From NCBI GenBank assembly GCA_003215895.1, contig QCJR01000007.1, forward strand, positions 1 to 42,350: a DNA stretch of 42,350 nucleotides. Direction: 5' to 3'. The notes beneath the pieces were generated by a model. That model ran no database searches and was not told the DNA's origin. It saw nothing but the letters and a program-made list of their open reading frames with translations. The first letter of the stretch is position 1; every line of letters starts with the position of its first letter. Origin of the DNA: Prochlorococcus sp. AG-409-D14 (GTDB lineage: Bacteria > Cyanobacteriota > Cyanobacteriia > PCC-6307 > Cyanobiaceae). The position numbers and the translations under genes are program-made. Of this stretch, positions 1 to 42,350 are shown one piece after another.

Positions 1-288
1 GGAGAAGTTTTTTTAAGGAGATTATCTAAAATTATTTACCCCAATAAAATATTAAATAATAAATTAAGCGCTAAAGCCATGAGATCTGGAATTTTACTAA
101 GTTCTTTTAATAACAATCAAAAAATTAATCTAATAGATTTTCTTAAAGCCTATCCAAATAAAAATGTTGCTATAGATCTAAACGAGTTAAGTAAAGCTCT
201 TAAAAAGGTTGATTCATTAAAAGAATTAATCGAATTCTATTCAAATTCACCTTTTAAAAAGCTTAAAGATGGAAGGTCTAGCACTTAG
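1..288 (+). CDS. C-terminal part of a cyanobacterial protein, possibly DUF1400-like
   Basis: The reading frame is open from the first base of the window to a TAG at 286-288, so this is the last ~95 residues of a gene that starts outside; an internal ATG at 79 is probably not the start. The product is lysine-rich and helical. The pattern of an alanine/arginine-rich helix (AKAMRSGIL), then INLIDFLKAYPN, then VAIDLNELSKAL resembles the DUF1400 module found in cyanobacterial alpha/beta-hydrolases ('sG..aLraAL..A...G.., ..yP...i.iDl'). The resemblance is from memory, and no hydrolase catalytic residues are visible in the part shown. thrC follows 26 bases later on the same strand. The identity is tentative; that it is a real coding end is more secure. 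Confidence 0.6.
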   Translation, partial: GEVFLRRLSKIIYPNKILNNKLSAKAMRSGILLSSFNNNQKINLIDFLKAYPNKNVAIDLNELSKALKKVDSLKELIEFYSNSPFKKLKDGRSST

Positions 289-314
289 ATTGTTTGAAAT
301 TGATTAGTTAAGCA

Positions 315-1421
315 GTGGCATTTTCTAAAAAATTAAAGGAACTTTTTACTACAACCCCAAATAAGAGCAATTGGGATGGGCTCATAGAAGCATATAAAAA
401 ATGGTTACCAGTAACAAACAAAACACCAATCATTACTTTAAAAGAAGGGGCAACCCCACTAATAGAAGTAAATTCCATAGCAAATCGCATTGGGAAAGGG
501 GTAAAAGTATATGTCAAATATGACGGCTTAAATCCAACAGGGTCATTCAAAGATAGAGGCATGACCATGGCAATTAGCAAAGCTAAAGAAGCTGGTTGTG
601 AAGCTGTTATTTGCGCGAGTACTGGTAACACATCAGCATCTGCAGCGGCTTATGCAAGCAAAGGTGGGATGAGATCTTTTGTTATTATTCCAGACGGATA
701 TGTGGCTCAAGGTAAACTCGCTCAAGCTTTAGTTTACGGAGCTGAAGTAATAGCTATTAATGGAAATTTTGATAAAGCATTAGATATTGTTAGAGAGTTA
801 TCTGATAAATATCCAATAACACTAGTTAACTCTGTTAATCCTTATAGATTACAAGGACAAAAAACAGCTGCTTTTGAAATCATAGAATATCTTGGTAATG
901 CTCCTGATTGGTTATGCATTCCAATGGGAAATGCAGGGAATATAAGTGCTTACTGGATGGGTTTTCAAGAATTTTTTGAGGCCAAAAAGTCGAAACAACT
1001 TCCTCGAATGATGGGTTTTCAAGCAAGTGGTTCTGCACCTTTAGTTGAAGGAAAAAGCATCAGTAATCCAGAGACAATTGCTACTGCCATAAGAATTGGT
1101 AATCCTGTTAATAAAGAAAAAGCCCTTTTAGCGAAAGAATTAAGCAATGGTAAATTTGCTTCTGTAACTGATACTGAAATAATTGATGCATATAAAATTC
1201 TCGGTAAAGAAGAAGGTATTTTTTGCGAACCAGCTAGCGCAGCATCAATTGCTGGTTTATTAAAGACGAAAAATGATGTGCCAAAAAATTCAACTATTGT
1301 TTGTGTACTCACAGGAAATGGTTTAAAAGATCCTGATTGCGCAATAAAAAATAATGATTCGATTTTTCATACGGGAATAGATCCAGAAATAAATTCCATA
1401 ACAAAAATAATGGGGTTTTAA
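315..1421 (+). CDS. thrC: Threonine synthase
   Basis: Converts O-phosphohomoserine to L-threonine with pyridoxal phosphate, the last step of threonine synthesis in the cytosol. The 368-residue product is a fold-type II PLP enzyme: GSFKDRG carries the Schiff-base lysine (K79), followed by ASTGNTSAS (phosphate/substrate loop), [17 protein letters not shown] and a glycine-rich [10 protein letters not shown] near the end. It is the short, plant- and cyanobacteria-related form without the long N-terminal domain of E. coli ThrC. The start is a GTG at 315; no strong Shine-Dalgarno sequence is seen, as is common in this genome type. It ends at the edge of the putative replication origin. Confidence 0.95.
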
Positions 1422-1794
1422 ACACACAGGAACATCCAAAAAAATAACTGTCTGTTGATTTCGTTGATTTATCTTTCTTTCTTTGTGGAAAAAACATGAA
1501 AAAACTTCAGAGATTTTATGTTTTTATTCCACAAGCGGTTTTTTTGGTGAATAAGAACATTTTTGTCCACAGTTAAAAAAACTTTTCCACACATAAAAAT
1601 TCTGAACTAGCTGACAGCTACTATGTTTCTTAAATTAACCACAGAAACCACAGCTACTACTACTACTAGTTCTATTTCATATCAAGAATAAAGAATTAGA
1701 GTAGAAATAAGAAATTTTGTTTTTTTTAACGGTATTGCTTTTTGGAAATAGCTATGAAATTCTTAAAGCATGGATTTTTATTTGAAATAACAGG
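1422..1794. other. oriC: Putative chromosomal replication origin (oriC) upstream of dnaN
   Basis: A 373-base AT-rich region without a gene between thrC and dnaN. It contains several matches to the cyanobacterial DnaA box TTTTCCACA: perfect at 1583-1591 (+) and 1484-1492 (-), 8/9 at 1563-1571 (TTGTCCACA) and 1525-1533 (TATTCCACA), and 7/9 at 1635-1643 (TTAACCACA). Long A/T tracts around 1573-1600 and 1715-1728 could serve as unwinding elements, and a short CTA repeat lies near 1652-1670. In unicellular cyanobacteria the origin is known to lie beside dnaN, and Prochlorococcus genome numbering usually starts there. The dnaN promoter must also be here, but I cannot assign it. GC-skew inversion was not computed. 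Confidence 0.72.
1484..1643. promoter_or_regulatory. Cluster of DnaA boxes
   Basis: Five DnaA-box-like nonamers in 160 bases: 1484-1492 (minus orientation, perfect TTTTCCACA), 1525-1533, 1563-1571, 1583-1591 (perfect) and 1635-1643 (all plus). The 1563 and 1583 boxes are 20 bases apart centre to centre, close to two helical turns. One isolated perfect match at 41341-41349 shows that single copies occur by chance, but this density is found nowhere else in the window. Confidence 0.75.
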
Positions 1795-2955
1795 ATGAAA
1801 TTAAATTGTTCTCAATCTGAATTAAATATGGCTCTTCAGTTAGTTAGCAGAGCTGTTTCCAATCGACCGACACATCCTGTATTAGCTAATGTTTTATTAG
1901 CTGCTGATGAGGTAACTGGAAAACTTCGTTTAACTGGCTTTGATTTAAGTTTAGGAATACAAACCTCAATATCTGCTTCTATAGAAAGTAGTGGTGCCAT
2001 AACTTTGCCAGCTAAATTATTTGGTGAAATTATTTCTAAATTGTCTAATGATTCTCCTTTAGTATTGACATCAGATGATGCTAGTCACCAAGTCCAATTA
2101 ACTAGTAAAAGTGGTACATATCAAGTAAGAGGAATGATTGCTGATGATTTTCCTGATTTACCTTTAGTTGAAAGTGGTACTTCCCTTAAATTAAATCCGC
2201 TATTATTATCTAACGCAATTAAGGCAACTTTATTTGCAAGTAGTACTGATGATGCCAAACAACTACTTACAGGAGTTAATCTTACTTTCGATGAATATGG
2301 AATAGAATCTGCTGCTACTGATGGACATAGATTAGCTGTCTTAAATTTAAACAATATATTATCCGATTCAAAAGATATAGATTCTTCTAGTGATCTTGAT
2401 AAATTTTCTATTACATTACCTTCTAAATCTTTAAGAGAAGTAGAAAAATTTTTAAGTACTTGTGATATTAGTCAACCTATTAATTTTTTTATTGATAAAG
2501 GTCAAGTTGTTTTTATATCCGCTGATGAAATTATAACTATAAGAGCTTTAGAAGGTACTTATCCAAATTACTCTCAATTATTACCAGATACATTTGAAAA
2601 TGTATTAGAGTTTGATAGAAAAGAATTTATTGCATCATTAGAAAGAATTGCTGTTTTAGCTGATCAACATAATAATGTTATTAAAATTACAACTGATAGC
2701 TCTGCGAGTTTAATTAAAATCAGTACAGATGCTCAAGATATTGGAACTGGTTATGAATCATTACCTGTTTCTTTTAAAGGCGAATCATTTCAAATAGCAT
2801 TTAATGTTAGGTATTTATTAGATGGACTCAAGGTTATAGATTCGAATTTGATTAAACTAAGTTGTAATTCTCCTACTACGCCAGCAGTTTTTTCACCTGT
2901 TAATAGTGATCTTAATTTTACTTATCTAGTGATGCCCATACAGATACGAAATTAA
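1795..2955 (+). CDS. dnaN: DNA polymerase III beta subunit (sliding clamp)
   Basis: The processivity clamp: a head-to-tail dimeric ring that encircles DNA and tethers the replicative polymerase and other enzymes. The 386-residue length fits three repeated clamp domains of about 120-130 residues. Recognisable signatures are the N-terminal MKLNCSQSELNMALQLVSRAV, the central TDGHRLAVL at about residues 180-188 and the C-terminal PVNSDLNFTYLVMPIQIRN; the 'YLVMPI' end forms part of the hydrophobic pocket that binds clamp-interacting peptides. The ATG at 1795 gives the family's expected N-terminus. The PRC-barrel gene follows after 2 bases, so dnaN probably heads an operon that continues through purL. 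Confidence 0.97.
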   Translation: MKLNCSQSELNMALQLVSRAVSNRPTHPVLANVLLAADEVTGKLRLTGFDLSLGIQTSISASIESSGAITLPAKLFGEIISKLSNDSPLVLTSDDASHQVQLTSKSGTYQVRGMIADDFPDLPLVESGTSLKLNPLLLSNAIKATLFASSTDDAKQLLTGVNLTFDEYGIESAATDGHRLAVLNLNNILSDSKDIDSSSDLDKFSITLPSKSLREVEKFLSTCDISQPINFFIDKGQVVFISADEIITIRALEGTYPNYSQLLPDTFENVLEFDRKEFIASLERIAVLADQHNNVIKITTDSSASLIKISTDAQDIGTGYESLPVSFKGESFQIAFNVRYLLDGLKVIDSNLIKLSCNSPTTPAVFSPVNSDLNFTYLVMPIQIRN

Positions 2956-2957
2956 TT

Positions 2958-3740
2958 TTGGCTATTCCTACTAAATTATTACTAAGTGATTTATTAAAGC
3001 ATAACGTACGTTGTGAGAATGGAATCGATCATGGTCCAGTTATTAGTCCATGGATGCATCCACCTGTTCATAGAATATTAGGATGGGTAAGCCGACCTTC
3101 TAATTTAAGACTGCAAAGAGAGGTATGGAGGTTAGATCAATTTAAAGGAATAAACCAACAAGAAGTTTATGTGAAAGGTCTATGTGCTCTCTCAGATGAA
3201 CAAACTTTAGAACGTTTTCCTACTTTAATGAATGCAAATATTTTTAATCGAAGTGGTCAGAAATTAGGTTTAATAGCTGATTTTCTTTTTGATTTAAAGA
3301 AAGGAAATATACAATATTATTTAGTAAGTAGATCAAATCCATTAATACCTGGAACTAGTAGATGGCGTTTGCCCATATCTAAAATTAACGACAAGCAGCC
3401 TGGTTCTATTTCTTGTGATATTGATACATTTGAAGATTTACCAATACATAAAGCCAGTATAAAAGAAGAATTTCTTAGTAAGAGCAGAAAATGGAAAAGT
3501 CAGTTTCAAGATTTAACTTATAACGCTTCAGATAAGCTCGAAGGCTGGATCGATGATCAAATTAGCGAAAGCGATAATGAATTTGTTAACACTTCTTATG
3601 AGATTCCGAAGGATTCCGATTCTTATGATGATTGGATAGATAATCTAGATATAGATTGTTCTGAGGAATTTAATAGAATGAATAAACGTAAGAAAAAGAC
3701 AAGTTCAATCAATGAAAGAGATCTTGATCCTTGGATTTAA
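2958..3740 (+). CDS. PRC-barrel domain protein, cyanobacteria-conserved
   Basis: 260 residues of unknown cellular role. The segment at roughly 95-140 (FNRSGQKLGLIADFLFDLKKGNIQYYLVSRS) has the form of a PRC-barrel, a small beta-barrel also found in the photosynthetic reaction centre H subunit and RimM. The N-terminal part (GIDHGPVISPWMHPPVHR, REVWRLDQFKG) is characteristic of cyanobacterial homologues, and the C-terminal 80 residues are acidic, lysine-rich and probably disordered. The start is taken as TTG at 2958, which gives MAIPTKLLLSDLL; no in-frame ATG or GTG lies closer to the conserved start. It sits between dnaN (2-base gap) and purL (3-base gap), which implies co-transcription. The function is unknown. 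Confidence 0.85.
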   Translation: MAIPTKLLLSDLLKHNVRCENGIDHGPVISPWMHPPVHRILGWVSRPSNLRLQREVWRLDQFKGINQQEVYVKGLCALSDEQTLERFPTLMNANIFNRSGQKLGLIADFLFDLKKGNIQYYLVSRSNPLIPGTSRWRLPISKINDKQPGSISCDIDTFEDLPIHKASIKEEFLSKSRKWKSQFQDLTYNASDKLEGWIDDQISESDNEFVNTSYEIPKDSDSYDDWIDNLDIDCSEEFNRMNKRKKKTSSINERDLDPWI

Positions 3741-3743
3741 TTA

Positions 3744-6155
3744 ATGACATCTTCTTCTGAGATTAGTGATTTCAATCAATTTATAAATTCACCAAAATTT
3801 TTTGTTGAGTACGATGTTCTATCTTCTCTTCAACAAGAAGGTTTAAAACAATCTGATTATGTAGAAATTTGTAGAAGACTCAATAGGGCGCCAAATAGAA
3901 ATGAATTAGGTATGTTTGGAGTGATGTGGTCTGAGCATTGTTGTTATCGCAACTCTCGCCCCTTATTAAAAAAATTTCCTACAACAGGTACACGAATTCT
4001 TGTCGGACCAGGGGAAAATGCTGGTGTAGTAGATATTGGTTCAGGCCAAAAATTAGTTTTTAAAATAGAAAGTCATAATCATCCATCAGCTGTTGAGCCT
4101 TTTCAAGGAGCAGCAACTGGTGTAGGTGGAATACTAAGAGATATTTTTACTATGGGAGCCAGGCCAATAGCTTTATTAAATGCTTTAAGATTTGGTCCGT
4201 TAGAAGATGAAAAAAATATCAGTTTACTAGAAGGTGTTGTTTCAGGTATTGCTCACTATGGAAATTGTGTAGGTGTACCTACCGTAGGAGGAGAAGTTGG
4301 TTTCGATAGTAGTTATTCAGGTAATCCATTAGTTAATGCAATGGCATTGGGTTTAATGGAAACAGATGAAATTGTTTGTTCAGGTGCTAGTGGGATTGAT
4401 TTTCCAGTTCTTTACGTAGGAAATACAACTGGAAGAGATGGAATGGGAGGTGCAAGTTTTGCTAGTTCCGAACTCTCTAAAACTTCAATAGATGATAGAC
4501 CTGCAGTTCAGGTTGGTGATCCTTTTCTTGAAAAAGGATTAATCGAAGCTTGTTTAGAAGCATTTAAAACAGGACATGTTATTGCTGCCCAGGATATGGG
4601 AGCTGCAGGTCTAACTTGTAGCTGTTCTGAAATGGCTTCAAAAGGTGAGGTAGGAATTGAATTGAACCTTGACCTTGTTCCGGCCAGAGAAAAAGGAATG
4701 ACTGCATATGAATTCTTGTTGTCAGAATCACAAGAACGAATGTTATTTGTTGTTAAACCTGGTTCGGAAAAAGAATTGAGACAATTATTTATGAGATGGG
4801 GACTATATGTTGAAGTTGTGGGGAAAGTTTTAAAAGAAAAAGTTGTCAGAGTAATTCATAAAGAAGAAGTTGTAGCAAATCTACCAGCATCTTCACTTGC
4901 TGATGATACTCCTCTAGAAGAGCATTCATTACTAAATTCAACGCCTGAATATTTACAAAAACATTGGAGATGGACAGAAGAATTACTACCTAAAAGTTTA
5001 AATAATGGAATTATTAATATCAAAAATAATCTATTTATTAGTTGGAATAATGTTTTATTAGATTTATTAAGTACGCCTTCGATAGCTTCAAAGAATTGGA
5101 TATATAAACAATATGACTATCAAGTGCAATCCAATACTGTTGTTTCTCCTGGAGAAGCTGATGCAGCTGTTATTAGGATTCGTCCTCAAAATGAATTTAT
5201 AACTACATCAACTCAAGATAGAGGTATAGCTTCAGTGGTGGATTGCAATGATAGATGGGTTTATTTAGATCCTCAACGAGGAAGTATGTCTGCTGTTGCA
5301 GAAGCCGCTAGGAATTTAAGTTGTGTGGGTGCGGAACCTATAGCAATTACAAATAATTTAAATTTTTCTTCTCCAGATAAACCAGTAGGTTTTTGGCAAT
5401 TATCAATGTCTTGTGAAGGCATATCTAATGCTTGTAAAGTCCTAAATACACCTGTTACAGGAGGAAATGTGTCTTTATATAATGATACAAAATTGGCAGA
5501 TAATACTGTTATTCCAATACATCCAACACCTGTGATTGGTATGGTTGGATTAATAGAAGATATTAATAAAATTTGTAAAAAATCCTGGCTTAAAGCTGGA
5601 GATCAAATATGGATGATCGGATTACCTCTGGAAACTAATATAAATAAAGACAAAAGAATTTCGCTAGCTGCTTCATCTTTTTTAGAGTATATTCATGGTC
5701 TAAAAACAGGAAGACCCCCAGAAATAGACTTAAATTTAGAAAAACAAGTTCATTATTTTTTAAGAACAATAATCAACAAAGGTATTATTAATTCAGCTCA
5801 TGATTTAGGGGATGGTGGTCTAGCGGTAGCTGTATCTGAATGTTGTATTTCTTCTGGATACGGAGCAAATATCATGCTACCTTTAAGTCAATCAAGATTA
5901 GATAGGCTTCTTTTTGCTGAAGGAGGAGCCAGAGTTTTAGTTAGTTGTTCAAGTGATCAAAGCATAGAATTAAAAAAATATTATAAGAATATTTCTTCTA
6001 AAGAACCTAATATTTTTTCAATATCTAAGTTAGGTAATGTAAATAATCAAAAAAAATTATTAGTATATCAAGCTGACAATTTAATTATAGATATTAATAT
6101 TAAAGATTTGAAAGATACATATAAAGATACCATCTATAAAAAAATAGCTAAATAA
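3744..6155 (+). CDS. purL: Phosphoribosylformylglycinamidine synthase subunit PurL
   Basis: Catalytic subunit of FGAM synthetase, the fourth step of de novo purine synthesis (FGAR + Gln + ATP to FGAM). At 803 residues it is the small PurL type that works with separate PurQ (glutaminase) and PurS, which are not in this window. The signatures are [18 protein letters not shown] near residue 60, [23 protein letters not shown] (ATP/Mg site) and a second ATPase-like half with the glycine-rich [13 protein letters not shown] stretch near residue 680. purF lies 62 bases downstream on the same strand with a small AT hairpin between (6164-6180). The pair forms a purine synthesis cluster after dnaN. Confidence 0.97.
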
Positions 6156-6217
6156 AAATCATCTATGATTTATAATCATAAAATTAAATTTAGTCTACTT
6201 AACCTAGGAATATAATT

Positions 6218-7675
6218 ATGTGTGGAATTGTAGGTGTTGTTTCAACAGATCAATGCAATCAACAAATTTACGATAGCTTGTTACTACTACAGCACAGAGG
6301 TCAAGATTCAACAGGTATTGCTACAATGGATGGAAGCGTTTTTCATATTAATAAGTCTAAAGGTCAAGTAAGAGAAGCTTATAGAACTAGAGATATGAGA
6401 GCTTTAATTGGAAAGTCAGGATTGGGACATGTACGTTACGCAACCAAAGGTGCTGCTCATAGAGAGGAAGAAGCACAACCTTTTTATGTAAATGCTCCTT
6501 ACGGTATTATTCTTGTTCATAATGGAAATCTAACTAATACAAGAGAGTTAGAAAAAGAACTTTTTAAAGTTGATAAAAGACATATAAATACTTCAAGCGA
6601 TACTGAGATGTTATTAAATGTTTTGGCAACAGAATTAAATACTGCAATAAAAGGAAAAGATATAAATCCAGATGATCTATTTAATGCTGTTAAAACACTT
6701 CACGCAAGAGTAGAGGGATCTTATGCTTCAATCGCTTTAATAGCAGGCCATGGTCTTTTAGCTTTTAGAGATCCTTTTGGAATTCGCCCTTTGGTTATTG
6801 GTAAAAGGCTAATAGAAAACAATAAACCCGAATGGGTAATCGCTAGTGAATCATTAGTTATTGAAAATAATGATTATGAAATTGTTAGAGATGTGGAACC
6901 AGGCGAAGCAATTTTTATAACTTCAGATGGTGAGTTTTTTTCTAAACAATGCTCAAATAATCCTCAATTATTCCCCTGTTCATTTGAATATGTTTATTTA
7001 GCTAGGCCTGACTCAATAATGAATGGTATTTCTGTTTATGAGTCAAGATTAAGAATGGGAGATTTATTAGCAGAAACAATAAAAAAACAAATTTCTCTTG
7101 GAGACATAGATGTAGTAATGCCAATTCCTGATTCTTCTAGACCTGCTGCAATGCAAGTTGCAAGACAGTTAGGGATAGAATATAGAGAAGGTTTTTTCAA
7201 GAATCGTTATGTTGGAAGAACATTTATAATGCCAGGCCAATCTCTAAGAAAACGTTCAGTGCGTCAGAAGTTAAATGCAATGAGTACTGAATTTAAAAAT
7301 AAAAACGTATTGATAGTTGATGATTCAGTTGTTCGAGGAACGACATCACAACAAATAGTACAAATGGCAAGAAGTGCAGGGGCTAATAAAGTTACTTTTA
7401 CATCTGCTGCGCCTCCAATTAGATACCCGCATGTTTATGGTATTAACATGCCAAGTAGAAATGAATTGATTGCATATAATAGAAATATTAATGAAATAGA
7501 AAATAATTTATTTATTGATAAAATGATTTATCAAGAAGTAGATGATCTTACTAAAGCTATCGTTCAAGCTTCTAAAATTAAGGAATTGGATTTATCGTGT
7601 TTCACTGGAAAATATGTTACTGGAACAGTTACTGAAGAATATTTAAATTGGGTAGAACAAACATCTTTGTCTTAA
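6218..7675 (+). CDS. purF: Amidophosphoribosyltransferase
   Basis: First committed step of purine synthesis: PRPP + glutamine to 5-phosphoribosylamine. The 485-residue product begins MCGIVGVV, so the nucleophilic cysteine of the N-terminal Ntn glutaminase is residue 2 with no propeptide residues before it. The glutaminase domain (about 1-240, with HNGNLTN and SSDTEML) is followed by a phosphoribosyltransferase domain with the PRPP loop [14 protein letters not shown]. Cysteines in FPCSFEY and DLSCFTGKY correspond to positions that hold an Fe-S cluster in the Bacillus-type enzyme; this is inferred. Its TAA overlaps the stop codon of the convergent topoisomerase gene within the palindrome TTAA. 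Confidence 0.97.
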
Positions 7676-10155
7676 TCTTTTTCGGGAATTATCATTGAAA
7701 AAGAAGAGTTAATAAACTCGTTATTGTCTAATTTTATATTCAATTTTTTCTCTTTTCTGTATGAACTGTTATCAATTTCATCTGTCTTTAACTTTTCATA
7801 TCTCTCTTTATTTGTTTTAATATAAACGTACTTATTATTTACAACACAAGTATTTACTCTGTCTTTAATTATTTTGTTATCCTTTAAATTAATTCCCATT
7901 ATTCCTAACTCTCCTTTTTTTGATATTTTTATCTTTTGAGTTGAATGTTTTACGAAAGAACCTTTATTAGTTATTAAAATTAAATCTTTATTTTGTTCTT
8001 CTTTAAAACTTAAAGCTTCAATTATTTGTTCGCCAGGCAATAACTTTATAATACTTGTTCCTTGAGCTAATTTGCCCATAAATGGGAAGTTATTTTCTGT
8101 TATTTTAATTTTAAGAATTCTGCCAATATCACTAACTATATATAAATAGCTATTCTCTCTACAAAGAATGCAAGCCTTAAGCTTGATATTGTCTTTTAAT
8201 TTTAAAATCGTTGTTGATCTATTAGAAATATCGTTAATTTCGTTGATTAAAATTCTTTTAAACTTTCCATCACTACATATTAATCCTAAACTTATATCTT
8301 TTACTTCTGTGAGTGGAATAAGATTTATTATTTTATCATTTTCTAAGCCTGCTGGTAAAAAATATTCCAAAGGTCCAGGTTTTTGGCCCGCAAATTCCCA
8401 CTTTAAAAGACCTATTTTCCCTTCTTCACTTACAGCTAATATTTTGGGTTCATCTTTAATTGGCCATATTAGCTTTGTAGGTAGAATATCTTTTCTTTCG
8501 TGATCACTCTCTTTTAACTTTAATTTTTTTATTGTTATTGAAGGGATGATTTTTATTTCATTATTTGATTGTATAACAATCTCAGAATCTCTTGATAATT
8601 CTTTTAGAGCATTTATTCTTTGAAGTTCTTTATTTGGTCTTTGATTTGCCATTCTCTCAGCAATAAGAGCATCACCACCTTCTATTAATTTAGTTCTTCT
8701 TGGGCTACCAAATCTTTTTTTTAGTTCTTTTAGTTCTTTAACCATAAGTTTCATTAACTTCTCTCTGTTGTTAATAATTAACTCGAGTTCTGTTCTCTTA
8801 TTTTTTAAATAACTTATTTCATTTTTTAGTGATTGTTTTTCAAGACTTGTGATTTTTTTTAGAGGCATTCCTAGAATTCCATCGGCTTGTCTTTCATTTA
8901 TCTTTAAGCTAGTCATTAAGTTATCTTTTGCTTCAGCTGTATCCTTAGATTTTTCAATTAAATTTATTATTTCTCTAAGATTATTTATGGCTTGGATCAG
9001 AGCCTCAACTATTTCTTGTCTATTTTTAATATTTTTTAGCAAATAATTACTTCTTAGTAAAATAGTATTTTCTCTAAATTCTAAAAAATTATCTAGTAAT
9101 TTTCGTAATGTAAGTTGTATTGGTTGACCATTGACTAATGCAAGTAAAATTGCACCAAAATTGCTTTGTAAAGCAGTCTTTTGGTATAAAAAATCTAGAA
9201 TTTTTTTTGGATCAGAATCTCTTTTAACTTCAACAAGAATTCTCATTCCATCTCGATCACTTTCATCTCTAATATCAGCTATTCCCGATACTTTTCCATT
9301 ATTTACAAGGTCAGCTAATTTTTCAATCCAACCAGCTTTGTTTAATTGATATGGTAATTCTGAAATAATAATGGCACTTCTTTTGTGTTTACCTTTTCCA
9401 GGATTAATTTCCTCAATGTGTGCTATTCCTCTCATGGTTATACTTCCTCTCCCTTTTGTGTAAGTTTCTTTTATTCCGTTACTTATTAAGATTTCCCCTC
9501 CTGTTGGGAAGTCGGGTCCAGGTATGAGTTCTAATAATTTTTCTTCATTCAAAGATGGTTTTTTTATTATTGCTATCAAAGCCTCTACTACTTCGTTTAA
9601 ATTATGTGGAGGAATGCTTGTTGCCATCCCTACGGCAATCCCTGCACTTCCATTTAAAATGAGGAAAGGAAGTTGAGCTGGTAATACATCTGGTTCTTGC
9701 TGTGACCCATCAAAATTTGGTGAAAAATCAACAGTTTCTTTATCGATTTCACTTAATATTGCATCGTTAGATATCGGTGCTAGTCGAGTTTCTGTATATC
9801 TCATTGCAGCTGGCGGATCATCGTCAATAGATCCAAAGTTTCCATGGCCATCAAGAATTGGGTATCTTGAACTAAAAACTTGAACTTGTCTTACAAGTGC
9901 ATCGTAAACAGCTTGATCTCCATGAGGATGATATTTGCCAAGTACATCACCTACAACTCGAGCACATTTTCTATAAGGCCTATCTGGCGTAAGTCCTAAT
10001 TCGTGCATTGCAAAAAGAATTCTTCTTTGCACCGGTTTCAATCCATCTCTTGCGTCTGGCAATGCTCTTCCAACGATTACGCTCATTGCGTACTCGAGAT
10101 AAGAACGCTGCATTTCTTGGTGCAACGATATTGGTTTCAGGCGTTCCTTGGCCAT
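7672..10155 (-). CDS. Type IIA topoisomerase A subunit (GyrA/ParC-like)
   Basis: DNA-breaking and rejoining subunit of gyrase or topoisomerase IV. 827 residues: the N-terminal winged-helix region has [14 protein letters not shown] and the catalytic tyrosine in AAMRYTETR (Y120), followed by the tower/coiled-coil region (about 330-480) and a C-terminal beta-pinwheel. The canonical GyrA box (QRRGGRG) needed for DNA wrapping is not visible; the nearest segments are KKGELGIMG and AGQKPGPLE. Cyanobacteria often encode two A-type subunits, so this may be the ParC-like one. The residue equivalent to E. coli GyrA Ser83 is glutamine (Q81). The C-terminus is rich in Lys/Asn and poorly conserved. Gene symbol left blank because gyrA versus parC cannot be settled here. 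Confidence 0.92.
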
Positions 10156-10238
10156 CTTTGAGTTTGTAAGAGGCCTAAATTTCTTTATTTAGGCTACTAA
10201 CTAATCTGTTAAAAACCAGTTTTTTGTTAAACATTAAT

Positions 10239-11102
10239 TCATTGACTTTTTTCTTTAGCTTCTCTAACTACTTTTTTCATTTCTTTGTCTTTAAATAAAC
10301 GTTGTGCTGATTTTTGTAACTTCTTTCCCCATAATTGCTTTGCTTGATATTCTGTTAAAACATATTTAGGATTAGATTTTAAAGCATCTTTTGCTAAGCT
10401 TAATGATTCATTAGATTTATTATCTGAGGAATATAATACTACTGCTAGAGCTAGCATAGGTTCTGCATCATTGCTAATTTTAAGTGCAGATCTAAATTTT
10501 GATATAGCTTCTTTGGATTTATTTAATTCATATAAAACAAGACCTTCATTATTGATTGATTGCCAAAAATTGGAATTAATTGCTGAAGACTTTTTAAAAG
10601 CAATTAGTGCTGAATTATAATTATTTAACATAATTTCAGAATTACCGAGCTGAAAAAATACTTTCTCATTATTTTTATTTATTGATAATCCTTTTTTGAT
10701 AGAAATTTTGGCTTTCTTTGGATTATTCATATTCATATATATCGATGCTTTTCTTAAATATATACTTTGTTCATCTGATCTTATTTTTATTGCTTGATCT
10801 AATGAGGATAATGCTTCAAGGTTTTTATTTAATCTAATTTGAGCTTCTGCAAGACTAGTCCAAAGTTCTATTTCCTGAGGATTTAATTTAACTGCTAATT
10901 TTAAGAGTTTGATTGCTTCTTCATTTTGATCAAAGTTAATGAGTTGTATCGCTGTCTTTCCAATTTGTAAGGCAGTAGATTCTAATTCTTGTTGATTTGG
11001 CTCATTTATTTTAGGAATAAAAGCTGATGTTTTGTTTATAAGAAAACATTCAAATAAACTTAGACAAAGTATAAATTTGTAAATCCTTGGGATTTTTTTC
11101 AT
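10239..11102 (-). CDS. TPR-repeat protein with N-terminal signal or anchor
   Basis: 287 residues. An N-terminal hydrophobic segment (about residues 9-27) after MKKIPR and before NKTSAFIPK looks like a signal peptide with a possible AFI/A-type cleavage site or a membrane anchor. The rest is a chain of about five to six 34-residue tetratricopeptide repeats (for example ELWTSLAEAQIRLNKNLEAL, VFFQLGNSEIMLNNYNSALI), which usually bind other proteins. The last 30 residues are basic. It begins 5 bases after queG ends, so the two are co-transcribed, with the topoisomerase gene 83 bases further along. The partner is unknown; the periplasm or thylakoid lumen is likely. Confidence 0.85.
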   Translation of the reverse strand: MKKIPRIYKFILCLSLFECFLINKTSAFIPKINEPNQQELESTALQIGKTAIQLINFDQNEEAIKLLKLAVKLNPQEIELWTSLAEAQIRLNKNLEALSSLDQAIKIRSDEQSIYLRKASIYMNMNNPKKAKISIKKGLSINKNNEKVFFQLGNSEIMLNNYNSALIAFKKSSAINSNFWQSINNEGLVLYELNKSKEAISKFRSALKISNDAEPMLALAVVLYSSDNKSNESLSLAKDALKSNPKYVLTEYQAKQLWGKKLQKSAQRLFKDKEMKKVVREAKEKSQ

Positions 11103-11107
11103 TTTTA

Positions 11108-12043
11108 TTAATTATTTGATATTGAATTTATATTTCTACGCCACATCCATGGCTTAATTCTTTTTAACGCTGATTTTTTCAAATTCTCTTTCCATTTTGA
11201 GTCACTCCATGATAATGCATCTTTTTTAGTTATATTTAATATCCATTCAGCTGGCTGTAGATCGGGTTCCGATGTGTTTGGGATGTTTTTATGATTCCAA
11301 GGACATACATCTTGGCAAATATCACAACCAGCAATCCAACTACCCATTTTATTTACAATATTTATAGGTAATTGTTGATCTCTATTTTCTAATGTGTGAT
11401 AGGCCAAACATTTGTTTGAATTTACAATAAACGGTTCTTCTATTGCTTTGGTTGGGCATGCTTCAATACATAGCTCACATTCACCACAGATAGGTTTAGA
11501 AGGTTTGTCAGCGACTAAAGCCTCCGTGGATAAAAGGTGACCTAAGAACATCCATGAACCAATTTTTGGATTAATTACATTGCTATGTTTTCCTATCCAT
11601 CCAATTCCAGCCTCTTCGGCCCAAGTCTTGTCTAAAAATGCGCTTGTATCAATACATATTTTCCATTTTGAGTTTGGTCTTTCTATTTCCAAAAATTTAG
11701 CAATTTTCTTTAATTTTTTTTCAATAACCTTGTGATAGTCCATACCCCATCCATATCTGGCTATTGATATGTCTTTAGGGATTTTGTCTGTATCTACGTA
11801 GTAATTAAGTCCAACAGCAAGGACACTTTGAACGCCTTTAAGCATGTGTTCAATATCTTTTCTTCTAGGGCTTTTCATCCATTCCATTTTTGCTTGATAG
11901 CCAGCTTGTAACCATCTTTCTAAGGAGGCAGTTCGAAGTTTGATCCTTGAAGATCCTGGAACTTTTGCAATTCCTACTGCATCAAAGCCTTCTTCAAAAG
12001 CTTTTTCTTTAATTTTTCTTGTTAGATCAATAGATTTTTTCAA
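11108..12043 (-). CDS. queG: Epoxyqueuosine reductase (QueG-type iron-sulfur protein)
   Basis: Last step of queuosine synthesis in the anticodon wobble position of GUN tRNAs: reduction of epoxyqueuosine by a cobalamin- and [4Fe-4S]-dependent enzyme. The 311-residue product shows the family opening (AFEEGFDAVGIAKV), the WAEEAGIGWIGKH segment and two ferredoxin-like cluster motifs, CGECELCIEACP and CDICQDVCPWN. The length is close to the short QueG form (about 310-380) and lacks a C-terminal HEAT extension. The cofactor in this lineage would be pseudocobalamin, made through genes such as cbiD also in this window. It is first in the leftward unit queG-TPR-topoisomerase and is divergent from the DUF502 gene. 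Confidence 0.92.
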   Translation of the reverse strand: MKKSIDLTRKIKEKAFEEGFDAVGIAKVPGSSRIKLRTASLERWLQAGYQAKMEWMKSPRRKDIEHMLKGVQSVLAVGLNYYVDTDKIPKDISIARYGWGMDYHKVIEKKLKKIAKFLEIERPNSKWKICIDTSAFLDKTWAEEAGIGWIGKHSNVINPKIGSWMFLGHLLSTEALVADKPSKPICGECELCIEACPTKAIEEPFIVNSNKCLAYHTLENRDQQLPINIVNKMGSWIAGCDICQDVCPWNHKNIPNTSEPDLQPAEWILNITKKDALSWSDSKWKENLKKSALKRIKPWMWRRNINSISNN

Positions 12044-12234
12044 GATCCGAGGTGGCTTCTAATGAATAATTTTTCCCCTTAATTAAAAGGTTTTTCAGTA
12101 AATTGCAACTTTATTAGGCGCTTCAGATGCTTTCTTTTAATGTTTTATTTCTATTAATAGCTTAAATTATTTAATTAATGGACTGAATTTGGTTAGATTG
12201 TATATGTATTCATTGTTCGGACTCTCTTTATTTG

Positions 12235-12957
12235 GTGCAGTCCTCTCCAAAGGAAGACCTGACTCTTGGCTCAAGGCTTCAGCAGGATCTTAAAAATGAC
12301 CTTATAGCTGGTCTACTGGTGGTTATTCCCTTAGCTACCACTATTTGGTTGTCTACAATTGTCAGCCGCTTTGTTCTGGCAATATTAACTTCAATACCAA
12401 AACAATTAAATCCCTTTATTACTCTTAATCCTCTACTGCAAGATCTTATTAATCTTGCTTTGGGTTTAACTGTTCCACTCCTTGGAATTTTATTGATAGG
12501 TCTTATGGCCAGAAATTTTGTAGGTAGATGGTTACTTGAGTTTGGGGAGGGAACGCTATCACGAATACCTTTAGCAGGATCAGTTTATAAAACTCTTAAA
12601 CAACTTTTAGAAACTTTTCTGAGAGATAATTCAACTAGATTTCGCCGAGTTGTTTTAGTTGAATATCCTCGTGAAGGCTTGTTTAGTGTTGGTTTTGTTA
12701 CTGGTGTTGTTGGCCCGTCTCTTCAAACTGAGCCAACCCAACCTTTGCTAAGCGTTTTTATACCTACAGCACCAAATCCTACAACCGGTTGGTATACTTT
12801 AGTTCCAGAAGAATCTGTTAAAGATTTAGATATATCTGTTGAAGATGCATTTAGAACTATTATTTCTGCTGGAATTGTAAATCCTGATGATAGGAGTAAT
12901 TCTACGAATACTTCTTTTTCTAGTTTATTTTCTCAGTTAAGAGCATCATCCTCGTAA
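12235..12957 (+). CDS. DUF502 family integral membrane protein
   Basis: 240 residues. Two hydrophobic segments, at about 25-50 (LIAGLLVVIPLATTIWLSTIVSRFV, shortened) and 70-92 (NLALGLTVPLLGILLIG), precede a soluble domain containing LVEYPREGLFSVGFVTG and FIPTAPNPTTGWYTLVP, the hallmark of DUF502. Plants carry relatives (COV/LCV proteins), but no biochemical function is established. The start could be TTG at 12232 or GTG at 12235; GTG is preferred because it removes only one residue and is the stronger start. nusB follows after 20 bases, suggesting one rightward operon with ftsY. Confidence 0.88.
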   Translation: MQSSPKEDLTLGSRLQQDLKNDLIAGLLVVIPLATTIWLSTIVSRFVLAILTSIPKQLNPFITLNPLLQDLINLALGLTVPLLGILLIGLMARNFVGRWLLEFGEGTLSRIPLAGSVYKTLKQLLETFLRDNSTRFRRVVLVEYPREGLFSVGFVTGVVGPSLQTEPTQPLLSVFIPTAPNPTTGWYTLVPEESVKDLDISVEDAFRTIISAGIVNPDDRSNSTNTSFSSLFSQLRASSS

Positions 12958-12977
12958 GGTATTTTTGAATTATAATT

Positions 12978-13604
12978 ATGCAATTAAAATCAATTTCTAG
13001 AGAATTAGCTCTTTTACTTTTAGGACAAATTAATAAAAAAGATATTAATAAAGTAAATGTTGAAAGTATGCTCAGCAAAGCTATTGAATCTCTAACTCAA
13101 CATTGGCGAGAACAATTAGATTTATGTGCATCAATGGTAGAAAAAGCTAATCAGGAATTATTAGATAGTGAATTGCAAGAAGATGCTGGATTATTAACAA
13201 AATCTCGTAATCATCTAAAAACTTGTGTGATTGAATCGGAGAATATACTTAATTGCTTGTCTGAAAGTCTCGAGCTACCAAGATTACTAGCATTAGTGGA
13301 TCAAAAGGAAATACGTGATTTAACTCTTAAGCGTGTTGATTTAGTTATTGAAAAACAAGATGCGATTGATAAGAATCTTGATAGCGTTATGGAGGGTTGG
13401 CGTTTAAAAAGATTACCTAGGATTGATAGAGATATTTTGAGATTGGCATCGGTTGATTTGATTGATTTTAATACTCCTATGGCCGTTACATGTAATGAAG
13501 CTGTAAATTTAGCTAATCGTTATAGCGATGAACAAGGACGCAGAATGATTAATGGAGTTTTAAGGAAACTTCAAAACTCGACTTTAATACTAAATTTAAA
13601 ATGA
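12978..13604 (+). CDS. nusB: Transcription antitermination factor NusB
   Basis: Helical RNA-binding protein that joins NusE (ribosomal protein S10) at boxA of rRNA operons to prevent premature termination. 208 residues, longer than the about 140 of E. coli NusB because of an inserted helical region at about 25-110, a form usual in cyanobacteria. The conserved C-terminal half shows LPRIDRDILRLASVDL, then MAVTCNEAVNLANRYS and RMINGVLRKL. Its TGA overlaps the ftsY ATG (ATGA at 13601-13604), a sign of translational coupling. Confidence 0.93.
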   Translation: MQLKSISRELALLLLGQINKKDINKVNVESMLSKAIESLTQHWREQLDLCASMVEKANQELLDSELQEDAGLLTKSRNHLKTCVIESENILNCLSESLELPRLLALVDQKEIRDLTLKRVDLVIEKQDAIDKNLDSVMEGWRLKRLPRIDRDILRLASVDLIDFNTPMAVTCNEAVNLANRYSDEQGRRMINGVLRKLQNSTLILNLK

Positions 13605-14896
13605 AAGAAGATTTTTCTCAGGATGAAAAAAATTCGTATAGTACGAAGCAAAGTGAGAATTCTTTCTCTGTTAATGAGGACTCTTTAGACTGGGCAAAAC
13701 AAGCTTATTTGCAACTAAAGCAAAAGCAAAAAGAGGAAAAAGATTTACGTCAAAAAGAAATTGAAGAAATAGAGAAATTAAATACTAAAAAAAATGTCAG
13801 TGAGGATATTAAATCAAATATTTTAGATGAAAATACACTACAAGTTAGTCAAGATTCACAAGTAGAAGATGAACCTAAACTAGGAGATTTTGATGATACT
13901 TTTACATGGTCAGCGGAAGTTTTAGCTGCACAAGGAAAAAAAATTGATCAATTTTCATTAGATGAAATTGATTGGCTTGGCAGGCTAAAACAAGGATTAG
14001 AAAAAACTCGTAAAGGTTTTGTTACTGATTTATTAGATAAATTAGGTGATGATCCACTTACGCCTGAAGTCCTTGATGATTTAGAGACTCTTCTGCTTAG
14101 ATCAGATGCGGGAGTTTCTGCTACTGATCAAATTCTAGAATCTTTAAGAACTAAGTTAAATGAAGAAGTTGTTGAAGCTTCTGAGGGTTTGCGTTTTTTA
14201 AAAGAACAATTAGTTAACGTTTTAGAAAAGCCAATTAAAGATAGTGGTGTTGATTTACTTGCCCCAAAAAAAGGTTGCTTAAATATCTGGATGTTAGTAG
14301 GTGTTAATGGCGTTGGTAAGACTACTACGTTAGGCAAATTGGCTAGTGTTGCAAAAAGAAGTGGTTTTTCTGCAATGATTGCTGCTGCAGATACTTTTAG
14401 AGCTGCAGCTGTTCAACAAGTAAAGGTGTGGGGAGACAGGACAGGGGTTGAAGTGATTGCAAATGAATCTAAGAATGCGGATCCAGCATCGATAGTATTT
14501 GATGCTATTGGTGCAAGTAAATCAAAAAATATAGACTTACTATTGGTAGATACTGCAGGAAGATTGCAGACGAAAAATAATTTAATGGAGGAATTAAAAA
14601 AAATTAGAAAAATTATCGATAAACTTGCACCCAAAGCAAACGTTGAATCTTTACTAGTGCTTGATTCTAGTCAAGGTCAAAATGGGCTAAGGCAAGCTTT
14701 AGCATTTGCTGAATCAGCGGAATTAACAGGAGTTATACTTACAAAACTTGATGGATCTTCTAGAGGAGGTGTAGCGATGGCTGTTGCATCAGAAGCAAAA
14801 CTTCCTGTTAGATTTATAGGAGCTGGGGAGAAGATTAGGGATCTGCGACCATTTAATAGCTTTGAATTTATTGAGGCACTTTTAACTGTTAGATGA
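13601..14896 (+). CDS. ftsY: Signal recognition particle receptor FtsY
   Basis: SRP receptor GTPase that delivers nascent membrane proteins to the translocon. 431 residues: an acidic, charged, low-complexity A domain (about 1-125, with glutamine/lysine-rich coiled stretches), then the N domain and the GTPase G domain with GVNGVGKTTTLGKLA (G1), ADTFRAAA, DTAGRLQ (G3), TKLDGSSRGG (G4) and the closing GAGEKIRDLRPF. The FSLDEIDWL segment before the NG domain may contribute to membrane binding. The start ATG overlaps the nusB stop. A GTG-initiated PP2C phosphatase gene follows after 58 bases. Confidence 0.96.
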   Translation: MKEDFSQDEKNSYSTKQSENSFSVNEDSLDWAKQAYLQLKQKQKEEKDLRQKEIEEIEKLNTKKNVSEDIKSNILDENTLQVSQDSQVEDEPKLGDFDDTFTWSAEVLAAQGKKIDQFSLDEIDWLGRLKQGLEKTRKGFVTDLLDKLGDDPLTPEVLDDLETLLLRSDAGVSATDQILESLRTKLNEEVVEASEGLRFLKEQLVNVLEKPIKDSGVDLLAPKKGCLNIWMLVGVNGVGKTTTLGKLASVAKRSGFSAMIAAADTFRAAAVQQVKVWGDRTGVEVIANESKNADPASIVFDAIGASKSKNIDLLLVDTAGRLQTKNNLMEELKKIRKIIDKLAPKANVESLLVLDSSQGQNGLRQALAFAESAELTGVILTKLDGSSRGGVAMAVASEAKLPVRFIGAGEKIRDLRPFNSFEFIEALLTVR

Positions 14897-14954
14897 TTTT
14901 TAGATTTTTTTTGTATATGTTGCTAGGTTTTAATTTCTTGATTGTTGGAGAATC

Positions 14955-16355
14955 GTGAAAAAAAATTCTCTAATTTCTGAACAACTAAATCAATATCCAA
15001 TTAACTCCTTATCAAGTTCTGCTTCCAAGTCTTTAAGAGATTTAGTTAATAGTCTTTCTCAAGAGCAAATTGTTAATCAAGATCTATTGCTTTCATTAAG
15101 CTTTGCTTTGCGCAGTTTTACTAATTTACAACGTTTTCTTGAACTCATTCCACTTCTTGTCACTCAATTAGTTGGCGTTAAAGGATCTTTGTTAATTCCA
15201 TTTCAAGATAATGGAAGCCTATGGCGTGAACAATTACAAATGGTCCCTGTTGATGATGGCCAGGAACTCTTTAAACAATTATTTCTTTTAGAGGAAGGAA
15301 AGAAAACCGGTTTTGGGATGAATGAAAAGAATATTGCAATGTTAGATCGTTTGGTTCAAAAACATTTTGATTCTTCTAATTTAATTGCCACATCTATCGT
15401 TTCTCGAGGAAGACAGCGAGGTCGTTTATATGCATTTGATAAAAAAGAGATTGTTTTTGGAAGTAATGTTCATCGAAAACATATGCAAATAGTTGCTGAT
15501 CTGACTGGAGTAGCCATAGAAAACGATGTCATATTTCAGGTGATTCGTAATCATGAAAAAGTTGATAGACAAATAAGTATTGGCGCTGAAATTCAATCAC
15601 AATTATTACCTGATAAATGTCCAGTAATTGAAGGAGTTGAATTAGCTGCTTGCTGTAGGCCAGCTTTTCAAGTAGGTGGAGATTTTTATGATTTTATGCC
15701 AACTCGGCCAGATTTAAATGAAACAGAAAAAGCTAGTGGTAGTTGGGCTTTTGTGATTGGTGATGTTATGGGTAAAGGTGTACCCGCTGGATTGTTGATG
15801 ACTATGTTAAGAGGAATGCTTAGAGCGGAAGTGTTAACAGGATTACCTCCTGATTCTATTTTGCATGATTTGAATCAATTAGCTCTTGATGATTTAACGC
15901 AATCACATCGATTTGTAACTTTGTTTTATTCGGATTTTGATGCCCAATCAAAAAAATTACGTTTTGCCAATGCAGCGCATAACCCTCCTTTGCTTTGGAG
16001 TGCTAAGTCAAAATCAATTAACAGATTAGATGCTCCTGGTTTATTGATAGGTCTTCAACCTGAAGCTGAATATGGATGTGGGGAGATATTTCTTCAGCCA
16101 GGTGATGTTCTTCTTTACTACACTGATGGAGTTACAGAGGCTCCTGGCATATCAGGCGAACGTTTTGATGAAAATCGTTTAATAACTTTCTTAGATAAAT
16201 TTGCCAGGGAAGGCTTAGGAGCTAAACAAATATTGAATAAACTTTTTGAAAGATTAGATGGTTTTGTTGGCGTGAGTGATCATCATCTTGAAGATGATGC
16301 ATCAATGGTGGTTTTAAAAGTCAATGAAGAATTAAGGGTTCCTGAATTAACTTAG
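14955..16355 (+). CDS. PP2C-type (SpoIIE/RsbU-like) serine phosphatase
   Basis: 466 residues. The N-terminal ~200 residues look like a sensory GAF-like domain (VGVKGSLLIP, ATSIVSRGRQRGRLYAF, DLTGVAIEND). The C-terminal part is a PP2C/SpoIIE phosphatase: IGAEIQSQLLPD linker, QVGGDFYDFM, GDVMGKGVPAGLLMTM, AHNPPLL and YTDGVTEA, with the Mn/Mg-binding aspartates present. Such proteins dephosphorylate anti-anti-sigma (STAS) proteins in partner-switching systems; the partner is not in this window. The start is GTG at 14955, supported by a GGAG at 14947-14950. argH follows 48 bases later. Confidence 0.9.
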   Translation: MKKNSLISEQLNQYPINSLSSSASKSLRDLVNSLSQEQIVNQDLLLSLSFALRSFTNLQRFLELIPLLVTQLVGVKGSLLIPFQDNGSLWREQLQMVPVDDGQELFKQLFLLEEGKKTGFGMNEKNIAMLDRLVQKHFDSSNLIATSIVSRGRQRGRLYAFDKKEIVFGSNVHRKHMQIVADLTGVAIENDVIFQVIRNHEKVDRQISIGAEIQSQLLPDKCPVIEGVELAACCRPAFQVGGDFYDFMPTRPDLNETEKASGSWAFVIGDVMGKGVPAGLLMTMLRGMLRAEVLTGLPPDSILHDLNQLALDDLTQSHRFVTLFYSDFDAQSKKLRFANAAHNPPLLWSAKSKSINRLDAPGLLIGLQPEAEYGCGEIFLQPGDVLLYYTDGVTEAPGISGERFDENRLITFLDKFAREGLGAKQILNKLFERLDGFVGVSDHHLEDDASMVVLKVNEELRVPELT

Positions 16356-16403
16356 TAAATGCCTGACAATTGTTAAGACTCTTGCTTTATTTATATTAGT
16401 AAT

Positions 16404-17795
16404 TTGGAAAATGCATTGAGCAAAACCTGGAGCGATAGATTTGATAAAGGACTTAATCCTTTTATAGAAAAATTTAATGCTTCAATTGAGTTTGATATTT
16501 GTTTATTAGAAGAAGATTTAGATGGGTCAATTGCCCACGCACGTATGCTTGGAAATCAAGGGATTATTACTAAGGAAGAGGCTATTAAATTAGAAACTGG
16601 TCTTCAACAGATTAGGAAAGATGCCTCTGATGGCTTGTTTCAGCCTGTTATATCAGATGAAGATGTACATTTTGCTGTAGAAAAAAAATTAATAGATTTG
16701 ATAGGTCCAGTAGGCAAAAAACTACATACTGGTCGTAGTCGTAATGATCAAGTTGGAACAGATCTCCGGTTATGGCTTAGAAAGCGTATTGATGAAATTG
16801 ATATGGATTTGGAGCGTTTTCAAAAATCTCTTTTTTTATTAGCAGAAAAAAATCTTCATACGCTTATCCCTGGCTATACACATTTACAAAGAGCACAACC
16901 TTTGTCTCTCGCACATCATTTATTGGCATATGTTGAGATGGCTGATAGAGATAGAAATAGATTAAAAGATGTAAGAAAGAGAGTGAATATATCCCCTCTT
17001 GGAGCAGCTGCTTTGGCTGGGACTTCTATTACTATAAATAGACAGATTACTTCTTCAGAATTGCATTTTCAAGATATTTACTCTAATAGTTTAGATGCTG
17101 TAAGCGATAGAGATTTTGTTGTAGAATTTTTAGGAGCCTCAGCATTAATTATGGCTCATTTAAGTAGATTATCTGAAGAAGTTATTTTATGGGCATCTGA
17201 AGAATTTGCATTTATTCAATTAACAGATAGATGTGCTACTGGAAGTAGTCTTATGCCTCAAAAAAAGAATCCTGATGTTCCAGAATTAGTTCGAGGCAAG
17301 TCAGGCAGAGTGTTTGGACATTTACAAGCTATGTTAACCATGATCAAAGGATTACCTTTGGCATATAACAAAGACTTTCAAGAAGATAAAGAAGCAATCT
17401 TTGACAGCGTAAAAACAGTAAAGAATTCGTTAGTTGCCATATCAATATTGTTTGAGGAAGGTTTGATTTTTCGAAAAGAAAGACTCAATCATGCTGTTGC
17501 CTCTGATTTTTCTAATGCTACTGATGTTGCCGATTATTTAGTGGCCAAGAAAGTACCATTCCGAGAGGCTTATCAATTAGTTGGTCGAATCGTAAAGATA
17601 TCTTTGGAAGAGGGAGTTTTATTAAAAGATATTCCTTTGGAAAGATGGAAAACATTTCACAAATTTTTTGAAAAAGATATTTACGAAAAGCTTTTGCCTT
17701 CAACTGTGGTTGAGTCGCGTTTGAGTTTTGGTGGCACTGGATTTGAGAGAGTTCAAGAACAGCTTGTTTTGTGGCGTGAGAAATTATTTAAGTAA
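16404..17795 (+). CDS. argH: Argininosuccinate lyase
   Basis: Last step of arginine synthesis: argininosuccinate to arginine and fumarate; a homotetramer of the fumarase/aspartase superfamily. 463 residues with the superfamily signature [12 protein letters not shown], the substrate region [18 protein letters not shown] and the histidine-bearing [15 protein letters not shown]. The expected N-terminal sequence ([12 protein letters not shown]) requires a non-ATG start: TTG at 16404, or a second TTG at 16416. A hairpin at 17845-17868 downstream may end the transcript. Confidence 0.97.
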
Positions 17796-17844
17796 AAAAA
17801 TTCTTTTAAATCTTTTTGAGGGCTTTCGGTACTAAAGTGATTAG

Positions 17845-17868
17845 TGATAACTCATTTTAGAGTTATTA
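17845..17868 (+). terminator. Hairpin between argH and the RNA-binding protein gene
   Basis: ATAACTC (17847-17853) and GAGTTAT (17860-17866) form a perfect 7-bp stem with a 6-base loop, extendable to 9 bp with one G-T pair. The T-run after it is short, so termination of argH is uncertain. It could instead be a structured 5' leader of the downstream rbp gene, whose start lies 55 bases further on; mRNAs of cyanobacterial Rbp proteins are often cold-regulated. Confidence 0.35.
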
Positions 17869-17922
17869 ATTTTGGCTATTCGTAGCCTATTAGTTACATT
17901 TTATTTTCAGTCCAATTTTCAA

Positions 17923-18447
17923 GTGAGTATTTTTGTAGGCAACTTACCCTTCCGCGCTGAGCAGGAAGATGTCATTGAATTGTTTTCTCCCTTTGGGGAG
18001 GTGGCAAATTGTTCTTTACCTTTAGAACGAGACACAGGACGCAAAAGAGGTTTTGCTTTTGTTGAGATGGCTGATGAAGCAGTTGAAGCTTCAGCAATTG
18101 AATCTCTTCAAGGCGCTGAGCTTATGGGTCGTCCTTTAAGAATCAACAAAGCTGAGCCCAGAGGCAGTGCTCCTAGAAGAGGCGGTGGCGGCTACGGCGG
18201 TGGCGGTTACGGCGGTGGCGGCCAAGGCGGCTACGGTGGCGGTCAAGGCGGCTATGGCGGTGGCGGCTATGCTGATCAATCAGCTCAAGATAGACCTTCT
18301 GGAGCTAAAGGTTGGGAAGATCGCAGTCATGGAAGTGCTTCTCAAGACGCAAATAGCTTTGATCAAGGGCGTAGTAGAAGAAGAAGAGGTGCTTCGCCTG
18401 AAGGGGGAGACGATTCTACTGCAGATTATGGTGGCGCAGAATCTTAA
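17923..18447 (+). CDS. rbp: Glycine-rich RRM RNA-binding protein
   Basis: 174 residues from the GTG at 17923, which gives MSIFVGNLPFRAEQEDV. This start is preferred over the longer TTG frame from 17872 because the family begins right at the RNP2 motif. One RRM domain (about 1-80) has RNP2 (IFVGNLP) and RNP1 (KRGFAFVEM). A glycine/tyrosine-rich tail follows (about 86-118), then an acidic, serine-rich end with an RSRRRRG patch. Cyanobacterial proteins of this kind bind single-stranded RNA and are often induced by cold. The Gly-rich part is far richer in GC than its surroundings. The terminator lies within the convergent dusA gene. Confidence 0.93.
   Translation: MSIFVGNLPFRAEQEDVIELFSPFGEVANCSLPLERDTGRKRGFAFVEMADEAVEASAIESLQGAELMGRPLRINKAEPRGSAPRRGGGGYGGGGYGGGGQGGYGGGQGGYGGGGYADQSAQDRPSGAKGWEDRSHGSASQDANSFDQGRSRRRRGASPEGGDDSTADYGGAES
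18181..18270 (+). repeat. In-gene GGCGGT repeat coding for a Gly/Tyr/Gln-rich tail
   Basis: Tandem imperfect repeats of GGCGGTGGCGGCTACGGC type, encoding GGGGYGG- and GGQGGYGG-like units inside rbp. The strong GC bias (GGC and GGT codons) contrasts with the AT-rich genome, and such tracts change length readily by slippage. The alternative frame over the tract is open too, which creates a spurious 98-residue ORF. Confidence 0.9.
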
Positions 18448-18468
18448 AGATAGATTTCCCTGATTTTA

Positions 18469-19476
18469 TTAATGCCCAGCATCTTCAAGTTGTTGGGCAA
18501 TTTTTTTTAAAATCGAAATATCATTGTACTTAGTTTGGGATTTTTCACTTAACTCTTGTCTTAAAATTTTTGCATTAGGTATATTTTCTATCAGATTCAT
18601 AATATGTTTAGAAATTTGCCAAAGACGCCCTTTATTTTCCAAATGTTTTTGAGCAAAGGGAATAACTTGTTTAATTATTTTTGATCTAGATAGATTTTTT
18701 TCTTTCTCTCCGTAAATCATTTCATCTATTTTTGTCCAAAGAAAGGGACGTGAGTAAGCAGCTCTACCGACCATTGCACCATCAAATACTTCCAGAGCTT
18801 TAATACAATCATTTATTGTATTTAATCCACCGTTAAGTTCGAAAATTAATTCAGGTCTATTATTTTTTAATTTTTCTACTCTTTCATATTGCAGAGGTGG
18901 AATTGTTCGGTTTTCTTTTGGATTTAATCCATTTAGCCAAGCTTTTCTTGCATGAACTATAAATCTGTCTGCTCCTGCAAGTGAACAACTATCAACAAAT
19001 TGCATGAGGTAATTATCGCTGTCGAGATAATCAATACCAAGTCTGTGTTTGACGGTTATTGGGATATTGCATGATTTTTTCATTTTTTCGATACAGTTAG
19101 CTACTGTTTTTGGCTTCCCCATTAGACACGCTCCAAAATTGCCAGATTTTACTTTTGGACTTGGGCATCCAATATTTAAATTAATTTCGTCATATCCCCA
19201 ATCTTCAGCCATTTGAGCCGCTTCAGCTAAAAGATTTGGATTATCCCCTCCAAGTTGTATTGAAATTGGATGCTCAATCTCATCAAAATCTAATAATTTA
19301 TTCCTGTTTTTGCTGTAATGAAGTGCTTGGGCCACAATCATTTCTGTGTATAGAAGGGATTTTTTTGTGATTTGCCGCATGAGGACACGAAAATGCCTAT
19401 CTGTGCAATCCATCATTGGAGCAATACTTAACCTGTAGTTAGCTATTTCATTTGTTTTTAAAGAGTTGGAACTCAT
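18469..19476 (-). CDS. dusA: tRNA-dihydrouridine synthase (DusA-type)
   Basis: FMN-dependent reduction of uridine to dihydrouridine in tRNA D-loops. 335 residues in a TIM-barrel: SIAPMMDCTDRHFR at the N-terminus (FMN/substrate site), YTEMIVAQAL, IQLGGDNPNLLAEAA, INLNIGCPSPKVKSGNFGACLM (with the catalytic Cys in GACLM) and ITVKHRLGID. These features fit the DusA subfamily that modifies U20/U20a. The C-terminal codons overlap a rightward terminator at 18473-18508. It is divergent from msrB, with 72 bases between. Confidence 0.94.
   Translation of the reverse strand: MSSNSLKTNEIANYRLSIAPMMDCTDRHFRVLMRQITKKSLLYTEMIVAQALHYSKNRNKLLDFDEIEHPISIQLGGDNPNLLAEAAQMAEDWGYDEINLNIGCPSPKVKSGNFGACLMGKPKTVANCIEKMKKSCNIPITVKHRLGIDYLDSDNYLMQFVDSCSLAGADRFIVHARKAWLNGLNPKENRTIPPLQYERVEKLKNNRPELIFELNGGLNTINDCIKALEVFDGAMVGRAAYSRPFLWTKIDEMIYGEKEKNLSRSKIIKQVIPFAQKHLENKGRLWQISKHIMNLIENIPNAKILRQELSEKSQTKYNDISILKKIAQQLEDAGH
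18473..18508 (+). terminator. Rho-independent terminator of rbp, inside the 3' end of dusA
   Basis: TGCCCAGCA (18473-18481) pairs with TGTTGGGCA (18491-18499), giving 9 bp with one G-T pair and a 9-base loop. This is followed by an A and eight T (18501-18508). It reads in the direction of rbp and begins 26 bases after its stop codon, but it lies entirely within the last codons of the opposite-strand dusA. Confidence 0.85.
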
Positions 19477-19548
19477 TTTTTATCAATTAATTTTTTTCAA
19501 CTATTAAGGAGTAAATTTTATTAAGATTCATCGAATTGAGAAATTACT

Positions 19549-20034
19549 TTGAAGCGTAGATTTTTTATGTTTGGATTCTTGAATACGCTTTTTGGTTTTA
19601 CTATCAAACCAAAAAGCGCTTTTGCTGCACCTAAACCTATGGAAAACTATAAAACTTTAACGGATAAAGAATGGGAAAATCGTTTACCCAAAGACGCTTT
19701 TTACGTTTTACGTAAGGAAGGAACAGAGAGACCGTTTTCAAGTCCTTTAAATGATGAAAAAAGGAAAGGAGTTTTTCGTTGTGCAGGATGCGGGCTTGCT
19801 TTATTTTCCTCAAAAACAAAGTTTGACAGTGGAACAGGCTGGCCAAGTTTTTTCGATCATTTACCGGATGCAATAGAGACAAAAACAGACTTCAAATTAA
19901 TCGTCCCCAGAACTGAATATCATTGTCGACGATGTGGTGGTCATCAAGGGCATGTTTTTAATGATGGTCCAAGGCCAACTGGTAAACGATATTGCAATAA
20001 TGGTGTCGCTCTTGCGTTTGAAGTTGATTCGTAA
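19549..20034 (+). CDS. msrB: Peptide-methionine (R)-S-oxide reductase with signal peptide
   Basis: Reduces methionine-R-sulfoxide in oxidised proteins. 161 residues: a basic start (KRR), a hydrophobic stretch (about 5-18) and an SAFAAP cleavage-like site near residue 27 predict export to the periplasm or thylakoid lumen. The MsrB core follows: CAGCG and CRRCGG zinc-binding cysteine pairs, GTGWPSFFDH, and RYCNNGVALAF with the catalytic cysteine (usually RYCINSxxL). The start is TTG at 19549; an ATG at 19567 would shorten and weaken the signal peptide. Divergent from dusA. Confidence 0.93.
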   Translation: MKRRFFMFGFLNTLFGFTIKPKSAFAAPKPMENYKTLTDKEWENRLPKDAFYVLRKEGTERPFSSPLNDEKRKGVFRCAGCGLALFSSKTKFDSGTGWPSFFDHLPDAIETKTDFKLIVPRTEYHCRRCGGHQGHVFNDGPRPTGKRYCNNGVALAFEVDS

Positions 20035-20127
20035 ATGATTTTCTTTTCTATTGAATAGGTGTGGGCTTCCGTAGCTTGTACAAAAAACCCTTTGCTATCA
20101 ACATGGTCTAATAGCTGATTGAATTAT

Positions 20128-20907
20128 ATGAATTCAGACGTTCCCTCCTCCGAACATGAATTATCTAAAGATGGTTCATCACAAGATAATTCCAATGAAA
20201 ATTCTGTAAGTTCTCATACAAGTAATGAATCACTTAATCAAGTTGAGGTTTCTGATAATCCCGAAGTTGAGCCTCCATTGAACAATGATTCAGTAGATAC
20301 AGCAAACGAACAATCTTCAACTATCTCTGATTCAAATATTAAAGGTCCAAATACTGAAGCAAGATTACAGCAATTAGAAAAAGAGCATGAAACTTTAAAC
20401 AGCCAATATATGAGAATAGCTGCTGACTTTGACAACTTCCGAAAGCGTCAGACGCGTGACCAAGATGATCTAAAAATTCAACTTACATGCACTACGCTTA
20501 GTGAAATACTTCCTGTTGTGGATAATTTTGAAAGAGCAAGACAGCAATTAAACCCTGAGGGCGAAGAAGCTCAAGCATTACATCGCAGTTACCAAGGACT
20601 TTATAAGCAATTAGTTGAAGTTCTTAAGCAACTAGGTGTTGCTCCAATGCGTGTTGTTGATCAGGCTTTTGATCCTTCTTTGCATGAAGCTGTTATGAGA
20701 GAGCCCAGTGATGAAAAGGCTGAGGATATTGTGATTGAAGAATTACAGAGGGGCTATCACTTGAATGGTCGCGTTTTAAGGCATGCTTTGGTCAAAGTTT
20801 CTATGGGACCAGGACCGAAAGCAGTTAATGAAGAGATTCCTGATCAGAGTGCTGTTAATCAAGAACAAAGTCAATCATCTGACGACTTAACTAAAGATGA
20901 GAATTAA
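20128..20907 (+). CDS. grpE: GrpE nucleotide exchange factor
   Basis: Co-chaperone that releases ADP from DnaK. 259 residues from ATG at 20128; a TTG at 20119 in frame is less likely. The first ~80 residues are acidic, serine/asparagine-rich and disordered. A coiled-coil region (about 87-120) is followed by [17 protein letters not shown] and the C-terminal beta domain with VGVxPM-like [25 protein letters not shown]. dnaJ follows 44 bases downstream. I found no CIRCE element in the leader, so HrcA control is not evident. Confidence 0.95.
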
Positions 20908-20951
20908 CTACATGATGATCGAAACGGAATTGAATTTGTTTAAATGAACTA

Positions 20952-22082
20952 ATGGCTGATTTTTACGATCTATTGGGTGTTAGCAGAGATGCTGATGCTG
21001 ACACTTTAAAAAGAGCTTATAGACAGCAAGCTCGGAAATATCACCCTGACGTGAATAAGGAAGCAGGTGCAGAGGATAAGTTCAAAGAAATAGGTAAAGC
21101 ATATGAAGTTTTAAGCGATTCTCAAAAGCGAGCACGTTACGACCAATTTGGCGAAGCTGGAATAGGTGGGGCTGCTGGCATGCCTGATATGGGAGATATG
21201 GGCGGTTTTGCAGATTTGTTTGAGACTTTTTTTAATGGCTTTGGTGGTGCTAGTTCCCCTGGAGGTTCTCGCCCTCAAAGACGCGGACCTCAACAAGGAG
21301 ACGATTTACGTTATGACCTAACGATTGATTTTGATAAAGCTATTTTTGGACAAGAAAAAGAGATCACGGTTCCTCATTTAGAAATTTGTGATGTTTGCAG
21401 AGGGACTGGGGCGAGAAAAGGCACTGGTCCTGTTACTTGTTCAACTTGTAGTGGTGCAGGTCAAGTAAGAAGAGCTACTCGTACACCTTTTGGAAGTTTT
21501 ACCCAAGTCGCTGAATGTCCAACTTGTGGTGGTACTGGACAAGTAATTAAAGATCCTTGTAATGCTTGTGGAGGAAAAGGAGTTAAACAAGTAAGAAAAA
21601 AATTAAAAATTAATATTCCTGCTGGAGTAGATAGCGGAACACGATTAAGAGTTTCCGGAGAGGGTAATGCTGGATTAAAGGGCGGTCCATCTGGAGATCT
21701 ATATGTTTTCTTAAAAGTAAAAAATCATCCTAATTTAAAGAGAGATGGATTGACAATTTTGTCTGAGGTTAATATTAGTTACCTTCAGGCAATTTTAGGA
21801 GATACTATTGAAATAGATACTGTAGATGGCCCTACAAAGTTACAAATTCCAGCAGGAACTCAACCTAACTCTATTTTGAATTTAGAAAATAAAGGAGTGC
21901 CTAAACTAGGTAATCCTGTTGCTAGAGGTAATCATCAAGTCTCTGTAAAGATTAAATTACCTACAAAATTGTCAGATTCTGAAAGAAATTTATTAGAAGA
22001 GTTAGCTGGACATTACTCTGCACGTGGACCTCAACATCATTATCATAAAAGTGGCTTATTTAGTAAGCTATTTGGCAAATAA
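20952..22082 (+). CDS. dnaJ: Chaperone DnaJ (type I Hsp40)
   Basis: Stimulates DnaK ATPase and delivers unfolded substrates. 376 residues: J domain with HPD (31-33), a Gly-rich region with [19 protein letters not shown], four CxxCxGxG zinc repeats ([32 protein letters not shown]) and the C-terminal substrate-binding/dimerisation domains. All zinc ligands are present. It is in the unit grpE-dnaJ-tusA-like-rsgA; the tusA-like gene starts 2 bases after the stop. Confidence 0.97.
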
Positions 22083-22084
22083 TA

Positions 22085-22324
22085 GTGGAGAAAAAAATCT
22101 TTATTGATCATTATTTAGATTTGTGTGGTCTTGCTTGTCCAGTCAATTTTGTTAAATGCTGCTTGGCTTTGGAAAATTTATCTTCAAGAGATATTTTAAA
22201 AGTAGATATAGATATAGGGGAAGCTGAAACTAGTGTGATCGATGGTTTACAAGAGAAGGGATATAAAGTAAAAATATTGAATAAAGACTCTAAAAAAGTA
22301 ACTTTGATAATATCGAGTGAATAA
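22085..22324 (+). CDS. TusA/SirA-family sulfur carrier-like protein
   Basis: 79 residues starting at GTG 22085. The sequence YLDLCGLACPVNFVKCCLALENL matches the opening of the TusA/YeeD/SirA family (usually LDxRGLxCPxPV), with the active-site cysteine in place. The second conserved proline of CPxP is replaced by asparagine (CPVN) and an extra cysteine pair follows (KCCLAL). The rest (DILKVDIDIGEAETSVIDGLQEKGY) fits the beta-alpha-beta fold. TusA relays sulfur for tRNA thiolation and other pathways; whether this variant does so is unknown. It overlaps rsgA by 8 bases. Confidence 0.85.
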   Translation: MEKKIFIDHYLDLCGLACPVNFVKCCLALENLSSRDILKVDIDIGEAETSVIDGLQEKGYKVKILNKDSKKVTLIISSE

Positions 22325-23246
22325 AAATAAATTAAAAGGTATTGTTGTTGCGCTTAAGGCAAATTTTTTAATCGTAGAGATTGACTATAAAGATTTTAAA
22401 GATAATTCATTGGATCAATTTCCTGGAAAGATTAGACTTTTATGTACACGAAGAAGTAAATTAGATTATCAAGGTTTATTTATAAATGTAGGAGATATAG
22501 TTTGTGTTGAGTCTATAGATTATAAAAACAAAAAAGCTGTAATTTCAGAAGTGGAGCCGCGAAAAAGTTTTTTAAAACGTCCAGCGGTGGCAAACATTAC
22601 ATTAGTTGCTATTTGCATCTCAGTTGATGAGCCTTTAATTGATATGGAGCAAACAAACCGTTTTTTATTAACAGCTGAATGTGCCAATATAAAGCCTTTG
22701 ATAATTTTAACTAAAATAGATTTAATTACAAAAAATAAGTTGGAATCATACGTAAATAAATTAAAATCTTGGGGATATGATTGTATACCAGTATCTATAC
22801 ATAATTCTAAGGGTATTGATTTATTAATAGAGCGATTTCGAAAAACGAAATTAACTGTACTTGCGGGTCCTTCTGGAGTAGGAAAGACAAGTTTAATTAA
22901 TCATTTAATCCCAACAGTTTCACTATCTACTTCATCTGTTTCAAAGAAATTAAAGAGAGGTACACACACAACCAGGCATGTGGAACTTTTTGCTATTGGA
23001 AATGGATCACTTCTTGCTGATACACCAGGGTTTAATCGTCCAGAAATAGTATGCGAGCCAACTGACTTTGCTTTTTTGTTCCCAGAGTTTCGAATGCAAT
23101 TGGCTAAGTCTCGATGCAAGTTCCGGAATTGTTTGCATAGAGATGAGCCTGGTTGCGTTATTGATAAAGATCTTGAAAGATATCCTTTTTATCGAGAGAG
23201 CCTTGAGGAAATGATTAATTCTCCTCTCCCATACCAGGGAGGTTAA
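22317..23246 (+). CDS. rsgA: Small ribosomal subunit biogenesis GTPase RsgA
   Basis: Circularly permuted GTPase that checks late 30S maturation and releases RbfA. 309 residues: an N-terminal OB-fold, then the motif order G4 (TKIDL), G1 ([12 protein letters not shown]) and G3 (DTPGFNRPE), and a zinc-binding C-terminus with [14 protein letters not shown]. The start is GTG at 22317 within the preceding gene's last codons, suggesting coupled translation. The last 32 bases overlap the 3' end of the convergent ybaB gene. Confidence 0.95.
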
Positions 23247-23562
23247 GCTTAAATCCACCGGTTAAATCTTCCATGCGTTCTTTCATGGTCGAAGTTGAAA
23301 CTTCATGAGCAGATTTCATAGCATCTAGTATGGCGTTTTCGATTATTGCTTTTTCTTCAGAAAGAAGAGATGGGGCAATTTCTACTCGTAAAGGCTTTTG
23401 ATTTCCTGACATCCATATTTTTGCTCGGTTGTCATTATTAGTCCCCTCTATTTCCATAATTTCAAGCTCTTCTTGCAGTTTTTGAGCATTTTGCTGAATT
23501 TGTTGTGCTTTTTTAAAAGCCTCAGTGAGTTGTCCAAAATTTGGTAGTCCGAATCCAGCCAT
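23215..23562 (-). CDS. YbaB/EbfC family nucleoid-associated protein
   Basis: 115 residues. Starts [20 protein letters not shown], with a long N-terminal helix (about 8-40, Gln/Lys-rich), then a beta strand region and a C-terminal helix ([16 protein letters not shown]). Members form dimers with a tweezer-like shape and bind DNA. The C-terminal codons overlap rsgA by 32 bases in the opposite strand. It lies downstream of murB in the leftward unit murC-murB-ybaB (37-base gap). Confidence 0.9.
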
Positions 23563-23599
23563 GAGAATTTCCTATTGTTATAGATCTTAGGGTTTAAAT

Positions 23600-24475
23600 T
23601 TAAAAGCCACATTGTTTGACTTCTGTTTCTAACAAGATTCCATAAGAATTAAAAACTCTTTTTTGGATATATTGGATCAACTCTCTTACGTCATAAGAGG
23701 ATGCTTTGTTTGAGTTTATTATAAAATTTGAGTGTATTTTGGATATTTCAGCTCCGCCTAAACGAAATCCTTTTAAACCTAGCTCTTCAATTAATTTTGC
23801 AGCTTTCAAAGGTTCAGGATTACGAAAAACACTGCCGCAGGTTTGTTCTTGATAAGGTTGAGTTTTTAATCGATGATTTAAGTTTTCGCTTGTGACTCGT
23901 CGAATTTTGTCTGCATGACCCGTTTCTAGCTTGAGTCGAGCAGATATGACAATTAATTTTTCATTTTGAAGAAGACTGTATCGGTATCCAAAATTTAGAT
24001 CTTTTACCTTCATGATTTTGTATTCACCTGTCAAAGATAGTGTTGTAATACTTTCCAGGTAGTTAGATATGCAATGTTCTTGTGCTCCTGCATTCATAAC
24101 TACTGCTCCACCAATTGTTCCCGGTATTCCTACAGCCCATTCGAGCCCATGTAGTCCACTTGCAGCTGCTTTTCTGGCTAAAGTCGGAAGCATTTCACCG
24201 CTAAGGACTTCGATGATTTCACTACTTTGATCAATTTGAATCCCTTTGAAATTACGCATGCATATCGTTAAACCTTTGATTCCTTTGTCATTGATTAAAA
24301 GATTTGATCCAGCACCAATAATATTGCAGGGAATTTTTTTCTTATATACCCAATTAATTAAATATTTTATTTCTTCAATATTTTTAGGTTGAGCAATCCA
24401 TTCTGCAGGGCCTCCTATTCTCCAAGTAGTAAAATTTGATAAAGAAATATTTTTTTCTAATTGAATAGAATTCAT
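23600..24475 (-). CDS. murB: UDP-N-acetylenolpyruvoylglucosamine reductase
   Basis: FAD-dependent reduction producing UDP-MurNAc for peptidoglycan. 291 residues: FAD-binding region with NIIGAGSNLLI, GLEWAVGIPGTIGGAVVMNAG and the catalytic-loop TCGSVFRNPEP, followed by AAKLIEELGLKG and HSNFIIN. The enzyme has the shorter type IIa/IIb arrangement (no long insertion as in E. coli). It begins 3 bases after murC ends. Confidence 0.96.
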   Translation of the reverse strand: MNSIQLEKNISLSNFTTWRIGGPAEWIAQPKNIEEIKYLINWVYKKKIPCNIIGAGSNLLINDKGIKGLTICMRNFKGIQIDQSSEIIEVLSGEMLPTLARKAAASGLHGLEWAVGIPGTIGGAVVMNAGAQEHCISNYLESITTLSLTGEYKIMKVKDLNFGYRYSLLQNEKLIVISARLKLETGHADKIRRVTSENLNHRLKTQPYQEQTCGSVFRNPEPLKAAKLIEELGLKGFRLGGAEISKIHSNFIINSNKASSYDVRELIQYIQKRVFNSYGILLETEVKQCGF

Positions 24476-24478
24476 TTA

Positions 24479-25966
24479 TTAAGCTGCCAAATCACTGTTA
24501 ATTGATTTATTATTGATTAATTCTAGAAATAGATTTGTACATATTAAATTAATGTCTCCAGCACCCATGATTAAAATTAAGTCTTTTTCAATTGTATGTT
24601 CTTTTATTAGCTTTAATAAATTTTGATTATGATCTGGAGTATATATTTCTAGATTAGGTTTTAATTTTTTTAATTCATATCCAATAGTCTTATTATTTAT
24701 TCCTTTAATTTCATCTTCTCCCGCAGAATAAATTGGAGTTATGAATACTAAATCAGATTTACTCAGACTTTTAGCAAATTCTTTTTGAAATTTTTTAGTT
24801 CTACTATATCTATGTGGTTGAAATATCGTAACTAATCTTTCTGGTGATATTTTTGAAACGTTATTTTTTGTTTTAATCATAGTAGAGGCAATTGATATTG
24901 CAGCATCAATTTCACTAGGGTGATGAGCATAATCTTCAACTAATAATCTGTTTTTCCATAATCCTTTATATTCAAATCTTCTTGAAGGTAGCTGTAAATT
25001 TTTAATTCCTTTTTTTATTTCTTTAAATGGAATTCCAGCTACTCTACATGCTGATATAGCAGCTACTGTATTGCTTAAATTGTGTATTCCAGGTATAGGT
25101 ATTTTTATGATATCAATAAATTTTTCTTGTTCATAATACTCAGAAATAATTTCACATCCATTAGATTCTTTTGGGATGAGTGCGAAATCTATATTACTAA
25201 TTTTTTGAATCGAAAACCATTTAGTTCTCTGTATGTTTTGTTTAAGATTTTCACAGTCAAAATTGCTAATTAAGCATTCACATTTTTGAGCAAATTTTTT
25301 CATAGTTTTTATTAAATCCTCTAGATCTAGGTAGTGATCAACATGTTCAAGCTCTAAATTGGTTATCACTCCAATACTGGGATTAAATTTTACTAATGAT
25401 CCATCCGATTCATCTGCTTCTGCAATTAAAAACTTACCATCACTATATTTATAGTTTCTTTTATAAAGAGGTACAATTCCGCCTATAATAGCTGTTGGAT
25501 TTCTGTTTGCATAAGAAAATAATGTTGTAATATAAGTACTTGTTGTCGTTTTACCATGAGACCCTGAGACGACTATTGATCTCTTTTTCTCAATTAAAAA
25601 GGCTAATATATCAGAACGATGATTGATGGTTAAATGATATTTTTTGGCTTTACATAATTCTAAATTGTCTTCACGTATTGCTGAACTTCTCACAACTAAG
25701 ATATTTTTTCCATGAACTCTAAAAATTTCATCAATATTCGATTCTTCTTGAGTTTGAAAGATATGGATTTGACTTTCAGCTGACTCTTTTAAGTTGGAGC
25801 TTTTTTTTTGGTCAGAGCCAGATATGGAATAACCATCTTTAGCGAGAATCATTGCCAAAGCAGACATCCCAATACCTCCGATTCCAATAAAGTGAATATG
25901 GGGTGGTAACTCTTGTGAATTCTTCAATTTCGCTTCAGTGTCGATTGAAAGATAACTCTTCAGCAA
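24479..25966 (-). CDS. murC: UDP-N-acetylmuramate--L-alanine ligase
   Basis: Adds the first amino acid of the peptidoglycan stem peptide. 495 residues with the Mur ligase fold: [14 protein letters not shown] nucleotide-binding start, the ATP loop [37 protein letters not shown] and the closing FQPHRYSRT. murB follows immediately, so both are co-transcribed leftward from the gap shared with gap2. Confidence 0.97.
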
Positions 25967-26054
25967 TCTAAAGGCACATTTTTTAAAGAATTAGGGAGTT
26001 TTTGTGCTTTTCATGTCCTTAACACTTCAATTATTTTTCAAAATGCACAGAAAA

Positions 26055-26076
26055 TGATCATTGTTCTGTATGATCA
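26055..26076 (+). promoter_or_regulatory. Possible gap2 promoter with paired TGATCA sites
   Basis: A TATGAT -10-like hexamer at 26069-26074 lies 38 bases before the gap2 ATG, without a good -35. Two TGATCA palindromes at 26055-26060 and 26071-26076, 16 bases apart start to start, bracket and overlap it, which could be an operator. Both the assignment and any regulator are inferred. Confidence 0.35.
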
Positions 26077-26112
26077 GCGGCCAGTAGCTTGTGCGGTTTT
26101 ACCGTTTTTGAA

Positions 26113-27135
26113 ATGACTTTGCGTGTAGCGATTAATGGATTCGGAAGAATTGGACGCAATTTTATGCGTTGTTGGCTCAGTAGGGGTACAAATACAAATA
26201 TTGAGGTGGTAGGTATCAACGTCACTTCTGACCCGAAAACCTGTGCACATTTGCTCAAATATGACTCTATTCTCGGTGCAATAAATGACGCCGAAATTTC
26301 ACATACAGACGATACATTTCAAATTAATGGCAAAACTATAAAATGTTATTCAGATAGAAATCCATTAAACCTACCTTGGAAAGAGTGGGGAATTGATTTA
26401 GTAATTGAGTCAACAGGTGTATTTAATACAGACGTTGGTGCTAGTAAGCATTTACAAGTTGGCGCTAAGAAGGTAATTCTTACTGCACCAGGCAAGGGTG
26501 ATGGTGTGGGTACCTATGTAGTTGGTGTTAACGCCGATTCTTATTCTCATGATGATTTTGATATCCTTAGCAACGCAAGTTGTACTACTAATTGCTTAGC
26601 TCCAATAGTAAAAGTTTTAGATCAAAAGCTAGGAATTAATAAAGGTTTGATGACCACTATTCATAGCTATACAGGAGATCAAAGAATCCTAGATAACGCT
26701 CATCGTGATTTACGTCGTGCAAGAGCGGCTGCAATGAATTTGGTTCCTACTTCAACTGGAGCTGCAAAAGCTGTTGCTCTCGTTTATCCAGCTATGAAAG
26801 GGAAACTTACTGGTATTGCGATGCGAGTACCTACTCCTAATGTTTCTGCAGTTGATTTAGTTTTTGAATCAAGTCGTAAAACTAGTGCTGAAGAGGTGAA
26901 TTCATTGTTGAAAACAGCTTCACAGGGGGAAATGAAAGGAATAATTAAATATGGTGATCTGCCTCTCGTCTCTACTGATTATGCTGGTACTAACGAATCA
27001 ACTATTGTTGATGAAGCTTTAACCATGTGTATTGATGACAATATGGTGAAAGTTTTAGCTTGGTATGACAATGAGTGGGGTTATAGCCAAAGGGTTGTTG
27101 ACTTGGCGGAAATTGTTGCTCAAAAATGGAAATAA
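26113..27135 (+). CDS. gap2: Glyceraldehyde-3-phosphate dehydrogenase, photosynthetic type
   Basis: Calvin-cycle reduction of 1,3-bisphosphoglycerate (NAD(P)H). 340 residues from ATG at 26113 ([16 protein letters not shown]); the in-frame GTG at 26089 would add eight residues not typical of the family. The catalytic cysteine is in [10 protein letters not shown], with [24 protein letters not shown] and [11 protein letters not shown] following. The [10 protein letters not shown] segment and overall sequence match cyanobacterial Gap2 rather than glycolytic Gap1. It is convergent with thiL. Confidence 0.96.
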
Positions 27136-27145
27136 AATTTAAGTT

Positions 27146-28135
27146 CTATTTTGAAAAATGTTGAAATAAACTTGATTTTTCAACATTAATTTGTTCTAAG
27201 TTTTCCCAGAGAATATTGGGTTTACCTTCTTGTATAAAACCAATGATTTGGGCTGATTGCAATTTTTTTGAAAATGCTTCAGCCCACTCTTTAGGAAGAC
27301 TAAGTATTAATTCATAGTCTTCTCCCCCATTTAGGATCCATTCATCCCAAATTGAATCTTTAGGCCAATCAGGGTCTTTAAGAATAGAAGTTTTTGACAG
27401 AACTGCTTGACAATTACTGCTTTGGCAAATTCCTCTAATTGATTCAATAAGTCCATCACTGCTATCAGTTCCTGCAGCTCTCCAACTGGTTGATTCAGGT
27501 TTGCACTCTCTTAAGGCTTTGAGTGCCTTAATAGCTGGATATGGACGTTTATGTGCCTTGATGGCTTTGTTAGCAAGCTCACGACTGACGTGGACTTCAC
27601 TTGGTAGTTGTTCGGATGTTAAAAGTGCTAAACCTAATCTACTTAATCCATGGAATCCCGTGCTAACAATATAATCTCCTGGCAAAGCATTTCCTCTGTG
27701 TAGTCTTGGGGGGTTCATTTCTCCAATTGCAGTAACTGAAATCATTTTTGTTTCTCCACAAGAGCAATCTCCACCAATTATTTCTCCTCCAAACTCTTGC
27801 ATTGCTTCCCGCATCCCTTCATATAGGTTTTCTACCCATTCCCAATGTGTTGTTGGTGGTAAAACAAGCCCAACAGTAAAAGAAATTATATTTTCTGAGC
27901 CGCTGCAAACCAGATCAGAAATATTGGTTGTAATACATTTCCAGCCAATATCTTTGGCATTAGATATTTTTTCAGAAAAATGAATTTTTTCTACAAGTAA
28001 ATCAGTATTAATTAATAAGCTTTTATTGATGCTATTTATTTCTGCCAGATCATCATCTATCTGTCCATATCGCATAAATCTTTTTAAACGATTCAGCAAT
28101 TCGATTTCACCTAAATCTTTAATTGTAGTTGTCAC
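27146..28135 (-). CDS. thiL: Thiamine-monophosphate kinase
   Basis: Phosphorylates thiamine monophosphate to the diphosphate cofactor. 329 residues: N-terminal INTDLLVEKIHF, the metal/ATP-binding GGDCSCGE, AAGTDSSDGLIESI and GGEDYELILSLP. These match ThiL of the PurM/HypE superfamily. It begins 12 bases after the upstream cyclophilin gene ends, so both are read as one unit. No TPP riboswitch is seen. Confidence 0.94.
   Translation of the reverse strand: MTTTIKDLGEIELLNRLKRFMRYGQIDDDLAEINSINKSLLINTDLLVEKIHFSEKISNAKDIGWKCITTNISDLVCSGSENIISFTVGLVLPPTTHWEWVENLYEGMREAMQEFGGEIIGGDCSCGETKMISVTAIGEMNPPRLHRGNALPGDYIVSTGFHGLSRLGLALLTSEQLPSEVHVSRELANKAIKAHKRPYPAIKALKALRECKPESTSWRAAGTDSSDGLIESIRGICQSSNCQAVLSKTSILKDPDWPKDSIWDEWILNGGEDYELILSLPKEWAEAFSKKLQSAQIIGFIQEGKPNILWENLEQINVEKSSLFQHFSK
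27157..27187 (+). terminator. Hairpin downstream of gap2, overlapping the end of thiL
   Basis: AATGTTGAAA (27157-27166) pairs with TTTCAACATT (27178-27187): a perfect 10-bp stem with an 11-base loop, 21 bases after the gap2 stop. It is AT-rich and lacks a long T-run, so efficiency is uncertain. It sits within the final codons of the opposite gene. Confidence 0.45.
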
Positions 28136-28147
28136 TTTATTAGAAAT

Positions 28148-29224
28148 TTAAGCTTTTAGTTTAAGATTTTCCGCCCCATTTAATACTTTAATTGAGATAA
28201 TTTTATCATCTACTCCAAGTTTATTTAATATTTCAGAACCTTCTATTACATACCCAAAAGCTGCATTTCTTCCATCAATAAGATTACGTCCAGCTGGATT
28301 TAATTCAGCTTCATATAAGAAGAAGAAAAACTGAGATGAACCATCATTTAAATCTGTATCAGAGTGAGCCCAGCCAAGTGTTCCTAAAGTTGCAAATGGA
28401 AGGACTGGGGTTTCTGTATACAGGCCAACTTCCTCAAAAGTTTCGCCATAAAGTGTATCTTCCAAATTTGGAGTTCGTATTTCTAATGGCACTTTTCTCA
28501 ACTCATTACTATCTGGATCTATATATCCAATTGCTTCACCTTTAGGGTCCCCAGTTTGAAGAATAAAAAATTCTTCAGCTCTATTAATTGGTAAATCATC
28601 GTAAAAACCTTTCAACGAAAGGTCTATAAATGCACCAGCTGTTAGAGGAGCATTGTAACCATCAATTATTGCGCTCAGATTTCCTTTTGTAGTTTTTATT
28701 TCTACATTTGCTCTACCTAAAAGTCTTGGTAAACTGTCATATTCACTGGGTATTTTATATGGAAAATTACTAGTGATTAAAAGAGACTCTAAATCATCAA
28801 TTGTTTTTAAACTTTGACGCCTGACATCAAGAAATGAGAGTTTATTTTTTTCGTTTGCTATTTGCCTTAATTCATCAAGCTCTTCATTTAAATTAGTGAG
28901 CAGATTAACAGCTTTTTCTTTGTTTTCGTTTGGTATTGAATCAAGAATTTGATTTTTTTTATTGCTTACTAAGAATTGACTTCTTGAGGTGGCTTTGTTA
29001 ATTGCTGACCATCTACTTCCTCGAAGATCTTCGCTGGTATCTTCCAGTTTGTTTTGTAATTCACGTAATTCTTTTTGCTCAATCGGTAAAGAATTTCTTA
29101 ATATTGCATATGGATCTTTTAATCGATTACCATTTGGAAGGCTTGCAACAGCAGGGTCAATCCATGGTGAGCCCAAAGACAATAGGATTGTTATCAGGGC
29201 AAGAATGCAAATCTTTTTTGCCAT
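28148..29224 (-). CDS. Lumenal cyclophilin-type peptidyl-prolyl isomerase (CYP38/TLP40-like)
   Basis: 358 residues. A signal peptide (hydrophobic 5-20, then DPAVA) points to the thylakoid lumen or periplasm. A helical region (about 35-160, acidic and leucine-rich) precedes a divergent cyclophilin domain (about 175-355) with INRAEEFFILQTGDP, GTLGWAHSDTDLNDGSSQFFF and FGYVIEG. The layout matches plant CYP38/TLP40, which help assemble photosystem II. The arginine and glutamine that align with CypA R55 and Q63 are retained. First gene of a pair with thiL, divergent from efp. Confidence 0.9.
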   Translation of the reverse strand: MAKKICILALITILLSLGSPWIDPAVASLPNGNRLKDPYAILRNSLPIEQKELRELQNKLEDTSEDLRGSRWSAINKATSRSQFLVSNKKNQILDSIPNENKEKAVNLLTNLNEELDELRQIANEKNKLSFLDVRRQSLKTIDDLESLLITSNFPYKIPSEYDSLPRLLGRANVEIKTTKGNLSAIIDGYNAPLTAGAFIDLSLKGFYDDLPINRAEEFFILQTGDPKGEAIGYIDPDSNELRKVPLEIRTPNLEDTLYGETFEEVGLYTETPVLPFATLGTLGWAHSDTDLNDGSSQFFFFLYEAELNPAGRNLIDGRNAAFGYVIEGSEILNKLGVDDKIISIKVLNGAENLKLKA

Positions 29225-29260
29225 CTTAATTCTATGTTTTGCATGACTTTGGCACAGACT

Positions 29261-29266
29261 TATGAT
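29261..29266 (+). promoter_or_regulatory. Likely -10 element of the efp-accB operon
   Basis: TATGAT at 29261-29266, 21 bases upstream of the efp ATG, with a weak TTGCAT 16 bases before it (29239-29244). It would give a short leader. The position in the divergent gap supports it; no experimental evidence is available. Confidence 0.4.
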
Positions 29267-29287
29267 CGTTTGGTATCTTTTGTGTGA

Positions 29288-29851
29288 ATGATTTCAAGTA
29301 ACGACTTTCGCACTGGCACTACAATCGAGTTAGACGGTGCAGTTTGGCGTGTTATCGAATTTCTACATGTCAAGCCTGGTAAAGGTTCTGCGTTTGTCAG
29401 GACTAAGTTAAAAGCTGTTGTAAGCGGTAGTGTCGTCGAAAAGACTTTTAGAGCTGGGGAAATGGTTCCACAAGCTCTTTTGGAGAAATCAAAGTTGCAA
29501 CATACATACATGGATGGAGACGATTTTGTATTTATGGATATGACTTCTTATGAAGAAACACGTCTAACAGCTAAACAAATTGGTGAAAGTAGGAAATATC
29601 TAAAAGAAGGGATGGAGGTTAATGTAGTGTCTTGGAATGAAAAACCTCTTGAAGTTGAATTGCCTAACTCAGTTGTTTTAGAAATAAAAGAAACTGATCC
29701 TGGCGTCAAAGGTGACACTGCTTCAGGAGGGACAAAGCCTGCAATCTTGGAAACAGGAGCGCAAGTAATGGTCCCATTATTTATTTCAATTGGTGAGAAA
29801 ATCCGAGTAGACACTCGAAATGACAGTTATCTAGGCCGAGAAACACAATGA
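29288..29851 (+). CDS. efp: Translation elongation factor P
   Basis: Enters the ribosomal E site to rescue stalling at polyproline. 187 residues: KOW-like N-domain with the tip loop VKPGKGSAF (K32 is the position modified in some bacteria), then two OB domains, ending in the conserved [17 protein letters not shown]. The TGA overlaps the accB ATG (ATGA), showing translational coupling. Confidence 0.97.
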
Positions 29852-30345
29852 CAATGAATCTTGATCACGAAGAGCTTCATCGCTTGTTAGCAACTTTAGC
29901 TGAGAGCGATATTCAAGAGTTTCGACTTGAGGGGGAAGATTTTTGCTTGGAAGTTAAACGTAATCTTGGTACTTCTTCAGATTCATTAGCTTCTCAAAAG
30001 AAAATTACTTCAGAAGAGATTGATTCACCACCACCTCAACGTAAAATTGAGTCTTCTCCAGTACCAAGCACACCTCCTCCTTCAGTGCCAGGATCACGCT
30101 CTGATTTGGTTGAAGTAACAGCTCCTATGGTTGGGACCTTTTATCGCGCACCAGGCCCAGAAGAGCCACCTTTCGTGGAGATTGGATCGAAAATTAGTGT
30201 GGGCCAAGCCGTTTGTATTCTCGAGGCAATGAAATTAATGAATGAATTAGAGTCTGAAGTCAGTGGTGAAGTCATTGAAATTCTTGTTGAGAATGGAACA
30301 CCAGTTGAGTTTGGTCAAGTTTTAATGAGATTAAAACCTGTTTAA
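29848..30345 (+). CDS. accB: Biotin carboxyl carrier protein of acetyl-CoA carboxylase
   Basis: Carries CO2 on biotin for malonyl-CoA synthesis. 165 residues: an N-terminal helical part ([17 protein letters not shown]), a flexible Pro/Ser-rich linker (about 50-80), and the C-terminal biotinyl domain with EAMKLMNE, biotin on K129. The start may be ATG 29848, which overlaps efp, or ATG 29854. It ends 10 bases before the convergent pdxA. Confidence 0.96.
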
Positions 30346-30355
30346 AAATTGTGAG

Positions 30356-31381
30356 TTATTGAGAAAGAAGCCAAGCATTATTCATTGCAGCAATCATACT
30401 TTTTTCTCTTGCCTTGTATTTGCCTGCAATATCAAACGCGGTTCCATGATCAGGTGATGTTCTTATAAAAGGTAGGCCAAGAGTTGTATTAACAGCTTCA
30501 TCAAAGGCAATAAGTTTTACCGGGATAAGACCTTGATCATGATAAAGAGCAAGTATTCCATCTGGTGCATTATTTTCGCTTGCGGTGCTATTCCATGCAT
30601 TTGCTGATGAAATCCAGCATGTATCAGGAGGTGTCGGCCCATTAATCTTTATAGTTGGATTATCTAATTTCCATTCATTTAAAACAGGAATAATTAATTC
30701 TTTTTCTTCTAATCCAATTTTTCCTTCTTCTCCAGCATGTGGATTTAAGCCGGCTATTTGTATTAATGGATTCTCTTTAAATGTACGACAGAAATTTAAT
30801 AATGTATCTAATTTATATTTAATCAAATCTTTTGTCAAAGTATCATTGACTTTATTAAGTGGTATATGAGTTGAAGCTAATAAAGTATTAAATCTCCACC
30901 CATTATTTGGTGAAATTGCTGTAAAAAGCATAGATGTTTTTTTATTAGTTAATTGCCCTAATAATTCAGTTTGCCCTGCAAATGTATGACCAGCTTTATG
31001 CCAAGCAATTTTCGAAATAGGTGCTGTCACTAGAGCATTAGCTCCTCCTTCTAAAAGTATGTTAGTTGCATTTAAAAGCCATTTAAAGCTTATTGATCCA
31101 GCATATCTATCAACTTTTCCAGGAATAATTTTTTTTTCTAATGGGATATCAATAATATCGAGCTTATTCGGATCAGGAATATTAGTTATTCCATGATCAA
31201 TTAATTTTGAAAAAGTGCTATAAATATTATTTTTGCATCCTACAAGTAAAGGCTCTATGTTTTTATTTAATCTTTTAGAGCCAAGAGCTTTTAAAGTTAT
31301 TTCAGTTCCTATTCCCGCAGGATCGCCTAATGAAATTATTAGCTTATTTTTATTATTTTTTGAGGTTTTAAATTTTTTCAT
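30356..31381 (-). CDS. pdxA: 4-hydroxythreonine-4-phosphate dehydrogenase
   Basis: NAD-dependent step of the DXP-dependent vitamin B6 pathway. 341 residues: ISLGDPAGIGTEITLKA, PISKIAWHKAGHTFAGQTELL (metal-binding His), LNPHAGEEGKIG, YHDQGLIPVKL and IRTSPDHGTAFDIAG are all PdxA hallmarks. The product supplies PLP for enzymes such as the aminotransferase and threonine synthase found in this window. Confidence 0.95.
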   Translation of the reverse strand: MKKFKTSKNNKNKLIISLGDPAGIGTEITLKALGSKRLNKNIEPLLVGCKNNIYSTFSKLIDHGITNIPDPNKLDIIDIPLEKKIIPGKVDRYAGSISFKWLLNATNILLEGGANALVTAPISKIAWHKAGHTFAGQTELLGQLTNKKTSMLFTAISPNNGWRFNTLLASTHIPLNKVNDTLTKDLIKYKLDTLLNFCRTFKENPLIQIAGLNPHAGEEGKIGLEEKELIIPVLNEWKLDNPTIKINGPTPPDTCWISSANAWNSTASENNAPDGILALYHDQGLIPVKLIAFDEAVNTTLGLPFIRTSPDHGTAFDIAGKYKAREKSMIAAMNNAWLLSQ

Positions 31382-31465
31382 TATCTATGTGTTTTTTGAC
31401 ATTTTAATTTTTTTGCTTTGATAAAGCTTGAAGCAAGAGTTTCCAATCAATATAAGGAAGATTTT

Positions 31466-31561
31466 ATGATATTTGGTTTTACATCATTAGACTATAATTA
31501 CTCATTAAATTTATGCGAGTTTTTTCAAAGAACTTTGAATAAAGATAATTTGAAAAAATAA
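31466..31561 (+). CDS. Possible 31-residue protein
   Basis: A short frame in the 191-base gap between pdxA and the epimerase gene, on the opposite strand to both. It begins ATG at 31466 with a good Shine-Dalgarno-like AAGGA at 31454-31458, 7 bases away, unusual in a genome where such sites are scarce. The product starts MIFGFTSLDYNYSLN and ends KDNLKK. No homology is known to me. It could be chance. Confidence 0.3.
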   Translation: MIFGFTSLDYNYSLNLCEFFQRTLNKDNLKK

Positions 31562-31572
31562 AGAGCACCAAT

Positions 31573-32463
31573 TCATTTTAAGTATGAGAAACAATTAGTT
31601 AATCCAGATTTAAAATCCGGGTACATAAGAGAATATCCAAGTTTTTTGCATAACAATTTGTTATCAACTTTTCGATTCTCTTGCCAAAAAGATAGTGCCA
31701 TTGGACTCATCGTTTCTTTTGCAAGTTCAAAAGGTATTTTTGATGGTAAAGATTTTTTAGCTATTTTTGCTGCGAAAGCAATAACTTCAAGGTTATTTGT
31801 TGGCAAGTTATCAGCTATGTTTACTAGGGATGGATTCTTTCCTTGTGAATAAAGATTAATTAAAAATAAGACAGCCCCAGCAATATCATCGACATGAATT
31901 CTTGAAAAAACTTGACCAGGCTTATCGATCATTTTTGTTGTTCCTGCCATTAGGCTTTCAAATGCAGATCTTCCGGGCCCATAAATACCTGGCAATCTAA
32001 ATATTTGAACAGGCAACTTTGTTCCTAACCATTGTTGTTCACAAGAAAATCTGCGAATGCTTCTTTCTTGTTGAGGATTAGGAGATGTATTTTCATCTAC
32101 CCATTCTCCTTGTGTGTCTCCATATACACCAGTAGTAGACAAATAACCTACCCACTTTAAAGTTTTTGAATTCAGTAATTGAGTTTTGAGTTTATTAAGC
32201 ACAGGGTCTTCTCCAGTTAATGAAGGAGGGATACAACTCAAAACATGAGTCACCCCCTCGAAAACTTCATTAGAGACTTTTTTATCAGTGTTAAATATGA
32301 AATCAGCTCCTTCACTGCTTTCTTTTCTTCTGCTGCATAAAACTTTTGTTCCTAAACGTCTTCCTAAACTTGCGATTCTTTGACCACTAAATCCACCACC
32401 AAATATGATTAATTTTGATTTAGGAGGTAGAGGATCCAATTGCTTGACAATATGTTGAATCAT
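31573..32463 (-). CDS. NAD(P)-binding epimerase/reductase-like protein (YeeZ type)
   Basis: 296 residues of the extended short-chain dehydrogenase superfamily. A Rossmann-fold start IIFGGGFSGQRIASLGRRLG, then YLSTTGVYGDTQGEWVDE (YxxxK-like region without the usual lysine spacing), FRLPGIYGPGRSAFESL and RIHVDDIAG. These resemble the YeeZ-like branch of the nucleoside-diphosphate-sugar epimerases, whose substrates are unknown. The start ATG lies 8 bases from the divergent small gene's longest frame. Confidence 0.88.
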   Translation of the reverse strand: MIQHIVKQLDPLPPKSKLIIFGGGFSGQRIASLGRRLGTKVLCSRRKESSEGADFIFNTDKKVSNEVFEGVTHVLSCIPPSLTGEDPVLNKLKTQLLNSKTLKWVGYLSTTGVYGDTQGEWVDENTSPNPQQERSIRRFSCEQQWLGTKLPVQIFRLPGIYGPGRSAFESLMAGTTKMIDKPGQVFSRIHVDDIAGAVLFLINLYSQGKNPSLVNIADNLPTNNLEVIAFAAKIAKKSLPSKIPFELAKETMSPMALSFWQENRKVDNKLLCKKLGYSLMYPDFKSGLTNCFSYLK

Positions 32464-32531
32464 TAGTACAAATGTATTATGTTGATTATTTAGTCATGAT
32501 TGCTTCTTATTTGAATCCTAGTCTGAATTCC

Positions 32532-32720
32532 ATGAATGGTGATAGAAGAGTAAGTAAGTATAAAAGATTATCTGTACAAAGAAAAAATCAAAACTTGATA
32601 AAACCTTTTCTAGCCTCTAGTTTTCTTTTACTTTGCATCTTTGTTGTGCCTCAAAATCACTCTAATTTACCTTCTACATGTGAAAAATATAATTCATCTC
32701 TAGCTTGTCAAGTTTGGTAG
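32532..32720 (+). CDS. Small single-span membrane protein, cyanobacterial hypothetical
   Basis: 62 residues from ATG 32532; in-frame ATGs at 32472 and 32496 would give 82 or 74. A basic N-terminus (KYKRLSVQRKNQ) leads into one hydrophobic helix (FLASSFLLLCIFVV) and a short C-terminal tail with two cysteines (STCEKYNSSLACQVW). The shape suggests a small membrane protein with the tail on the outer/lumenal side, where the cysteines could pair. Function unknown. The shorter start is chosen because the basic segment then leads directly into the helix. Confidence 0.6.
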   Translation: MNGDRRVSKYKRLSVQRKNQNLIKPFLASSFLLLCIFVVPQNHSNLPSTCEKYNSSLACQVW

Positions 32721-32724
32721 AAGT

Positions 32725-33135
32725 TTAAGCTGCTTGCCAAGAATAATCTTTATTTAATGGAGATTCTTGATTTTCAAAGCTTTCGCTCTGTTTAGGCTGA
32801 GCCCATTTTAAAAGTCTTAGAGCTAATCGTATGTCTCCTTCAGTCCATGCACGTATAGCCATAGACCGTCTAGGGTCGTAAAAACGTTGTTTTCTATACC
32901 ATTCAAAAGCATCTTTGTCTGTTTTGCTTCCATTACATGAGAGGCATGCTGGGACACAATTTTCAGTGATGCTTAATCCACCTTTACTTCGGGGTAAGAC
33001 ATGGTCAATTGATTCTGAATTTTTCCCACAATAGATGCAGCTCTTGGCGGTGTATTCATGTATTGATTTTCGCCATCTTCGGTCACGTAGCTTTGGGCAG
33101 AGATCTTCTAGGAAAACCGCGTCCCTATTGTGCAT
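32725..33135 (-). CDS. HNH endonuclease-domain protein
   Basis: 136 residues. The central part (about 30-75) holds CIYCGKNSESIDHVLPRSKGG, then N and ACLSCNGSKTD: an HNH nuclease motif with two CxxC zinc pairs and the DH of the catalytic site. The flanks are basic and aromatic (DRRWRKSIHEY, FEWYRKQRFYDPRR). Stand-alone HNH proteins of this form are common in cyanobacteria; no restriction or mobile-element genes are adjacent. The role is unknown. Confidence 0.85.
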   Translation of the reverse strand: MHNRDAVFLEDLCPKLRDRRWRKSIHEYTAKSCIYCGKNSESIDHVLPRSKGGLSITENCVPACLSCNGSKTDKDAFEWYRKQRFYDPRRSMAIRAWTEGDIRLALRLLKWAQPKQSESFENQESPLNKDYSWQAA

Positions 33136-33279
33136 ATGTATGAATTAACTAAAGCAATTTTGCCTTGATAGGCGAATAAGTCAATGTATCGAAAATTGCA
33201 TTTTTAGATTTTATAAGATTTCCTTTTTATTGATTTAGAATTTTGAAGAGTCTTTTTTATTTATATAAACTTGATTTAA

Positions 33280-33702
33280 TTAATAATCATAACGATCTAT
33301 ATATTTGCCTTTAGGACTTTTGTCTTTGTTCTCATTTATTGAATTTACTTTATTTTCTAATTTTTTTTTGCTATTCACACTTCCTGAGCTTGAGTCACCT
33401 GTATATAGATCCCCTAAGTAATTTATGCAGTCTTCATATTTTCCAGGATCTTGAACTACTTCTTCAACAATTAACGAAGCTGCTTGCTTAGGAGAAGTTT
33501 TGAATAAACCTTGCTTTTTATTTTTTATAAATTGATAGGCTGCTTCCCAGCTGGGTTCATGTGTGTTGCCTCCATTCCTCATAAAGCAATATATATCTGC
33601 TCCGTTTGTGACTGCCGCATTAATTTTTAATCCTAAATTGGAACCACAGACTAAACAAATTATTGAAATCGGTAAGAAGTTTCGCTTTATCCCAATTGGC
33701 AT
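33280..33702 (-). CDS. Secreted cyanobacterial hypothetical protein (DUF6554-like)
   Basis: 140 residues with a signal peptide (hydrophobic 11-25, ANAA-like cleavage near NAAVTN). The mature part contains ADIYCFMRNGGNTHEPSWEAAYQ, GLFKTSPKQAASLIVEEVV and DCINYLGDLY, with cysteines likely to form a disulfide. It resembles a short family in marine picocyanobacteria that I recall as DUF6554; the assignment is from memory. A lysine-rich tail follows. Function unknown. Confidence 0.75.
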   Translation of the reverse strand: MPIGIKRNFLPISIICLVCGSNLGLKINAAVTNGADIYCFMRNGGNTHEPSWEAAYQFIKNKKQGLFKTSPKQAASLIVEEVVQDPGKYEDCINYLGDLYTGDSSSGSVNSKKKLENKVNSINENKDKSPKGKYIDRYDY

Positions 33703-33944
33703 GATTTTAAGAGAATTATCAACTTTAAATTATCTATTTTTCTTTCTTCTGTCTAGCTTTAGTTTGTTTTAGTGTTTTCGTTTTATTACTAAATTCGATG
33801 ATTTTTGATCTCAAAAGATTGTATTGTAAAATTAATGAATCAAATTTTTAAATTTTGATCTTGCTTGTTTTTATAATTCGACTAAAGTTATCTTTCTTTT
33901 GATATAGTGATTTAACAAAATTGTTTGTATTTACAACTTTAATA

Positions 33945-34136
33945 ATGAATGCAGTTCAATTGAAAAAAAAAGCATTTTTAAAAGAGGCTTGTTATTTTTT
34001 TCAGAATGCATCAGTACATGCTGAAGAAGGAGATTTGCAATCATGTGCTGGTTTAATTTTGAAAGCACTTGATAAAGAGAGAAGGGCTGGCAGTATCGGT
34101 CCTCAAGTTCTTCATCTAATAAAAACTAGATTATGA
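33945..34136 (+). CDS. Small helical conserved hypothetical protein
   Basis: 63 residues from ATG 33945, chosen over the TTG at 33921, which adds an unlikely hydrophobic leader. The product is helical: KEACYFFQNASVHAEEGDLQSCAGLILKALDKERRAG resembles a single TPR-like helix pair, ending VLHLIKTRL. It is isolated between two divergent/convergent genes, and the 242-base gap upstream (33703-33944) shows no other feature. The role is unknown. Confidence 0.65.
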   Translation: MNAVQLKKKAFLKEACYFFQNASVHAEEGDLQSCAGLILKALDKERRAGSIGPQVLHLIKTRL

Positions 34137-34160
34137 TTTAATCGATTTTTAAAATTATTA

Positions 34161-35312
34161 TTAATTATTTAGGACTGATATTGTTTTTGCAATACCGTGG
34201 CCAATAGGAACATTTAGTTTTCCCATTTTATCAAGAGTGCTTTCTAACGCGGATATGACACTAATAATATCTCTATCATTTACAAATCCTAAATGACCAA
34301 TTCTAAAGATTTTCCCTTTTAGGTGATCTTGTCCTCCAGCAAGGAGTATATCGAATTCATTTTTCATTATTTTTCTTATATCTTCCGCATCTATATTATC
34401 GGGCTCAACTGCTGTTATCGCTGGACTGCCAAAAATTTCTTGTGTAAATAATTTTAATCCCATTGCTTTTACTCCTGCTTGTGTTGCTTTTTGATGACGA
34501 TTATGTCGGGCGAATATATTATTTAAACCTTCTTTTTGCATCATTGTAAGTGATGCTTCTAAAGCAAAGTATAAATTTATTGCTGGCGTAAAAGGATTGC
34601 TATTTTTATTAACTGTCTTTAAATATTGCTTTAAATCTAAATAAAACTTAGGTAAATTTGATTTTTCATTGGCTTCCCATGCTCTTTGACTCATGGCAAC
34701 AAAACTTAGCCCAGGTGGAATCATATAACCTTTCTGAGAACCTGAAGCTATTACATCGATTCCCCATTCATCCATAGGAATATTAGATGCACCAAGACTG
34801 GTTACGCAATCAGCAATTGTAATTGCTTTCCCATGATTTTTTACTTCGTTATTTATTTCTTTAAGATCATTAATTACTCCTGTTGAAGTTTCTGAGTGAG
34901 TTAGGATTACAGCTTTAATTGTTTTTTTAGTGTCTTCTTCAAGAATCTTTTTGAATTGATTTGGATCAAGAGGTTTTCCCCATTCTGCTTTTATTACATT
35001 CACCTCTAGCCCATATGCTTTTGCAACCTTTACCCATCTTTCACCAAATTTTCCATTATCACCACAGATGACTCGGTCACCTTTGCTTAATGTATTGATT
35101 ATTCCTGCTTCCATTGCGGCTGTCCCACTTCCTGTGATTGTTAGAACATCAGCAGTTGTTTGATGTAGCCATTTGAGTTGCTCAGTTGTTTTTTGAACAA
35201 TTTTTTGAAAATCTCCACTTCTGTGCCCTATGGGGTGTTTGCTCATGCAATTCAAAACATTTTCTGGTACTGGTGTTGGTCCAGGAATCATTAGATTGAG
35301 TTTGTCTTGCAT
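34161..35312 (-). CDS. Class V aminotransferase (alanine/serine-glyoxylate type)
   Basis: PLP enzyme of the serine-pyruvate/alanine-glyoxylate group, likely active in photorespiratory glyoxylate metabolism. 383 residues: MIPGPTPVPENVL start, GSGTAAMEAGI, THSETSTGVINDL, and ASGSQKGYMIPPG with the PLP lysine K194. Older annotations of homologues as 'soluble hydrogenase small subunit' are misleading. It is divergent from cbiD, with 76 bases between. Confidence 0.9.
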   Translation of the reverse strand: MQDKLNLMIPGPTPVPENVLNCMSKHPIGHRSGDFQKIVQKTTEQLKWLHQTTADVLTITGSGTAAMEAGIINTLSKGDRVICGDNGKFGERWVKVAKAYGLEVNVIKAEWGKPLDPNQFKKILEEDTKKTIKAVILTHSETSTGVINDLKEINNEVKNHGKAITIADCVTSLGASNIPMDEWGIDVIASGSQKGYMIPPGLSFVAMSQRAWEANEKSNLPKFYLDLKQYLKTVNKNSNPFTPAINLYFALEASLTMMQKEGLNNIFARHNRHQKATQAGVKAMGLKLFTQEIFGSPAITAVEPDNIDAEDIRKIMKNEFDILLAGGQDHLKGKIFRIGHLGFVNDRDIISVISALESTLDKMGKLNVPIGHGIAKTISVLNN

Positions 35313-35388
35313 TTACTTATTTAGCTTTAGATTATTATTTTAAAAAATTATTTAGGGAATTTCTTCGATCGTCAGCTCTTCCAATGAT

Positions 35389-36534
35389 TTGAATGAATAT
35401 ACTCTGCCAGTTTGGGTAGTTGCGGCTGCAAAGTCTGCAACAAATATTCTGATTGGTAATAAATTTAAAGATACTGAGATAATTGATCTACCAAATCAAC
35501 AAGGATCAATTAGTGTTCCTGTTTGTTCTTCTGCATTACTTGATAATGGTGACAGATCCTTAGCCGTCACTCATTGTCAGTCTGGACTGCCCCTCGATAT
35601 TACAAGGGGAGTTGAAATCTGGGCTTATATTCAATTTACTAAAGCAAGTTTTCAATCTGAAAAAATAGTTGAAAATGGTTTTCCTCATTGGCTTGATTTC
35701 CATCCCGGTTATGGAGTAGGTAAGTTTGCATCATCTGGTCAACCATGTATATCTAAGTTTGCGCGTGATTTGTTATGTATAAACCTCTACCCCCTCTTAC
35801 CCAAAGGCAGTTCAATCAAAGTAGAAATTGTTTTGCCTGAAGGGAAAGACCGTGCTTTAAAAACAAGCAACGAAGCATTTGGAGTTGTAGATGGATTGTC
35901 CCTCATTGGTACACAGGCTGAAAGTCAAATTAGTGCTTCTCCTGATCAGTTGAAAATTTGCAAAGAGATTTTGCAGAACAAATGCTCGAAATCAACATTT
36001 GATGGATGTCTGACTTTTGTGATTGGTGAAAATGGAATGGATTTAGCGCTGAAATTCGGACTTCCAGGAAATCAAATTATTAAAACGGGTAATTGGTTAG
36101 GCCCTCTTCTTGTTGCTGCTGCAGAAAATGGTGTAAAGAAACTTTTATTATTTGGTTATCATGGAAAGTTAGTCAAACTCTCTGGTGGCGTTTTTCACAC
36201 CCATCATCATCTTGCAGATGGGAGAATTGAAATTCTTACTTCACTTGCATTTCGAGAAGGTATTTCTTTTGATTTGATTGATTTGATAAGTAAATCAACT
36301 TCGGTGGAAAATGCTTTGTTAACCCTTGAATCAAGAAATCCAGAGAGTGTTGCTCGAATTTGGGGCAGAATGGCACAAGAAATTGAAATTAAAAGCCTGA
36401 GCTATGTAAATCGATATATGTATTCATCGATGAAAATAGGATCTGTTTTATTTGATCGTAAAAGACAAATTCGTTGGGCTGGTTTGCAGGGTTTGAAACA
36501 AATCAATTATTTAGGGTTAATTCTTAAGTCATAG
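35389..36534 (+). CDS. cbiD: Cobalt-precorrin-5B C1-methyltransferase
   Basis: Methylates C1 and is needed for ring contraction in the anaerobic cobalamin pathway; Prochlorococcus-type cells make pseudocobalamin by this route. 381 residues with the family start YTLPVWVVAAAKSATNIL, then DITRGVEIWAYI, GGVFHTHHHLADGR and a C-terminal VLFDRKRQI. The frame is closed by a TAG at 35353-35355 and has no ATG before the conserved region, so TTG at 35389 is the likely start. guaA follows after 66 bases. Confidence 0.92.
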   Translation: MNEYTLPVWVVAAAKSATNILIGNKFKDTEIIDLPNQQGSISVPVCSSALLDNGDRSLAVTHCQSGLPLDITRGVEIWAYIQFTKASFQSEKIVENGFPHWLDFHPGYGVGKFASSGQPCISKFARDLLCINLYPLLPKGSSIKVEIVLPEGKDRALKTSNEAFGVVDGLSLIGTQAESQISASPDQLKICKEILQNKCSKSTFDGCLTFVIGENGMDLALKFGLPGNQIIKTGNWLGPLLVAAAENGVKKLLLFGYHGKLVKLSGGVFHTHHHLADGRIEILTSLAFREGISFDLIDLISKSTSVENALLTLESRNPESVARIWGRMAQEIEIKSLSYVNRYMYSSMKIGSVLFDRKRQIRWAGLQGLKQINYLGLILKS

Positions 36535-36600
36535 GCATATACCCATGCTCTTAATTAGTCTGTTTGATAAAGATGTTTTTTAAAGCATTTACCTGGTGAT

Positions 36601-38187
36601 ATGGTTTCAATGAATTCAGAGAAAAAACGTAATCCAGCAATCGTCATTCTCGATTTTGGTTCTCAATACTCAGAATTAATTGCTCGAAGGATTAGAGAGA
36701 CAGAGGTTTACTCATTAGTTATGAGCTATACAACTTCTGCTGACCAATTGCGCTCTCTTCAACCTAAAGGAATTATTTTAAGCGGAGGACCTGGGTCAGT
36801 TTATGAAGAAGGTGCTCCGTACTGTGATCCGGAGATTTTTGAGTTGGGTATTCCTGTACTTGGTGTTTGTTATGGAATGCAATTAATGGTTCATCAGTTA
36901 GGAGGATCTGTCATACCTGCTACTGGAAAATCTGAATATGGTAAAGCTCCGTTAGAAGTTGATGATCCAACAGCTCTATTAACCAATGTGATGAGTGGAT
37001 CTACTATGTGGATGAGTCATGGAGATTCAGTTCAAGAATTACCAAAGGGGTTTATCAGATTAGCTCATACTTCAAATACGTTAGAAGCAGCTATTGCTTT
37101 GCATGAAAAAAGTTTTTATGGAGTGCAATTTCATCCTGAAGTTGTTCATTCTACTCAGGGAATGGTTTTAATAAGAAATTTTGTATATCATATTTGTTCA
37201 TGTGAGCCAGATTGGACAACAACTTCATTCATAGACGAAGCTGTTTCCCAAGTACAACAACAGGTAGGAGACAAAAAAGTTTTATTAGCTCTCTCTGGTG
37301 GTGTTGATTCATCAACTCTTGCATTCTTGTTAAACAAGGCAATAGGTTCTCAATTGACCTGTATGTTTATTGACCAAGGTTTTATGAGAAAAGGTGAGCC
37401 GGAATTTTTAATGTCTTTCTTCGATGAAAAATTCAATATCAATGTCGAATACATTAATGCTAGAGAAAGATTTATTTCACAGTTAAAAGGAGTAATAGAT
37501 CCCGAGCAAAAGCGTAAAATTATAGGTAGGGAATTTATTAGGGTTTTTGAAGAGGAGAGTATTCGTTTAGGCCCTTTTGATTATTTGGCACAAGGGACTC
37601 TTTATCCGGATGTAATAGAAAGTTCCGGAACAAATATTGATCCCAAAACTGGTGAACGAATAGCGGTTAAAATTAAAAGTCATCACAATGTAGGTGGTTT
37701 ACCAAAAGACTTACAATTTAAATTGGTAGAGCCCTTAAGAAGTTTATTTAAAGATGAAGTTAGGAAAGTTGGTAAATCACTGGGATTACCAGATGAGATT
37801 GTTCGAAGACATCCATTCCCAGGTCCAGGATTGGCTATAAGAATTTTAGGAGAAGTTACCAATGAAAAATTGAATTGTCTAAGAGATGCAGACTTGATTG
37901 TGAGAGAGGAAATTAATGATTCTGGCTTGTATAATGAGATCTGGCAGGCTTTCGCTGTCTTGCTCCCGGTATATTCAGTTGGAGTTATGGGAGATCAAAG
38001 AACCTATGCATGGCCTATTGTCGTTCGTTGTGTTTCAAGCGAAGATGGAATGACCGCAGATTGGTCTCGCTTACCGGATGAGGTTTTAGAGAAAATCTCA
38101 AATAGGATAGTTAATGAAGTTGAGGGGGTTAATAGAGTTGTTTTGGATATAACAAGTAAACCACCAGGTACTATTGAGTGGGAGTGA
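36601..38187 (+). CDS. guaA: GMP synthase (glutamine-hydrolysing)
   Basis: Converts XMP to GMP. 528 residues: class I glutaminase domain (about 1-205; catalytic C90 in GVCYGMQL, His in VQFHPEVVH), ATP-PPase domain ([12 protein letters not shown] near 230) and the C-terminal dimerisation domain ending PPGTIEWE. The start is ATG 36601 or 36610. The final 23 bases are repeated at 41348-41370, which marks the gene's 3' end as a likely integration site. The coding sequence is intact. Confidence 0.97.
38165..38187 (+). repeat. Left att-like repeat (guaA 3' end)
   Basis: The last 23 bases of guaA including the TGA. It differs from the right copy only at 38170 (A versus G) and 38184 (G versus A), with 13 consecutive identical bases, CTATTGAGTGGGA (38171-38183). 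Confidence 0.7.
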
Positions 38188-38188
38188 A

Positions 38189-38212
38189 TATAACTACTAA
38201 AAGATAGTTATA
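38189..38212 (+). terminator. Hairpin just after guaA
   Basis: TATAACTA (38189-38196) and TAGTTATA (38205-38212) form a perfect 8-bp stem with an 8-base loop, one base after the guaA stop. There is no T-run, so it may act as an mRNA-stabilising end or as part of the recombination region rather than a strong terminator. Confidence 0.4.
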
Positions 38213-38226
38213 GGTTAAAAGTTGTA

Positions 38227-38307
38227 GTTCCACGTGAGTCAAAAGTAAAAATTGACGAACCTAGTTCCAATGGTTTTGGGAGACGTGTTCCACGTGAGTT
38301 CCACGTG
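38227..38307 (+). repeat. Left arm-type GTTCCACGTG repeats
   Basis: Three copies of GTTCCACGTG, at 38227-38236, 38287-38296 and 38298-38307; the last two are in tandem with an 11-base period, about one helical turn. The tandem pair is identical to the one at 41282-41302. Each contains the palindrome CACGTG. They lie 40-120 bases inside the left att-like repeat. Confidence 0.8.
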
Positions 38308-38437
38308 TCCCCTTGTCACCTTCTCTGTAAAGACATCGTAGAAAGTTTGTTTTCTCTACACTTGTCCTTTATTTCTAAGATTAATTTCCTCAGAATCTAT
38401 TAATGACTTCTCTACGCATTAAAAACTTTGTGATATC

Positions 38438-38513
38438 AAAAAAGCACCTTGCTCACTGGTATTACGCAGGTGCTTGATGAGTTAGGACTGCTTGTGTGAG
38501 GAATGCCCTAGTA
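38438..38513 (-). ncRNA. Candidate small RNA of ~76 nt carrying the Yfr1 core motif
   Basis: Read on the minus strand, a sigma70-type promoter (38519-38547) is followed by about 76 nt. A 5' stem TAGGGC/GTCCTA (6 bp with one G-T) has a 16-base loop that contains TCCTCACAC (complement of 38494-38502). A single-stranded linker leads to a strong terminator: AAGCACC/GGTGCTT plus TGC/GCA with one bulged A (stem ends at 38475 and 38442), followed by a T-run to 38438. TCCTCACAC is the core of the ultraconserved ACTCCTCACAC of the cyanobacterial sRNA Yfr1. In Yfr1 the motif is single-stranded between two hairpins and the gene lies near trxA, so this may be a relative, an analogue or chance. The start site is inferred from the -10. 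Confidence 0.6.
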
Positions 38514-38518
38514 CAGAT

Positions 38519-38547
38519 ATACTAATAATTATTTTTCTTCTCGTCAA
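38519..38547 (-). promoter_or_regulatory. Promoter of the candidate small RNA
   Basis: On the minus strand, -35 TTGACG (complement of 38542-38547), 17 bases, then -10 TAGTAT (complement of 38519-38524). The -35 matches the consensus in 5/6 and the -10 in 4/6 positions, with ideal spacing. It is the best-formed promoter I found in this window. Confidence 0.6.
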
Positions 38548-38614
38548 GTAATTTAGATAAAAATCTTGCAAGATCGATCTAGGTTATATGTATGAATGAT
38601 CGACTTGCGTTCTC

Positions 38615-39376
38615 ATGAATAGTTTTCGGCGACAACTCAATAACCAAATCACTAATCAGAATGAAGAAAGTGGAACGTCGTTATTCAATAAGGTCAGTGG
38701 GATTGCTATCGCGATTTCAATTTTATTAGCGGTGCTTGAGACTGAGAGTCATATTGAAATTCATTTTGGGGAGTTAATCCGAAAAATAGATCTAGTGATT
38801 GGTTTTTTGTTTTGTATTGAATATCTCTGTCGCTTGTGGGTTTCTCCTCTTCAGCATCGTTATGGAAGAGGTTTAAAAGGGGTTATTAGATATATGCTTT
38901 CTCCTTTAGCAGTTATTGATGCTGTAGCAATATTTCCAACATTTATAGGTGCTCTAGGTTCTCAGTTTTACGTTTTAAGAGTTATTCGTCTTTTGAGAAT
39001 TGCAAAAGTAGGACGATCTAAAAGATTTCAACAAAGTGTGTCTCATTTTAATTATGCAATAAGTTCTAAAGGGCGAGAATTGCAGTTAGCAGCGATCTAT
39101 ACGGGACTCTTATTACTTGTGAGTAGTACATTAATGTATTTTGTTGAATCAAAAGTTCAACCTGAATTATTTGGTTCTATCCCTAGATGTATTTGGTGGG
39201 CAATAACTACTGTGACAACAGTTGGATACGGCGATGCTTTCCCAATTAGTGTTTTAGGAAAAGTCCTCGCTTCAATTACCGCACTTCTTGGCATAGGTGT
39301 TGTAGCAGTACCAACAGGTATTCTCGCTGCAGGATTTAGTGAATCTATTTCTAAGGGCAAGATGAATGATAGGTAA
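38615..39376 (+). CDS. Voltage-gated potassium channel (six-helix, VIC family)
   Basis: 253 residues in the inner membrane. Helices S1-S3 lie at about 27-42, 58-75 and 92-112. The voltage sensor S4 is LRVIRLLRIAKVGR, with positive charges every third residue (R122, R125, R128, K131). S5 is at about 157-176, the pore helix with filter TTVGYGD (201-207) follows, and S6 is at about 215-240. All elements of a Kv-type subunit are present, and the filter is potassium-selective. The tails are short with no regulatory domain. The stop directly abuts the stop of the convergent DUF4236 gene. As cargo of a putative island it is unusual. Confidence 0.93.
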   Translation: MNSFRRQLNNQITNQNEESGTSLFNKVSGIAIAISILLAVLETESHIEIHFGELIRKIDLVIGFLFCIEYLCRLWVSPLQHRYGRGLKGVIRYMLSPLAVIDAVAIFPTFIGALGSQFYVLRVIRLLRIAKVGRSKRFQQSVSHFNYAISSKGRELQLAAIYTGLLLLVSSTLMYFVESKVQPELFGSIPRCIWWAITTVTTVGYGDAFPISVLGKVLASITALLGIGVVAVPTGILAAGFSESISKGKMNDR

Positions 39377-40504
39377 TTAAATTAGATCTTTGAAGTTGTT
39401 AATTTTAAGAATGAATGACTTTGCTGAAGAGGCATTGCTAAACATGTATTTCTCATAAACACCTGTTTCTGATGACAGCGTAATTTCTCCATATCCCATC
39501 ACTGGAAGTTGTTTGTTTTCTGAATATCTTTTATCTCTACTTCCATCTTTATTTGATTTCTCCCAGACTGATCTAATGTGTTCTGCATCCTTTGGTGTTA
39601 CTTCAGTTTCTACAAATTCAGTATCTTCATAATTCAATTCAAGTTGACTCATTTCTACAATCCCAAAATTTTCTGGTGATTTATACATAACGACAAAACC
39701 CGGATAGAGATATATATCAGCACCGTTCATATTGGTAAAACAAAGTGCCCTATAGATGGATTTGATACCAGGAATTTCTGTTTGCCTGAGTGATGTTTGC
39801 GTCCTTTCGACTGTTGTAGGGATTGCGGATCTTGTCTTCACCATATCGACATCAGTAGATGAAGTTACATCCCATATGAAATTGCTTTTTCCCAATTCTT
39901 GAAATGCAGGAATCAAGTCCTCATAGGCATTTTTTGCTTCTTCCTTCATATCAAGTTCTAAATCTACAAATGATTCTTGAATACCTTGAGTAACTTCTTT
40001 TGATGCTTGGAGCATTGAAGCAAGGTTCTTATTAACTGTTCTTTTTATCGCTGGGAATATGTAATAGAGAAGAGTTATTTGAGAGAGAAGTTTGAGTAGT
40101 CGAGTTGAAATAATTGAATTTTTGATTTGTGATAAATCACCCTTTAATTGCATCCGTTGTCTATTTGCAGCAATTACTGCTTCTTGAATTGCTTGAAGAC
40201 CTTTCGAGGTTATGTCTAAAGGGTCAGCACTAACAAATTCTTCATCAGGAGTAGAGAAACTCTCTTCATAAGTTTTACCATTAAATGAGTTTTCTTCCTC
40301 GAAAGAAGAAGAATTTTTTTTGCTAATTCTCCGCCTTGAATAAATCCCTGTTCCGGGAATTCCAACGTTTGCATATGTTCCTCCTTTCCCTCCAAGAGTT
40401 ACAGAACCACCTCGCACTCCAACGGAAGCAGTCAATCCACTCTTACTGAGATTTAAGCGAACTCCAGGAATGACCCTTATTCTTCGGCGAAATAACCAAG
40501 ACAC
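39377..40504 (-). CDS. DUF4236 domain protein
   Basis: 375 residues starting at GTG 40502-40504. The first ~55 residues are a clear DUF4236 domain: WLFRRRIRVIPGVRLNLSKSG, then GGSVTLGGKGGTYANVGIPGTGIYSRRR. The middle part is acidic and helical, with a possible membrane-associated segment LLSQITLLYYIFPAI (about 138-152). The C-terminal ~120 residues (DIYLYPGFVVMY, FGIVEMSQLEL, GYGEITLSSETGVYEKYMFSN) look like a beta-rich domain found in other proteins with this module. The function is unknown; DUF4236 proteins are often in accessory regions. Its promoter must lie in 40505-40568. Confidence 0.85.
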   Translation of the reverse strand: MSWLFRRRIRVIPGVRLNLSKSGLTASVGVRGGSVTLGGKGGTYANVGIPGTGIYSRRRISKKNSSSFEEENSFNGKTYEESFSTPDEEFVSADPLDITSKGLQAIQEAVIAANRQRMQLKGDLSQIKNSIISTRLLKLLSQITLLYYIFPAIKRTVNKNLASMLQASKEVTQGIQESFVDLELDMKEEAKNAYEDLIPAFQELGKSNFIWDVTSSTDVDMVKTRSAIPTTVERTQTSLRQTEIPGIKSIYRALCFTNMNGADIYLYPGFVVMYKSPENFGIVEMSQLELNYEDTEFVETEVTPKDAEHIRSVWEKSNKDGSRDKRYSENKQLPVMGYGEITLSSETGVYEKYMFSNASSAKSFILKINNFKDLI

Positions 40505-40568
40505 ATTCTTCTGGGGTATTTGTCTCTAAGGTTAGATAACTATGTTCAACTAAGCATTACAGAAGAAA

Positions 40569-40739
40569 TTGACATTCATATCAAATAACGGAAAACCCTT
40601 TAGCAAAGAGGAAGCAATAGATTTAATGGTGTCATTGAGTGCAACTGACGCTAATTCAGAAAAGAAGTGGAGAGGTTTCTATAACTCTTTATCTCAGACA
40701 GAATTGCAGGATGAGTGGGATGAGTATTGGAAACCTTAA
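40569..40739 (+). CDS. 56-residue acidic protein
   Basis: An in-frame TTG at 40569 starts a 56-codon frame ending TAA 40737-40739. An upstream TAA at 40551-40553 limits extension and no ATG is available earlier; an internal ATG at 40626 would give only 37 residues. The product (MTFISNNGKPFSKEEAIDLM at the start, ELQDEWDEYWKP at the end) is helical, with a tryptophan/aspartate-rich tail. A strong terminator 15 bases after the stop supports expression. I do not recognise the family. Confidence 0.6.
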   Translation: MTFISNNGKPFSKEEAIDLMVSLSATDANSEKKWRGFYNSLSQTELQDEWDEYWKP

Positions 40740-40754
40740 TTCCTTCCATTAAAG

Positions 40755-40783
40755 AAGGGGGCAAGATTTTGGTTGCCCCCTTT
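40755..40783 (+). terminator. Strong, nearly symmetrical terminator
   Basis: AAGGGGGCAA (40755-40764) pairs perfectly with TTGCCCCCTT (40773-40782) around an 8-base loop, followed by a T. It ends the 56-residue gene. On the minus strand it is followed by TCTTT and might also work. Confidence 0.8.
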
Positions 40784-40789
40784 AAGTTC

Positions 40790-40882
40790 AGCACTTGTTT
40801 ATCCGTGTGAACAATCCATTTTCTTTACTAACCACTTCCCTGACCTACGGGAAGACAAGTGCTAGAACTCCAACCCAGTTCT
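40790..40882. other. Nested hairpin block in a 252-base gene-free stretch
   Basis: Between the 56-residue and 75-residue genes (40740-40991) the DNA is rich in inverted repeats. An outer AGCACTTGT/ACAAGTGCT pair (40790-40798 with 40855-40863, 9 bp perfect) encloses CTTCCC/GGGAAG (40835-40840 with 40849-40854), which directly abuts the outer arm. AGAACT/AGTTCT (40864-40869 with 40877-40882) follows immediately. A weaker minus-strand terminator-like ACACC/GGTGT with six T lies at 40910-40934. This could be a structured RNA, a recombination or replication site, or a regulatory leader of the next gene. No known RNA family is recognised. Confidence 0.5.
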
Positions 40883-40991
40883 AATCAAACCTCACGATCA
40901 GAACATGAGAAAAAACACCTGTTCTCATTGGTGTAATGGTTCATCAGACCAAAGTGAGTTAAAACAATAATGAGCAAGTAGTTAATTGAAA

Positions 40992-41219
40992 ATGGATAAT
41001 AAAGAATATGATTGGATTTTTGTTTATAAGATTCGTGATTCAGGTGACGTGATTTATAAAGTCACTATTCCATCAGAACGAAAAGAAGATGCAGTTGAAA
41101 TATTTAAGAGAGAACATCCAGATGGATTGATCTGTAGTGGCATCAGGAGAGGCGATTTTAAATTGATACCATTCAAGGAACTTCCTTCACATGATCCTTG
41201 GGAAGAGATTGCTTCGTAA
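40992..41219 (+). CDS. 75-residue hypothetical protein
   Basis: Starts at ATG 40992; a TTG six bases earlier is in frame. The sequence (DNKEYDWIFVYKIRDSGDVI, then YKVTIPSERKEDAVEIFKREHPDG, SHDPWEEIAS) predicts a small alpha-beta fold of two or three strands and a helix. No motif is recognised. It is the last gene before the right arm repeats and att-like repeat of the putative island. Confidence 0.6.
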   Translation: MDNKEYDWIFVYKIRDSGDVIYKVTIPSERKEDAVEIFKREHPDGLICSGIRRGDFKLIPFKELPSHDPWEEIAS

Positions 41220-41281
41220 GTGTATAAAAAAGCAAAATATTTTGTACACCTTCTCAAATACCAAATATTTGTTTAAAACAA

Positions 41282-41302
41282 GTTCCACGTGAGTTCCACG
41301 TG
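41282..41302 (+). repeat. Right arm-type GTTCCACGTG repeats
   Basis: Tandem copies at 41282-41291 and 41293-41302, identical over 21 bases to 38287-38307 and in the same orientation. They end 45 bases before the right att-like repeat. Confidence 0.8.
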
Positions 41303-41347
41303 GTAAATTAGGGGGGCAAATCCCTGTCCACCACTCAGTTTTTTCCA

Positions 41348-41370
41348 CAGGTGCTATTGAGTGGGAATGA
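41348..41370 (+). repeat. Right att-like repeat (copy of the guaA 3' end)
   Basis: Matches 38165-38187 in 21 of 23 positions in the same orientation. Read in the guaA frame it encodes TGAIEWE and a stop, against PGTIEWE in guaA; this is what an integrating element would carry to restore the gene end. It has no gene around it here. Confidence 0.68.
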
Positions 41371-41419
41371 TAAAAACGTCTATATTCTGATAGTTGAAAT
41401 TTTTTGAATGATTATATCT

Positions 41420-42350
41420 TTATATTTTTTTTTGTACCATTGTTATACTTCCTTGCCTTTTTTTGTGGGGTTCAACTATGTCAAGCATAACGTGATGTCC
41501 TTTGATAAGATCTCGAATGGTTTTATGGAGAATATTTGGCTTCCCGTCTGAGTAAGTAAAATGAAAGAATACATAATTTGAACAATAATCCCAGTATTCT
41601 TTGATAAAGTTTATATATTCTTTCTGTCCTCCACAGTCAAACCAAACGAAATCAAAATGACCATATTTTTTAAATAATTCTTCTCCCTTCTCTTCAAAAT
41701 TTCCTTCGATAAAATCGGTATATTCAGAATTTATTATCTCTTCCATACCTTCAACTGTTGATAATTCACCTAAAGATTGATTATCTATAATAATTAATTT
41801 TGGATCATAAATATAGTTTTTGAAATAAGACTCACTGAGATTTCCATCATCAAATACTCTTTCATTATTTATCAATGCTTCAACTAAAAAAGGAGTTGTA
41901 TAACCTGCGCCAATTTCCAATATTCTCTTTGGTCTTAACATCATTACCATAGATCTAAGAAAAGCTCCCACATTTTCTGTACCCATGCCTGGTCTATACA
42001 AAGTCGAATATTCAATTGGACTCGGCCTTTTTAATAATTTATTTTGCTCCTTTCTTTCAGATTCAAAGTTTGAGTTAATACTATTTTTTAAATGTAAGAC
42101 TTTTTTAGAACTTTCTTCTGCTTCTTCTTTTCGATCTAACTTTTTCAGTATCGAAGCAAGAGCATTGTGTGCTTGAATAAATCCAAATTTTAATTTTATG
42201 GCTTCTTTGAAACTAATTTCTGCCTTCTCTAATGTTTCATTATTTGCCTGTATTTGACCAAGAATGTAATAAGCCTGTGCGAAGTCAGGTTTTAGTTCAA
42301 TTGCTTTGCGAGTAGATAATTCTGCGTCCTGTAATTTGCCAAGATTTCTC
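41420..42350 (-). CDS. TPR-methyltransferase fusion protein, 5' part missing
   Basis: The frame is open from the window end to a stop at 41420-41422, so at least 310 residues are present and the start lies beyond 42350. A TTG at 41999-42001 could be taken for a start but is internal. The visible N-terminal part has about two to three tetratricopeptide repeats (AIELKPDFAQAYYILGQIQA, AIKLKFGFIQAHNALASIL). The C-terminal ~190 residues look like a class I SAM-dependent methyltransferase: RILEIGAGYTTPFLVEAL (motif I), then LIIIDNQS and FDFVWFDCGGQKEY. The substrate is unknown; such fusions are frequent in cyanobacterial islands concerned with surface polysaccharides. Just outside the putative guaA island. 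Confidence 0.8.
   Translation of the reverse strand, partial: RNLGKLQDAELSTRKAIELKPDFAQAYYILGQIQANNETLEKAEISFKEAIKLKFGFIQAHNALASILKKLDRKEEAEESSKKVLHLKNSINSNFESERKEQNKLLKRPSPIEYSTLYRPGMGTENVGAFLRSMVMMLRPKRILEIGAGYTTPFLVEALINNERVFDDGNLSESYFKNYIYDPKLIIIDNQSLGELSTVEGMEEIINSEYTDFIEGNFEEKGEELFKKYGHFDFVWFDCGGQKEYINFIKEYWDYCSNYVFFHFTYSDGKPNILHKTIRDLIKGHHVMLDIVEPHKKRQGSITMVQKKI

What the first reader, a model, noticed from the sequence alone, without database searches (positions are those of the whole stretch)
38165..41370. A small integrated element at the 3' end of guaA with att repeats and arm-type sites
Seen: 21/23-base direct repeat of the guaA end 3.18 kb apart, and five copies of GTTCCACGTG placed just inside both ends (three left, two right), including an identical 21-base tandem. 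Known: lambda-type recombinases use core sites plus arm-type sites inside the element, and guaA is a repeated insertion target in bacteria. Inferred: this is a non-autonomous picocyanobacterial element mobilised in trans, as no integrase gene lies within.
Basis: partly seen in the sequence, partly recalled or inferred. Interest (0 to 1): 0.85.

Follow-up and report, generated by a model that had tools for sequence, protein, structure and literature searches.

The report
Integrase-less cassette at Prochlorococcus guaA
Behind the guaA gene of marine Prochlorococcus sits a DNA cassette that carries landing-site signals but no recombinase gene; it looks like one unit of the cassette rows found behind the same gene in many relatives, and elements that do encode a matching recombinase sit at the same spot in other strains.

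Summary
The reading "non-autonomous element at guaA" holds and grows. In other Prochlorococcus the 13-bp core CTATTGAGTGGGA recurs behind guaA and delimits rows of cassettes (median 2.5 kb). From guaA to its native neighbour gene the distance runs from 89 bp (empty, one core) to 50 kb (13 cores). Many cassette ends carry 11-bp-spaced repeats at fixed distances from the core; the repeat sequence differs between cassettes but tends to match within one. Nine distinct intact tyrosine integrases of one family were found, all directly behind guaA with such repeats between. Repeat similarity follows the integrase N-terminal region (Mantel rho 0.80, p 0.005), not the catalytic domain (0.19, p 0.21). 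Five integrase-less cassettes keep an integrase start as a relic. A few cassettes are far more alike between species than guaA is, with breaks at the core, though outer ends are often swapped. So the window holds an integrase-less, probably trans-mobilised cassette. Excision was not shown, and no integrase with exactly GTTCCACGTG repeats was found.

The parts
36601..38187 (+). guaA (GMP synthase), target gene; its last 23 nt are the left att repeat
   Evidence: ORF of 528 aa; near full-length homologues in 36 of 41 genomes of the genus, own one included
38165..38187 (+). left att repeat (guaA 3' end) with the 13-bp core CTATTGAGTGGGA at 38171-38183, followed by the last base of the Glu codon and the stop codon
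   Evidence: core recurs in rows
38206..38216 (+). dyad-like motif AGTTATAGGTT at +35 from the core start, possible accessory site (function not known)
   Evidence: motif with up to 2 mismatches at +30 to +39 in 102 of 210 left ends; 326 of 2,280 random 62-mers hold it anywhere
38227..38236 (+). first left arm site GTTCCACGTG (+56 from core start); the second unit of this pair is degenerate
38287..38307 (+). second left arm pair, two GTTCCACGTG units 11 bp apart (+116, +127)
   Evidence: class position +110 to +119
38310..38359 (+). conserved left-end block (CCCTTGTCACCTTCTCTGTAAAGACATCG...TTTTCTCTAC), which in autonomous relatives lies ahead of the integrase gene
38615..39376 (+). cargo: ion (K+-type) channel protein, 253 aa
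   Evidence: PF00520 E 1.9e-22, PF07885; homologue in 9 of 161 guaA cassettes, own one included
39377..40504 (-). cargo: 375-aa protein with DUF4236 N-terminus
   Evidence: PF14020 E 5e-20; homologue in 2 of 161 cassettes, own one included; in two Microcystis phage records at 34.8%
40569..40739 (+). cargo: 56-aa ORF
   Evidence: homologue in 13 of 161 guaA cassettes, own one included
40986..41219 (+). cargo: 77-aa ORF
   Evidence: homologue at 92-96% identity in 5 other cassettes of 161
41282..41302 (+). right arm pair, two GTTCCACGTG units 11 bp apart (-72, -61 from the right core)
41348..41370 (+). right att repeat; core CTATTGAGTGGGA at 41354-41366 followed by a TGA in guaA phase
41371..42350 (.). 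start of the next unit, cut by the contig end; TPR-methyltransferase-like gene 41420-42349 (-); TPR cargo is common in these rows; no arm pair seen behind this core
   Evidence: TPR families (the methyltransferase part is read from its similarity to other cargo, no Pfam hit); homologues, largely by TPR, in 76 of 161 cassettes

Best explanation
38171-41366 is a non-autonomous integrative element of a guaA-specific family. A tyrosine integrase (encoded by autonomous relatives that use the same place, not by this element) recombines the 13-bp core at the 3' end of guaA with the core in a circular element. The integrase N-terminal region reads the 11-bp-spaced arm sites inside both ends, its catalytic part the core. 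The left end restores the last guaA codon and stop, so guaA stays intact, and each insertion leaves a new core, so units pile up into cassette rows. Shown here from sequence: anatomy, recurrence, empty sites, integrase-bearing relatives, relics, near-identical cassettes in different species. Inferred: excision and insertion in trans, arm binding by the N-terminus, and which integrase serves the GTTCCACGTG class.
For: Core and arms real and local. 124 exact cores (guaA's own copies included) in 241 family genomes against 3 for the reversed control; 25 of 26 exact cores of the six single-contig genomes G002-G007 lie behind guaA in its orientation. Same two flanking genes 89 bp to 50 kb apart with 1 to 13 cores in 26 stretches. 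Arm repeats of period 11: right ends 66 of 178, left ends 44 of 177, random places 27 and 34 of 2,440; other periods give 0 except period 8 at left ends, 12 of 177; fixed offsets. Left-right arm match within 122 cassettes 8.62 against 7.70 (sd 0.09, largest of 200 permutations 7.97). A stop codon follows GGGAR at once at 192 of 208 cores. Nine distinct intact integrases directly behind guaA with arms between; PF00589 hits in the three tested; catalytic-type residues invariant. Arm similarity follows the integrase N-terminus. Integrase relics. Cassettes 96.4% and 96.2% identical between species whose guaA is 85.8% and 82.4% identical, identity starting or ending at a core. Cargo of the window element recurs in other guaA cassettes.
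Against: No circle, no reads, no experiment. No intact integrase with exactly GTTCCACGTG arms found; nearest GTTTCACGTG in G293. The integrase family was found in only 16 of 400 family genomes at E <= 1e-25, some broken or distant, so most array genomes seen lack a helper now. Of 78 near full-length cassette pairs between genomes, guaA identity is known for 33 and only 4 of these 33 cassettes are more alike than guaA. In all six pairs looked at, the first or last 100 bp are less alike than the body, so ends are exchanged, probably by homologous recombination. Right cores were found for six of the nine intact elements, not for G284, G293 and AG-679-A04 (the last one cut by its locus). Three further stretches have one core but 0.9 to 4.1 kb before the native gene (G201, G222, G117). 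At the strict threshold 83 of 210 cores show a left pair and 83 of 210 a right pair. The G027 relic is 96% identical to the G051 integrase start although the arms differ. The fold search of the N-terminal model gave no clear match.
Confidence: 0.78

Rival explanations
1. Fossil accretion (CIME-like): autonomous guaA elements inserted one after another and decayed in place; the cassettes are remains that move only with a neighbour, not units mobilised in trans.
For: Relics of the integrase start in 5 of 160 integrase-less cassettes, broken integrases in G006, G117, G251, few genomes with an intact integrase, and the known CIME concept (passages of PMC5704250).
Against: Arm pairs at fixed offsets are kept at both ends of many cassettes without integrase, stop codons are kept at internal left ends, and near-identical cassettes sit in different species and array positions.
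Confidence: 0.3
2. Homologous recombination does the moving: the repeated ends and guaA give homology, and cassette bodies spread inside existing ends like any island DNA.
For: In all six pairs of similar cassettes compared, the outer 100 bp at one or both ends are less alike than the body; left-end swap with the breakpoint at the arms in G016/G034; 29 of 33 pairs are not more alike than guaA.
Against: A 13-bp core is short for homologous exchange; identity ends at the core on the right side (G016/G034) and starts at the core on the left side (G006/G033); it explains neither the fixed arm geometry nor the integrases at this place.
Confidence: 0.2
3. The repeats act as regulatory sites (for example operators) of guaA-downstream genes and not as recombinase arms.
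For: GTTCCACGTG contains a CACGTG palindrome (read from the sequence).
Against: Sites keep their distance to cores, not to genes; repeat sequence varies between cassettes while spacing stays; similarity follows the integrase N-terminus.
Confidence: 0.03

Closest known systems
CIME (cis-mobilisable element) and tandem accretion of ICE/IME at a gene 3' end
   Same: att sites at both ends, no recombinase gene, pile-up at one gene end where related elements do encode the recombinase
   Different: arm sites at both ends of many units, up to 12 units, often one-gene cassettes, several arm classes with one core; conjugation genes were not searched for
Tycheposons of Prochlorococcus (Hackl et al. 2023, recalled; paper not held)
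   Same: picocyanobacterial integrative elements with a tyrosine recombinase and varied cargo
   Different: target is the protein gene guaA; no tRNA found in the window or in the array stretches scanned
guaA-targeting islands such as GIsul2, ATE-1, Brucella IncP island (table passage in PMC5704250)
   Same: tyrosine integrase, 3' end of guaA
   Different: single elements with their own integrase; relation of their integrases to this family was not tested
Integron cassette arrays
   Same: rows of small units, many with one large gene, behind one fixed place
   Different: double-sided arm sites, no GTTRRRY in the core (motif recalled), integrase travels in some units

Membership tests
guaA integrase element family of picocyanobacteria (defined here) | core CTATTGAGTGGGA at the guaA end and again at the far end | tested here: met
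   window; class
guaA integrase element family of picocyanobacteria (defined here) | 11-bp-spaced arm repeats at about +55, +115 and -75/-90 | tested here: met
   window +56, +116/+127, -72/-61; class
guaA integrase element family of picocyanobacteria (defined here) | own integrase gene (autonomous members) | tested here: not met
   no integrase in 38188-41347; filed only as a non-autonomous member
lambda-type (arm-binding) tyrosine recombinase, for the family's integrase | catalytic domain with conserved R, K, (H/Y)xLRH, Y | tested here: met
   PF00589 over cut-off in the three integrases tested; R278, K319, L389-R-H391, Y422 invariant in alignments of three and four (roles recalled)
lambda-type (arm-binding) tyrosine recombinase, for the family's integrase | N-terminal arm-binding domain | tested here: inconclusive
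   four strands and a helix predicted, pLDDT 79; no clear fold match; N-terminus follows arm sequence
CIME | no integration or transfer genes, att at both ends | tested here: met
   no such genes among the four ORFs by Pfam; att repeats; definition from PMC5704250 passages
CIME | derived from an ICE or IME by loss | tested here: inconclusive
   integrase relics in 5 of 160 integrase-less cassettes, none in the window element
Tycheposon | integration at a tRNA gene | tested here: not met
   no tRNA in the window or in the array stretches among the loci; target is guaA
Tycheposon | hallmark recombinase clade and genes | not tested
   reference sequences not to hand; paper not held
Integron | attC/attI core with GTTRRRY | tested here: not met
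   the core CTATTGAGTGGGA(R)T holds no GTT (read from the sequence; motif recalled)
Integron | IntI integrase beside the array | tested here: not met
   no PF00589 match in the guaA interval of the single-contig genomes G002-G007; G006 holds an integrase N-terminal relic there

The most novel reading that the evidence does not exclude
Picocyanobacteria run a cassette-exchange platform at guaA that works like an integron but is built from lambda-type sites: one shared core, about eight arm-repeat classes that act as addresses, integrases travelling in a few autonomous units, and many integrase-less units, often of one large gene (TPR proteins with exchangeable sulfotransferase, methyltransferase or oxygenase ends; also restriction systems and channels), moved in trans by the integrase whose N-terminus matches their address.
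Probability: 0.5. Interest if true: 0.9.

Novelty: new variant of a known kind. Interest (0 to 1): 0.77.

Why it matters
Genomic islands of Prochlorococcus are where much of the strain difference lies, and how genes enter them is open apart from tRNA-linked tycheposons (recalled). A second, protein-gene-linked route with its own integrase family, visible empty sites, readable unit borders and a changing address code makes island turnover directly testable in cultured strains. It also gives a natural series of integrases that keep one core and vary the arm sites, useful for learning how arm specificity is read. Part of the cargo looks fit for surface change or phage defence, which would tie the platform to phage pressure (inference).

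Tried and rejected
The conserved 386-aa tyrosine recombinase between cobO and hemH was considered as the trans-acting enzyme. A match at E <= 0.001 is in 231 of 241 family genomes (a few weak), also in many without repeated cores, so its spread says nothing for this role; it was set aside when the guaA integrases were found.

A tRNA or tmRNA remnant at the right end (a stretch ending in CCACCA) was checked with ARAGORN and Rfam: none.

Two IMG/VR contigs with the arm tandem have no exact or near core beside it and look like unrelated phage DNA. In phage records the element has no DNA match, a TPR cargo protein has three weak matches, the integrase one weak match (E 6e-6, 21.6%) and, in plasmids, one (E 3e-6, 23.4%). 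IMG/VR gave no integrase relative. So a phage carrier was not supported, with one integrase and one TPR protein as queries.

The first structure model of the whole integrase (4 sequences) was poor, pLDDT 47, and was not used. Fold search of the N-terminal model: no lambda Int or Tn916 Int arm domain among the listed rows.

Limits of the counts. Stretches were fetched because they hold cores, so rates per cassette describe these stretches only. Cores with up to 1 or 2 mismatches were used; nine places judged chance were dropped by hand before (one of them, in G071, an exact core away from guaA), and four. Searches count 141 and 161 cassettes because more stretches were added. In one search the split into guaA-adjacent (56 of 57 with stop) and internal (136 of 151) rests on a loose motif and put at least three internal cores (G000 C10, G006, G153 C31) into the guaA group. 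The random places come from the same stretches and so include some arms. In one search nine integrases were compared; in the Mantel test one near-identical (G284) was dropped. Arm units for that test were picked by eye, and the arm classes were named by eye. Strain names that I tied to genome lengths (NATL2A, SS120, MIT9301, MIT9211) are recalled and not used as evidence.
Full report
OBSERVATION. The guaA end (38165-38187) is repeated at 41348-41370 with 21 of 23 identical bases, and five GTTCCACGTG lie inside both ends. In the held 959,905-bp assembly these are the only five. The element holds an ion-channel gene, a DUF4236 gene on the other strand and two small ORFs, and no integrase.

THE CORE RECURS IN ROWS. 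The shared part is a 13-bp core, CTATTGAGTGGGA, that codes the end of GuaA. In 241 genomes of the family it occurs exactly 124 times (guaA's own copies included), against 3 times for the reversed control; 59 genomes have it at all and 24 have two or more (counted from its table). In the six single-contig genomes G002-G007, 25 of 26 exact cores lie behind guaA in the orientation of guaA. Reading those stretches shows units bounded by the core. The window genome has a second contig (C10) made of such units. The arm tandem TTCCACGTGNNTTCCACGTG is in 16 of 41 genomes of the genus, the reversed control in none.

EMPTY AND FILLED SITES. In G142 and G200 guaA is followed after 89 and 103 bp by a 203-aa native gene, with one core. 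In 26 stretches that hold both genes the distance runs up to 50,039 bp, with up to 13 cores. Not every long interval is explained by cores: G201, G222 and G117 have one core and 871, 3,003 and 4,131 bp. In G225 and G049, where autonomous elements sit, the native gene starts 85 and 89 bp after the start of the right repeat.

ARMS. Near-perfect tandem repeats of period 11 occur at right ends of 66 of 178 cores and left ends of 44 of 177; periods 9, 10, 12, 13 and 14 give none, and period 8 gives 0 at right and 12 at left ends; random places in the same stretches give 27 and 34 of 2,440 for period 11. Positions are fixed: of 210 cores, 83 show a left pair, 53 of them starting at +50 to +59 and most of the rest at +110 to +119; 83 show a right pair, mostly at -75 to -71 or -90 to -81. 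The repeat sequence differs: GTTCCACGTGA, GTTCCCCGTAT, CTTCACCGTGA, CTTCCACACCA, GTTTGTCACGG, GTTTCACGTAG, GTTTTGTGTGG, GTTTCCCATAC and others (classes named by eye). In 122 cassettes over 300 bp, the best 10-mer match of left and right arm regions of one cassette is 8.62 of 10, against a mean of 7.70 (sd 0.09, largest 7.97) in 200 permuted pairings. So several arm classes share one core.

GUAA STAYS WHOLE. A stop codon follows GGGAR at once in 192 of 208 cores (the split into guaA-adjacent and internal is rough, see the limits). Each left end can therefore close guaA, also those that now lie inside a row.

THE INTEGRASE. An 8.8-kb unit at guaA in G051 begins, right after its left arms, with a 462-aa tyrosine integrase; the named record is Prochlorococcus sp. 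AG-409-O23 (same contig number and length). A search of 400 family genomes found the family in 16 at E <= 1e-25, with intact close relatives in G225, G049, G284, G293, G289, G331 and G312. Named loci are AG-347-G20, AG-402-M15 and Synechococcus AG-679-A04; by contig number, length or coordinates G312 and G331 are the last two, which leaves nine distinct intact integrases. In all nine the integrase match starts 194-353 bp behind guaA (about 1 kb in AG-347-G20) with arm repeats in between; in a tenth context, G117, the gene is broken and the arms are unclear. A right core was found for six of the nine; for G284, G293 and AG-679-A04 my pattern found none in the sequence held. The three integrases tested match PF00589 and, as a profile in the PDB, best the Int proteins 6en0 and 6emy (E about 1e-6). 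Eight integrases compared: arm similarity follows identity of residues 10-95 (Mantel rho 0.80, p 0.005) and not that of the catalytic domain (rho 0.19, p 0.21); it still does after removing the part explained by the catalytic domain (rho 0.69, p 0.008). G293 has arms GTTTCACGTG, one base from the window's repeat, and G289 GTTTCACGTA, two bases away.

DESCENT AND MOVEMENT. Five of 160 integrase-less cassettes keep the integrase start just behind the left arms; in G027 residues 1-83 at 96% identity, followed by a TPR gene. Further relics are in G006, deeper in a cassette, and in the open last unit of G019. Cassette 3 of G006 and cassette 1 of G033 are 96.4% identical over 3.8 kb while guaA differs by 14%; cassette 2 of G016 and cassette 2 of G034 are 96.2% identical while guaA differs by 18%. 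Such cases are few: of 78 near full-length pairs between genomes, guaA identity is known for 33, and in 4 of the 33 the cassette is more alike than guaA. In G006/G033 the upstream neighbour differs and identity starts at the core; in G016/G034 identity ends at the right core. In G016/G034 the left end, from core to arms, is different, and in all six pairs compared the first or last 100 bp are less alike than the body. So ends are exchanged, which points to homologous recombination as a second process.

CARGO. Of 64 ORFs of 150 aa or more in the first set (two of the window and two that span locus borders left out), 50 carry TPRs, 15 a sulfotransferase domain and 8 or 9 a methyltransferase domain. 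In 90 of 113 cassettes over 1 kb the longest ORF points against guaA. Other cargo: type III restriction-modification proteins in G172 and a type I methyltransferase in G003. The window's four cargo genes recur: channel in 9, DUF4236 in 2, the 56-aa ORF in 13, the 77-aa ORF in 6 of 161 cassettes, own one included. Nineteen of 141 units are 100-212 bp long and have no room for cargo; many look like cassettes whose cargo was lost between arm repeats (inference).

MECHANISM. Most likely: an integrase from an autonomous guaA element pairs the core of a circular unit with a core at or behind guaA; arm sites in both ends serve its N-terminus; insertion leaves guaA whole and adds a core. The window unit lacks the gene and needs help in trans. 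The last step is inference. Rivals: decay in place without trans movement, and homologous recombination; both probably contribute.

KNOWN THINGS. CIMEs and tandem accretion are the nearest concept (passages of PMC5704250), whose table also lists guaA as the target of other elements; guaA as a target in other bacteria also appears in the listing. Tycheposons are the known mobile elements of Prochlorococcus, described as tRNA-linked (passages of PMC10872708; main paper not held). Full-text searches combining Prochlorococcus or Synechococcus with tycheposon, guaA, GMP synthase, tyrosine recombinase, attachment site or tetratricopeptide, and two wider ones, listed no paper whose title or abstract start is about such arrays; apart from the passages named I read none of them. 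Subscription papers are mostly not covered.

VERDICT. Open points: activity, the helper for the GTTCCACGTG class, and whether the arrays are in unread literature.

Noticed in passing
guaA arrays, e.g. L038:676-2223 (-), L027:2200-4722 (-), L041:8786-10003 (+): A large family of proteins with a shared N-terminus (about ..KTFxVPF..ENxTIxTN..SKEQIINQAFxFHSQGNIxEA..) and TPRs, but exchangeable C-terminal enzymes (sulfotransferase, methyltransferase, FkbM, 2OG-Fe(II) oxygenase), often the one large gene of a cassette.
   Followed up: partly
L045:5066-6226 (-): A 386-aa tyrosine recombinase between cobO- and hemH-like genes, with a match in 231 of 241 family genomes; possibly a chromosome-dimer resolvase, function not tested.
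   Followed up: partly
G005 4146, G006 40494, G008 C26 3279, G010 C47, G036 and others (19 of 141 units): Units of 100-212 bp with no room for cargo; several hold core, left end and right end only.
   Followed up: partly
window 39377-40504: The DUF4236 protein has a near full-length homologue in two Microcystis phage records (34.8% identity).
   Followed up: no
L078:8697-13462, L025:2165-8696: Restriction-modification genes as guaA cassette cargo (type III pair in G172; type I methyltransferase plus a 1,272-aa helicase-like protein in G003).
   Followed up: partly
cassette ends, +30 to +39 and about -40: A dyad-like motif ([AT]GT[CT]ATAG[AT][CT]T, up to 2 mismatches) at a fixed place in 102 of 210 left ends and inverted near -40 in 24 of 151 right ends; maybe a site for an excisionase or bending protein.
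   Followed up: partly
G016 4505 versus G034 4284: Cassette bodies 96% identical but left ends replaced, breakpoint at the arm repeats: ends seem exchangeable by homologous recombination.
   Followed up: partly
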